Under the pieces are notes generated by a model. The model did not search any database and was not told the origin of the DNA. It worked only from the letters and a program-made list of their open reading frames with translations. A DNA stretch of 64,000 nt from Ceratodon purpureus. Its lineage: Eukaryota > Streptophyta > Bryopsida > Pseudoditrichales > Ditrichaceae. The position numbers and the translations under genes were made by a program. The stretch spans positions 12,298,901 to 12,362,900 of the forward strand of contig CM026433.1 in assembly GCA_014871385.1 (NCBI GenBank), written 5' to 3'. Below, one piece after another: positions 1 through 64,000 of the stretch (the stretch's first letter is position 1; every line of letters starts with the position of its first letter).

Positions 1-144
1 GAATAAATGAGATTCGGTGTGGACCTCTAAGAAGGCGAACTTCGATAGAGCTGTCGACTGGCCGGAGTATCGTAGAGGTGTAGTAGTATTGAAGCAGGGA
101 GTCGGAGGCGGAGAGGAGGGATCGGGGAGACTGGTGTCTGGAGG

Positions 145-185
145 CGATGGGAGGGAGCGAGGGGGAGGGTGATTATATATACTCC
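145..185 (-). promoter_or_regulatory. Putative core promoter of a gene beyond the left edge
   Basis: On the minus strand a TATA-like box (GTATATATAATC, about 171-182) is followed by a long C/T-rich stretch that runs to the left end of the window. That is the usual look of a plant core promoter followed by a pyrimidine-rich 5' leader. No coding frame is visible before the edge, so the gene itself cannot be named. A chance AT-run upstream of unrelated GC-rich DNA is possible. Confidence 0.35.
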
Positions 186-3100
186 TCTGTGCAGTGTCTG
201 GGAGGGGCTTTGGAGGATTTCACTAAGGGGGAGAAAAGGCGTGGGGGAGGAATGGCGGGGTGAAATTTTGGGGGGGCGGAGGATGAGGTGCCTTTGAGGC
301 GGTCTTTTTGTTGCTTTTTGGCTCTGGTGGCTGCCAGCTTGGGATGCGTCAGGGCTGTGTCACGATGATATTCATTCGATTCAGATGTGTTTCGTTCAAA
401 TGGGGATGAAGTGGTGAGTTCACGAGTTACTAGTCCTGGGACTGGGAGTGTCGTGAGACTGGATGATTCTCGTCCGACCGTTTCACCAATTGACTGGGAG
501 TGTAGTAATTTTAATTTTAGAGTGGAATGATTTTTAATTTAATTTTAATTTTTGGCGATAATGTGTTTTAGATAAATGGCGTGACGCTGTGTTGGTGGAA
601 GAGCTGTAGAAGGGCATCCAATTTTTTATTTTTTTTATGTTTTATATAAATTGAGGGGTTTAGGGTCTCTCCAAATTTGAAGAATTAGAACGATTTTTTA
701 TAAAAATAAATTGATGGAATAATTTGATCTTGATGAAATATGTAAGCTTTGGCTTATTACAATTAAAATTACGATCACCAACATCCATACAATATCCATA
801 TATATATGTTTGGAACTTGGGAAAAAAATCTTTTTTTTTTTCAATTTAATGATATACAAGATAACAAATAACACAATTTTCAGGTACAAAATTCAAGCAA
901 ATTCTTATATCTACTGAGATAATTGCTGCATGCGAACAACAAAGTGACAATATGGACTGATGAATGTGTTATGAATAAAATACGAAGACTCGTTTTGGAC
1001 TTTTGCCGTATGGTGGTCCATAACACTATCCGTAATGTAGTTTTGGTTCATGGGTGACGGTGCCTTGGCACGCTCCCAGGCTAGTGTCAGCCGCACAGGC
1101 AGCTCAGGTTAAATTGGAATTTTACAATGCTACCATATTCAAATGCCCGAACTTGACCTGTAGGCCATGCTATTGCTGGGGAAGTATTCTGCACACATGA
1201 CGTCCATGCCACCACACAGTGGTAGCTGACACGAAGCCAATGGTGTAGAATGAAAAATCAAAGCACATGCAACCTGCTAATCACTTCGTTTGTTGGAAAT
1301 GTGACCAGCCAGCTACCCTTTTCAAACAGTTGAGATTTTACGTGAAGTCCAGCACATGAAAAAACATGTCCAATCTACTAAAAATCTTGTCCAGTGATGA
1401 GTGTATCCTTCTTTTAAAGATTATAAAACTTCAAAAGGAGATTATTCATATGTTTTGTAACCTTGGATATGTGTGGACAATGTTAAATTCAAACAATTAT
1501 ATCTCATAGAATGTGTGGATATTGGTGTAATCTTTAACAACTTAAGTGACATATATTGAGCATAGGGTACTTAGGGCATCTTCATACATGGCTTCTAATG
1601 GGTCTACTGGGGATGCTTGTAGCAGGACTTGCCAAAGGATTGGTAGAAGAACCCCAACAATTAGTCCATCTTTGCAAAGAAGATATAAAGGCTAATTTTA
1701 GAAATGGATTGCCTTCAAAACCTTTATCCACTTCTAAAGATTTTGCACGAGTAATTCCATATTGTAATACCATAACATCCATGTTGTCAAACAAGATAAG
1801 ATTTTGAGGTACAATTTAAAAATCAAAATTTGCAGTGAAGCACAAATTCACAATAAAACTTCCAATTCTTTTTATCTTAAAGTATAATCTTTATGGATAA
1901 CTGTATTATATATTTGAAATGGCCTCCATTAGAAATTCCTTGAAAATCACATATAAAAAAGCTAGCTAAATTCTATATATAGCTATTGAATGACAAAATT
2001 CCATCCGTTGTAAGGATGATAATGTGCCATGTAATTGGAAAAGGATTCTAGCTCCTACCTTCAATTTGAATTGGTTCAAAATGTCCCTGGCCTTTTGGGC
2101 TTTCCATCCCTGACTTTTTCCATTCAGCAAACATACACACTTAAATTTCTCAGTTTCATGCTACAGAGTATCTTGGTTCCCCCTAAGTTGGAGGCTGCCG
2201 GGCACAAGTTTGGTGACAAGCCAAGTGGCCTAGCACCTACACTGCACACTGCACAGCCGACCATGGCCCAAAATGGAACGTATGTAACACAAAGAAATAC
2301 GTAGTACATACATACTACTGTAGGGCAAGGCTACCAGCCGATTTGGAATGCCATTTCATCCTCTCTCTCATTGTTTTTTCATTCTTTTAATGTTATTTTT
2401 GCTATTGCGTTTTGCTGGGCATCTGTTTGCTCCTTGGGAAAGTGCAGTGAGCATTGAGCATCCCATCCCAGCAGTGTGCTTTTGGCTTGGTGAGGGGATC
2501 TATCCTTGATTCAAGTAAAGAAGAAGAGAAACTACAGTCTCCGGAGGAGACCGTAGTGAATTAAGTGCCTGTTTGATCCACCCCCAAGCCAATGCCCACA
2601 GGACAAAGGCATGGAAGGTTTCAAGTAAATAGGTGTACACGTAACCACAAACCATGCAATCATCACGTGAGTGATGCTCTCTCCTTTCCCACATCCAAAA
2701 CAATTTCAACAATTTTTACTGCAGGGCTCTACATGGGTAATGTTCAAAAAAACAATGTATTGAATTCTTAGAGTGAATTTTTTTTCTCTAAAGAGAGGAT
2801 TTTCTGGCAATCTCGAAGACAATCATGTTAGTTATTTATATTAAAAATCTCAAAGGTAAAAGAGGGATGTAATAAAAACAAATTGATACTACCTTTCGTC
2901 ATTAAAAAACAATTTATAGGTATATATTTTCTTTTAGAGGTCTAATGAAAAAATTACATCCCCACAACAGTACTCTATTCATCCCTACGTCCACTAAATT
3001 TTCAAAAAACCACATTCAAAATTGATGTTATGGAAATTTGCCTGAAATTTCAAATAGCCTAATTGTGGACAATGGTCCATTAAGGGCTTAGCCATAAACA

Positions 3101-3731
3101 ATGTCATTGTTTTATTTTATTTTATTTTATCTTTTAGCATGTAACTTATCAAGGACATTCAATATTTTAAGTTGTTGATTTTAAAGGATTTGAAGTATAG
3201 AGATATCTATCTATCTATTTCCCAACGACTGAGGTTCCAAAAGTGAATGACAAGTGGCTTATTCTAAAGAACACTTTGCATATTCTGCCAAACAATGTAG
3301 GCTTGGAGAAGTTTGGAGGAGTTCAATTCTTTGTGCAGGCCATATGCAGCATTTTAGGAACTACTACAGCCATGTATTCCAATAGTATTCTATAATTCCA
3401 TGGCTAGAAGTGAACCAACTTACAAACACAAATACTGTTGTTTTGATTGTAACCAGATTTGCTAGCAGAATACAATTTTCAGTCTCTGAAATGAAATTTC
3501 GGTATATGTTTATAGGTTGTGTACATTAGTAGACAGACACTATTGTAAACGGCCGAATCTATTCGTTATTTTGTTCTAATTCTCAAGAATATAATCTTGC
3601 ACTTGTTTTCATACTTCAATACTCAATGCCGCCAGATATCTCAGAATTCTAATGATTCCCAAAATGGCCCAAGCGCACAATGCACATTGCTTGGTAGGCC
3701 GGCGACAAATCAAAGGTGCAAGTTGTATCAT
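186..3731. other. Intergenic, no supported gene
   Basis: GC-rich to about 480, then AT-rich. Only short open frames without recognisable domains are present, for example an 83-codon frame near 1556-1807. Low-complexity runs include a TTTTA run near 3112-3130 and a short ATCT run near 3207-3220. I see no RNA gene and no splice-supported exon chain. Confidence 0.6.
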
Positions 3732-4245
3732 TTAACAGTTCAACACTTTTGCTTGCACGCCTCCTCTAGATACTACATTCAATTCCTTTTCTCTTAGAAT
3801 TGTATACGATTCTTCCATTAAATTCCTGACCATTTCATGTGGTCCTCCGCTTGTATCTCCTGTACACACGAAGAGAGTATTGCAAACCTCAAGTTTGCAT
3901 GTTTGCACAACAGAACATTCAAAGTTGCAAACATCTTGTGAGGCCTCCTTTGCCACTAAAGATATTATACCTACCGGCATGGCTCCACCTTTTGCCTTGA
4001 CAATCAAGCCAATGCCGTGCATTTCTCTCATATGTGCTAATGGCACAAAGCACAACAAAGGATCAATACCATTTCCATATTGTGTAGCGTACTTCAACTT
4101 GTTGATTCTTGGAATATTCCTGGTCTCTCCCTTAGAAACAGGTTCTGGCATATTTGAAAGCATAATTGGACCATATTGCAAACTGATTAGTCCTATCAAC
4201 ATTCGTGCAATGTCATCCTATTTCGCCTCAATTCCATCAAGTTGA
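3732..4245 (-). pseudogene. Unidentified broken coding fragment
   Basis: An open frame of 156 codons runs from 4202 to 3732 on the minus strand. Upstream of its first ATG the same frame continues to read plausibly (GYQLDGIEAK, a TAG stop, then DDIARMLIGLISLQYG), so a single stop at about 4218 separates two pieces that look like one former protein. The translation contains segments such as HEMVRNLMEESY. I do not recognise the family. The opposite strand is also open (3880-4245) but reads as a shadow. The call rests only on composition and continuity across the stop. Confidence 0.3.
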
Positions 4246-6399
4246 TATCCTATGAATTGCTAGATTGCCTGGGGGTTGCATGCATCTCTTGATTGGAAGC
4301 CCGGGAAGCCCCTGGCACACTTAAATCAAGTGGTCTTACACGTGACTAGACACACTTGTGCTACGGGTGGGAAGCCGTAACTTGGAGCTCAATTGTAGGA
4401 ATCCCTCACATTCTCATGATCACGGCGGTTTGAGCACCAAAGAATTAGTCTCAAGGCAAAGCAAATGGTTGGTGACACCTTGTTGCCTCAGCCACTGCCT
4501 GCCAACCCTGTCTTTGAATTTACCCCACCAGCTCAGCGGCCACACTTGCCATGTCAGCACCATGGTGTCCAGCTCTGTACTGATGCGCAGCCTTGTCACA
4601 AGACCAACCGAGTCTTGAATCTCACATGGTGATGGTTTTCATTTGGAGGCTGCTTTTGAATCTCAACATATAGCACAGGTTTCAGCAATGTTACTCAACA
4701 CATTGCCCCTTCGGAAGTAGAAAAGGTGACCTCTCTCCAAAATGTTATGGACGTTTACATCAAAATTGTGGATGAGATGATTTCTCATGAAATTGTGATA
4801 GAATTGGACATTCTTAGAGTTAAAATTGATGTAAATAATAATAATAACAAATAAGGTACAGAAAAAGACTTTTAGAACATGTTCAATACTAGATGTTGTG
4901 AAGGTTCAATGAGCATCTTGAGATGATATCAAACAACATTATAATTCAAAATCAATTCATCCCCAAAGCAAGACTTGTGCATCCATAAACTTTTCAGCTC
5001 CATGTGTGACTTAGACTGAATGTTGTTGGCTTCACAGCTTTGGTTGGAACCTTTCACTATTTCCCCCACGTCCCGACGAGTAACTTTGACAAGCGTCTTC
5101 TTGTAAACAAGACTGAAAATTTTAAAAGCATCTCTTCCAATGACAATGTGCAGACAGACCAAAAAATATGGACTTGATCAATCAATAATGCTCTCACCAT
5201 CTCCCAGGAGCCTACCTCCCTCTCTAACCTACATTATCAAAGCCTTCCAAATGCCATGATGTAGTCTATTGTATGAGCAGGTATCCTAACATTGTGAACA
5301 TGAATGAAATACAACAAATCACAAATATCAATGTCAAACCGGATCTGCTGCCACTGAATTTGAAGGTATCAAATTCAATTTTTGATTTATTTTTAAGGTA
5401 TACAGACAAATTCTAGTAGTGGAGAAAAACGGATCCTTTCAATCTTTGACATGGATTGAAGAAACAAAGTTTCATGCTCTTTGTGCTAGCATGGTATCAT
5501 AGTGTTGTGAGCATGCTACATTAAAAATTAAATTAGTGCAATTTTACTTTTTATTTACTCAATTTTCAAACATTCTTTCAAACTGTGTTTTTTTTTTCCA
5601 AATTTATTTCAAAAAATAATTTACCTTCACAATTTCATGTTCATAGTGTTCATGTTGTACCTATACTTGTATTCTTGGTCATTTCTTACTATATGCAGTA
5701 TGCTAGAACCTTGTGTAAATGGAAAGGGAATGTATACTAATTCAAATTTTTAGTGTAGTGGTGGTTGATATTATGTATTATAAGCTACTTTTCATGAAAA
5801 CCTGCCCCACTCTTAGTGACATCTTTTGGTGACAAAAACTTCTTAGAAATCCCAGGCAACTTCATCATGGACTCAGAGAATTGTTCACCCGACCATTCTG
5901 ACACAAGCATGTTGATGATCATGAAATTGTATAGACTCGCAGCTGCACATGCTACAATCGAGAATTACCTCGTCGAGATTTCACAACATTATCTCATCAG
6001 AAAAGCTTTATGACAACATGGACATTGGGGAAGAGCATGAATGTTGAGAATCGTACTCACATATAATCATTGTCACCATACCTCATTTAATGCTGTCACA
6101 AGCAGATGAATTAATTTGAATTCTCTAGCAACAACTAAGTTGGAATGAATATGCTCTATGCCAACAGTCTTGTACCTAAAAAGGAGAACGAAAGAAAGAA
6201 GCAGAGAAAAGAAGTGGATATATCAAAGTCCACCGGGGTGCTTCCTATTTACCGCAAATTTTCTTATCAACCTTTATCCACAAAATTGTCCTTCAAATAG
6301 TTTCGGTTATCCCATACAGAGTGTAAATTCAGTAGCAGCTTTCACCTAGATTATCTAAACTTTGTCCATTCCCTCGCGAACAATTAAAGTGCATGAAAT
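4246..6399. other. Intergenic, no supported gene
   Basis: AT-rich sequence with short frames on both strands and no recognisable domain, splice chain, RNA gene or terminal repeats that I could identify. Confidence 0.55.
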
Positions 6400-6481
6400 G
6401 GATCATGCCCGCCATACCAGACCATGAGATTCAATATGATGGATTGTGCCCGTTATACCAGACCATGAGATTCAATGTGAT
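6400..6481. repeat. 41-bp tandem duplication
   Basis: Two adjacent copies of a 41-bp unit (6400-6440 and 6441-6481), each containing ATACCAGACCATGAGATTCA. They differ at only a few positions, so the duplication is fairly recent. Because 41 is not a multiple of three it shifts any reading frame across it, which argues against this stretch being coding. Confidence 0.85.
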
Positions 6482-8796
6482 GGATCATGCCAGAGTTGTC
6501 CTGATTCATGAAAATACTTGTGGCCGAGTATGGAGGTTACAAATCCAAAGGCTGGCAGCCTGGCTCCTTTGCATGTGGAAGCTCCAGAAAGAGAGGAGAT
6601 CGATAATGCAACCATTTTGCATGTAGCAGCTCAATGAACATTCAACCTACTTAGAAAATTATTACCTTTTTGCAATTGGTTTCATTTTGTTTGTTTTTGG
6701 AGCAAAAGATACTTTTGAGCAAATTTACTTAGCAGCCAAGACTGCGGTGGTTTCCAAAAAATGGTTTAAAGAAAGAGCTTCTGAAAACTTGCATTGCTTC
6801 TGCTTGAAGTGGATTATCAGCATTCTCTGTGCATGATTATATTTCATCAATTTCTGTCCAAGAATTCCAGCCTTTTTCCAGTTGCAATTGAATTTCAAAC
6901 ACTTCTTGTGTCTAAAATCTACATTGTTAACATGATCTACTGTAGCTGCCTCTCAGAACCATTCCTTTACAAGTTTACATATCATTCCATTCTCAGAAGC
7001 TGTGCTTTTATAGGACTACTTGAAACATCCTCTGCAACAAAGCGGCTGATTAGCTTTGAAAACCCACCCGAATTTGAAGAAGAAAAAAAATCTCGATATC
7101 TTGGCGACACCATTGCATTTGTTGACTCATGGGCCAGGTTGGTAAGTTGTTGGCGACATAGTAAAGAACATTTCATTTCTTAATAATTAAGTGGCCCCAG
7201 AAGCAGTATGGAAAGGCACACAACTCCATGATGAAATCATCACGCACCGCACTGACAGCAGGCTTCTAATTAAATCTTGGGCCTCTTTCTGTAGAGAAAG
7301 AGCAGGTTTTTTGTGTCCTGTGGTACAACTTGACTGTGGACCATCCCTAATGATCCCCGAAACCTGTACCCATTTGGTGACAAGCACCCCCCTATGAAAA
7401 CAGTTGAAAAGCTCTGCTGGTGCTCTGCCCTCCATTGCTTTGAGAATCTAGTCCTGGCATTGCCACAGTACTAAAGCAAAGCAGCTCTTGGGGGAAAAGC
7501 CTGCACACAGTAATATAAAATGCTTATAGTGTAATGATCAAAGTTTTAAGTTGAAGGGGTTGTATTCCTTGCGCTACTCCAACCACATGACCATCCTAGT
7601 GTGGAATATTTCCACCCACCCGACAAAGAATGTGACATCCTCCTATTGCCATTCTATAATAATATTTCGTCGTAGTTTCCAGTTTCTTGGACCCAGTTGA
7701 GGAAGATTCACCCTCTCAAAAACATTTACCGCACCGAAGCTGCTCACTGTGCAAAGAATGACGATGAAGGATGGCTTGTAAACGTGGCTTTCGATGATAG
7801 GAGAATCAGATATCATTTACTTGTGTGTGCATTTTTTGTTTGGCCTTTGGTAACTGTGAATTATCAAGAGCTATCTCCCACGATGAATGCTCATGGTGTA
7901 AACACAGATGATGTATTTTTTTGTGCAGAGGTATCTCCAATCCAAACAGTATGTATCAACAACGTATGTCAACGACCACAAAAGATGTTCAGAACGCAAA
8001 AGAGAAAGAAAACACCTCAATCATTAAAAAAATACCATTAAAAAGTTCGCCTTTCAAACTCAATACCGTATACACAAATTGAACTAATAAAATTCTATTA
8101 AATACTGTAGAGGAGTTCCATTTGTCCCTATTGAAAGGAAACTTTCCAACATCATGATGATGAGCTACTGGAACAACACCTAAAGTGGACAGTGCAGAAG
8201 ATCATAAATAGTGAACATAAGTACTGGAAGTGGGATATCCAGCCTTTTTTGGTGTTTAGCTTTGCGGCCAGGAGATGAGTGGAATCTGCAGCATGCCAAT
8301 GGGAACCCTCTCTTTGGTGGGATCAAATGCTAGGCTTCTAATTTAACCGCTTGGTGCACATGGGAGTGTCTCAAGTATCACATTGGCAGTACAGTACTGG
8401 GATTTGCACACAAGCTTCAAAGGGTACCACAATGTTTAAAATTCTCAAATTTCAAGTTGGAGAATTGAAACAACATTGGGTTTTTTTTCACACTTGGGCC
8501 CGAAGGTAGTTCACCTCAAGGATACCATCAATCTAATTTCAAGGAAGCCAAAAATTGCCTCTCGAGTTTCGCGTTGGAGTTCAAAATCCAACACCCAAAT
8601 CTTCGAAAAGAACGGACATAGAATTACTTTTTGAGGCTTTTGATTAAAAAAATTGGGCTTTGGATGAGAATTAGGGTAAAATGAGAATGACAACCAAAGT
8701 TTATAAAGAGCATGGACTATTTTTTCATAAAGTACTAAATAATTCAAGTAATTATTAAATGTCATAAAGAAAATGTCAAGCTCGAATTGTACTATA

Positions 8797-8798
<2 letters not shown>
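6482..8798. other. Intergenic, no supported gene
   Basis: The longest frame here (129 codons, 6794-7183) has no recognisable domain. Frames at 7187-7435 and 7697-8041 also look like chance or decayed sequence. No RNA gene was seen. Confidence 0.55.

Positions 8799-8857
<59 letters not shown>
8799..8857. repeat. (TA)n microsatellite
   Basis: About 28 uninterrupted TA dinucleotides. A minus-strand frame crossing it codes for alternating Tyr-Ile and is an artefact of the repeat. Length polymorphism is likely. Confidence 0.97.
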
Positions 8858-8862
<5 letters not shown>

Positions 8863-11499
8863 CAATTCATATTCTATATGAAGGTTTGAAAGAAAGATAT
8901 CAAAAGGATTAAGAACATGCTTAGTAATCAAAAGCAAGAAAGATTAATCCCTGAAGGACTGTGATTATGTTTTGAATAAAAAATTTAAGAAATGGTGGTA
9001 GATTGACCTTTTCTCGAAGAATTTAGAAAAAATAAAATTGAGCTAAATTTTGAGTGGAGATTAAAAACATAGTTGAAGCGTAAATATAGCCATCAATAAG
9101 AAGTATTGCATATGGTACTTAAGGAGCAACTTCAATTTTGTAAGAATCGAATTAAATATTTTGCTTCTATAGTGATTTTATATTTATTTATATATTTTTT
9201 GAAATTAATTAAATATTTAATTTGGTTAACTACAAGATTGCTTTAGTAGGCCTTTGAAAGTATTATGGAGGTCCAAAAGATGTTACCATCATGTACTTAT
9301 TTTTGTGAGCTTAATTTCAATTAGATATAATTTCAAATAATTTAAACATAGGTTGTTGCTTCCATAAAGTAGAAAGAATATTTATCTCATTTTCAAGTAT
9401 TAGAGAAATTCTATTTGGTTGCGTATACAAAATAATGAGAGATTTTGATTCCTTTCAGAGAAAAAGATTTGCACTATTTTTTTAAAATAAGAATAATTTA
9501 TATTAATATATTAAAAAGTATATTATAAATACTTAAGGTGTTTTTGGGAACAATTGCATAGGTAATCATATAGGTTACTCACATCTAAAATAAAAATGGT
9601 AGTAATTGTATGTAATAAAAAGTCTAAGCTACATTAGGGTGGAGGAAAATTGACATTGAAAGAACATACTATTTCCTTGTCTTGTTTAATTCAAAAAATA
9701 TTTACATCCTTTCAAGCTCTTTTGATTATTTGATTTTAAGAATCACAATAAAAATTGACTTTGTAGGGATCTACATGAAATTATAAATATTTATTTTAAA
9801 TGTAGATTTTCTTTAGGTGTTTATTTATAATTCAAGTTAATAAGAATGCAAGCCAATTTAGTACTTGCTTGATTTCTATAGTTTGTTTTACATGAAGGTA
9901 GATGCGTTGATAATCTTAAGTCTATTTTCAAAACTTCCACTCTCAGATGAAGAAAAGATAAAACTATGACATGGCGGAAACTAAGAAAGTGAATTGGGTT
10001 TCCATTTTAATTTAATTTATATTTTGAATATTGGGCCACATCAAACCTTATTTTTAATGGATGAGATATATATAGATCCATTTTAAAATACAAAGTTAAC
10101 TTTGTTAGTTCAAACAATTAAATTCATGAATTCAAGCATCTCAAAGCTCCAAATTGGCTTCCAAAGGGACCTGAGTTGTTGCTAAAGCATGACACATTTG
10201 TGATGCATTCTTTCATCTACTCCTAGATTGGTGGGTCCTGAGGGAAAGAATGAAAGAGCAAGGGCCTTACTACCTCCAAAGGTAGGCACTCACTCACCTT
10301 ACATGCTGGAAGACTGCATTGCAATCACTTGATAATAGCATGCTGCACGCGATCTCTTCAAAAAGATAACAAAATTGTTGTGGGCACAGTCAGTTATAAC
10401 TGCAAACAAGCTACATATGACTTGAACCACAAGAAATACTTCACTCAGGCAAGCAATGACTCCCTTCAGCTATCACCAATTTCCTCCGTTCTGGCACACG
10501 TGAACTTGGCATAGATTTTGCTCTCAAACAATTTTTGCATCTTTGATCTGGTGTGATCACAAATAATTCCATCACACCAAGTCATATCCAACACCATAGT
10601 TGGGCTTGACACACACACTCACTTTCAAAGCACTTGACACATCATAAAACATGTGAACAAGTATTGCTTGTAAACTGAGGAACACCGCTTCAACACATGA
10701 CTGTACAAAGGACTAGTACAGGCTCGTGTTCTTGGAAGTTGGTTCCACTCCAATCATCAAATAAAATCTGATGAAATGTAAAGATGGAGATCCAAGAGCT
10801 AAACATTTGTGACACGCATGACAAATAGTTCAACTTTGTCAGAGAGGAAGACAGAGAGGAAGTCGCTCGAAGTTGTGCAGAACATGTGCACATTGGTGCA
10901 ATCTGTGTTACCAAATCAATGATAAATGTTTCCTACTTCCGGAACTCACATTTGTGGTGTGCACTCAATTTCCGAGACTAGTAAGCATAGCTCACGAGTA
11001 CCAACTGGTATTTATCACTCATCTGCAGACTGTGAAGCATTAGAATACCATTCTTATTCTCACTGTGAGAAAATATACTACATGTCTCCACAATCTATTA
11101 GACAATACAACTTGGTTTGTCTCACTCTACCTTTTTGAGTTAGAATCCGTCGAGGAGACAAACTGAGCTGCGGTCAATGTGCTCAACAGCATAGGTCCCA
11201 CTAGAACACCTCTTCAATAGTACTCAAAGGATATTGAAGGCAAATTCCATGGCTACCGCAGGCTTGCCACACAGCAACAACCAAAAAAAATCTATGAACA
11301 GAAGGGATATTTCTGAAAGCATGTTACTCTCTTTGATGAAGAAAAGGAAGAAAGTTGGGAGAAATAAACTCCTACCCCATGAAACCCAATCAAACCAGGA
11401 GGTAAGATACCCGTCGTATATCACACCGATATCAAAATAGTATAAACCGGTTCATAACAGTTTCGCCCAGGTATCAATCAAACGTAGCAGAACTCCTGT
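8858..11499. other. AT-rich intergenic sequence
   Basis: Very AT-rich from 8.9 to 10.1 kb, then mixed composition. Only short frames occur, none with a domain I can name. No terminal inverted repeat pair or RNA gene was recognised. Confidence 0.55.
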
Positions 11500-12595
11500 C
11501 ACAGAATTACATGCAATCACGAAGTCACAGGCTTGCCAACCTTCTCCACTCTCCTCCAGACACCCGCCCGAGAATCACACGAGTATCACCAAGTATCAGA
11601 ACATTATCACCACAATATTGTACAAGTATTACATAGGTATCATGGGGCTCATCTGAAGTCGTTAGGCGTTACGACTGTCGCTTCGGACCTCGCAGCCATG
11701 GCGTGGCTATGGCGGACGTGCATGGCTATGGCGAAACCTCTTCCTCTTCTGATTTCACCAGGGCGTGCACCATTGGAAACTACACGGTGTCTCTCTAGTC
11801 CTCGGCAATTCGCGTCATTGGAGAGCTTGCTGTGGTTCAATGGCGCTCTGGAGCTTCAAAAATTGATCCACACTGATTATTCTCGTGAATTTCCGTCCAG
11901 GAAAGGAGTTATGTGAACGCTTGACATTGCCGTGTTTTAGTTCGCAATCTGTACTCTCGTGAATCTTAATCTCGAAAGGAACCGAGAGAAGGAAACAGAG
12001 CATACGAATTAAAATTTGTCGTGGAATTGGAGTTTTTGGAACTAGTTTTGAGAGAATGCTGTAGATGGATAACTTGGCATTTTCTCAAGCTCGTAAGAGT
12101 TCGTGTAATTGTACATTGTAGAAGATTCTGTGGCTCAATGGCGGTGTGAGAATATTGTCAAAACACGAGATACGCCGTTCTTGAGTGATTTCGAGTAGTA
12201 TTTTTGGCGTTCATTTCGAGTTTTCCTAGTCGGATTGTGTTCTTGACCTAGAAGTACATAGATGAAGATTGGAAAACGGTGAGAAGCTCTCAAATAGTAC
12301 TGAGTAGGAAATCAGGAATCTCCAGAGAGAATTCTGGCTGTGAGACGTCCAGTATGCCATGATTTTTTGGTACGTTCACAATGAGAGCCATTGTGAATTT
12401 TCGTGCAGGAAAGAAATTGAGAGAGGAAACACATCTGAATCGGTGTTTTTCGAGGAGTTCTTTTGAACTGGTGTGGAGATTACGAGAGGATTAAATTAGA
12501 GGGAGAAGTTAGGGCATACCTATCACGAGCTCGCTGTTGTAGCAAGAAGACACGCTTTCTTTCTGATCTGTGGAGCTGCAGAAAACTCCTAAAAC
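11500..12595 (+). promoter_or_regulatory. Probable promoter and 5' leader of the LMBR1-domain gene
   Basis: This less AT-rich stretch precedes the ATG at 12596. It contains short frames (for example 11533-11916) that look non-coding. No TATA box can be placed with confidence, and the transcription start cannot be fixed from sequence alone. Confidence 0.4.
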
Positions 12596-15500
12596 ATGAG
12601 CTCCGACTACAGTGTAGCGCTTGTGGTGATAGTTGTGATAATGTGCTTCGTTGTCTTCGTTTTTAATACTTACTTGCTGATAAATTATCAGCATCCTGAC
12701 GACTACAATCAAGCCTACATTCCGAAAGGAATTGTTATCTTTGGTCTCTCAATCGCGCAGATCTCTATCCTCATGTTACCAGCGGATGTGGCGAACCGCA
12801 ACGCGTGCAAGAATTCTGTCTATCTGGATGCTTGTAACTACACGTTGCCGATGAAGCAGCTGTGGTATGCGGTGTATATTATCGACGCAGTGTTTCTGTT
12901 CTTCATCTGTCCTTTTGCGTTCTTCTACTACGAAGCTGATGAGGAGACGTAAGTTCTGACCTACAGCTTTCATCTTGTCTAGTTCTCAAATTTGAGGATT
13001 GATGGCTATCATTGTGAACTGTCTGCTCTCATGACCTAACTTTGCTTCTATCATGAGCTCACGTACTGCATTCCTTTGTATTGTGAGCACAGTATAAGTT
13101 AATCACTGGCCTGAAACCATCCAAATTTCTGTGAAGGGCGGTGAAATGTTGAATGTTCATTTGAAAATTTAGTCAGAAGCAGAAGAAATTGTTTTAAGAT
13201 TACTTCTGCTGATTAAAGTCCATCCTTCTGTGATTAACCTACCTGCAAGTGGAAAACAGACCAACACGCAAGCGGCTGCTGAATTCTTTCCTTTGGGTGC
13301 TGGTACTGGCTGTCGTTCTAGGGCTCGTCATTGGCATCTGCTATGGTAAGCTCAAGATATCTACTCTGGACACAATATAATTCAAGCATTGTTTACATGA
13401 GATGTGCATGAATAGTCTGTATTCATGCATGGACGTACAATTTTCCATCATGAAAACTCACTTGTGTTGGTACTGGTTTTCAGCTCTGGTTGGCTATTCG
13501 GACTTCACCGTGCGCCGCCTCGAGTCTGTATCCATTCCATTTACCACGGATTTCTCGACTTTGACTCTCACAGCGCCATGCCTACCGACGACGGTTCTCG
13601 TCTCTTCTACCAGCCAACAACTGGTGCGTTGACACTGTTTGACATCTGATGTTTCGAAAAGAATAATTGCATAGCCTTCAAGAAGCACATACGATAAAAA
13701 TGCATTTTCTTGCCGCATTTCTGGCAAGTGGATGCTGAGCGAATCAATCATGGTTGTAAACTTGGAACAGAGCTAAAGCAGGCTGAATGACGTGGTTGTG
13801 CGGCAGTGTGCATCGTACTTGTCAGGGGGTGGAACTTCTACAAACTGGACCATGAGGATCTCTTTCCCGGAATATGTTATCGCCGTCACTACCATCGTCG
13901 GCTCTGTACTCTTTGTCGTAATGAATTTTCCGTTGCTCTGCTCATTGTCAATTGTTGTGGCTGGAAGGTTTTATGTAAATGGGCTCGAAACTGTTCTTGT
14001 TTGTAATGATCTAGTTTCTCCAAACCTAATAAATTTCAAGTAGTTGTAATGATATTATACTGCAGTGGTCTTTAGAAGCACTCTAAGGAACTGGAAAATT
14101 GTGCAGATATTCGGTGGAGTTGGCGTTGCGTGCTTGCCGATGGGTCTCATTAATTCGTTCATCCACCGGCCAAAAACAACAATTACCCTTGCTCAGTACA
14201 CCAAGGTTATTCTTGACGAGTCACTTTGAGACTGACATCCTATCTACACTCAGTATATCAATCATATCTCCAGACCAATCATTTTGAAGACCGATGTTAA
14301 ATTAGCTACTTAGCACATAGGTAGCCACTGCGTTCACTTATAAATCGGTTATGAAGACCATACTGATCTACCGCAGGAAGCAACACAACTAGCAAAACGT
14401 GGGAAAGAGATAAAGGAGATAGTACTGGGATTACAGCGTGAAGAAAGAGCTGGATCTAAGGGAAGCAAATGGAAAAAGAACTTCTTGAAGATTCAGCAGG
14501 TAAATGGTGACTTTCATCAATTTACCTTAGTTGATCTTCGTTGTAAGCTTTTTGCTTAGAATTGCTCTCATTGTAGTGGTTGAGGTTCAACCTACCCTTG
14601 TAACGGAACGCTTTGCACACTGCGCAGGAGCTTGTGTTCTTGGAACAAGATGAGCAAGCTCTTACAGAAGTTTTCCCTCAAGGAGAAAAGGTCGACAATC
14701 TTTCAAACATGCCAGAAATGATATCAATTGCTTGCAGTATCTAATGTTGATGTCGTTCTAGATGAACTAGTGTTGATATTTAGTATGCTTAACTATCATG
14801 CTCAGTTGTAAGAAATAATTAAGGAGGATTGCTGCATTCTTTGTACACAGGCTGATGCTTCTTGGGCCCTCACTGTTCTCAGCTACTTGGCATGCCTCTT
14901 CTTTGGACTCGTTGGGTAAGCTCAATATGCAATATCTGGTCAAACATACGAAATCCATTCTTGCTGGATAATTTTATGTGGCACTTATCCTCTTTTCTGG
15001 AAAAAATGACGCTGGTCTGTTATTGTTCTCAATGGCAGAATGGTGGTGTCGGTTATGTGGTTGGTGCATATAATTATATTCATGCTATGCGATCCACCAG
15101 AAGACCCTTTCCTTAACCAGATTTTTATCGAGTTAGACAATGCTTGGGGTAAGTTTCACAGACGTACTCCTAGTCAATATCGTTCAAAATCAGTATCAGG
15201 ACACTCTAGTTTCATTGAACTTTTTAGTGTGATGATTCAACCTATGAAATACTGGACATATATGTTAATTAGTTGCTGTGTTGCAGGTCTGCTAGGAACA
15301 GTAGCTTTCGGATTTTTTTGCTTGTACCTGTTGCTGGCTGTCATTTCTGGAGAGATGCAAATTGGAATGAATTTCCTCTTTTTCCGAGTGCATCCCATGA
15401 AGTATGTGCTTATAAAGTTCTACTTCTTATTCATGGATTAATTGCTCAGTGACGGAACATTATTCAGTAACAGAGCACTTTCTGGTGGTCATAGGATAAG

Positions 15501-16868
15501 CTTCTTCCCAAATTAGGTTCGTCAGTTGCGTGCGTACGATTAGCAATCAGGCCCTTTGGGTGGCTTAACTTTCATTCTTCGTCCTGTGTTTTGTTGTTCC
15601 AGTGTGTTATTTAAAAAATCTGAGAACCAATTTTTCAACTTCCTGTCCTAATGTTGCTACGAATGAGATATGTATTATGGACATACAATTGATCCTACAA
15701 AAAGACTTAACTCCAGCGGTAATCTGTGAAATTGTCCAACAGATGGGGCGCTACAATGATGAATTCCTTCCTGTTCAACGTTGGACTCATTATTGCAAGC
15801 AGCATCAGGTGATCTCGAAACGTTTTAAAAATGTGCATTCAAAGCACATCGGTTTGGGCATCCAGCCCCCGGGCTCACCCCTTCCAATAACCCTCGAATG
15901 CTTTTCTTCGAATTGTGCAGTCTGATTCAATTTTGTGCAAAGGCGTTCTCTCTATACGCGGATGCTACAGCCGTTCAAGAAATTTTTGGTGGTACAATTG
16001 AGTCTTTGAGAGGAATCAAATACTTATTCAGGTGTGTATCCTGGCGTGTCTAGTACAAGGCAGCAATTGAATTAAATTATGGACTGTTGAGAATCACACC
16101 TCGTTGATGAGTATAATCTGTTGGGAGACTTAGGATCACGTCTGTAGATCCTCTAGCAGATCCGATTGGGTTAACGAAGGAAGTATTGTTTCAAGATTAC
16201 AATAGTGTGGCTACAATATACCTTGCAGAGGTTAAGCTAGGGAAGATGTAGTAGTTGGGTGAAGGCGATCCTGTAGATTACCAATTTGCCTTGAACAGAC
16301 AGTAAGAAATCGACCAAGGAACTACTCTGTATCTTTCTGATCAGAACACTGCTTGATGTCTAAAAATCACGAGGGAATTGAGTTTGTCGGATTGATGCAG
16401 ATACAATATCTTCCAAATAGGATTCGTCTGCTTTGCGTTCATGACCATACTCTACTACATATTCTTTGTAAGTCACAACCACAACTCTTACTATTAATAT
16501 ACATCTGCCTCCAATAAACACCACATCAGGACAATTTGTTACACCTTCAAATGCCCAGAATCAATAACCAAACATCATTAAGTATCCTTAAATTTTAGGG
16601 ACACAGAGAATAGCACATATCGTAACCTCTCCCTCATATCCTTCACAATTCATAAGCAACTAGGAACACCGGAGCAACCAACCACCGATGGCGTTTACAA
16701 AAAGGAAACAGCCCTATCTCTCTCTCCAAGAGAAGTCTCACATGAATTATAAACACAACTTGAAACCACTGCCCTATTCAGAACTAACCTAGTTGCTGTA
16801 ACCCAATGCAGGGATGGAGGAGAGTAGTGGACAAGAAGAAAGCACTGAAATTTGCAACTCTTAAATGA
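12596..16868 (+). CDS. LMBR1-domain (LIMR family) multi-pass membrane protein, LMBD1-like
   Basis: Fourteen exons give 521 residues: 12596-12948, 13260-13345, 13484-13623, 13807-13917, 14107-14205, 14377-14499, 14628-14690, 14851-14915, 15039-15148, 15287-15401, 15743-15808, 15921-16031, 16401-16467, 16812-16868. All borders are GT-AG and the phases sum exactly. The N-terminal exon carries the family signature YLLINYQHPDDYNQAYIPK followed by ISILMLPADVANR. Later conserved blocks are NWTMRISFPEY, IFGGVGVACLPMGLI, EVFPQGEK, DPPEDPFLNQIFIELD, NSFLFNVGLI, QEIFGGTIESLRGIKYLF and YNIFQIGF. About nine membrane helices are expected. In animals LMBD1 acts in lysosomal cobalamin export; plants do not use cobalamin, so the plant role is unclear. 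Exon 3 has a weak donor (GTGCGT) and encodes the least conserved loop, so its end is the least certain border. Length matches plant family members (about 510). Confidence 0.93.
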
Positions 16869-17096
16869 CATTGACGAGAAGTATATTACCAAAATTGAAA
16901 AAAATGAGAGACAACTACAAGCGAGACACCAGCGTCTCAAATTGCTTTCGGCGGAGCACAACAGAGAGCACGGGAACACCTCGGCAGTTAAATTAGTTCG
17001 CCAAGGACCTGTAGCGATGACTGTAATTCCTAACCCTAAGAACCAAGCAAAGTCGCTCATCTGCAAATTCACCAAATTCACCTAAGCTGTTAAACC

Positions 17097-18020
17097 CTAA
17101 CTCTCAGGGGCAGCAGTCTCAGGCTCTACAGCCTCTTCACTGGCTGCCTCAAGGCTGTCCTCAGCCTCCCCCTCTCCATCACCAATTGTGAACTCGAATG
17201 ACGCGGACGCGCCATACTGTTGCTCCAAGTACTCAACTGACGACTTGGTGAGGATCAATTTGTCAGCCCTCAAGACGTCGTACAGGTTCAAGCTCCGGGG
17301 TGTCAAAAGCTTGACGGTATCCACATTCCTGCTAGAAAGAACAAGATTCTCAGATGGGTTCATTGAAAACAACAACGAATTCTCACCCTGGTTAACCCCC
17401 CATCTCTTCAACGCAGCAAGGAACTCCTTCGTCTTGGGCGCGGTGAATTTCTCCTCGAAATCCTCCACCACGACGGTGTTGATGGTGGCGGACTGCAGGG
17501 CAGTGCTGATAGCCAACCTCTTCTCCTTCTTGTTCATCTTGATGGACCAATCCTTGGGCTTGGGACCGAACACCACACCTCCTCCGGGGCGCAGGGGCGT
17601 CCTGATAGACCCCTGGCGAGCCCTTCCGGTACCTTTCTGCTTGTACGGCTTCCTACCTCCTCCTCGCACCTCGCTCCTCGTCAAAGTCGACGCCGTCCCG
17701 CGCCTCCTGTTCTGCATCTCGCAGATCACGCCCCTGTGCACCACAGACTTGGCCGTCTCGGGCCGCGCGGTTCTCAGGTCCATCTCCACCTCCCCGGCCT
17801 TCTCCCCCTCGAACGTCAACACGGGCAAAGTGGTCGCCATCGCCACAACCCTGGCACCCGACTGGCATTGCAACTTCTTCACGCTCACCCGCTTCGCCAA
17901 TGGCGTCACCATCTTCAGCCCGCTGAACGACACATTGGTCACATTCTGCGACAGCGGCGAGGCGAACGATGAGGACGACGAGGTGAGCGGCAACGCCACG
18001 CTCGCGGTAGCCGACGCCAT
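17097..18020 (-). CDS. RPL4: Plastid large-subunit ribosomal protein uL4 (L4), nuclear encoded
   Basis: A single uninterrupted frame of 307 codons. Residues 1 to about 55 form a Ser/Ala/Thr/Val-rich chloroplast transit peptide ending near VAMATTLPVLTF. The uL4 core follows: RRGTASTLTRSEVRGGGRKPY, then KQKGTGRARQGSIRTPLRPG and GGGVVFGPKPKDWS, the classic rRNA-binding loop of bacterial-type L4. Next come EKRLAISTALQSA and NVDTVKLLTPRSLNLYDVL. The acidic Glu/Ala-rich C-terminal tail (from about residue 280) is a plant plastid extension. The protein binds 23S rRNA and lines the exit tunnel of the plastid ribosome. The gene is convergent with the LMBR1-domain gene, with 228 bp between stop codons. 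A 291-codon frame on the opposite strand (17188-18063) is a shadow of this GC-rich exon. Confidence 0.96.
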   Translation of the reverse strand: MASATASVALPLTSSSSSFASPLSQNVTNVSFSGLKMVTPLAKRVSVKKLQCQSGARVVAMATTLPVLTFEGEKAGEVEMDLRTARPETAKSVVHRGVICEMQNRRRGTASTLTRSEVRGGGRKPYKQKGTGRARQGSIRTPLRPGGGVVFGPKPKDWSIKMNKKEKRLAISTALQSATINTVVVEDFEEKFTAPKTKEFLAALKRWGVNQGENSLLFSMNPSENLVLSSRNVDTVKLLTPRSLNLYDVLRADKLILTKSSVEYLEQQYGASASFEFTIGDGEGEAEDSLEAASEEAVEPETAAPES

Positions 18021-18915
18021 TGCTGCACCAACAAAAACTTTGGATTCACCGAGCTGCCACTAGTGAGTAAGAGCAACAGAAGAGGCAGAGTGTCTTGAGC
18101 AAGGCGAAGAAAGAAGCCTGCGTCTGGATAAGGCCCCAGGCTCGGTCCTCCTCCCGAACCTCCTCCCCAGGCCCGGCGTCAGTCTGCACCCCCAAATCGG
18201 CTCTGGACTGCATCAAGATGAGATGTCATTCCTGATGCCATTTCCAAACAGCCCACGTAAATCTTTCTGTGATTAGACGCTTACACTCTCAAAATCCTCA
18301 TCAAAGATTAAGGTTACCCATCCAAAACCATATGCTTTTACTGATCTCGCATAGGAACGAATTTAGGAATCGTCTGTAGATTCTCCAAATTAGAACATCT
18401 TTCTAATTATAATTTGGTGAGGTTATACTACTTAATATAAAAAACTAATAATTGACAAATCATTGAAGTAGAATGTCGAAAGGCAGAGTCCCCTGCCTTA
18501 TAAACAAGTCCCTCAAAAGATTAAATGCTATGGTAAGTCACCCATTTCGTGGGAAAACCACATCTGCAAAAAAATGAATGTAAACTCTGATCATCTGTGG
18601 TGGCAACAAAGAATTACCAATTCTGGAAGGCCAGTGATCCGCAGCTCTACTCATCATCCACCAGACGACGAGAATCTGAAACTCACAGTTGGGAACTCGA
18701 CAGCCCAACGATGAGAAAAGCTTCCAAGGTTTGTATGAAACTCGCGGTGTTCAATCCAAAGGCCCAGAGAGCAGGCTTATCCACACACTCAGGGAGCCTC
18801 GACATGGCAGCTTGGCCACCTTCACCAGCGCAAACCAGACCACCTCCACAGCAACCACGACAGGGGATCAACACTTGCAACATTTCATCCTCACTTTGTA
18901 ACCATTGTTACGGAC
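18021..18915. promoter_or_regulatory. Divergent promoter region between uL4c and the fibrillin-like gene
   Basis: The interval between the uL4 start codon (minus) and the first ATG of the next gene (plus) is about 895 bp. It must hold both promoters and both 5' leaders. Plus-strand frames near 18597-19094 and 18689-18901 start in the leader and run over the first donor site, and they are out of frame with the downstream exons, so I treat them as leader sequence. No TATA box can be assigned safely. Confidence 0.5.
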
Positions 18916-21014
18916 ATGATGGTAAGTTGATCACGCTTCTCATCTCCCAGCTCGAACTAGAGTCATTTCGGGTCATTTCGATTTGGACGCAGTTGCAGGA
19001 GGCAGAAACAGGTTCTGATTTTAGTTTTGGACATCGTTATGGATCAGGTAAGGCTATGCGTTTGGCAGATGATGGGGAGTTTATTTGGGTGTGAGAGCTG
19101 AATGGGAGAGGACGATGTTGTGAGTTTTCTAGTGGTGGTTTAGTTGGTATTAAAGTTTAGTTCTTTGACTCGCTTTGTTAACTGTGAGGGTGGTGGAGTG
19201 ATTTTGTGCTTGGTCGGTGACTTTGAGGGGAATAGGTGATTGGTGTAGGATTTTTGGAGGAATAGTTGAGACTTGGGGATTGTCTCTGATTAATATGATT
19301 CTTCGTAGGATCGTTTTGGAAGTGATGTCTTATGATTTGTTGGCTGGGCAAGGTTCCTCAATCGGATCCCAAAACATTTTAGCAGTTTTAGTAGAGATTT
19401 TTCTCGTCGTGGGATAGACCCCGAGGGATGCTGCACTTGAATCCCGCAAGGTGTTTGTGTGGAGTCATGTGTGAAGACTTCGTTTGGCGTAGGGATCGGA
19501 ACAAATCATGGGGAGAAATTGTCCGACGCATACTTTTTAAATCATGAAAATGCCATACCCTACCATTCAAAGTGTTAAGAGGATTTTGTCGCTTGGATTT
19601 CTTTACGAGCTGCAGCTCACGTTCTTGTGCAGGCATTGCGAGCGTCAGTTGAGGCTACACTCAGCGCCAGTTCCATCAGAAATGGGCATTTCGAAAGCAT
19701 CTCGGCAGCAACTAGAGCTCCAGCTGGAATGTCACTGAGGAGGCACAATGTATCCCCGAAGTGCAAGATTTCGCACTCCCTGTCCACTAGCAGGATCAGG
19801 CCAGCAACAAGTGTTGTGCGGCGAGTTGGGCCAACCAAGATGGAGCTGGAGACCACCGCTACAACGACCAGCGAGGCAGGTGATCTCCTGTTTGCACTAA
19901 TGTGAGCTTCGACGTCTTGCCTCTGTCAGTTTGGGTCTGGCTGCATGTTTGCCACTTTCTAAAATCTTAAATTAGGGCATAGTTCTTGAGCCCTAAAATA
20001 TGATGAACCTTTTTTATTTAGAAGAAGAAGAAGTCCAATTGAATCAATTTAGTGACTTTTGCTAACAGCTCCACATCAGTATTCAATGATAAATTTTAAA
20101 GGGAAATTATGATTCTTTGCAGGTTCTCTGAGCAATGAGGAGGGTCCTCTACCGACTGGCCCTGTGGATGTCTCACAACATGTCGCTGTCTTAAAAAAAG
20201 CTGCAAAGACGAAGAAGGTGCCAGCGATGGAGGTGTTTGCTGCCATTCGAGCGATTGAGAAGGCGAAAATCGATCCTTCAAACTTTCTGAAGTATCTTGG
20301 TGGCACTCAGTCGCCTGGGCGAACATGGATGCTCGTGTTCACTGTTGGCAAGGATTTGGTAATACCTTGCATACCTTACACCAGGCTAAGCAGATTTCCA
20401 TATACTTCCTAGCATTTGTCCCAATTTCTATGACGCTTTTTGGTTAAGCATTATTGTTGACACCATTACGAGTGATGTCCATGTCGAGTAATCTTCTCCA
20501 ATTTTGTAGGTGCGAGAAGCTCTCAAGGGAGGTCCCGGTGGCGGCCAATATCTGCCTATTACTGCAATTCAAAACTTCGATGGACCGGTAAGTTTCAGGA
20601 TTACAGTCGTAATGTAAATCTATGGGATTCGATTGCAGATGTTTTATTCGTTCACATGGTATCATTCTCATTTCTAGTATGCTGCTCGCTCCCTTATGCT
20701 TGTGTTCGTTGCAGGCTATGAGGATTGAGAATGGGGTTTATCTCGGCCCCTTGGGTGCACTTGCCTTTGAGGGCAGATTTTCAATGAAGAACCGAATCCT
20801 AGCCTTTCTGTTCGATAAGTTGAAGATTAAGATTGGCATTCTTCCGCCCTTCACAATAAATATCGGGAAAAAGGCGGATGAAGCGCGTGTACCTGGCAAC
20901 AGCGATCCCTTCTTTATATGGTTTTACGCAGATGACGAGATCATCGTTGCCAAGGGTAGAGGCGGAGGCTTGGCGTACTGGTGTCGCTGCAAGCGGGTTG
21001 CTGAAAAGTTCTGA
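18916..21014 (+). CDS. Plastid-targeted lipocalin/fibrillin-like (PAP-type) protein
   Basis: Five coding segments give 288 residues: 18916-18921, 19633-19879, 20123-20358, 20510-20587, 20715-21014. The first holds only ATG ATG immediately before a strong GTAAGT donor. Exon 2 opens in phase with ALRASVEATLSASSIRNG, a Ser/Ala/Arg-rich chloroplast transit peptide, so the start lies at this junction. The mature part contains FAAIRAIEKAKIDPSNFL, SPGRTWMLVFTVGKDL, MRIENGVYLGPLGALAFEGR and DPFFIWFYADDEIIVAKGRG, ending GGLAYWCRCKRVAEKF. The W-x-LV-(F/Y)-T strand, the IEN...LGPL...EGRF block and the closing DDEIIVAKGRGG...CR block resemble plastid lipid-associated (fibrillin) proteins, which adopt a lipocalin-like barrel and act at thylakoids or plastoglobules. 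I cannot assign a subgroup or ligand. Confidence 0.8.
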
Positions 21015-21931
21015 GAAATGTCAACAGCGTTGGTGGCCCTTTTGGCATCCTTGTAGAATATGTATGTACACTCTCACACTACAACCCGATCCGCATCTGG
21101 TTGTACATACAAGTAGAGAGCGATGAAATCGAAAATTATATGTGCAGTTGTAGTCAATCAGTCGACAAGTTCAAGACGTGGATAGGCCTGTCCACTCAGA
21201 CGATGTACTTTTCTTCTTCAATTTCATGTGAATGTTATCACCAAGTGTACTATTCACCAATGCACCATTTCGTCAGAAGAATACGGCATCATGAAAACTT
21301 TCAGAGAACAATGATATACGTGGAGCAGAATCACATCCATGTAAACCAACAGAGACATCGATCGCATGTAAAAACGAAGAGAATCAAGACTTTGTGGTAG
21401 GCACGGCAGTGCAGGAACTTCACTATCTGGAACAAGTATGCCACGAAATATTCATTATTGATTCTGATGTCATAGTGTCAAATGCGGCAGATACAATGAA
21501 GAAATACAAGAATTTTCAACCGCATAATCTTCAATCTGCTACACATCCTCCGGTTTAAACGTCTATGATGGAGATACTCCATGTGTACCAATCACGAGTA
21601 ATCTACCCTAAATATTCCCACCTTTCAACACCTGCTTTCACGAATGTAGGTCAACTGTGTCTAACACCTTCTCAACCGCAAAAAATAGTCTCAGATTGGT
21701 AATCAAAGTCAAAAGCCACGGGGAACTTCACCATGTTCCAAACATAGATTATCCACACCATGATCTTTGGCGATATGGATCCCAGGGGCCTCGCACACTG
21801 ACTTAAAAGAGGGTTGATGCAAAAACAAGGATGAAACCATGTTGTTGCAAACTCACACCTAAAAGTTATCAGCCTCATATTAACTTCTCAGCATTGGAAA
21901 AATTCAGCAAATAGCCAGCGTTGTGGATGGC
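21015..21931. other. Convergent 3' flanks
   Basis: These 917 bp lie between the stop codon of the fibrillin-like gene (plus) and that of TIM50 (minus). They should contain both 3' UTRs. Short frames at 21101-21400 and 21672-21878 have no recognisable domain. Confidence 0.6.
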
Positions 21932-24900
21932 TCATGAATTTGATCGACCTCTCCATAAGCGAGTTGTTTGTTTACGTTCTGCCAATTTCCTGCAAGGGAA
22001 AATTGAACAATGTGTAAGTACAAATTTTAAATGATACAAAAGCCGGAATAAGGAAAACATCTGTTCTATGCATTGCTTCCTCACCTCTGTAATTCCTTAG
22101 TCCTTTCCCGGAATTCCGTGGGGACGTCCAAACCCTCGTAAGAAGCCAACACGGGTCTAATGTCTGCCGGCCTCTGACGAGCCACAACTGCAACACCCAC
22201 AAGAAACAACGATCCGAATTTAATAAGAATTTTTGTCATGGATTAAAAAAGCCTCGAATGACGACCTGTCACTTCAACATTGAAAATGGGTATCAAGCTC
22301 AGGCCCAGGAAATGAGTCTCATGTGCACACATTTATTCTTGATAAATCAATTGAATAAATCAGTCTTCAAGATGCCATAGATTGATATTAGGTAGAAAGA
22401 CGCTTACATTCAAGAAAAGGAAGGAGGTCAAGAAGAACTGTATCATTGTCTTCTAGTTTCCATGGCTTCACGGATAGGGCATTTTCGGGTTGCAGAGTGG
22501 TCTCCTTAGCATGGCCACCAAGATAAATTACATGCGATGGATCCCTATTCAGCTTCTCCAGATCCTACATAAGTCACAGTCGCTCGATCAGATTTTATGA
22601 GTACCCGCCTTCTCAATTAGCATCTCTTAAAAAAAAAAAAAAACTGTCAACTGAGAAAATTCACCAAGTGAAAACGGGTACTAAGTTTCCGGATAGCTCC
22701 CGCCCCAGTGGTTGATACACACTTACCCGCAGATGTTTGCCGTTGATGTACTGTGTAGCATCCCGCGATAATCTGTACCTAATGCACCCCTTCTGGTCCA
22801 GTCTTTCCAGAACTGGATCAACGTACTGTCATCCATTAAACAAGACATGTAAGTGACCAAACATTGAAAAGACGATAAAGGTAAGGAGCAGAACGAGCAT
22901 ATCCTATATTGGCTGAATGAAGAAGCAATGATTTGTCCCATCACTAATTGCTTAATCTAGATTATGGCACACAAGTCATGATAAGGGAAGCTGAACTCAC
23001 AAAGCTGAGCTGATCTGAGTAGATGACTAGCTCATAATGCTGAGCAAGCTGCTCCAAAAAAGCTTCCACTCCAGGTCGTTTGAAAGTCCGCCAACCCCTA
23101 TCCCTCTGCGAATCACAATAGGAGTCAACACCTAAACCGTAAACAAGGGAAAGTATATAACGGAAAAATTCAAACCGCCCTGAACACAAATATCGTGTAT
23201 CTAGCCAAGTACGCAAAAGATTTCAAACTCAGAATATTGGTCAGGCCAGATACAAACAACTGAGGTGCAAGCTCACACCACAAGAAGAAGCCTTCCTGAG
23301 CTAAACACAAGATAACAACAATGTTTACCTTCCAATCAGAATAGACCAAGGTTTCATTCAGGTCCAAGACAAGAGTGAACATGCCCTTCTCCTGTGGAAG
23401 CAGATCAGGCAACAACTTACTGGAAGATGGAGCTGCAATACCCTGCAGCCAGATACAAGATTCACTCGGTCAAGGTGAAGTTACGTGAAATACTAGGACA
23501 TTAATACCAGTCGCCAGACCAATGATAGAAAGACCATAAGTTACTATCGCATCTAACAGCATATTTCTAAGATGACTGCTATGTCATGGTCAAGTTCACT
23601 CACGCGGATTTGGTCTTCCAGATTCTTCCGTGTCTCTAAGTAGAAATCCGCCACGCTTATAGCAGCTGCTCTTCCGCAATGTCAGCAAGCATAAAAGTTC
23701 AGATATCACAATGAATGAATATTACCAGAAACCAGTTGTCACTCATTAAATCTCTTTCAGTCATCTAGAAATAAACCTTTATCACGTCATCTATTAATTA
23801 CAAGACTTCGCACCCTTAGCAATCAGAACGCACCTCCAAGGGTTGATGTGTAAACCACCGTGCGTAACTTCTGCAACAAACACAAACTCGGAAGCATGAG
23901 TACTTCCCTAAAATACTGAACCACACACCCAGAAGACAGGAACAGCAAATTAAACCATTGAAACCTCCGTCAACTTCCAAAGGCGTTTCTCCTCTTTCTT
24001 GTGATTCTAATTCATATCGAGACAATGATATAAAATCGAAGCCACGAAATAAAAGACAACATAACACAGAATAAAATGCTCACTTCCAAAATGTTCGCCT
24101 CATCAGAAATCTGAATATTCTTTGATGACTTCAAATTTGCCAGCTTTTGTTCCACGGTATCGACATCGTACGCTGCATAACATCAAAACCATAAGCAATA
24201 GATGGAAAGTTGCAAGAATTTGAGAACCCATGAACCCTAACCCCACACAACCGAATCGCATCCAAGAGCAATACCTTCAACAGCCCTAAACCCTAAAAAA
24301 TAAAAAAAATCCTACGTCGAACCAGAACGAATCCTAAAGCCACACCCGTAATCCTAACAAACAAGAATTCACACACCATAAAAACCACCCGGGAAACCTA
24401 ACCACGCACTCAAACTCCATTCCAGAAACAACCCTAAACCTAAACCCATTTCACCAAGAAAACACCTTCAACACAATAGCGAATGCCTCCACGCACGCGA
24501 TCAACAACAATTTGATCACAACGATCAACAAACACGAGAGCGATCGGCCGAACCCTCACCACCCCATCCCAAAACACCCTCCCCCTCCCCTCCTCACCGA
24601 TCCAACTCTAAACCCTGGCACTGCCCTAAATTCCACACACCAAATCCCACACCCACACCTCGGAAACCAAATGCCACACACCGAATTCCCAAAATCCCAA
24701 ACCACCCCATTCCAATTCCCCACCTCTCAAAAACACCCAAAAAACCCCAAAACCAAAAACCAAAAAACCAAACTCAAAAATTCACCAAAAAAACTCCAAC
24801 CCTACCGTAAGTCACGTACGACGCGCCCCCAACAACAGCCGTGGTAGCCAACACCACACTCGACTTCACGATCCGCCACAGCAGGCTCTGTTTCTGCTTC

Positions 24901-25103
24901 GCCTCCCCGCCCTCACTCGCCACCCCCGCGACCCCCGCCGCCGCAGCCCCCTCAACGGACGACGACGCCACCCCCTCCGAGGCGACATTCTCCGACGACG
25001 CGAGCGTGGAGAGCGGCGCCGATCGCCCCCCTCGCAGCGACGCCGCCAACGAGGCCACCGCCTTCCCCCTGTGCGGGCGCAGCATCGTCCCGGCCCTGTT
25101 CAT
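21932..25103 (-). CDS. TIM50: Mitochondrial inner-membrane translocase receptor TIM50
   Basis: Ten exons in transcript order give 373 residues, close to the usual plant length: 25103-24806, 24172-24084, 23870-23834, 23665-23604, 23442-23329, 23105-23001, 22825-22727, 22564-22408, 22187-22085, 21989-21932. Phases agree throughout. The start MNRAGTMLRPHRGK opens an Arg-rich mitochondrial presequence, followed by an Ala/Ser/Val stretch and a membrane helix (SSVVLATTAVVGGASYVTY). The FCP1/NIF-type phosphatase-like domain starts near residue 180 with FTLVLDLNETLVYSDWK (DLNET at 189-193), then RGWRTFKRPGVEAFLEQL, YELVIYSDQ, YVDPVLERLDQKGCIRYRLSR, VIYLGGHAKETTLQPENA and ADIRPVLASYEGLDVPTEF. TIM50 receives presequence proteins at the TIM23 channel. 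Exon 4 has tandem acceptors (GAGCAG), which would add or drop one residue. Intron 1 carries AAACCCTAA telobox-like motifs near 24288. Confidence 0.94.
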
Positions 25104-25440
25104 CACATTCAATCGAAGGGTCAAGCAAATGGCCGGTCTCTCGCTCTCTCGCTCTCGCTCTCTCCGAAGTGATGGCTTCGTCCGCGATGCGAGTGTTTCC
25201 GCGACAATTGATGCGAGAGAGAGGCAGGGAGTTTGTGTTGGTGTGTGTTTGTGCGTGTGTTTGTGCGTGTGTTTGTTTTTTGGTGTGTTTTGCGGCGAAA
25301 CCGTTGGTGTTTTGTGACGTTTGTGGAGTTACTTTCCTCTTTGCTCGGATTCTGGATTTACCGCGCCTCTTCTTACCCCCCCCTCTTGTGTGTCCCTTGA
25401 GGTCATTTTTCTTGTGTTTTTAAGGAATTATGAGGATTGT
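25104..25440 (-). promoter_or_regulatory. 5' leader and promoter region of TIM50 with simple repeats
   Basis: Directly upstream of the TIM50 start is a CTCTCG-rich run (about 25136-25166, read as GA-rich on the transcribed strand). It is followed by a GTGTGT/TTTGTGCG run (25231-25300). GA/CT-rich leaders are common in plant housekeeping promoters. The transcription start is not resolved. Confidence 0.45.
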
Positions 25441-25454
25441 TAGGATTGGAAGGT

Positions 25455-25640
25455 GGTTGTTTATTTATGTTTGTGGGAGTTTATGGGAGTTGATAGAAAA
25501 GAAAGATGTGTGTTTTGTGCATATGGGAGTTTATGAGAATTGGTAGAATTGAAAAGTGTTTGATTTTGTATTTGTGGGAATTCATGAAAATTCGTAGAAT
25601 TGAAAGGTGTTTGTTTTTGTATTTATGGAAGTTGGCAGAG
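25455..25640. repeat. Imperfect tandem repeat, about 51-bp unit
   Basis: Three to four diverged units, each built as TTTTGTATTTGTGGGA followed by a TATGAGAATTGGTAGAATTG-like block, begin near 25458, 25513, 25564 and 25614. The plus frame across them reads as repeated LYLWEFMKI(R/G)RIE(R/K)CL blocks, a by-product of a period divisible by three, not evidence of a protein. Confidence 0.7.
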
Positions 25641-26796
25641 GTTATTAGGAAGGAATTGATGGGAAAAGTATATGTTTGTTTATGTGATGGTAGGGTTTAG
25701 AGTGGATTAGTGTTGTAGATGAAATAATGTAATGGAGGTTGTAAGTCCAATCCTTTTGAGGGTTATGAAGTGCGATATGTCATTATTGGGCTATTTTTAA
25801 AGGAGGTTGTAGCGAAGGAAACTTTAATGTTAACTTTGATAGCCCTTGATTTGGAATAGTGTAGTGTATATGGGATTTTTGGGATTTTTTAATTTTTAGT
25901 TAAGGATGTTAAATGTGTCATCTTTGTATTATTAATCCGGGAGTCCGGGTATATAATGCGGGGACACACTCTATACCATTTGGAACCCTAATCCTGTGAG
26001 TCTCTCCACCCCTCGTCACTAAGGGCAGGACTATGGAGGGGGGACCGCCTCCGCCAACAAGCAGCCTCGCTTGCCCCTCGCCCGGCCTTGCCCAGCCTCC
26101 AAGCCCTGGCCTTCGATTGCTCATTGTCGTCGTTGCAACCTTGTCTGTCGGAAGGGCCTCCGTCCCGCCCGTCGCGCAGTTTTACCGATTTGAGTTTCCT
26201 CCCGCGCTGAATTGCTTCGTCTCCCTCAGCGACTATCTGCCTCTTGCGCGCGCCATCAACCTACTTCGTAAATATGAATAATAGTGTTTTGATGTGTTTC
26301 GATTGATTCTACTATTAAAATGGATTTTAGATAAAAAAATGAAGTCATTCTTGATGTTGATGTGATTTTAACGAGTTCTTAAATTGAACTTTATGTAAAA
26401 GGCAAGTGCCAAGTATATGTCACCTTCTCTTCATCTCCAAGGGTCTTTCTAGGATTAACTTTCTATGGATATGGAAATAGACACTTTCTTCTTTAGAGGC
26501 ACTTTGGAATATTACTATTAACCACAATGCTAAAACCTTCTTAATTGATATAATGTTCACGATACTTTGAATTGGGAAAGTCCACATTGATCACATTTAT
26601 TATCTTGATCAATTTAGATTTTCTTTTAATTTGCATAATGAAGCACACTTATAATGAAATGTTTTAAATTTAGTTGTCAAATAGTTTGGAACATAACATG
26701 GCTCGAATATTGTAGGTTTTTAATTGAAGTAGCCAAAGGGGTTTTTATCTTATAAGATTGCTTTAAGACATGAGGTCTACACTCACAAGAAATTAA

Positions 26797-26833
26797 ACCA
26801 TATAGGCTCTCGGTGTTTTTGGAGCCAAATCTA

Positions 26834-26864
<31 letters not shown>

Positions 26865-28029
26865 AAAAAAAATAAAATTAAATAAAAAATCCTTATTCAT
26901 GGTAACCTAATGATTATCATTATTAGACATAAAATGGAATACGAAACCGTAAAATCTTGTACCTACCTTGTCCAAATAGGTGTATACAAAATTTGAGTTC
27001 ATTCCATTGTATAAATTGCGAGATTATAAGGTTTGAACTCACTATAAAAGTAATTTTTGACACTACCTTGGAAGCACATCTAAGTTTTGATACCCAAAAA
27101 GTATACATTGCAAACAAAAATGATTCATAGACGATCATCAATTCCTATAGGTGTGGAAGTTGGATATCCACTTACAAAGTTTGTACCTTATACAATCTTC
27201 GGAAGAAGATAAAATCCTTGATTTTGTGAAAAGAGGTGTGTTGAGAATGCCTTATATTCTCCAAAATTAAAACTACCATCAAGGTAACTTAAACATGTCG
27301 AGTTGGAAATCCAAACAATAAATATGTTCATGTCTATTAGAGATAGAACTAGAAAAAAATTTCAATGCAATTGGAGTAAAATTGAAATTTCTGAAATTTT
27401 TGGAAGTGTAAATTGTATATTTCACTTTAATTTCAAAGGGCAGTATTGGTAATAAGGGGTCATGTGGATGGACCCCTACCACATCATAGATACTTGATTA
27501 AATCATTGAGTTTGAATGAAAAAATGAAGTTTGGATGTAATGTTTTTGTGGATGAAAAAGTATTTTGGATGCAAATTGAGTTTAGGATGATAATTGTCAT
27601 TTGGATGAAAACAATCAAGAATAAAGACAATCTATTCTAAATGGAAACTATTAGTTGAATGAAAAATGTCTATCAGATGAAAATTGTCATCAATATTCAT
27701 GGATGCAAAAAATATTAGGCTCGTTATTTTGCAAGTGCTTACTCTTAGAAATTTAGTCTTGTCACTTTCTGCCCTTGTAAATGACGGGCAACTTCGGCTG
27801 AAGATAGAAGATTTTGATTGGTTATTGGCTGCATAATTTAGATCATATTCTTTTAAAATTCATCACTTTTTCATCAAAAGTCCAAATGTTTTGAAAAGTG
27901 TGTGAGTGGAAAGCTATTGTTGAAAGCTATTTGTGATTTAAATTTCAAAAAATAAATAAATTCTAGGGCCTTGGAATAGCCTGCCCAAAAGTGTCACTAC
28001 CACAATGTGGTCTCAAAGGCCTTTAGTGA
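26797..28029. mobile_element. Insertion private to repeat copy A (about 1.23 kb)
   Basis: Copy B reads straight through CAAGAAATTAAGTGTAG. Copy A has CAAGAAATTAA, then about 1.23 kb of extra sequence, then TTAAGTGTAG. The shared TTAA at both ends looks like a 4-bp target duplication. The insert contains a long A-rich tract (26833-26880) and no recognisable terminal inverted repeat or protein, so its class is undetermined. Deletion from copy B is the alternative, but the repeated TTAA favours insertion in A. Confidence 0.6.
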
Positions 28030-28362
28030 TTAAGTGTAGATAGATAAATCTTCTTTATTCTTATGATAATATAATATCTAAAGTATAAGTGATTGATTTA
28101 TTGTTAAGGAGACAAACCTTGCCCTTATTTCAATAACAAGGGGCCTTGAAGTTAGGTACACATTGATGGGGGCAAAAATCCTCCTATAAGTTTTTTTTAA
28201 TGAAAATAAATTTTTTGAGTGTATAATTCATCTATAACTAATCAAATTGATCATCCAAACTAATTGGATCCTTCTAAGTGTAGGAAATTTTCATTTTAAC
28301 TTAGAAATAAATAAATTAATATATTATAAATATTTAATATTTTAGTATAACAGACCATTTTG

Positions 28363-28486
28363 GTCCACAAGGAGCTGTAGAAATTAGAGAACATTAATGA
28401 AATGTACTTTTGAATATATTTTCTGTCCACAAGGAGCTGTAGAAATTAGAGAACATTAATGAAATGTACTTTTGAATATATTTTCT
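28363..28486. repeat. 62-bp perfect tandem duplication
   Basis: Two copies (28363-28424, 28425-28486) starting GTCCACAAGGAGCTGTAG are identical by eye. Copy B of the surrounding repeat retains only part of this block, so the duplication is recent and specific to this copy. Confidence 0.92.
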
Positions 28487-28890
28487 TACCAAAGTAGAAT
28501 ATTTGCATTACTTCATTGTCCTTCAAGAACAATGTATGTGATCCACTAATATATAATATAATGCATTGTACGGATTTCTTGAAATAAGATAAAGTACAAT
28601 GCATTATGTAGTTTTCTTTCAAGGTAGCAATACATATAATTGTGTCAAGAAAGTACTTGAGTATAGACCATATGTTTTTGACAATTATGTTCATTAAATT
28701 AAAATGGAATAATCCTTCTAATTGTAAGTAATCTAAAATTAAAATGGATTAATCCTTCTAAGTAATCTAGAGTTTTTTTGTGGGGCTTTCCTCCCACTCA
28801 CTTTGGTTTTTGAAGTTTGCAAAATGCATAAATCATTTGTTGCTTTATAATCATTTGACCACTAATTTTTATATTATAGTGTAGTGGTTG

Positions 28891-29698
28891 ATAGTTATGT
28901 AAAATTTGGAGCATGATAAAGTCATGTATAATATATGTATTGAGTACCAATAGTATATAGTATAGTATAATTAATGACCTTAAGCATTAATTAATTGCTG
29001 ACCTTTGAGAAGTGTATCTTGTGGAGGTGCTATGTGGCACTTATGAATTAGCGCAAGTCGGTGAATCACAATGGGTTTGTGAATATCCAACACACTTGCA
29101 AGTTTCTCATCCCACAATTCCCACTCTATGTACTTGCTCACCTCCTCTCCACTCTCAAACAATATAGGACAATTCCCAATTCCATACCATACATACCATA
29201 CCATCACCATGCTATACCATGACCATGCCATACCATCACCATGCCATACCATCACCATATTATCACCATAACCATATCATATCAAACCATCACTATACCA
29301 TCACAATCACCATCCATACCCTGACCCCTCCACCTCATTAATTAATTAATTAATGCTGGGTGGAATCACCATAACCATATCATACCATACCATCACCATA
29401 CCATACCATCACCATCACCATCCATACCCTGACCCATCCACCTCATTAATTAATTAATGCCGGGTGGTATCACCATAACCATATCATACCATACCATCAC
29501 AATCACCATCCATACCATGACCCCTCCACCTCATTAATTAATTAATGCCGGGTGGTATCACCATAACCATATCATACCATACCATCACAATCACCATCCA
29601 TACCCTGACCCCTCCACCTCATTAATTAATTAATGCCGGGTGGCAAGCACATTTTCAATGCATAGTTATGTAAAATTTAGAGCATGATAAAGTCATGT
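28891..29698. repeat. 734-bp segment flanked by a 37-bp direct duplication
   Basis: The sequence ATAGTTATGTAAAATTTGGA plus 17 further bases (28891-28927) recurs at 29662-29698 with one mismatch. Copy B (around 51273-51310) has it once, uninterrupted. The 734 bp in between, including the minisatellite, are therefore an addition bounded by a 37-bp duplication. That is longer than usual transposon target duplications and suggests template switching, repair capture or a helitron/filler-type event. Confidence 0.75.
29258..29642. repeat. Minisatellite, 4 units of about 88-104 bp
   Basis: Each unit begins ATCACCATAACCATATCATA, continues through an ACCATC-rich section and CCATCCATACCCTGACCC, and ends CATTAATTAATTAATGC(C/T)GGGTGG. 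Units end near 29356, 29466, 29551 and 29642. The last two differ by one or two bases. The upstream 29180-29257 is a degenerate CCATACCATCA continuation. No protein is implied. Confidence 0.88.
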
Positions 29699-29885
29699 GG
29701 TTTTGGAACTTCAAATGAGTCCAAAATTCCTTCATCACATGATATCTTTTTTTAGGCAAGGTAGAAGACTTTCAAAGACCATCATTAAGAAAAGTTGAAG
29801 ATTAGTGACCAGCATGTAGGTTAGACAGTAAAAGGAAACTAATGATGTTGATGATTGTTACTATATGAATTGTGGTGATAATTAG

Positions 29886-30595
29886 TTCTGTTCTTATTGT
29901 TGTGAATTGTGGTGTGGATCCTTTTATTTTGGTTCTATATGTACATATATGATTAGATAATTTGGATGATGCATTAAATTTTAAAACCGAATTAATTTTA
30001 TAGTTAGATAATTATTTTGTTGTTTATCAAAGTCAAAAGTATAATTCAAGCATGCATCTTATGCTTTGTTCATTTTTATAATTTTAAAACTGATGTACTG
30101 TTTTTTAGATTTTAGTAAAAATCATCAGTGTAAATAAAATGTATATTTTGTGCACAACATATATAGACAATTATATAAAACCTCCATATAATGTGTTCGG
30201 TTTTTTTACATGGACTATATTAGTATTTAGTTCATATTTATATTTTGCTAAAATACAAAAATTATAGTCATCTTTTCATTCTTAAGTTCTTAACATCTTT
30301 GAGACCTTTAAAGTAACCATACTATGAATAAAACACAAAAACATTAGAAATACTTAAAAAATACAAAAAATATTTAGACACATAACTTAAATATCAACAA
30401 ATGACTTCCACTTATAAGATTAAAGATAATTAGGTATGTGTCCGTTCTTCACATGAAAGATTACAACTAAGAGGTGTTGATACAAATTATTGTTGATTCT
30501 AATCACTCCTATTTTAAAAATTTAAACAAAAACTCTATCTAACTATGAAGTCAGATTCCTTTCAAACTCTCAAAAACAAAAGCTTGATCACTTTT
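29886..30595. other. AT-rich spacer
   Basis: No frame above chance, no RNA gene and no inverted repeat pair recognised between the end of the dispersed repeat and the TIR element that follows. Confidence 0.6.
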
Positions 30596-31520
30596 AACCC
30601 CTAAAGGACCATAGTCCTAGAATGGGCTTTTTTAGAATTCGGGCATGTACCTGTGACTTCAATTGAAGTCAAGATTTTTTGAAACTATTTGTGAATATAG
30701 GCCATAACAAGAACTTTGAGGGAATCTATTTTTTTTTTCAATTGGACATTTATAAAAATAGTTATTGTACCCGAAGTGGAAAAAGCTGCTCAATGGGCAA
30801 TTCGGGCAGCCATGCTAAATATATCAATTACCTCTGAGAATATTTCTATGAATACTTCATGATGTCATCTTTGAGGTTTCCCAAAAAAAAAACAACTTTG
30901 AGTGCATAATGTTCACTCCACAAAATATCAAAGTTTTCTCATCGTTTTGGGCAGTCTACTAAAAAAACTTCTTCTTTCCTTCATAAAAGTTAGAAAAAAT
31001 ATTATTTTAGGTTTTTTCTTTTTTTCAGTGAAAGGGTAGACATCAATCTTTACATTGACCGTTTGGATTGGGACTTTATTAAATTATGGAATTTCTAGAA
31101 GAAAAAAAAAGGATTAGCATTATTGTGTATTCAACTTAATAAAAATATTGTTTTCAACATGCTACACTTGACTTTTGAGAGTAATTTTTTTAATACAATT
31201 AGCTTACTTAGTCTTCTTTGACATGCATCAAAACCCCCACAATCTATAATGCAAAAAACCTAAGAAAAAAAAGTTAGAGTGTGTCAACCTAGACAAAAAT
31301 CTTGTCCAAAAAGTTTGTTTTCAAATTTCAATTGCTATAATCTTCTAATCTCTACGGTTGATTGTATTGAAATTTTTTGAGTTGTCTATTAAAATAATCT
31401 AGTTGAAGATCTTACGGTTAGAATTAGATTTTTTTTTTTTAGTCATTCATGCTTTTTATATTGGAAATGGCCGTTTTGGAGCGTTTTTTGGTGAAACATA
31501 GTCAAGGAACTTTAGGGGTT
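30596..31520. mobile_element. AACCCCTA-TIR element, copy 1 (925 bp)
   Basis: It starts AACCCCTAAAG and ends CTTTAGGGGTT, an 11-bp perfect terminal inverted repeat. The flanks extend it to (T)TTAACCCC on both sides. The body is collinear with 43488-44433 over its full length, sharing TACCCGAAGTGGAAAAAGCT, TTCATGATGTCATCTTTGAG, CACTCCACAAAATATCAAAG and TTGGTGAAACATAGTCAAGG. There is no transposase frame, so it is non-autonomous (a large MITE or deletion derivative). A target duplication is not obvious, so the superfamily is unassigned. Confidence 0.8.
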
Positions 31521-33358
31521 AAGGGTGCATCAAAGTTCAAAGACATACTATAATTACCTTTCAATCCAATGTTCGGATCTTACCAAGCATTAACCAGCAC
31601 TTACATGATTAAAGCATGCCTGCAGTTATATGGTTAAACATTCAAGAATAAAAATAGTTGCACTAATCACAACATAAAATAGCTTACAGAAAAAATAATC
31701 TCCCAAAAACTACAGGTTTACTCCATAACATTTTACCGTCCAAATGCAAATACATACAAGCCCCAAAAATAAGCTCCTGCCAGAACACCGATCGAGAAAG
31801 CTTGGGGTTTCTGATCTCAAATTGCATACATAGCTACGCATCTTGCGAATGCTCCTTCAACATGGCAACTGACTCAGGCACTTGCAGCTCTCTCGATTGC
31901 ACTTCCAACAGGCCTTGGACCTCGAAAACCTGTCCAGCAATGACTGAGATGCGATGGAATGATCTAGAAATTCATGGAACGTTTCAGCTTACAAGATGTA
32001 TCGTTGTAAGCACGGAAGAGATGTACTGCAATTCTGCTGTTTCATTGTGGTTGCCGCCTGCTCTGCCACTCCGGTAATGGTTTCTTTGCTAATTCTGTGA
32101 ATCGTGATCCATAGGTAGTCTTGATGCTGGTAGTTGTCTAGTTGTATACCAACTCCTAGACTTCCTGTCTACCGTAAACAAAGACCTGGATTATCTGTGC
32201 ATATTTGAGGAGTAATATGGGACTAGAGATAGAGACACGCAGCAATATGGTTACGTGATCTCAGTGCTCTGACGTTGCTTGTGCTGATAGAATAATGTCA
32301 ATGTTGGTAACTTCTCAACATAATCATCATCCACCTTGAAGGGTGGAATGAACTAACGAAGTAAGAACTCCACTCGTCCTTCACCTAGATAACATTGTGT
32401 GGCGATGGGATATGATCACACGGTTGCTGTTACTGGACATAGCATGGAGTTGTTCAAAGACGCAACACCATTGCAGACAAGTTTACAAATCCAACATTGT
32501 AATGTCTATGGTTGAAGCGACAAGCCTATGCAAGTCCTGCCGACGTACACATGTGCAAACTCTGCTCACGTGGAGGTAGCATGAAAATAACGTAAATTAC
32601 TTAGGTTTGGATTTACGTTAGTTGCTTTTCTGCCCGACCTTTACCAAAATTGACCAAAAGCATCATGACATTTATGCAAGAAGTAGGGATTAGATTGGAG
32701 ACAAATCCAATGCTTTAGATAAAAACCAAACATCCAAGTACAGTAAGCTGGCGCTATTAGCAGTGCAGAAATTAAATCCAGCAGTACCACAGAAATCCAA
32801 AACTAGATAACTAGGATTTGGACTAAATTTTGGATAACCCATTTTTCAACTCTCCACAGTATGGATCTAGATTCTTCTGATTACCCAAATTCACAGTGTT
32901 TCGCCAATTCCATTTCATGAAAGTTTAAATATTAAGTCAATCATGACAAATTAGCACTGTACCACATCTCAGCACACATTTTCAGTTTGGTTACTTCATT
33001 TCGTCTTTTTCCTAGAGCTCCAACTTCAAGATTGCCCGCATCTTTATCCTGGCGTTCCACGATCCCCACACATGACATTGATATCCTTCAAGACTTGTGT
33101 AGCTCAAACGATCTACTTTCACATTCACAAGCGTCACCTATTAAGTAACAAACCTCGACATGTAACATAAGACGACTATGAGTAACATGAGTATACACAA
33201 CTTGGAAAAGAAGCATTTACGTCAGTCATCGAACATTCTAGTCTGTGTTTGACTTCAGAAACTTGTGCACATACCGATAAGATAACGCAAAAAATCATCA
33301 GAACAAAAACAGTACCGTAAGGAGTACCTGATCTCGGCAGAGCTGATGCATAATAATT
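31521..33358. other. Spacer downstream of the Roco gene, with one candidate exon on the minus strand
   Basis: Most of this stretch has no gene and should include the Roco 3' UTR near 33000-33358. One minus-strand piece (about 31940 down to 31840) reads AGQVFEVQGLLEVQSREL then QVPESVAMLKEHSQDA and a TAG stop, with an AG just before GTTTTCGAGG. It resembles a last exon, but I could not find upstream partners and do not recognise it. Confidence 0.35.
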
Positions 33359-36300
33359 CTAAGCTGGAACTATTTCCATTGACTTGTTTCGCTCTCCTTC
33401 TCGCTTGTGTTCACCACACACCCAAGCAAGTCTTTTACTGCCAGATGTGTATCTGATTCTGTGAAGATCGAATAAATCTGGAATGCTTTTGCCTGAAAGA
33501 AAGTCTACCAACCATTGCTCGGCAGCTTTCTGTTTCTCCTTCAAGTCTTCTGGCAGCACAGCTCGCGACACACATCCCTCATCCACATTGGATGATACCA
33601 CATTAAGGGGTATCGAACTGGCAAGTGCTTTGATCAATTCCTTCTCTGCACCTTCGACAAAAGAACCCACACCAGCACCAATTGCAATACCACCTATCTT
33701 CACCAACAGTGAGATTGCTCGCACTCCCCATATCACATATGGAAGTGCACTTTGAAAACGTTCACTTGTGTAACGCAATTCACAACCCTTTTGTTTGCTC
33801 ACCAGGTGTACTCCTTCAATGTGCTCACACATAAGATGTACTTGTACCGATTTCAAACCTGGCACAAAGCTTGTAACCAACCGCGTCATATTGTCTGCAT
33901 CTGTGAAATACATAAGACGAGGCACTCGGGAATTTTGCAAGTGGATTGAGAAGTCCATCACCTTCTCAATGTTTCTTGAGATGTGAAGGAACAACTTTCT
34001 CTGCAATTTAGTATTCTCCTCCACTTGTTCAGATGTCTTTTCTGAGAACATGAGGATCTTGTCCAATTTATCAGACATCTGTCTTGACGTCTCATCGACG
34101 GCATCAAAGCGATGATGAAATTCTGCCCGTGTTATTCTGTGAATCTTCTTCACTTGCTCTTCCAAATGTTTGATGGTCTTATACAGAAAGACATTCTGTG
34201 GGTCTAAGCCTATCAAGTCATTCTCGTTTGAATTAATAGTTGTAAGATCCTCTGGTTTATCATCATCTGGCGGAAAGGATACCTCAGCTTGAACTTCTTC
34301 CAGGGCTTGGTGTTGTTTGTTGACTTCAACGGCAAGTTCTTTAAAACACTCCATGATCAAACCTTGCCACTCGTCATCGCCCAGAAGATCTTGTGCTTTG
34401 CTGCTTCCACCCGGAGAAGGCCATTCATGATCGTAGTCTAGATTGAAAGGTTCTTCTGATCCAAACATATCAAACTTAGACTTGACAAATCGAATCAAAT
34501 CGTTCACTCTTACTGCTTGATCCTTGCGGTCCCGCGTCCCTGAAGGTTTCTCTACAAACCTGGGATTCAAGATACTCTCCACAAGTACAACACCTGGACA
34601 ACCAAAGTTTGCAGAAGTACAGACGTCTTTGATGATTCGCAACACATGCTTTGTGAAAACTGAGGTATCAGGCTTGCTTTTGGAAGATCTCACGAGTACA
34701 TCAATGTAGCCATCCACGAGTACATCAATGTAGCCATCCTTTAGATCATAACCGGTTGTTGGTGTGGACTTTCCACAATACTCCACGATGGTTTCTTTCC
34801 CATCGTACCGCAAAGAAATGATGTTGTGCTTTACCACACAATTGGCATTCGATTCAAATCGTTTCATAAACTCAACCTGGACAAGATACAAAGACAATAT
34901 CAGAAGTAAACAAACAAGACATGGAACACATGAATATCAGCCTCATCATGTTTATCTAGTTTCTTTTGGAGATTGAACTTCTGTTATGGACTACTTACAC
35001 ACTTATGATATCGGTTGTTTTCCGTATGTATTCAAAAACTAATGCCCTAAATTATGAAACTCCATATTGTTCCGTGAATTTTTTCAAGGTATATATTGTT
35101 GGTTTTCCTGAATTTCACATGTAGAAAGGTTAAGTGGACATAAGTTCCAAAGATATAATCATTCTGTACCTGGACTCGAGGGAAGAATCCTTGTGTTAGA
35201 AATGTTTGCTCTTCATCTTCGCATTGAAGGCGATGCCCAACATAGCAGATCAATGAAAGGTCGGTATCTGATGGTTCAACTTGCCATTTGATCATCTTAT
35301 CTTCGTCAGCTCTGTTTCTCAACGTTGCAGGGATAAACAATCCATATTTATCGTATCTTTTGTCTTGTGCTGCAACTTCATAGCACAAGTTCATCTCTTT
35401 CATGACTTGAATCAAGTCTTCAACAAGTATACGCTCCATCCTCTTGCGTTTAGTTCCATTACATGGACCATCCAGAATTTTTTCCAGTGCTTCCATCTTG
35501 ACGAAACCGTTCTCATCTGCCACAGGTTTCTCCTTGTACAAGGCTGCATTCAATTTGGCATCAAGAGTGAGTATTCTGCCCATGATATCATGGCAGAACC
35601 AATTAGGTTTGACCACCACAGAGTTCAAGTTGTCGAAGTAGATGACATTTCCACTGTCATGTAATGCCACGGCAATTGCCTTGCATATATCTTGAACTTT
35701 GTTTTCTTTCTTAAATTGGATAGACATTGGACTCTTCTTAAACAACTCTTCAAACTTGGACATTTTGATGAGCGGCGTCTGGGGATTGTCCTTGTTCCAT
35801 TGCATCAGAATTTTCTCAACTTCAACACATACTCGATAGACTCTCGGCCCGTGTTGTAACATCTTTTGGGCATTGTATGCCAAACCTTTGAGTAGGGGCT
35901 TCACAGATTTTCTTGATGTTGCATCAATAAAAGACCATCCTTGATAGATACTTGGCCCATCTTGTGACATCCCTTGGGCATCTTGGGGCTTCACAGACTC
36001 TTCTGATCTTGCGTCAATAGAAGACCATCCAAGGAATTGAATGGAATTTCCAAATTTCAGTTTCAGCTTCTTCACGATATCTTCCACGGACTTTTGGATA
36101 ATGGCAACCTGTTCCTTTGGTACTAAGTCGGCATGAGTAAACACCAGAGTAATAAAAGGCTTGAACTTCTCTGACATTTTTGAATTGGAGACAATAAATC
36201 GCAACCAATATACAAGTTCCTCCTCAATTGCTTCATCCTCTTTTAAAGTGGGCTCCTTTCTTCCATCTTTGAGAATGACTTTTCCACCTTGATCGTTTGC

Positions 36301-38693
36301 CACCAATGAGCAAAGTATGACAAAGGAGCCACCACTCTCACAATTCGATGGAATGAAGAGGTCATGAAGAAAATGATAATCAACTTGACCGCCAAAGTCC
36401 CAAAAAGAAAGCTTTGCAACTTTGGTATTAATACTTTCCACCTCAATACCACTAGTACGAGGAATTTTCTTGTGCTTCCGGTAGCCTTTGAAAAATGCAG
36501 GTTTTTCTTTCCCAAAGGTGGTTCGTAGCTGAGTCTTGCCTACCAAAAAGAGTACACATGATTTACCACAAGACATGTTCAATCTTATACTACAAATTAA
36601 TTTTCAATGTTTCTTGTTAGTCATTGAAGATCCAACTTCAATGGTAAACATAACATTCTATTTATAAACTTTCTTAAAAAAATACTCAAATAAAGCCTAC
36701 AAAATTTGAATGAAACCCCAACATACAAAAGGGTAAGTGTAACTCTTTTCAATAATATCGATATTTATTGAAATCCACGATTTATAATTCATGAATTTTG
36801 AACAGACGCATTCTATGGACAAAGTAATAGATGAATAAACATACCTGCGTATGGACGTCCACATAGAAATACACGGGATGATTCAGGACTGATCAACTCC
36901 ATGCCCTCCAAAGCAACCGCAACATTCTTCTTCACTTGATCCTCCACCCTCTTGAATTCATCTGGTAAATCTATTGGCAAACGAATTTCTTCAACATAGA
37001 AATCGTGACCAACTAGATCCAATAGCTTTCCAATGATTCCTTTACCATCTTCCCTGCTCCAGCTCTGGCGCGTAATAACGTCCATGCCAAGCTTTTTAAG
37101 GTGTTTGTTTCCTTGTAAGGTTTCGAAGACACCAATCAAGTCCTGATAACTCCATATAGTTTGTGGACCAATATGACTCTCAATAAGTAACTCAATTGTC
37201 TTCAGCCTTGAATTCCTCAACAAAGTGATTACGACTTCATAGTGATGTTTCTCATTGTAGCTTGAATCATATATCCATAGAAGCTCCTTTAGCATGCTCT
37301 GATCTTCGGTCTGTGACACACTTGGACTTGACACACTTGGAAACAAGTGCTGAAGCAGAATCTCGTCCCATCTCGCATGATTTCGAAACAGAACCAGCTT
37401 CTCCAGAGTTTTCATTTTTCTTATGCTTTCAGCCACCTCAGGAATACATTGAGCATTCGATTCCCCCCGATCTAAAATACGTAACCCAAGTACACGCAGA
37501 GCAGACTGTCTGTTCAGTAGGTCCACAATAACTAGTGGATCAATGTCACCGTAAACCTGATTGAAACAACACAATCCAAATAACGAATCAGAATCTTTAC
37601 GTTTTCAAACCATTTCTAAGAGGTGCAGCAACATAGATTTTATGATGAAAGAGCATATTTCATTATCCAAGCATGTAATTTATCCAATACAGTCCAATCT
37701 GTCCACCCATTACTCAAGTAAATGTTCTTTTCTTATGAATGTTGGAATTTATTTTAGTATGTTCCTGGCCACAAATGAGATTCTTACCCCACTTAGGAAA
37801 AAGAGCAAAACCCACATCAAATCTGAGTAGCAAAACATGAGCGCACTAGTTTCTTTCGGAGATTGTTCAAAAAGTTGAACTTGCACGCGCGTTGGAAACA
37901 GAAGTCGAAGAGGAGTGAGTTATCTGCTCTCTGTTACTCTAACACCTGTAAATGATGCTTATGAGTGAATTGCTTATGAGGGTTGGACCATATATGAAGC
38001 CAACCTGCACAAGCTACTTCTATGGACATCCATCCAATTCATCTAAATTTTATATGCTACCAAAGATCAAATTTTGTTCCTCTTCAGCTCTATCAAATAG
38101 ACACAACAAACTACTTCAACTTCATTTTCTCCGACTAGATTCAATTCAGAAATGTACGAGTTGCACATACTACAAGTGAGTTCGAAGAATAGGAAGCCTT
38201 GCCCAGGAAACTCAAGAGTAGTAAACAAACGTCTTCACAAGCTCTACCATCAATCAACAGTTCATGGCTGTAGGCATTTTCACGGTACCTGGATCTCCAG
38301 TTCTTCCAAAACTGGGCATTTCGTAACAGCATTGACGATGGATGCCCATTCATCTCCCGAAAACCTGACACTCCGATAATCTGGCGTATATGTCATTGGC
38401 TGCGTCTTACCGGTGCCATGTGGTCGGTATGGTTCAAAATCGTACCCATGGAGCATGCATTGTTCCCAGTATGATTGGCCCTGTGCATTCTTGTCTATAC
38501 CGGACAATTCCACAGATACTGAATCCCCAGATTCTAGTCCCAATTTTATAGTACAGTGCAATTTAGTGTCAGGAGGACATGCTTCCAAGGCAGCGTAGAA
38601 TGGTCTAAGAATTTCCTCATTGCTTTTTGCATAGTCTGGGGGTTTGAATTGGCGCCACCATCCAGGGGGGTGAAGGCGATCGCAGTCTTCCAT
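33359..38693 (-). CDS. Roco-family (LRR-like/ROC-COR) GTPase
   Basis: Four exons give 1334 residues: 38693-38289, 37556-36845, 36539-35170, 34876-33359. The phases agree. An in-frame TGA three codons upstream supports the ATG at 38693. Exon 2 has LRR-like strands (ALRVLGLRILDRG, KTLEKLVLFRNH, LKTIELLIES, HLKKLGMDV). The ROC GTPase domain follows: P-loop GRPYAGKT (368-375, its second G split by intron 2), WDFGGQ (419-424, G3) and THAD (507-510, G4-like). A COR-type region runs to about residue 850 (ITLVFTHADLV, CKAIAVALHDSGNVIYF, GLFIPATLR). The C-terminal half has a predicted coiled coil (KTIKHLEEQVKKIHRITRAE) and a hydrophobic Gly-rich stretch (IGGIAIGAGVGSFVEG), ending near AWVCGEHKREG. No kinase domain is present. 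Two in-frame internal duplications are listed separately. Roco proteins are GDP/GTP-dependent dimeric signalling GTPases; no specific role can be inferred here. Confidence 0.88.
34693..34741 (-). repeat. 24-bp in-frame tandem duplication within the Roco gene
   Basis: The unit CACGAGTACATCAATGTAGC plus CATC occurs twice in a row and gives DGYIDVLV DGYIDVLV in the protein. The copies are identical, so the duplication is recent and keeps the frame. Confidence 0.93.
35897..36028 (-). repeat. 90-bp-spaced internal duplication within the ROC/COR region
   Basis: Two blocks starting GGCTTCACAGA (about 35898 and 35988) are 90 bp apart and encode GWSFIDATSRKSVKP and GWSSIDARSEESVKP. The frame is maintained, adding about 30 residues just after the G4 region. 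Confidence 0.8.
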
Positions 38694-38822
38694 GAGCAGT
38701 CACCGGAATCCGAAGAAATATTCTCACTTCAAGACAATGCTCACTTGTCAAGTGCTTGCCTAATACAGACAACAAACGGGTACCACAACAAACCAAACAC
38801 AAGCCGATGAAATACCAGCCAA

Positions 38823-39000
38823 TGGAAATAAAAAGATTAATCTCCGAGAGAACAAGCAAGTGTGGAGTCGAATCGATGGCCGCAACTTTCAGACTCAAAC
38901 GCGTAAGGGTCACCAGGCGAGCCAAGTTCCGAGGAGCAGTCAAATTCTGTAAGCACAAACGAGAAAGAATGCAGCTTAGAGATGCTCCGGCAGCGGTCAT
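38823..39000 (-). pseudogene. LRR-like coding fragment upstream of the Roco gene
   Basis: Minus-strand reading from an ATG at 39000 gives MTAAGASLSCILSRLCLQ, then NLTAPRNLARLVTLTRLSLK and VAAIDSTPHLLVLSE, a leucine-rich-repeat-like pattern. An acceptor-like CAG (38949-38947) sits before NLTAPRNL. It could be a 5' exon of a longer Roco transcript or a remnant of a neighbouring Roco copy. The in-frame stop just ahead of the Roco ATG argues against simple read-through. Confidence 0.35.
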
Positions 39001-39319
39001 GTCTTCCTGTCGCGCGCACAGCACTGATCAACCCACACAGACCTGCAAGACCTCATAAACCAAAAACGCTAGGACAACACAAACTTTCAGCTCGCAACAT
39101 AGTCTACCACTCTTCAGCAGTGGGAGCAGCTTACAACACCCATAGACTCACTGTTGCGCCGGAACCAACATAACAGATAAAGACCACAACCTCACTGGAA
39201 AAAGCGATGGCTTCGGATCACGTGAGATGGAAAACCCCCTCTTCGACTCCCGGCTGGCCGTTCCAAGTACCCAAACCAGCTCCAACGCCAACGGTTCTCA
39301 CCGTTCCAACTGAATCAGA

Positions 39320-39785
39320 ATCGCAGATTTCAACACAAGTGAAAGCTAGCTCGCCCACAAAAACTCATCGATCTCATCAAGTTCCGACTTCCGAGGAGCA
39401 GTCAAAATCTGTAAACACAAACGAGAATGTTCATGCTTAGAGATGCTCAGAATCTAGTAATTGAACGCAGTGCAGTTGCAAGAAGTTTCTGGAGCTCACA
39501 TGTCATGTCTGTAACTTAATTGATGATGGCGTGGAATAGCTTACAATGATCAGGAGAAATCTCGATTCGGGAATCTAAGAATGACATGCACAGACCGACA
39601 AAGATGCATATGACTGGGAACGAATGTCTTTTTTAAGAGAGTTATCTTGGTTTCTGCTATTCGATGTGAACCTCAGTACAGTTGCAACTGAGAGTACACA
39701 ATCGCAGATTTAAACATGGCGAAAGCTAGCTATCCTACAACAACTCATCGATCTCATCAAGAGCCGCGAGTTCTAAGCTGACATA
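39320..39785. repeat. Decayed duplications of the LRR-fragment region
   Basis: CCGAGGAGCAGTCAAA(A/T)TCTGTAA...CACAAACGAGAA followed by GCTTAGAGATGCTC occurs at 38929-38985 and again at 39393-39448. A second pair, GCAGATTT(C/A)AACA...GAAAGCTAGCT...ACTCATCGATCTCATCAAG, occurs at 39323-39383 and 39703-39762. The region upstream of the Roco gene is thus built of diverged local duplications. Confidence 0.7.
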
Positions 39786-41388
39786 TCAAAACTTGTGAGT
39801 AATTAGCTATCGTTGCATACAACCTATCAAAACAAGCTGCACGGACTGCGCACCAGGTGCAGCTTGTCTGCGTTGCACTACAAGAAAACAAACCCTTCGT
39901 TACACTCAACGTCCTCTATTCCTGGATCAGAAGCAAAAACTATGGCCATCAAGCATCACTAGTCAAGCATGGCACAAGGGATGGATGGATCATTGTAACA
40001 AGAGTTGGCAGATTGGGAGACGAGACGATACACAGTACCTCAGAACCTCTCTGCGCCAGATCCGCAAGTCATACACCCGGTACTTGCACCAAAACATCTC
40101 CGGACCCGAACTCTGTGCGATGAAGAAAGTTTATGCAAACGTAGCAGGCGATCACAGAAGAGATTTCGGAGTCTATACTGCACAGCGTAGAACTAGTCTG
40201 CAAGACTAATGAATGACTCAGAATGGAGCAGGAGTACGGTACTGTAATTGAAGGGGAGTGGAATGGGTGCCATTAAGTCGCACCTGATCAACTTGGCGGA
40301 TTCGGTCGCGTTGAGTTCGGAAAATCTCGATTGAAAAATGAGTTGTTGATTAAACTAACTTACCATTTAGAATCCCTGGAACTCGGGTTACCGCGTGGCT
40401 ACAGTTGAATAAATAATGCAAATAACTACTGTAGATGTGAGAGATGGTCTAACACGTAACACTGCTTTGGCATCTAACTTTGTGTGTTCATTGGTGTGTT
40501 GAATGTGTCCTTTGTGTCATGCTTATCATTTTCAACAGTCTTTTGCGCCCATCCAGGTGGCTCTGGGCCGTGCCAAGTTCAAAGAGTTCATTAAAATACT
40601 GCACAAATATGTCACATAGAGTTTAGTTGTGTTGCATATTGCCACATCATCCGCTATAGAAAATTTCAAATGATCACAAATATGTTGATACACATGTGTA
40701 CTTTGGAGCAGTGAAGTTGTAAAACATGTCTTGGTTCTGAAAACTTCAATAACTTCAGATTTCCCACATTTATGTAATTAAGACATCTTGCTTTTGAATC
40801 TTGTGTAAACTTCATGTTGGCTTAACTAAATATTCATACACAATAAGTTTTGAAGTCAATTTAGGTGTTGAATGATGAATACAAAACTATATATTTTTCT
40901 TGACATCTTGCTGAAAGGCATTAATAAGTAGATGTAATCTTTCCTTTTTTATGATTAATTTACATGATATATTTTTTATAATATTTGTAGTTTGAAAAAA
41001 TACTATAACAAATAAATCTCAAACAACTCCTATCAAATATTAGTTTGAAAAAAAATCTCATTGTCTAGCATTTTAGTATTCTAATGTCAAATGTAGGGTA
41101 AAGAGTCAATTTTTTAATCAAAAAACTTATATCTTGAAGTATGGTTATAAGGTTGTCTTTTATAGTTTTAATCTCAATCTATGCAGCCTGATAAATGTGG
41201 TATCCACCTTTTTTGAATAAACTTGACAAGTAATCAAATGGTACAATCATATTGCCATCTTCACATCTATAATCAAATCAAATGTATATATATATACATA
41301 TATATATATAATATGTGCAAGTTAATTGTTTCTTAGACTATACCAAATCACTATTTTAGTCCATCAAACACAATGATCAATAGTTTTC
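39786..41388. other. Intergenic, no supported gene
   Basis: A plus-strand frame (39857-40123) and overlapping frames to 40209 have no recognisable domain. From 40.3 kb onward the sequence is AT-rich with a short TATA/CATA run at 41285-41312. Confidence 0.55.
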
Positions 41389-42320
41389 AACCCCTAAATG
41401 CCCAAGAAAGCCAAAACGGCTTTTTGCTAATTCGGTCAGTCTAGATAAAGAGGTTAAAATTGATATTTTTGCCTAAGATTTTTATTGGATGCTCCTTGTA
41501 CTGCATAGTGTATGTGGTAAAATTTGCAAAGCCAAATTCCAATTTTAAGACCTTCATCTACAAATTTCAGGTTTCAAGTCCAAAACGGGCAGCTTAAAAT
41601 TAGCCTTTTTTTTTAAAAAAATTCTTGAAATATGTTCATAACCAAACCACCATTCAAATTCCAAAGCGACCCAAGTCAAAAAATATACAAATTTTACAAG
41701 GGCAGCCTTTAAAAATTACAAAGACAAGCTTCAATATTTTCAATAATTTTTTAATTACTTCTTTCAAAAATCATCAAAGTTTGAGATTTTGAAATTTTTC
41801 AAAAATAATTTTGCTAAAAAATCAAAACGGTATAAAGGCACCTAACCACCCTTCAGATTTTTCTAAAACCAAATATACGTGACGTCATGCATGTTTTACT
41901 ATATCAACGATTTCAGACCTGCTTCTAGAAAACAATTTTTATGAGAGCCAAAAAAGAAATGAGTCTCTCAAATTTTCCATGGAGATACTCAACTTGGTTA
42001 CCTACATGGGAAAAAATATGGGCAAAATGTTTGAGGTAACAATCTTCAACTCCCCCTTTGCACCATTTTGACTATGTCATTCAGCCAATGTCCAAAAAAC
42101 GTTTTGCTGCAACTTTGAATATTATAATCTCTAAGATGGTATATATCCAACGGCTGAAAATTTTATCAGTACTTATAAAGAAGGTTTAGTACAAGATCTT
42201 ACGGCTGGATGTCTAAAAAAAGCAAATTTTTTTGGTTCAAATTGTCGTTTTTACAAGGTGGTCAAAAATCAATGTTTTGGAGGTTTTGAGACCCAAAACA
42301 TGCTTGGGCACGTAGGGGTT
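41389..42320. mobile_element. AACCCCTA-TIR element, diverged copy (932 bp)
   Basis: The left end is AACCCCTAAATGCCCAAG and the right end, reverse complemented, is AACCCCTACGTGCCCAAG: 18 bp with two mismatches. Internal sequence is diverged but recognisably related to the other two copies (GGCTTTTT...AATTCGG near the left end; CAAGATCTTACGGCTGGA compared with AAGATCTTACGGTTAGAA near the right end). No transposase frame. Confidence 0.75.
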
Positions 42321-43487
42321 AAGGCTTATTTCAGATATGTTATATCCAAATACTCGTTTCAAATAAACTCCCATTTATTCTTTGTCCTTTTTCATCACTC
42401 CATACGTCTTCAAGATGATAATTCATAGTAATACAATTTAGTTAATATATATTTCTAAATCATATGATATTTATATTTCTCAATTTTCTTCATGTTAAAA
42501 AAAACTAGTTATAAGTCCAAATAATAACTATAATGACAATAAGTATAATCTTTCCAAAAAATGATAAATTCTATTAAAGATAAACTAGAATCTATTCAAA
42601 TGGTGAATGATCCTCAAATTTAATGGCAAATTCTATATATTATATCTATTCATTTATAAAAACCTTACGAAATCAGTATCAATGAGTCTATATAAATCAC
42701 ATTATCCTTCTCTTTACAAATTTCTCTAGGAGTCATGAAGATTCTTTAACTTTGTCTAAAATCTTTTAGAAACCATATAAATTCTTCTGATGACCATATT
42801 GCATAAAACATTTATAATTATTATTTACCAAATTGAGTACAATATGTATTTAGAAATCTAAACAAAGTTTCTTTAAACATTTTAGGCTTGGTAGTGCATT
42901 TATTTTACTTCAAAAAATGAATTGTTATACAATGTAATTCTATAACAAATTCATTTTCTTGAGGTTCTTATGTCTCATTTGGAATGGAGGACAGAATATG
43001 GAGGATTTAATTGAGACTTGAACAACTTTCGAGTTGAGTTTGAAGAACTTCATAATTGAGTTTGATTTCAATAGGACGCTACATCAATAAACTCTATTGA
43101 ACCATGTAGATAAACACTAAGCTTTGGACCTTCATATTGCTTGGAATGAAATACATTGCTAATTCTCACAACTACATATCAATGCTTGATTGATTAAAAA
43201 GAAATTTTATAATTTGATTAATCATTAGTATAAATCACCATTGTAAACGAAATAATCCTTCAAATATCTATGTTTATGTTGATTAGTTTGATTCATTCAA
43301 AGTCTTCTACCTTAGAATTGTGTTCACAAGTAAATGTCTTGTTGGAGTAATACGTGATTTATATGACTACGATGAATTTTTTATTTATTTTTTGACTAAA
43401 ACACCTTATTAATGTAAAGCATATTTGTAAAAACCTAACAGTATGATTAAGAGTTCCAAATTATATGCAGTCATTTTCATATATTTT
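42321..43487. other. AT-rich spacer
   Basis: No frame, RNA gene or repeat pair identified between the two TIR elements. Confidence 0.6.
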
Positions 43488-44433
43488 AACCCTTAATGGA
43501 CAAAGTGGCAAAATTGGGCTTAATTAGAATTTGGGCATGTATCCGTGACTTCATTTTACATTGATATTTTTTGAAACTTTTTGTGAATGTTTGCCGTAAC
43601 AAGGACTTTGAGGGAATCTTTTTATTTATTTATTTATTTTATTTTATTTTTTTCAATCAGACATTTATACAAATAGTTATGGTACCCGAAGTGGAAAAAG
43701 CTGTTCGAGTGGCAATTTGGGCAGCCATGTTAAATACATCAGTTACCTCTGAGATTATTTCTATAAATACTTCATGATGTCATCTTTGAGGTTTCTAAAA
43801 AAAACGGCTTTGAGGGCATAATGTTCACTCCACAAAATATCAAAGTTTTCTCACCGTTTCGGGCAATGTACTAAAAAAACTTCTTCTTTCCTTCATAAAA
43901 TTTGGAAAAAATATTATTTTAGGTTTTTTATTTTTTTCACTTTAAAAATCAACATCAATCTTTTCATTGACCGTTTGGATTGGAACTTTAGAACATAATG
44001 GAATTTCTAGGAAAGGAAGAAGATTTAGCATTCATGTGTATTCAATTTAATAAAAATATTATTTTCAACATGCTACACTTGACTTTTGCGTGTAATTTTT
44101 AAAAAAAAATAAGCTAACTTAGTCTTATTTGACATGCATCAAAACCCTCAAAATCCATAATGCAAAAAACCCAAGAAAAAAGATTTAGAGTGTGTCAACC
44201 TAGTCAAAAATCTTGTCAAAAAAGTTTGTTTTTAAATTTCAAATGCTATAAGCTTTTAATCACTACGCTCGATTATATTGAAAATTTTTGAGCTATCTAT
44301 TACAATGATCTAGTTGAAGACCATATGGTTATAATTAGAAAATAATGATTTTTTAGTCATTCATGCTTTTTAAATTGGAAATGGCAGCTTCGAGCTTTTT
44401 TTGGTGAAACATAGTCAAGGAATTTTAGGGATT
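43488..44433. mobile_element. AACCCCTA-TIR element, copy 2 (946 bp)
   Basis: Collinear with 30596-31520 in the same orientation. The ends are slightly worn: AACCCTTAATGG on the left, AATTTTAGGGATT on the right. The only notable length change is a TTTA-rich expansion near 43618-43655. The block TACCCGAAGTGGAAAAAGCT (43682-43701) and the following GCAGCCATG are unusually well kept. Non-autonomous. Confidence 0.8.
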
Positions 44434-47400
44434 AAGAGTAACTAGTCAGCTTATATCCACCATAACCACATCCTTATTTTAAGCCATGAGAATTTTGTAA
44501 TTTGTTGTACATAAAATCATAATTCCTCCGCAATTTTTCAATAATTATAAATATTGAAAACATTCTGGGTTAATTTTTAAAAGAAAATAAAAAATAAAAA
44601 ATAAAAAATAAAAAATAAAAAAAAAATCTATAAAACCAAGTCAAAGACATATCAATATTACAAAATGCAAAGTAGAAAACGACTTTCATAGTTATTAATA
44701 ATTTCAGAAATTATTTTATCAATGTGGTTTGATATGTAATTGTGTCAATAAATTAATATAAGTTGTTTACTGTTCATATAATTTTATTTTTCTTTTGTTC
44801 ATAAATTCTTAGAAGATACCCAATCATGAATCAAAAAAACTTCAAACTAGAACAATGAAACTCAACCACGTGTATAGAAGAAGAACTCCGGCCCCAAAGG
44901 GGCCGACGTGAATATAGTGTTTGTTCATTCTATTCACTAATCTGATGGCCTCTTGACAAAGGATAATGAATTTAGAGCTACCATACGGTATTTAGAAGGC
45001 TCCGACTTCGGCGAAGATACAGATTCACGTGTACAGCTCATGGTTTGATTGAAAACTCTCACCCTTCAGCTGGTTGAAAGAAAGAACAAAAAAGAAAAGA
45101 AGTCTGGTCTTTGGAAGAGATACCGTACCCAACGGTCAGCTTCGGCAAAAAATAATTCCAAAAATAGATGTCAGAAATTTTAAAAAATTACTGGCACTTT
45201 TTGTTGAATATAATACTAATTATTTTTTCAAAATTGCCGGAATGTAAAGAAATTTCACTTCACACTAGACATTTACTTTTACAAAGAATATGGGTTAAGA
45301 AGTAGCACGAGTCTAAGTGAGGCTTTTCAAATGTGTTGTACACAGATTTTTGGAGTCCAATTGAGCATAGAATTTGAAGTTTTATAGAATTGTGTTTAAC
45401 TAACAAAAGTTTATGAATCAATTCTTCTTCCAGCTCCAACAAGTTTTGTTTTAAAATAAGTCTTTATGCAAAAGATATGAACAAATCATTGCAGCCTTGT
45501 AAAGATTATAAAAGATAGAATGGGTTGAAAACAGTTTTTCGGAGGTCATTTGAGCATAGACGATTAACTTTTTTGAAATTTTGTTGGCCTAAGAAAAGTT
45601 TATAAATCAAGTAATCTTTCACCTCCAATAAATTTTATGTCATTTAAAGACTATATGCAAAAGTTATATGTGTTATAAAAAAGAAGACTAACTAAGTGCT
45701 TCACTTCAAAGTTCACATTTCCCATATGGATTGTTGGACACAACTCCACTCTACTTGTATAAAGCAGAGAGCATTCTCTCCTAACAAGTACATCTGTCTT
45801 GGCATCCAATGCAAAAAAGATGTGGAGGATTAACGTTGTGGTAGAAAATTTAAATAAGGCTTTAAGACGAATTTTTAAGAAATTAAAAAAGAAAGTTGCC
45901 GATATTGTGAATATACTATTTTTAGATATCGGACATCAAAATTTGAAATTAATTAATTATTCGACCAAGCGGTGTCAAAGCTAACCCTTGAGTACGGTAG
46001 ACATGTATAAAGTGTTAGTTTGTTCCATTGCGGAGCCTATGTCCATAACTCTCTTCACATGGAAAATTTTACCAATTCATTTAAATTCAACTTATCTAAA
46101 CACCTATGTGAATTCCTATGCATGCTAACAGGTGAAGAGAAGGTTAATTACGTTAGTTTGGCTTCTTTATAGTTAGGAGGTTTTATATTAGAGTATGCAC
46201 TATGAATGTCGGACTATGATTGGTCAAATTCCCAAAAGGAAATTAGTCAAAATTCTTTATTTTTAGTCCTACAATGTGGTGAACATATACTTAGTCAATG
46301 CTCGATAGCCATGTCCAATATTTTTATGTAAAGTAGAAGTTCAAATAACAGTGCAAGATCAATATTAGTGTAATCTAGACTTCTCATTAACAATTCATGA
46401 TTGTTCCATTTTCCAACTCTTTGTTGTGAGTGGTAGTGGCTCCTCATTGGCCTACATAATATTTGAACACTTGTGCTCTTTGTAGCCTGCTAGTAGCGGT
46501 TTTGAGAAACAACAACTATTGGTTTTCAGAAGCACCAACTATTGGTTTTTTGAACTTAGTTTCAGGACCTTTGAATAATCACTCAAAATTCAGGGAAAAT
46601 TCACACATATTTTAACAGAGTTCCAAAAATTTAAATTGTTTTTTTCGTTCAATCTCTCCATATTTGCTTGACCTTTATGTGATTTTTCCACACCTTAATT
46701 GCCATTTAAGCACCAAAAAGACTTCAATTTTGTTGCTTTTACATGCCGCAAAAATACTTCAAACTACTACGGTGAGTACTCATATTCTGATATATCTATG
46801 ACTACTGTAACACCATAGCAGGTTTGCCATGTGGCAAACGAATGTTTTTTTTCCTTACAAAAATAAGTTTCGCTACTTGAAAAATTAAATTTCTCAATAT
46901 ACATTCTTTATGGAAAATATCAATAAAAATGATCTCAAATGAATTAAAACAAAAAACATATTTAAAAAACTAATTTATTCTATTTTTTTTTCGTCTTCAT
47001 AAATTTCTAATTTTTACCTTTTTTCTTTTTATAATTGTTTGTGGGCAAACTTGCTATGGTACTACGATATGTCCGACCCCCAGAAATATTTATTTTTCCA
47101 ACCAATCTGGCTCAAATCGAAAAACAAAAATCAAATTAAAAAAATATTCTCAACCTGCACCAAGAAAAGGAGGAAAAATAAACAAAAAGAAAAGGGCCGA
47201 CTGGACTCGTTCAGAATTTCCCAACGACCAGCGTCGTTCGCTCCTCCAAGTCCGACGGCGTCGTTCGTTCGTCGTGGGTCCGACGGAGTCCGTCGGTGGC
47301 GGGAAGCAAAGGCTTCGTGACGAAGCTGGTGCTGGTGGAGGGAGTTGTAGAAATGCTGGCTTCCTCCAGCCACCCTCTCGCCACATCAATCTTCCCTCCA

Positions 47401-47702
47401 CACGCATCTCACTCTGCCACTGGCACCGCCTCTCGATTCCGCTTCCAACCACCTCTCCAGCTCCCAAAACAATGCACACATGGCGTCACGGCCACTGTTT
47501 ATCCGACCTCGCCGACGTTGTGACCTTTAATTGGGTTCCGAAGCGCGCGTTTGCGGGGTCTGTTGGGATTATTTGGTCCTTGTGATAGTAGGGAATTTTG
47601 GATTTTTTGGAGTTTTTGGGTTTTGGGGGATTTGGGGTTTTGGGTGAGTGTGGTGAAGGGGGAGAGTTTGAGAGGTTTGGAGGGTTTAGAGGGGCTGGAG
47701 CG
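44434..47702. other. AT-rich spacer, then GC-richer 5' region of the NSE1 remnant
   Basis: Contains an (AAAAAT)n-like run at 44584-44625 and otherwise featureless AT-rich DNA to about 47.1 kb. From 47180 to 47700 composition rises in G+C, consistent with the former promoter and 5' leader of the NSE1-like gene. Overlapping frames on both strands there have no recognisable domain. Confidence 0.5.
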
Positions 47703-48720
47703 ATGGTGGCGCTCGATGAACGGCATCACACGTTTCTGCAGGCGCTCATGAGGCGAGGGCCCTTGTCTGAGGGCGAGTCGAAGAAGATGTTCCGGGAGCT
47801 CTTCAGCTCTTCCGATGGTGCGTCGCTTTTACCCAGAACTTGTCGTCTTTGTGGAGACGTCGAGTGTGATTTGGAGTTTGCACGGATGGTAGCTTGGTAG
47901 ACCTCTCAGGACTTGATTTGAGGCGGCATTCATCGGGAAGAAAATTGAAAACGTGAAATGAGAGTCACGTTGATACTCACTTCTGTGATCATAAAATGCA
48001 TGGGATTTGGGGATCTTTTTTATAACCCCTGTTTGAAGAGGGAGCGCCCAACGTTTACGCATCATGGGCAGGGTTGATGGAAACTTCGGACGCTTCCACT
48101 TTTTGGAACCATGTTCATGATGAGAACGAAGGAAAAAAATAATGTTTTCACGTGTTTTAAAACGGGAATTGTGGTCTGGTTCTTGATTATAGATAATGGA
48201 AAGCTTCGGGCTGTAACTATGTGCACGCTGGATAGAATCATTGCGAAAAGAGAACCTATTTGTGCAATTAGGGCTGAGCATTTTGTATCATGCTTTCCGG
48301 TCGTTTGCTTTGTCATGGGCAAGTTTCTGCATGTTGTTCTGTGAATCTCGATGTCATGCTGTTATCGATGCTGGTCTTTGTCACATTGCAGATCAGTTCT
48401 TCGATATTCTGTCCACGGTGAACAAGGAGCTGGACTATGTCAGATAGAGGTGAGATGGAGTGGAGATCAATACAGCAATTGAGGAACGTTGTACAATGGT
48501 GTTGCGAACAAGTTGGCAAATGAGGAAGCGAAGCTTGGAACTCGGCTCACGCACGCACAACTCGCATTCTTCAAAGCTATCATAAGTGGTTAATCACTAT
48601 GCCGATTACCGTTTCAATATGCTCATAATATTGCAGTCCTGCATGATATGGAATCAGTTTCTGGAGCAATACGTGTTATTCCAATTGTTGATTGTTTTAT
48701 TCTTTGCTGAAAGGTTACCG
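47703..48720 (+). pseudogene. NSE1-like (SMC5/6 complex subunit) pseudogene, 3' truncated
   Basis: Exon 1 (47703-47817) encodes MVALDERHHTFLQALMRRGP then LSEGESKKMFRELFSSSD, matching the NSE1 N-terminus (HHT.IQALL.RGPL). Exon 2 (from 48392) gives DQFFDILSTVNKELDYV, the conserved NKEL..V segment. Then the frame shifts by one base at about 48443, and the +1 frame reads IEVRWSGDQYSN, a TGA stop near 48475, GTLYNGVANKLANEEAKLGT and HAQLAFFKAIISG. A further piece near 48637 reads VLHDMESVSGAI. The C-terminal zinc-binding RING-like domain is absent: repeat copy B starts at about 48836. Functional NSE1 supports DNA repair with NSE3/NSE4. A sequencing error could explain one break, but not the stop, shift and missing 3' half together. 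Confidence 0.7.
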
Positions 48721-48835
48721 TGCAACACCTGTCTACCCTCAAGCGACATTGGCTGGATTTAAATGTGGATCACAGTTGGAGGCGATACTGAGTGATACAT
48801 CCGCAAGTGGATCCATATTAATGTGATCGGGAGGC

Positions 48836-51563
48836 TTAGAGTGGATTGTTGATGAAATAGGGTAACGGAGGTCGTAAGTCCAATCTATATGAGGGTCATG
48901 AAGTGTGGTATCTCTTGATTGGATTATTTTTTAAGGAGGTTGTAGCGAAGGAGACTTTAATGTTAACTTTGATAGTCCTTGATTTGAGGTAGTACAATAT
49001 ATATAGATTTTTTCTATATTTAATTGTGGAGGTTAAATGTAACATTTTTTTATTATTAGTTTGAGCGCCTAGAACGCTTGGATTATTTACTTTGTTGCTT
49101 AATTTTTGGTCAGAGGTTTCTTGGCTCCATCTAAGAAATAATTTATGTTTTACATTTTTTTAAGTGAATTATTAACCATTAAGTGTATGAAAAAAATTGA
49201 GAGAATGTAATTCAAATCTTTGTATTGTATAATTGTAACCTCTTATGTACATCTTAACTATTCTGTGTTATAAAGGAAACTTTCATTTTTCTACTAATAT
49301 GCAAAGTGACTCAATCCTAGAAACTTTCCAATGCATCATTGAGGTTTGAGAAAGTCCATTGCCACTAATTATAGATAATAGTGTTTTGATGTATTTGGAT
49401 TAATTATACTATTAAAATATATTTAAGATAATAAAATAAAGGTAAAGTTGATGTTGATGTGATTTAGATGAGCTCTTAAAATAAAACTATATGTAAGAGG
49501 CAAGTGCCAAAAAATACATCACTTTTTTTTCATCCTCAATGGACTTTGAAGGCTTAATTCTGTATAGATATGGAAATGGACACTTTCCTTATAGAAGGCA
49601 CTTTGGAATAATACCATTTACTACGAACGCTAAAACCTTCTTAGTTGATATAGTGTTTAGCACACTTCTAATTGCACTTAGAATTGGTTATCAAATGCTT
49701 CCAAGTAAAATTAAAAAAGTCCACATTGATCATATTCAAAATCTCAATGAATTTACATTTTTTGAATATTTGCACAATGAATTAGACTTACAATGAGATG
49801 TTCTAAATTAAGTTGCCAAATAGTTTGGATCATAACATGGCTCAAATATTGAGGGTATTTAGTTGTAGTTGCCAAAGGGGTTTTTATTTTATATAGATTG
49901 CTTTATTAAATGATGTCTATACTCACAAGAAATTAAGTGTAGCTAGATAAATCGTCTTTATGGGGGAGAGCACAATAAAGTGGACCACAAAGTGCAATAT
50001 GTGATCACTAAAAAGTGAATATGAAGTGTGCTGTTTTTTAAAGCTCAAAGCTGATTTTGAGCATTTTGGTGTAGTTTTTGAGCATTTTAGTCACTTTCTA
50101 GGGTGTCAGAAGGTATCTTACACGCATCTTCATAGAAAGAACATCCTCAATTGAAATTAAATTTGACCACTAATTCTAAATCATGAAAATGAACTTTTCC
50201 AAAGTCTTGATTTCTTCATTTACAGCCCTCTATTGTCTTTAGAGGATGTTTTTTCCAATTTAAAAAACAATGTTCGGTAGAAAAAAACACACAAAAAGTA
50301 CCGCCAAAGTGACCCTCCTAAAAAACATCCCGGCGGTACTTTAGGAACCCTAAACTAATTAATGAGTATGTGAATTTACTATTTTAGAATACCTCTTAAA
50401 CATACAGAGGGCTGCACTTCATCAAAAGTGATTTTGAGATAGTTTTTGATCTTTTATAGCCACTTTTACAAATGACTGCATTCACTTTGCTTGGATTTAA
50501 AGCCTTCATACAATAACTTAAAAGTGTCTACTTTGCACGAAACTTTTCCAAGTTGTAGAAAAACAAGTTGAGAATCCATATTAGTAAAAACATTTGACTT
50601 CAATTACATCTTTCCATCACTTTTGTGCAATTTTTGCAAAAGGGCTGAAATTGACAATGAGACGTCTACTTTTGTGGTCCACTTTATTGTGCTTCCCCTC
50701 TTATTCTTATGATAACATAACATCTCAAGTATATGTGATTGATTTGTTGTTATTCTACATCCCAAGGATATAAACCTTGCTATTGTCTCAATGGCAAGGA
50801 GCCTGCATTGGTAGAGGCAAAAATCCCCTTATAAACTAAATGGATGATCTTCCTAAATGTAGGAAAATTAAAATTTAACTAGGAAAATAAATAAATGAAT
50901 ATATTAATGAAATATACTTCTGAATATATTTTCTAAACAATGTAGAATATTTGCATTACTTCACAATCCCTCAAAAATAATGTATGTGACCCACTAGTAT
51001 AAAGTACAATGCATTGTGTAAGTTTCTTTTAAGGTGGCAACACTTATAATTGTATTAGAGAAGTACTTGAGTATAGACCATATATTTTTGATAATTATGT
51101 TCATTGGATTAAAATGGTTATTTATAGGAAATAAACAATCTAATATATAATAGAGTTTTTTTGAGGGGCTTTCTTCACACTTACCTTGGTTTTTGGAGTT
51201 TGCAAAATGTATGAATCATATTTTGCTTCACAAGACTTTGACCTCTAATTTTTATATTAAAGTATATAGTAGTTGATAGTTATGTAAAATTTGGAGTATG
51301 ACAAAATCCTGTGGTTTCGGAACTTCAAATGAGTCCAAAATTCCTTCATCACATGATGTATTTATATGCTTTTTATGAGGTAGACAGAGATGCAATTTCA
51401 TATTTTTAAAATTGTTTATTTGAAAATGTTTGTTTTCACACAAGATAGAAGACTTTCAAAGACCATGTTCAGGTAAAGTTAAAGATCAATGACAAGCATG
51501 TGGATTGGAAAATAAAAGGAAACAAATGTTGTTGATGTCTGTTATATGAATTGTCGTGATAAT
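48836..51563. repeat. Dispersed repeat, copy B
   Basis: Collinear with copy A (25697-29885). It contains a 739-bp MITE (49962-50700) that copy A lacks. Where both copies are present the similarity is roughly 75-85% by eye, so the pair is old. Copy B has an open stretch at 49539-49796 (ITPFTTNAKTFLVDIV-like reading) that is broken in copy A and not recognised. Its left end abuts the NSE1 remnant. Confidence 0.85.
49962..50700. mobile_element. MITE with about 30-bp TIRs (739 bp)
   Basis: The left end GGGGGAG followed by AGCACAATAAAGTGGACCAC matches the reverse complement of the right end, GAGGGGA then the same AGCACAATAAAGTGGACCAC. Copy A of the host repeat supplies the empty site (TCTTCTTTATTCTTATG). 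Comparison gives a target duplication of TTAT (49958-49961 and 50701-50704). An internal inverted pair AGTACCGCC/GGCGGTACT (about 50297 and 50332) could form a second stem. No transposase frame. Confidence 0.9.
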
Positions 51564-51571
51564 TTGATACA

Positions 51572-51991
51572 GGGGGGAAGCATGATAAAGTGTACAGGAA
51601 AAGTGCTTATCTATTTGTCAATTTCAGCCCTTCTTGTAAACACTAAAGAAAGTGGCATCTACGTTTTGGATATGTAAAATTCGATTTGGAATATAGAAAA
51701 TAGACTTGATCCACTACAAGTTTGCAAAATTTCAAAGTAAGACACAACTTTTACAATGGTTTGGAAAGACCTCGAAGAGAGACAAAGTGAATACAACGAT
51801 TTTGAAAAGTGATGAAATTGGATGTATACTTTAGTCAAAAACCACTTTTGTTTTTTTGGGGCACTCCGTTTGTCAAAGAGGGTTGTAGAAATGGTGCTAA
51901 CTAAGTTGGTCGTTTGTTTGCGGGGGCGAGAAGTACTTTTGGGACGTTTTTGGGGCATCGTGAGTGATGAAACTTTTGGGCCTCTTCCCTT
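51572..51991. mobile_element. Related MITE copy, inverted and diverged
   Basis: It starts GGGGGGAAGCATGATAAAGTG and continues GTCAATTTCAGCCCTTCTTG, which corresponds to the reverse complement of the right end of the 739-bp MITE. The other end is worn; a CTCTTCCCTTC near 51991 may be the degenerate terminus. A conserved-looking AGAAGTACTTTTGGGACGTT lies near 51930. The right boundary is uncertain. Confidence 0.6.
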
Positions 51992-53376
51992 CTAATATTG
52001 ACATATTCGAATACGTTTTCATGATCACTTGAAGATTCTCTAGCACCCAAAAAAAAAAAAAGTGGAAAATATCTAAATTAAAAATTGAAGTTTCACTTTA
52101 AATTCAGGGGAGAGGAAGTGGCAATGGAATGCAAGTGCCCCATAAAACTGCCACGTCCTAAATGGTAGCTGAACAGTTTTCATGGGAACATCGCTCCTTT
52201 CGATTGTATGTACTGTACTTATTAATGAAGGGCAACGTGTGAGACTGACAATATTCCTAAATTCAGAACTGTGAAGGGGAGGAAACTTTTGAAAGTGTTT
52301 CGTTTAAATAAACAACACTTGCTCCGGACGTCGATGGGTCTACGTAAATTACACTCGTGTGGAACAGTAAATGCGATTCCCCTTGGGGGCGAAATAATTG
52401 TGTGAAGCTGCCGGCGGGACTGTGGCGTACGAACTAACTTGGTAACTGGAAAGGGAGGTGCGGTCTTCTTCAATAGGGTTTACGTGGAAATTAGGGTTTG
52501 ACAACAGAAAGCTCCAAGGAATTTGCGAGACATCGCAAATACTGTGACAGGTGCTAATTGCTGACAAAAAAAAAAACGAATTGGCGATGGCGGTTAGGCA
52601 AAGATGGGTCCATACCGTCACAAAGTGCAATGGGTCAGGCGTTCTACAACTGCAAGCAACTCATCAAGTGACATGAAACGGATTATCCAGTTTTACAGCC
52701 GACAATGCGGCTCACTCGGACTGTTGCGGGGCCAACGACAGGCGTGGAAGAGGAAAAGGAGGGCTGATTCCTAAGCAACACGGAAGACGGGGTAAGAATT
52801 CTAGGTTCGAAAACTCTGTCCATGCTTAAGAAGAAATTAGGGTTCAATGTAGGGGCTCCATTACGTTTGAGCTGCATGCTTGGTGTGCATTGAAAATTAG
52901 TGCACAGTGACAAGAATATGGTGCTTTGGGATCTTGAACAGTTAAATTGTTTTCATGAAGAAATAAAAAGGAAAATGGTTGCAGAACGTATTGTGACGGG
53001 TCAGGTCGGGTTTCGGCTTATGTTATCAGAGAGCACACACAATGGCCGTGTCTTAACCATGTATGTGTGTGGATACTTGGTACATTTTTATTAGATTGGT
53101 GGAAGGGCGAGGACGACTGCTTCAGATACAAAATTCCTTCTGAGCGTAGACTCGCATCTCCTGGGGGACGAGGTAGCATCTTGCAGTTGCATACCATTTG
53201 CAAATTGCAGCTCGGCCATATCGGCAGCAGAGTCAGATCACGCCAGGTACGTAACATGAGCCATGCCGCGACATTCGCAAATAGTGTCGCAAATTATTGC
53301 AATGGTCATTGTTTAATAACAACATGGCGGAAAGTTTAATGGCATCAGGGTAGAACGTCGTCAAACACGCTGTGGT
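51992..53376. other. Intergenic, unassigned frames on the minus strand
   Basis: Minus-strand frames 52683-52913, 52349-52630 and 52222-52473 are mildly protein-like (for example PNFFLSMDRVFEPRILTPSS) but have no domain I recognise and no clear splice chain. They could be a decayed gene end. Confidence 0.4.
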
Positions 53377-53450
53377 GAATTCAATCTCTGCTCTCTATGT
53401 AATGCAGCAGTCTCCGACTTATAGAGAGCAGAGATTCAGAGATTGAATTC
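53377..53450. repeat. Inverted repeat upstream of the transposase-like gene
   Basis: GAATTCAATCTCTGCTCTCTAT (22 nt, 53377-53398) pairs with the arm at 53421-53450, which reads as its complement with an extra 8-nt CAGAGATT duplication. The loop is about 22 nt. Further copies of AGAGATTGAATTCATAG follow to 53490. It lies 64 bp before the start codon. Confidence 0.8.
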
Positions 53451-53513
53451 ATAGAGATTGAATTCATAGAAATTCAGAGATTGCTCTCTGATCTCATAAG
53501 TGTTTTGCCAGGA

Positions 53514-56500
53514 ATGGGTACAAAAAAGAATCTGCGTGCACGGACACCTGCGTCAGCACGGAGAGAGCAGAGATTGGAGGAAAGCCAACGGCGGGAGGTA
53601 GAGGTTGAACATCAAAGGGAGCAGGAGCGACTTCAAGTCCTCAGGTTAGGCTCTCCATGACCTGCGTGGAATGGGGGACTTTCATGGTGAATCAATGGTG
53701 CTTTCATGTGCCCATCCAGAGCAAAACGTGAATGTATTTGTGAAACTCAGATCGCATTGTAAGAATCGGTGTGTCAGAGTGTGCAGTGTATTGATAGAAA
53801 CCAACTTTGTAATTGAAATGTCCTGTTTGTAGGGCGGCTCAAAGGCGAGAGTATCACAGAACATGGAGGACGAGGAGGACGAGGGACGAGGTCAATGAAC
53901 AGGAGGATATAGGGACCGGAGCAGGGCCCTCAGGAGAGAACTCTGGTGAAGAACATAACACATCGGAGCACGAGGTTTTGGAGTCACCATTGCGCGACCA
54001 GGGAGTGGAGATGAGTGCTGGCGATGAGAGAAGAGGTGGAATGTCTGATGAGGAAGATATTTTTCTAACTCCTGGCACAGACTTCACGGCAGAGGACGGA
54101 GAAGATGGTGACCACGGAACAGCGACTCCACGCAATCGCAAGATTAGAGCAGCAGCCGTGAAAGTGGAAAGTCACTTGATGCAACTCTTGCAGTCAGGAT
54201 TCACCGACGAAGAGAAGAAGCTTGTCTTGCACCGTTGTTTCGCCGAGGAACGCATACGCGCGCTTGATCCGGAATTAAGCGCTACGGTGTTGGGGTTCAA
54301 TACTGTTGCTGCAACAACTGTGCAGAGCTTGCGAGGGGCGCTCCAGACCATACGAGGGGCGGGTATGGAGGGAAGGGCCAAGGTGAGGAACATAGTGCTC
54401 ACGGCTGCTGTGTCCAAGGACAGCTCGCAAAACATGATAAGCATGGCATTAGGGGCGTCAAGGTATCTTGTTCGCAAAGCGTTTCAACGGCGCAACTCAG
54501 TTGATGAAAGTGGCGAAATTCTATGGGTGGGGGGGTGCAGAAAGCGTCGGAATGACGCTCTTAGTGCAGAGGATCAGACTCTGGTGTGCTCTTGGTGGGA
54601 GACAGAGACCACAGTCTCCCCGAACAAAAGGGATGTGAAGAGGCGCCGAATAGGAGTGAAGGACCACGAAACGCATGCTACCCATTACCTACAGGTGTCG
54701 CAGGTAGAGCGTTGCCACATCCTTGCCCATGGCTTCTACTTGTGTCATGCTCAAGCTGCAGCGTTTATTTGCAAAGTGTGCCAGGACATGTTGCCAATGC
54801 ATCTTTTCTTAATTCAATTTTTCATTGCGCTACTACTACTACACTGTCCGCAATTCAGGAGGAGGATTTGATTAAGCGATTGGATTTTGAATGCCAATTT
54901 AGGATCGCGTTTGTTGTGAATTTGGTGAATTTGGCTTGGGATTAGCTTGATGGTGCGGCTTGAGCTGCATTTGATTGCCCTACTAGTTCATGAGCTAGTG
55001 ATTTTTGTATGGAATGATGTGGCTAGGGTTAGAGCACTGGCTATGGTTGATTAGCCAGAGTTGTGATTGAAGTGATGTAATGGATTAGGTGATTGGATTT
55101 GGACTGGTAATTTATTCTGCTGGAGTTTGGGAAATGCTGTTTGCGATGGTCAGTTTCTGTTTGAAGGAGAGGCGTGAGCTGCATAAGGTTTTAATTCGTG
55201 GCCTGATTGTGCCGCATTGGATTGCTCCTTTGTTTCCTGAGCTGCATTTTCATGTTTAGTTATTGTTTAGGGTTAGCCTGATTGCGGTGGTTTTTATTGT
55301 TGCTTGATAAGCCAGTCTCGTGATTGAGCTAGTGAATTTGATGTGGTGATTGGTGTTTGGCTGCGAATTATCCTTCAAGTATATGCAAGACTGTCATGCT
55401 TGGTTTAAGTGGTTTAAGTGTACCGTGGGCCATAATATATGAGTGTTGGAATAATGTGAGAGTCTTGAAGATTGGCTCTTGCTGTTTGAGCATTAAATGG
55501 CACACTAGAATTTAGATCTTTCTCAAATTAGTTGGTACATCATAACGCTTTCTCGACTGATTTGGATAATTTGCTCCAGTTTCCTTAGAATTCTTGCGTG
55601 AAGCTGAATAACGTATATGAGTGAAAGAAGTCGTTCTGAATTCTACCCGAATAGGAGAAGTTATTGGTTTATCAAGCGTCCATGTAAGTTCCACCGCAAG
55701 TGAGTTGCTGAATCTGATCAGGCTGTCGAGTGCGAAGCGTTGCAGCTGCCTCAGTAATTACTACCTAAATTATGGTACTAATGAAGCATCAAGGTGAGAG
55801 ATACTTTGATGGGAAATATGATATTTGGGTGCTCCGATCCGCAGTGTCTCGGTGTCCTGGTATTTCATGGAAGGGGCTCTTATTTTGCCATTTCAATGGA
55901 CTAAATTCAAAGTGTTGGTTAATCTGACCTGCTCTGAGTGCACTTTTTTTTAATGGAGTTGTGTGTTATTGTGGCAGTTGGAATTCCATGCGACGTTTAG
56001 GGAGGCCAACGAGGAGAGGACAGTCGGGCTCCGAGCGTTTGAGCTTCTAAAGCCGTTCTATGTGAGGAGGTTGAGGGAGAGAAACACATGTGCCTGTCGA
56101 TATCACTGTGAACTTGCGGAGTTGAGAGTTGGCTGGAACAACATGAGATCCGCGACCAAGGGGATTCATGGGCGGCACTGTGACTGCTTATGTGATGTGT
56201 GCTTGTGCCCTCCCACTATGGAGCCTACTGCCGTAAGTCGCCCAAGTTCATGCCACGCTGACTTATCACACTTTACCGGATTGACCGACATGTGGCACAG
56301 CGTCGTATGCCCAGTGACTGCCGACGGTTGGCACGCACAAAAATGTCTCAAGGGCGAATGTGACCTTTGTGGGGTGGAGATGTTGCATATTTGTCCGAGA
56401 GAAATGGAGACAGATTTGCCACTCATGGTCCAGTGGCATAACTTTGAAATGGTAGTTCACGGGAGGACTCGAAGTGGGAAAGAGAATAAAGTCCCGCGGA

Positions 56501-58539
56501 TGATGTATCAAACTACTAGAGCGCCAGTCTTCATAACCTACTTGGCCGAGAAGCTGCGCCCATTCATTTTCCACAATTATATTGCAAAATGGCAGGCTGA
56601 GCGATTCAAGGAGTCAATTGACACTTTCCCACCTGACTCTATCTTGTCGGCTGTGGATTTTGCGGAGAACTATACTTTCCAGCCATATGATGAGTTGCAG
56701 TCTATGCACTGGCTGCAACACCAGATTACAATTTTGGTGCACATATGCTACAGGTGGAATCCAGCTTTTCTTGTAGATCCAAGTTCAGACGCACCAAAAC
56801 TGCTCACGGAGTATCACTATTACATTAGTGATGCTCCAGAGCATGACACTTTGTTTGTACAACATTGCTTTGCGTTACACTGGAAACACATTACTGGAAG
56901 GGGGATCAGACCAAATGAGCACATCGTGTGGTCCGATGGGTGTGCAGCCCAATTCAAATCAAGGAGATGTTGGTATCATGTGTCAAGGTATGTTCAAAAA
57001 TAACAAATCCCGTGTAGTCAAGATTTTATATGAACAACCATGGAGTGTGTGCTCTGAAATTATACTGTCACGTTTTGTGGGCCTGCATGTGTAGGTATCC
57101 TTCAACAACTGTCTCGCCTGAGTTACCCAATGGCTGCCGAATGGTTTGGTCCTACTTCGGGAGTGGACATGGCAAGGGGGTACATGACGGGGCAGGAGCC
57201 ATGCTTAAGTGTGCACTTCGCAGGGAGGAAATGAACTTCCAGTCTCGCACGAGGCTTCAAAGTGCGGCAGACGTGGTTAACTTTTGCAACTGCAAAGAGC
57301 TTGAGGAGCATCGGGCATATGGAAGAGCGCGGCGCAGTGTGATACGCTACTTCCACTTAATTGATCCAGCTGCTGTCGATCGGACGCGTGACCTAGACTG
57401 TATGGCCATACCCGGCACTAGGTCCGTCCACTCTGTCTCTTCCGTGTCACCGATCAATGTGACATATTTGCACATTAGGCAACTTGCCTGTTTCTGCACG
57501 GAGTGTATGGACGACAACCCCCTGTTCTGTTCGAGACAGAACCATGTACGGCATTGGGATTTGAAGGTCCTCCAGCCCCTGACGCCAATTCCCGTGAGTC
57601 CCCACCATTTTGCATTTTTGTCCGTTTATTTTTTGGTTTAGGGTTCAGGCGGATTTGTGTATTGTGTAAACTGCAAGGGGAAATGGACCTTGGCTGCCGA
57701 ATGTGTTTGCTCGTTGCAGCCAATTGAGTGAGCTAGACCTGCGTTTCTGTCGTGCTGAGAGCTTGGATCTGAGAAAGTGCACATTGTTGGAGAGTTTAGA
57801 GATTTATGTTGTTAAGTTTTTATCGAGTTGTTAATTATCATTTAACTGTAGGTGTCATCGTAGCATGGCTTGGCAGGTTTTTTATCAGCTATGTGTAATG
57901 TTGTTTCGGGTCCACATGCAGAGCGCAGGTGCGGGTACACGTCTCCAACGTGCAAGCGAAAACTGCGCAGAGACTGCTGAGGCGCATGTTGACGCGCAAC
58001 GACGTTCGGAGGGAGAACAGACCCTAGGGGAGACTGTTCTACATGTTGCAGCTGGGACTGCAAGCAACGACGGGAGAACAGAAGATTTCGAAGACAGTTT
58101 GATTGACGAAGGCGAGGACGAATGCGACTTGGACTCCGAGGCATCAAGAGTCAAGATAGGGGACACTTATGTAGTGTACACCGATCTACCTGAACACGGT
58201 GATCCTTTTTTCTTAGTGTTGTGTGACATGCCCGTCCACAACAACAATGCAACATTCACTGATGGATGGGGTTGCTCTTGGCCGAAGGATACGATGTTGA
58301 TCAGTGGCACGTACTACAGGCGAGTTCCAAGTGTAGGTCGGGGCAGTGACTCCTACAGGTACGAACTTTTGGAGGATGAACCAAAGGCCTGGACCTACTC
58401 CCACCTAGTGGTGCAGTCCAGGGTGGAGTTGTCGCAATATAAAAGCAACAAGAGGAATCCGCGTTTTAAAATGACATCGGAGAGAAGGGAGGAGATTCTA
58501 TCCAATGTGGAGGACCGCCAGGCTTATAATGCTCATTGA
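53514..58539 (+). CDS. Intact transposase-like protein (DDE-type fold suspected), 1042 residues
   Basis: Five exons: 53514-53644, 53833-54703, 55978-56987, 57095-57593, 57922-58539; all GT-AG with matching phases. Residues 1-60 are Arg/Glu-rich and likely coiled. About 60-130 are acidic and low-complexity. Residues 335-671 contain Cys/His clusters (CACRYHCELAEL, HCDCLCDVCLC, CLKGECDLCG). Candidate catalytic acids lie in three spaced motifs: VDFAENYTF (D561), VWSDGCAAQFKS (D654) and FGSGHGKGVHDGAGAMLK (D702 or a following acid). These motifs recur in uncharacterised eukaryotic transposase-like proteins; I cannot name the superfamily. An earlier in-phase donor (54694) would give a protein three residues shorter. 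No stop or frameshift interrupts the 3129-nt coding sequence. I found no terminal inverted repeats flanking the gene, so domestication is possible. Exon 5 has a predicted globular part (VKIGDTYVVYTDLPEHGDPF). Confidence 0.8.
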
Positions 58540-59985
58540 GGTTATTTGCAGCACCTCAGGGGTAAGTGAAAGGCAACAAGTTCCCTTTCCTGCGTACTTG
58601 TCTTATTTTATTTGTGTTTATGTGCTTAAATCCACCTCTATAGTTTGTCATTTCATATATTGATTGGGCTGGCTGTTATTTGTTATTAAATTTCCTGTTT
58701 TATATCTGGGCAGACGGATTTTCGTGGACCGAATGGACCTAAGCGGGCTCGCACAGATGGTAATTTAGTGATTTGAAAATGGATTGTTGATAACTTCATT
58801 CTGGATGTTTCCACTTTCACTCAGTTAGGTGGGTTGAAGTATGGCCGAGGGTTGAAGTATGGCCCAGGCCGAGGGCTTGGGGTGCCCAGGACGAAGGCTT
58901 GGGGTGCCGAGGCCGAGGGCTTGGGGTGCCGAGGCCGAGGGCTTGGGGTGCCGAGGCCGAGGGCTTGGGGTGCCCAGGCCGTGGTTTACTTTTTCTCTGG
59001 TTAACTTTTGGTTAATTCAGACTCTTTTCCTTTTGTTTTTACAGTTGGTTTAGTTCTTAGTTCAGGCTATTTTGGTCTGATTAGTGCAGTTTCTCTCTGC
59101 TTTGTGCAGTTGAGTTTTATTGTTTAGTACTTTCTTCAGACTTTCTGGTCTAACCAGTCGCCACAACCTTGTTTATCTGTTTTCTTGAATCTATTCCCTG
59201 TGAACTCTTATCTTTGACAATCAGTGTACAGTTCCACATGCTAGAGCTTTCCTACTGCTTTACCTTGGTATGTGTTAACTCGATAGAGGTTGCATGGACT
59301 AACAGATTTGCCCCAAGGATGGTCTGTTCTGGGTTGCTAACCCGCACGTGGTTTACATGAAACGCTTGTCCTCAGGTTGCGGGAAGTAATTGCTGGCAGT
59401 GACGATCTCACTTCTTTGCAAGATCGTTGCTTGACCTGATTCATAACGGACTCTTTTAGACTTTGGTGTTGCTTATTCCTTTCATATCACTTATCAGACT
59501 TGTATACCTTAACTGGATATGTCAGTTACATTTGGTTTGATTGCTTCCTTGTTCTATCACGCAATCGACAGAGGAGTTTACAATTGTAGAACAAGCCAGG
59601 ATTTTGAGATGTTGGAAGTTTTTGGTCGAATGTTTGGTCGAGGTGATGCGGTTTAGGGTTTTGGTTTTGCTGGCAATGGCGACTCTGTTAATTGAGCGTT
59701 TTGGATGCTTAGGAGTTAATTGAATAGCATGTTTTATGGTGAGTGGAATCGTCAATCTGTAATTGCGTTTTCAAATCGTGTGAGTTTCTAGTCTCGATCT
59801 GGCATCAGTTCCCAGGGTTAATTGTGTCCGAATGCTTGATGCTTGTTTCTGGTTTTAGTTTATCTAAGTTTTTGATGTCATGGCGTGGAGAGCGGGTTGT
59901 CAGGTGAGCTCATGATCACTTGGTGACGTTCCTTTTATGTCCATCAATCAGGGTATACTCTGCTTAAGGTTTGTGAGCAGAGAAA
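58540..59985. other. Spacer between the transposase-like and TTC1-like genes
   Basis: Just after the stop, a GTAAGT donor (58563) and a CAG acceptor (58714) with GPNGPKRARTDG coding potential suggest either a 3' UTR intron or a former last exon with a basic tail. The remainder holds the 22-bp minisatellite and non-coding sequence that should include the TTC1 promoter and leader. Confidence 0.45.
58873..58983. repeat. 22-bp GC-rich minisatellite, about 5 units
   Basis: The unit GGGCTTGGGGTGCCGAGGCC plus GA repeats head to tail, with outer units slightly changed (GCCCAGG in place of GCCGAGG). Strong G/C strand asymmetry and runs of G4 make it prone to slippage or G-quadruplex folding. Confidence 0.92.
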
Positions 59986-62372
59986 ATGGTGCTTATTGAG
60001 CTTGCAGAAGATGACGCTCCTGAATATGAGCAGCGGAAACCTAAGAAGAATCTCAAGTCGGCTTCTCCTATCACCCAAGAAGCTGCGTCAATCAGAACGG
60101 ATAGCACACCAGCAGAAGGAAAGGACCCCACTGTCCAACCTACCTCGGGAGGTGCACAACCGCAGAGCAATGAGTCCCTAACAGAGACTCCTGCTCAAGC
60201 TGCCCAACTCACTGGCCATCCCGATGACACGCTGAAGAAGTTGAGAACGGGTATTTATTTATTCTTTCCTTAAACCCATATCTGTAACTTCAAAATTCTA
60301 TTTATGCTGCTTACGGGAGACTAAACCAGAATATAGGAACACTCATTAATGATATCGGACCATACTTTCGAATCTTTTTGCAACTGAAGCCATGAACTCT
60401 ACTAGACAACTGTCTCTGTTGATCACGTCGAGGTGATAAAGCATATTTTAGAAATAGAGGTGCATAGTAGGCTCTCATCTGAACATGTGTTATTCTGAAG
60501 TACCATTATGATGATATGTTCTTGGAATCGTGACACCAACTTCAAAATGTGTTGACGTTGATTTCATAGAAGGTGCAGGACAAGCCAAATCCAAAAAGAA
60601 AGGCGACTCGCATGCTGATGGTGAAGGAGATGGATGGGAGACTGCTAGCGAAGGAAGTGAAGAGGCGGACGATGTTTCTCACAGTGGCGACCCTGCAAGT
60701 TCAGACGAGAAAGCAGCTACTACATCAGAAAACAATGAGGATCATTTTGAGGACGCTTTGACAGAGGAGGAGCTACGAGCGGTGAGTGAAGTATAGGTTA
60801 CAGCTTTCCTTTTGGTATGTGGTTAGTAATTTACTAACTTTTCAAACACCTTTTTGCTCGTGTGAAGTCTCTTGTTGCAGAATTGGCGGGCTCTTGTTGA
60901 AGAAATCATAGAACTTTTTTGATTGTTCATATTAACAGATAATCAAATAAGAAATGGTTCTCCTGATCACATATAGTGGTGCCATATTAGATTATACGAT
61001 CTTGTGCGTCGTGCTTTTCTTTTTGGAAATTCTGATGAAGTGTATTTGCGATGAGTGAATACAGAAGGCTTTATCGTTAGCAAATGAAGCTAAGTCACAG
61101 GGCAACTCTTTGTATGTTGCTGGCAAGTACTCGGAGGCCTTGGAATGTTATGCTAGTGCATTGGAAGGTGTTGCCAATGATCCAAGTGCAAATGAGCTGC
61201 GTGCACAATGCTACTCAAATCGAGCTATCTGTGAAATCAATCTGGTAATATACCGAAAGTCTCCACAACTCTAGACGTGTACATGTCTCAGTTACACTCT
61301 CGATGTACTCACAATCTGTCTCTTCTCAAAGTCTCAGGTAGTTATTGATGATAATTAATTAAATGCTACAGCTATCTGTGATGTGGCATTTGTTTGAACG
61401 ACGCTATATTGTCCCTCTTGTTTTCTATGAGAATATGAAGCTACTTTGTATGATTGAGCTGTGGGTGTGGAATTAGGAAAGTAAATACATGGTTGTTGAG
61501 CAGATCTTAGTGCCTTGGAAATATGTTGATCATTGAAGTGCTTGGGTTTCGTTTCTATTTTGCAGAAAAATTACAAGGATGCAGTGACGGAGAGCACGAA
61601 AGCTCTAGAACTTGATCCGAACTATGTGAAAGCTTTAATGAGGCGTGCTCAGGCTAATGAGAGTCTTGAAAAGTTATACCGAAGCTCTTTCTGGTATGGA
61701 TAATGAGACTTGAAAGTGAGACTGAATGCCCATGTAGTGTATATTCAGAGTATGATTTCTCCTGCCATTGTGGTTGTGATGAATAGGGCAGCTATCTTAA
61801 ATATGAAGTTGTTTTAGAGTTGCCTGTAATGGATGTAACTTTCAAAATCAGTGATGCAGGGTTTATGATGAATTATTATGGGGCAAAGTGCAGCTCATAG
61901 TAACAAGTGGTTCTGTTACAGACTTGAAGAAAGCCCTTGAACTCGATCCTTCCAACAAAGTCGCCCGCGTGTCCATTATCAGGTTGGAACCAATCGTCGA
62001 AAAGAAAAGAGAGGAACTCAAAGAAGAAATGATTGGTAAGATGGACTCCCAACCCTTGAGTGAACTGTTATCTCTCAAGCCTGGTTGAATCTTATGTTAA
62101 ATGTAATCGCACTGTTTCTGTTCAGTGGGCTCTTTATTACTCTTTTTTCCCCTAGTGATCGGGTGCACCCAATGCACTTGATGCAGATGTCTTTCAATCG
62201 GTTTTCACTTGATCCAAGTGTAGTATTTACTCCTTGACAATGTCTTTGAGCAGGTAAGTTGAAGGAGCTTGGTAACAATGTGCTCGGAAAGTTTGGTATG
62301 AGCGTGGACGATTTTAAGGCAGTGAAGGATCCTAATACTGGAAGCTATTCCATCTCTTTCGGCAAAAGCTAA
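59986..62372 (+). CDS. TTC1-like TPR protein, frame broken in exon 4
   Basis: Six exons: 59986-60250, 60570-60781, 61065-61244, 61566-61693, 61922-62035, 62254-62372. The protein opens MVLIELAEDDAPEYEQ and has an acidic segment with DHFEDALTEEELRA. TPR motifs follow: LANEAKSQGNSLYVAGKYSE, AQCYSNRAICEINL, KNYKDAVTESTKALELDPNY and VKALMRRAQANESLEK. Exon 5 gives DLKKALELDPSNKVARV and exon 6 the conserved C-terminus GMSVDDFKAVKDPNTGSYSI. Exon 4 is 128 nt, whereas the phase needed to join exon 5 requires one nucleotide fewer modulo three. After ESLEK the frame shifts, and splicing to exon 5 makes TGA at the junction (261 residues). The correct frame resumes as YTEALS one base on. TTC1 proteins are cytosolic TPR adaptors or co-chaperones. 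It is either a young pseudogene or an assembly indel. Confidence 0.85.
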
Positions 62373-62398
62373 ACCAAGCCAGTCTGCCCACTTTTGCA

Positions 62399-62616
62399 GA
62401 ATTGCAAAATTGCAAAATTGCAAAATTGCAAAATTGCAAAATTGCAAAATTGCAAAATTGCGAAATTGCAAAATTGCGAAATTGCAAAATTGCAAAATTG
62501 CGAAATTGCAAAATTGCAAAATTGCAAAATTGCAAAATTGCGAAATCGCGAAATTGCAAAATTGCAAAATTGCGAAATTGCAAAATTGCAAAATTGCAAA
62601 ATTGCAAAATTGCAAA
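62399..62616. repeat. 8-bp repeat array, about 27 copies of GCAAAATT
   Basis: Head-to-tail octamers GCAAAATT with scattered GCGAAATT variants begin 27 bp after the TTC1 stop. Because three octamers make eight codons and the unit has no stop in any frame, all six frames are open (readings such as KLQNCKIA). These frames are repeat artefacts. The A-to-G changes occur almost only at the fourth position of the unit. Confidence 0.96.
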
Positions 62617-63068
62617 AAAAAGGGTCCTCCACCCGTCTAGGGGTATTAACCGGCCATATTGGGCAAGTTAAGCTGCGCTCGCATACTTACTGTACCACAA
62701 GTGCTGCAAGTTCGAAGGGTGGGCCCTCAGATAGCGATGATTATTTAAGTAACGAAAAACCTCTTCGGACTGTGCTGGAGGTTATCAATTTCTTCCTCTT
62801 ACTCTCGCAGCTTCCTGGACAATGGTCGTTATGCTATGTATTCCTCGTTAGTGATCGTTATTACCATGTGTGTATTCCTAGTTGGTGATCATTGACCAGG
62901 TTTGGCCTTATCTCCAAGTTCAGAAACTTACCAGATTCCACTATTTGATCCCAATCTTTATGGTATGTGTGCTCTTCAGAAGGTGGTGACCGGTTTTGCT
63001 TGCATTTGTGGTCATAAGTCTTGAGTTCTGGAATTTTTGAAGCTAATTTCGGGTAACTGTGTTCACAG
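62617..63068. other. Spacer after the octamer array
   Basis: No supported exon. Plus and minus frames here have no recognisable domain. Confidence 0.5.
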
Positions 63069-63310
63069 GTTGCGAAACCACAAGCGTTGGTAGAAATCAA
63101 ACCAGCAATTACAAAGGGACTTCTGTTCGGTGAGCCGCAATGGGTAGGCTTGATTGTCAGGCCTCCCAACTACTCCCTCGAAGGTGTGTATTTGCAAAGT
63201 GTTCTCACATTGGAGCTCGCATGCTACTTTCCAGCGTATGCGGGGAAGTGGAAGTGGCTGTTCAGTACCCTACAGTCCCGCCGAGCATGGAACAAGCGAG
63301 CTAAGGGCTA
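63069..63310 (+). pseudogene. TRAPPC11-like exon fragment
   Basis: After a CAG acceptor the sequence reads VAKPQALVEIKPAITKGLLF then GEPQWVGLIVRPPNYSLEG to a GTGTGT donor (63069-63183). From memory of plant TRAPPC11 proteins, a VEVKP...T K..L.GEPQWVGL.V.P..YSL.G block is characteristic of the C-terminal third; this assignment is tentative. The following sequence keeps fragments such as GEVEVAVQYPTVPPSMEQAS but in another frame with a stop. The rest of the gene is not seen upstream, so this is probably a displaced, decaying piece. Confidence 0.4.
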
Positions 63311-63315
63311 AGGGC

Positions 63316-63753
63316 TTTTCTCGTGAAGGCCTCCATCCTTCTCTGCGAAATATGGTGGAAAGTCCAGAGGCACAACTTGCAGCTTTTACGGAGCGGCTGA
63401 AGCACATCAGGTTGAACTCAATGCTCATCTTCTTCTAATCTTCATGAATGCATGCTCTGCTTTATCTAGAAGTTGAATGCTTTGCTTTTCTATGTGCAGA
63501 TTGGTTAGGTGGTACATCATGTGTAGTATGGAATCAGTTGTTAATCTTCTATTCCTTTGCTTGGTGAGGTCTATGCATTCTGCTTGTGTGCAGATTTAGC
63601 AGTTATATTCACGAAAATTTGAAAGAGATGGATGTCCACTCTTTATTAGGTGATGTCTAATGCTTTTGATGTGGTTGTCTGTATGTCAGGCCAAAGCAAA
63701 CGGTGCTGGAAGCTGAAGCAGAAGCAGCCAAAGGGAAAAACAAAAATGTGTGA
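63316..63753 (+). other. Possible exon pair of an unidentified gene
   Basis: A segment ending at 63410 reads LHPSLRNMVESPEAQLAAFT then ERLKHI. After a GTTGAA donor, an acceptor at 63688-63689 joins in phase to RPKQTVLEAEAEAAKGKNKN, ending at TGA (63751-63753) or a GTGTGA donor. The join is phase-compatible and the translation is hydrophilic and helical. I do not recognise the family, and the 5' end is unclear. Confidence 0.3.
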
Positions 63754-64000
63754 AACCTTTTCTTTCACCCAATCTATGTTAATCTGAAATGTTTGTGATC
63801 TCTTGGGAATCGCTATTTTCCTCAAGGTTTACCGAAATTCAACGTTTGTACAGCACATTTGGTAGCTTGAGAATACGTAAGAAACAATTACAAAGTCATG
63901 CTACATTCTAACTGTGCTTGTGTTCGGTGTTCTGAACCCAATGCAAAATATTTTTGGGTTACCTTGGATTGTAAGTATGGAGATCTCCTGTTACTCATGA
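63754..64000. other. Right-edge sequence, nothing assigned
   Basis: AT-rich sequence consistent with intron or 3' UTR of a gene that may continue past the window. Confidence 0.4.

Follow-up and report, generated by a model that had tools for sequence, protein, structure and literature searches.

An uninterrupted five-exon gene with transposase-like motifs in a 64-kb window of Ceratodon purpureus

Structure of the five-exon gene

The window analysed here (the whole stretch of 64,000 nucleotides) carries on its forward strand a gene of five exons, with lengths, in order, of 131, 871, 1010, 499 and 618 nt. Re-derivation of the gene, with the junctions tested in the sequence, gave a coding sequence of 3129 nt that specifies 1042 amino acids plus the stop codon and contains no internal stop. 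The exons are located as follows:

53514..53644, + strand, exon 1: ATG start codon and donor GT; encodes the basic N-terminus
53833..54703, + strand, exon 2: AG/GT sites, within a 352-aa ORF; N-terminal region, acidic then basic
55978..56987, + strand, exon 3: within a 349-aa ORF; Cys/His clusters at aa 372-411 and 457-473; D561 and D654
57095..57593, + strand, exon 4: D702 (GHGKGVHDGAG) and additional Cys/His residues
57922..58539, + strand, exon 5: C-terminal region and TGA stop codon

The four introns (188, 1274, 107 and 328 nt) are each of the GT-AG type, and the 3129-nt, five-exon, stop-free coding sequence described in the initial annotation was reproduced exactly. The introns are predicted from splice signals. 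Intron 2 has an alternative donor after position 54694, 9 nt upstream, whose use would leave the frame unchanged.

Exons 2 and 3 lie within the two longest ORFs between 52 and 60 kb, which measure 352 and 349 aa. In 300 Markov-1 randomisations of this region, the longest ORF had a mean length of 161 aa and a maximum of 293 aa, so both ORFs exceed the longest one in 300 of 300 randomised sequences. The next two ORFs (234 and 207 aa) each fall inside the randomised range when taken singly. Since the two longest ORFs outdo all randomisations, the five-exon frame is very probably real coding sequence, its splicing being predicted from splice signals.

Several minor features lie at the borders of the gene. 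Surrounding the exon 1 start codon, the stretch 53382-53576 contains short direct repeats, with a 15-bp unit at 53438-53474, and is bracketed by an inverted pair, 53382-53410 and 53548-53576. A possible extra exon at 58714-58759 (acceptor GGGCAG, donor GTAATT), which lies beyond the in-frame stop at 58537-58539, would encode TDFRGPNGPKRARTD, a sequence that resembles a nuclear localisation signal. Just 3′ of the gene, at 58862-58981, there is a GC-rich tandem repeat of 22 bp (5.5 copies, 93%).

Protein motifs, predicted fold and profile searches

The N-terminus of the protein is basic and gives way to an acidic stretch. Residues 372-411 and 457-473 form two Cys/His clusters N-terminal to three motif acids, D561 in VDFAENY, D654 in WSDGCAAQF and D702 in GHGKGVHDGAG, which are separated by 92 and 47 residues, respectively. 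A CxxH (C665-H668) sits between the second and the third acid, and additional Cys/His residues are found C-terminal to D702, at 735-737 and 803-824. All of the acidic motifs and Cys/His clusters noted earlier are present, and the acid that had been placed near residue 702 is D702. Degenerate patterns for motif blocks 1 and 3 have a single match each in the window and no match in 100 shuffles; the patterns were built from this very sequence, which makes the single match inevitable and leaves the zero as the sole informative part. The zero shows that the patterns are specific and says nothing about catalysis.

The order D561-D654-D702 resembles the core of DDD transposases, and the three blocks are reminiscent of unannotated proteins in many animal genomes. 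Crude secondary-structure propensities place one strand at 581-593, another at 686-691 and, following D702, a helix at 704-719, which is compatible with a DDD core; they also assign D561 to a short helix and call no more than two strand residues ahead of D654. AlphaFold2 was run without an alignment and returned a mean pLDDT of 33.1 for exon 3 and 34.4 for exon 5. In the exon 3 model, which is of no confidence, D561 lies in a helix and D654 follows a strand, while an RNase H core would carry a strand at the position of D561. The RNase H fold suggested by the initial annotation was therefore neither supported nor refuted by these single-sequence models (pLDDT of about 33-34).

No Pfam family reached its curated gathering cut-off, either with the whole protein or with pieces of exons 2-5; the best score belonged to DUF4326 (17.1 and 18.4 bits; cut-off 25). 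Pfam models exist for hAT, MULE, PIF, CACTA, Tc1, piggyBac and other superfamilies, and no match at gathering score to any of them was obtained. NCBIfam profiles did not match the protein. A PHROG search gave nothing above the cut-off (best E-values 0.07-0.09), and the PDB search matched no solved structure, with one hit at E 0.6. We took these PHROG and PDB values, as well as the Pfam scores of DUF4326, HET-S and CNOT1, for chance. The comparison with transposase families that had been proposed as a check on the annotation was, in Pfam and NCBIfam, negative.

Relatives of the gene were sought in non-plant collections of viral contigs, phages and plasmids. No related locus was found in the viral contigs, and tblastn against plasmids and phages gave no match. 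Four motif scans over the viral contigs retrieved 3, 0, 0 and 61 stretches. In 112 viral loci the translated motif occurs 64 times, with a loose second motif near 8 of these, and tblastn on these 112 motif-bearing loci detected no relative up to E 1. Within the 64-kb window itself, the next-best tblastn match to the gene has an E-value of 3.5 and no second copy was found.

One can ask whether the protein is a transposase at all. It may be an unrelated nuclear protein of plants in which the three acidic motifs occur by coincidence, given that both fold and family stayed unconfirmed in the searches and models and that the propensities at D561 do not point to a strand. Against this speak the order and setting of the motifs, which are like those of DDD transposases, and we consider such a coincidence improbable. 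The earlier description of the protein as transposase-like stands as plausible on account of the motif order after the Cys/His clusters; as an assignment backed by a profile match or a fold, it does not.

Element ends, age and constraint

The flanks were searched for element ends by comparing 46.0-53.5 kb (7.5 kb to the left of the gene) with 58.5-64.0 kb (5.5 kb to the right, where the window ends). Ungapped inverted pairs were collected at five stringencies with four shuffles each, and target site duplications (TSD) of at least 4 bp were counted, those of 2-3 bp not. Inverted pairs with such a TSD numbered 2, 2, 2, 0 and 0 at the five settings, which is no excess over the shuffled counts of 0-2, 0-4, 0-2, 0-1 and 0. 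For perfect 10-bp pairs with such a TSD, two were observed and the four shuffles gave 0, 2, 0 and 2. Regardless of the TSD, one setting of five (14 bp, two mismatches) yielded 201 pairs versus 140-180 in shuffled flanks, an excess that cannot be tied to element ends. Words shared between the left and right flanks were not in excess. Among the 25 of 65 inverted pairs listed for 48-64 kb, several with 70-81% identity flank the gene, for example 50358-50387 with 60321-60350.

One pair of perfect repeats was singled out from this search:

52772..52781, + strand, candidate left end, weak and not above chance: TAAGCAACAC with TTCC ahead of it
59466..59475, − strand, candidate right end, weak and not above chance: TAAGCAACAC inverted, with TTCC after it

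On the left, the preceding TTCC can alternatively be read as the 6-bp ATTCCT ahead of AAGCAACAC. Flanked on either side by TTCC or ATTCCT, the TAAGCAACAC pair at 52772/59475 would delimit an element of 6704 bp. Of 400 Markov null flanks, 8.75% contained at least one pair that combined a perfect repeat of 9 bp with a TSD of 6 bp, and the pair found here is a candidate only. The absence of flanking inverted repeats, remarked upon when the gene was first described, was confirmed to the extent that no TIR/TSD pair rises above chance within 7.5 kb on the left and 5.5 kb on the right. It is weak evidence for domestication, since the ends reported for Sola elements are very variable, with TIRs from 11 to 1124 bp (PMC10741241).

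The age of the gene was considered with a neutral-decay model. We found that 3.65% of substitutions in the coding sequence would make a stop, and 5-10 frame-breaking indels were assumed per 100 substitutions. The probability that a neutral copy is still open then falls from 0.26-0.12 at 0.5% divergence to 0.07-0.01 at 1% and to below 0.005 at 2%; at the assumed indel rates, such a copy would probably have lost its open frame once divergence reached 1-2%. Because a neutral copy seldom stays open over that distance, the gene is, under this model and its assumed indel rates, young or constrained. The either/or offered by the initial annotation, a young autonomous element or a host gene under constraint, can fairly be drawn from the intact frame.

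The ratio of observed to expected CpG is 0.77 in the exons and 0.59 in the introns, and ranges from 0.29 to 0.86 in 4-kb blocks of the window. The exon value lies inside the range of five host ORFs (0.49-0.89), which indicates no heavy CpG decay. It suits both a young element and a host gene, and CpG was set aside as a discriminator.

According to the second branch of this either/or, such a transposase would have given rise to a host gene that is immobile, has lost its ends, is kept by purifying selection and acts as a DNA-binding regulator or a retained nuclease. We regard this main rival reading as possible but rather unlikely. The intact frame with introns, the single copy in the window and the failure to detect ends in the searched flanks are all in keeping with it, and the three motif acids, all kept, might even permit retained catalysis. 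A young element would present an identical picture, however, and introns are also known in transposon-borne transposases such as Dada (PMC3706591). A narrower version, in which a non-flowering plant has domesticated a Sola-like or unnamed DDD transposase with its three acids kept, possibly as a programmed DNA-cutting enzyme, appears unlikely. Between a mobile element and an ordinary host gene, we lean towards an intact element, since it is from such elements that intact transposase genes more commonly stem; this preference is a prior.

Affinity of the putative transposase and other features of the window

The reading that we tentatively prefer, at a little under an even chance, is that the locus represents an intact gene for the transposase of a DNA transposon of the cut-and-paste, DDD type, young or recently active and nearest to the Sola superfamily. 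From the spliced mRNA a nuclear protein would be translated. We infer that its Cys/His clusters and basic N-terminus would bind the element ends, and that an RNase H-like core, with D561, D654 and D702 coordinating two metal ions, would catalyse the cleavage and rejoining of these ends, thereby moving the element.

Plant DNA transposons are divided into nine superfamilies, seven of them with TIRs, and Sola elements are described as having a DDD transposase, a 4-bp TSD and a length of mostly 2-9 kb, with some above 15 kb; they occur in the moss Physcomitrella patens and are seemingly uncommon in flowering plants (PMC10741241). Among the systems considered, the description of Sola would fit best, because the three D in place of D-D-E, together with the length, match it; the fit is by description, and membership in Sola is a lead. 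The DDD transposase described for Sola1-3 would correspond to the three ordered D of the protein, and the usual Sola length of 2-9 kb would accommodate the gene. In our flanks, pairs with a TSD of at least 4 bp are no commoner than chance. Ends above chance, a family match and a second copy in the window are all absent in our searches, which speaks against a Sola-like element.

The protein may instead be a transposase of another or unnamed superfamily, which would agree with the lack of a match to curated Pfam families and with the position of C665-H668 after the second acid, as in hAT, P, MuDR, Kolobok and Dada (PMC10045372 and PMC9587614). The likeness to this C/DxxH group consists in the CxxH between acids 2 and 3. 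So short a motif could be chance, the last acid of the group is E where the protein has D702, and Pfam gave no match. The transposase of Dada is large, is encoded by several exons and contains zinc motifs of the Cys type; in Dada-U6_DR the catalytic residues are D567, D635 and E811, and Dada inserts in small RNA genes (PMC3706591). The gene is likewise multi-exonic and its product has Cys-type motifs, but the spacings of 67 and 175 residues in Dada-U6_DR differ from the 92 and 47 found here between three D. Neither these residues nor the small-RNA-gene targets fit, and a search of the window against Rfam at gathering scores gave no match. Membership in Dada was rejected on the spacing, the mismatch of E with D and the Rfam result. 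We judge a transposase of another or unnamed superfamily to be quite unlikely.

In comparison with domesticated transposases, FHY3/FAR1 (MULE-derived) and DAYSLEEPER (hAT-derived) are likewise intact transposase-like genes without evident TIRs; they differ from the gene studied here, which has no Pfam match of any kind. The domesticated plant transposases known to us are mainly derived from MULE and hAT elements. Were the locus a host gene, the plant domestications would gain a further transposase lineage, one in which the motif acids are preserved. No domesticated Sola element was found among the open-licence papers listed, which is weak evidence of absence. If, on the other hand, the gene is mobile, the plant DNA transposon to which it would belong is intact and possibly active, and its type is seemingly uncommon in flowering plants (PMC10741241); it would be a candidate tool. 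The finding is worth a check of copy number and synteny rather than a strong claim.

The window contains 135 stop-to-stop ORFs of at least 80 aa, overlapping frames and the five-exon gene included. The statement of the initial annotation that all other mobile elements in the window are non-autonomous was spot-checked on ten further ORFs among them, which had no Pfam hit above the cut-off. A ribosomal protein L4 gene (PF00573, E 1e-60) lies on the minus strand at 17100-18059, and we read its N-terminus as a putative plastid transit peptide, which points to a plant host; an LMBR1 gene is also present. An ORF with a COR-A domain (PF16095, 38 bits against a cut-off of 35.3) occupies 35050-36603 on the minus strand and has, in addition, a Roc match below the cut-off. 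Two large minus-strand ORFs at 33362-34936 and 36816-37604, which have no Pfam hits, may join this COR-A gene. A nested minisatellite with CCATA/CACCAT units and longer periods of 88 and 104 bp extends from 29182 to 29643, and an array of the 8-bp unit TTGCAAAA (28 copies, 93%) occupies 62394-62617.
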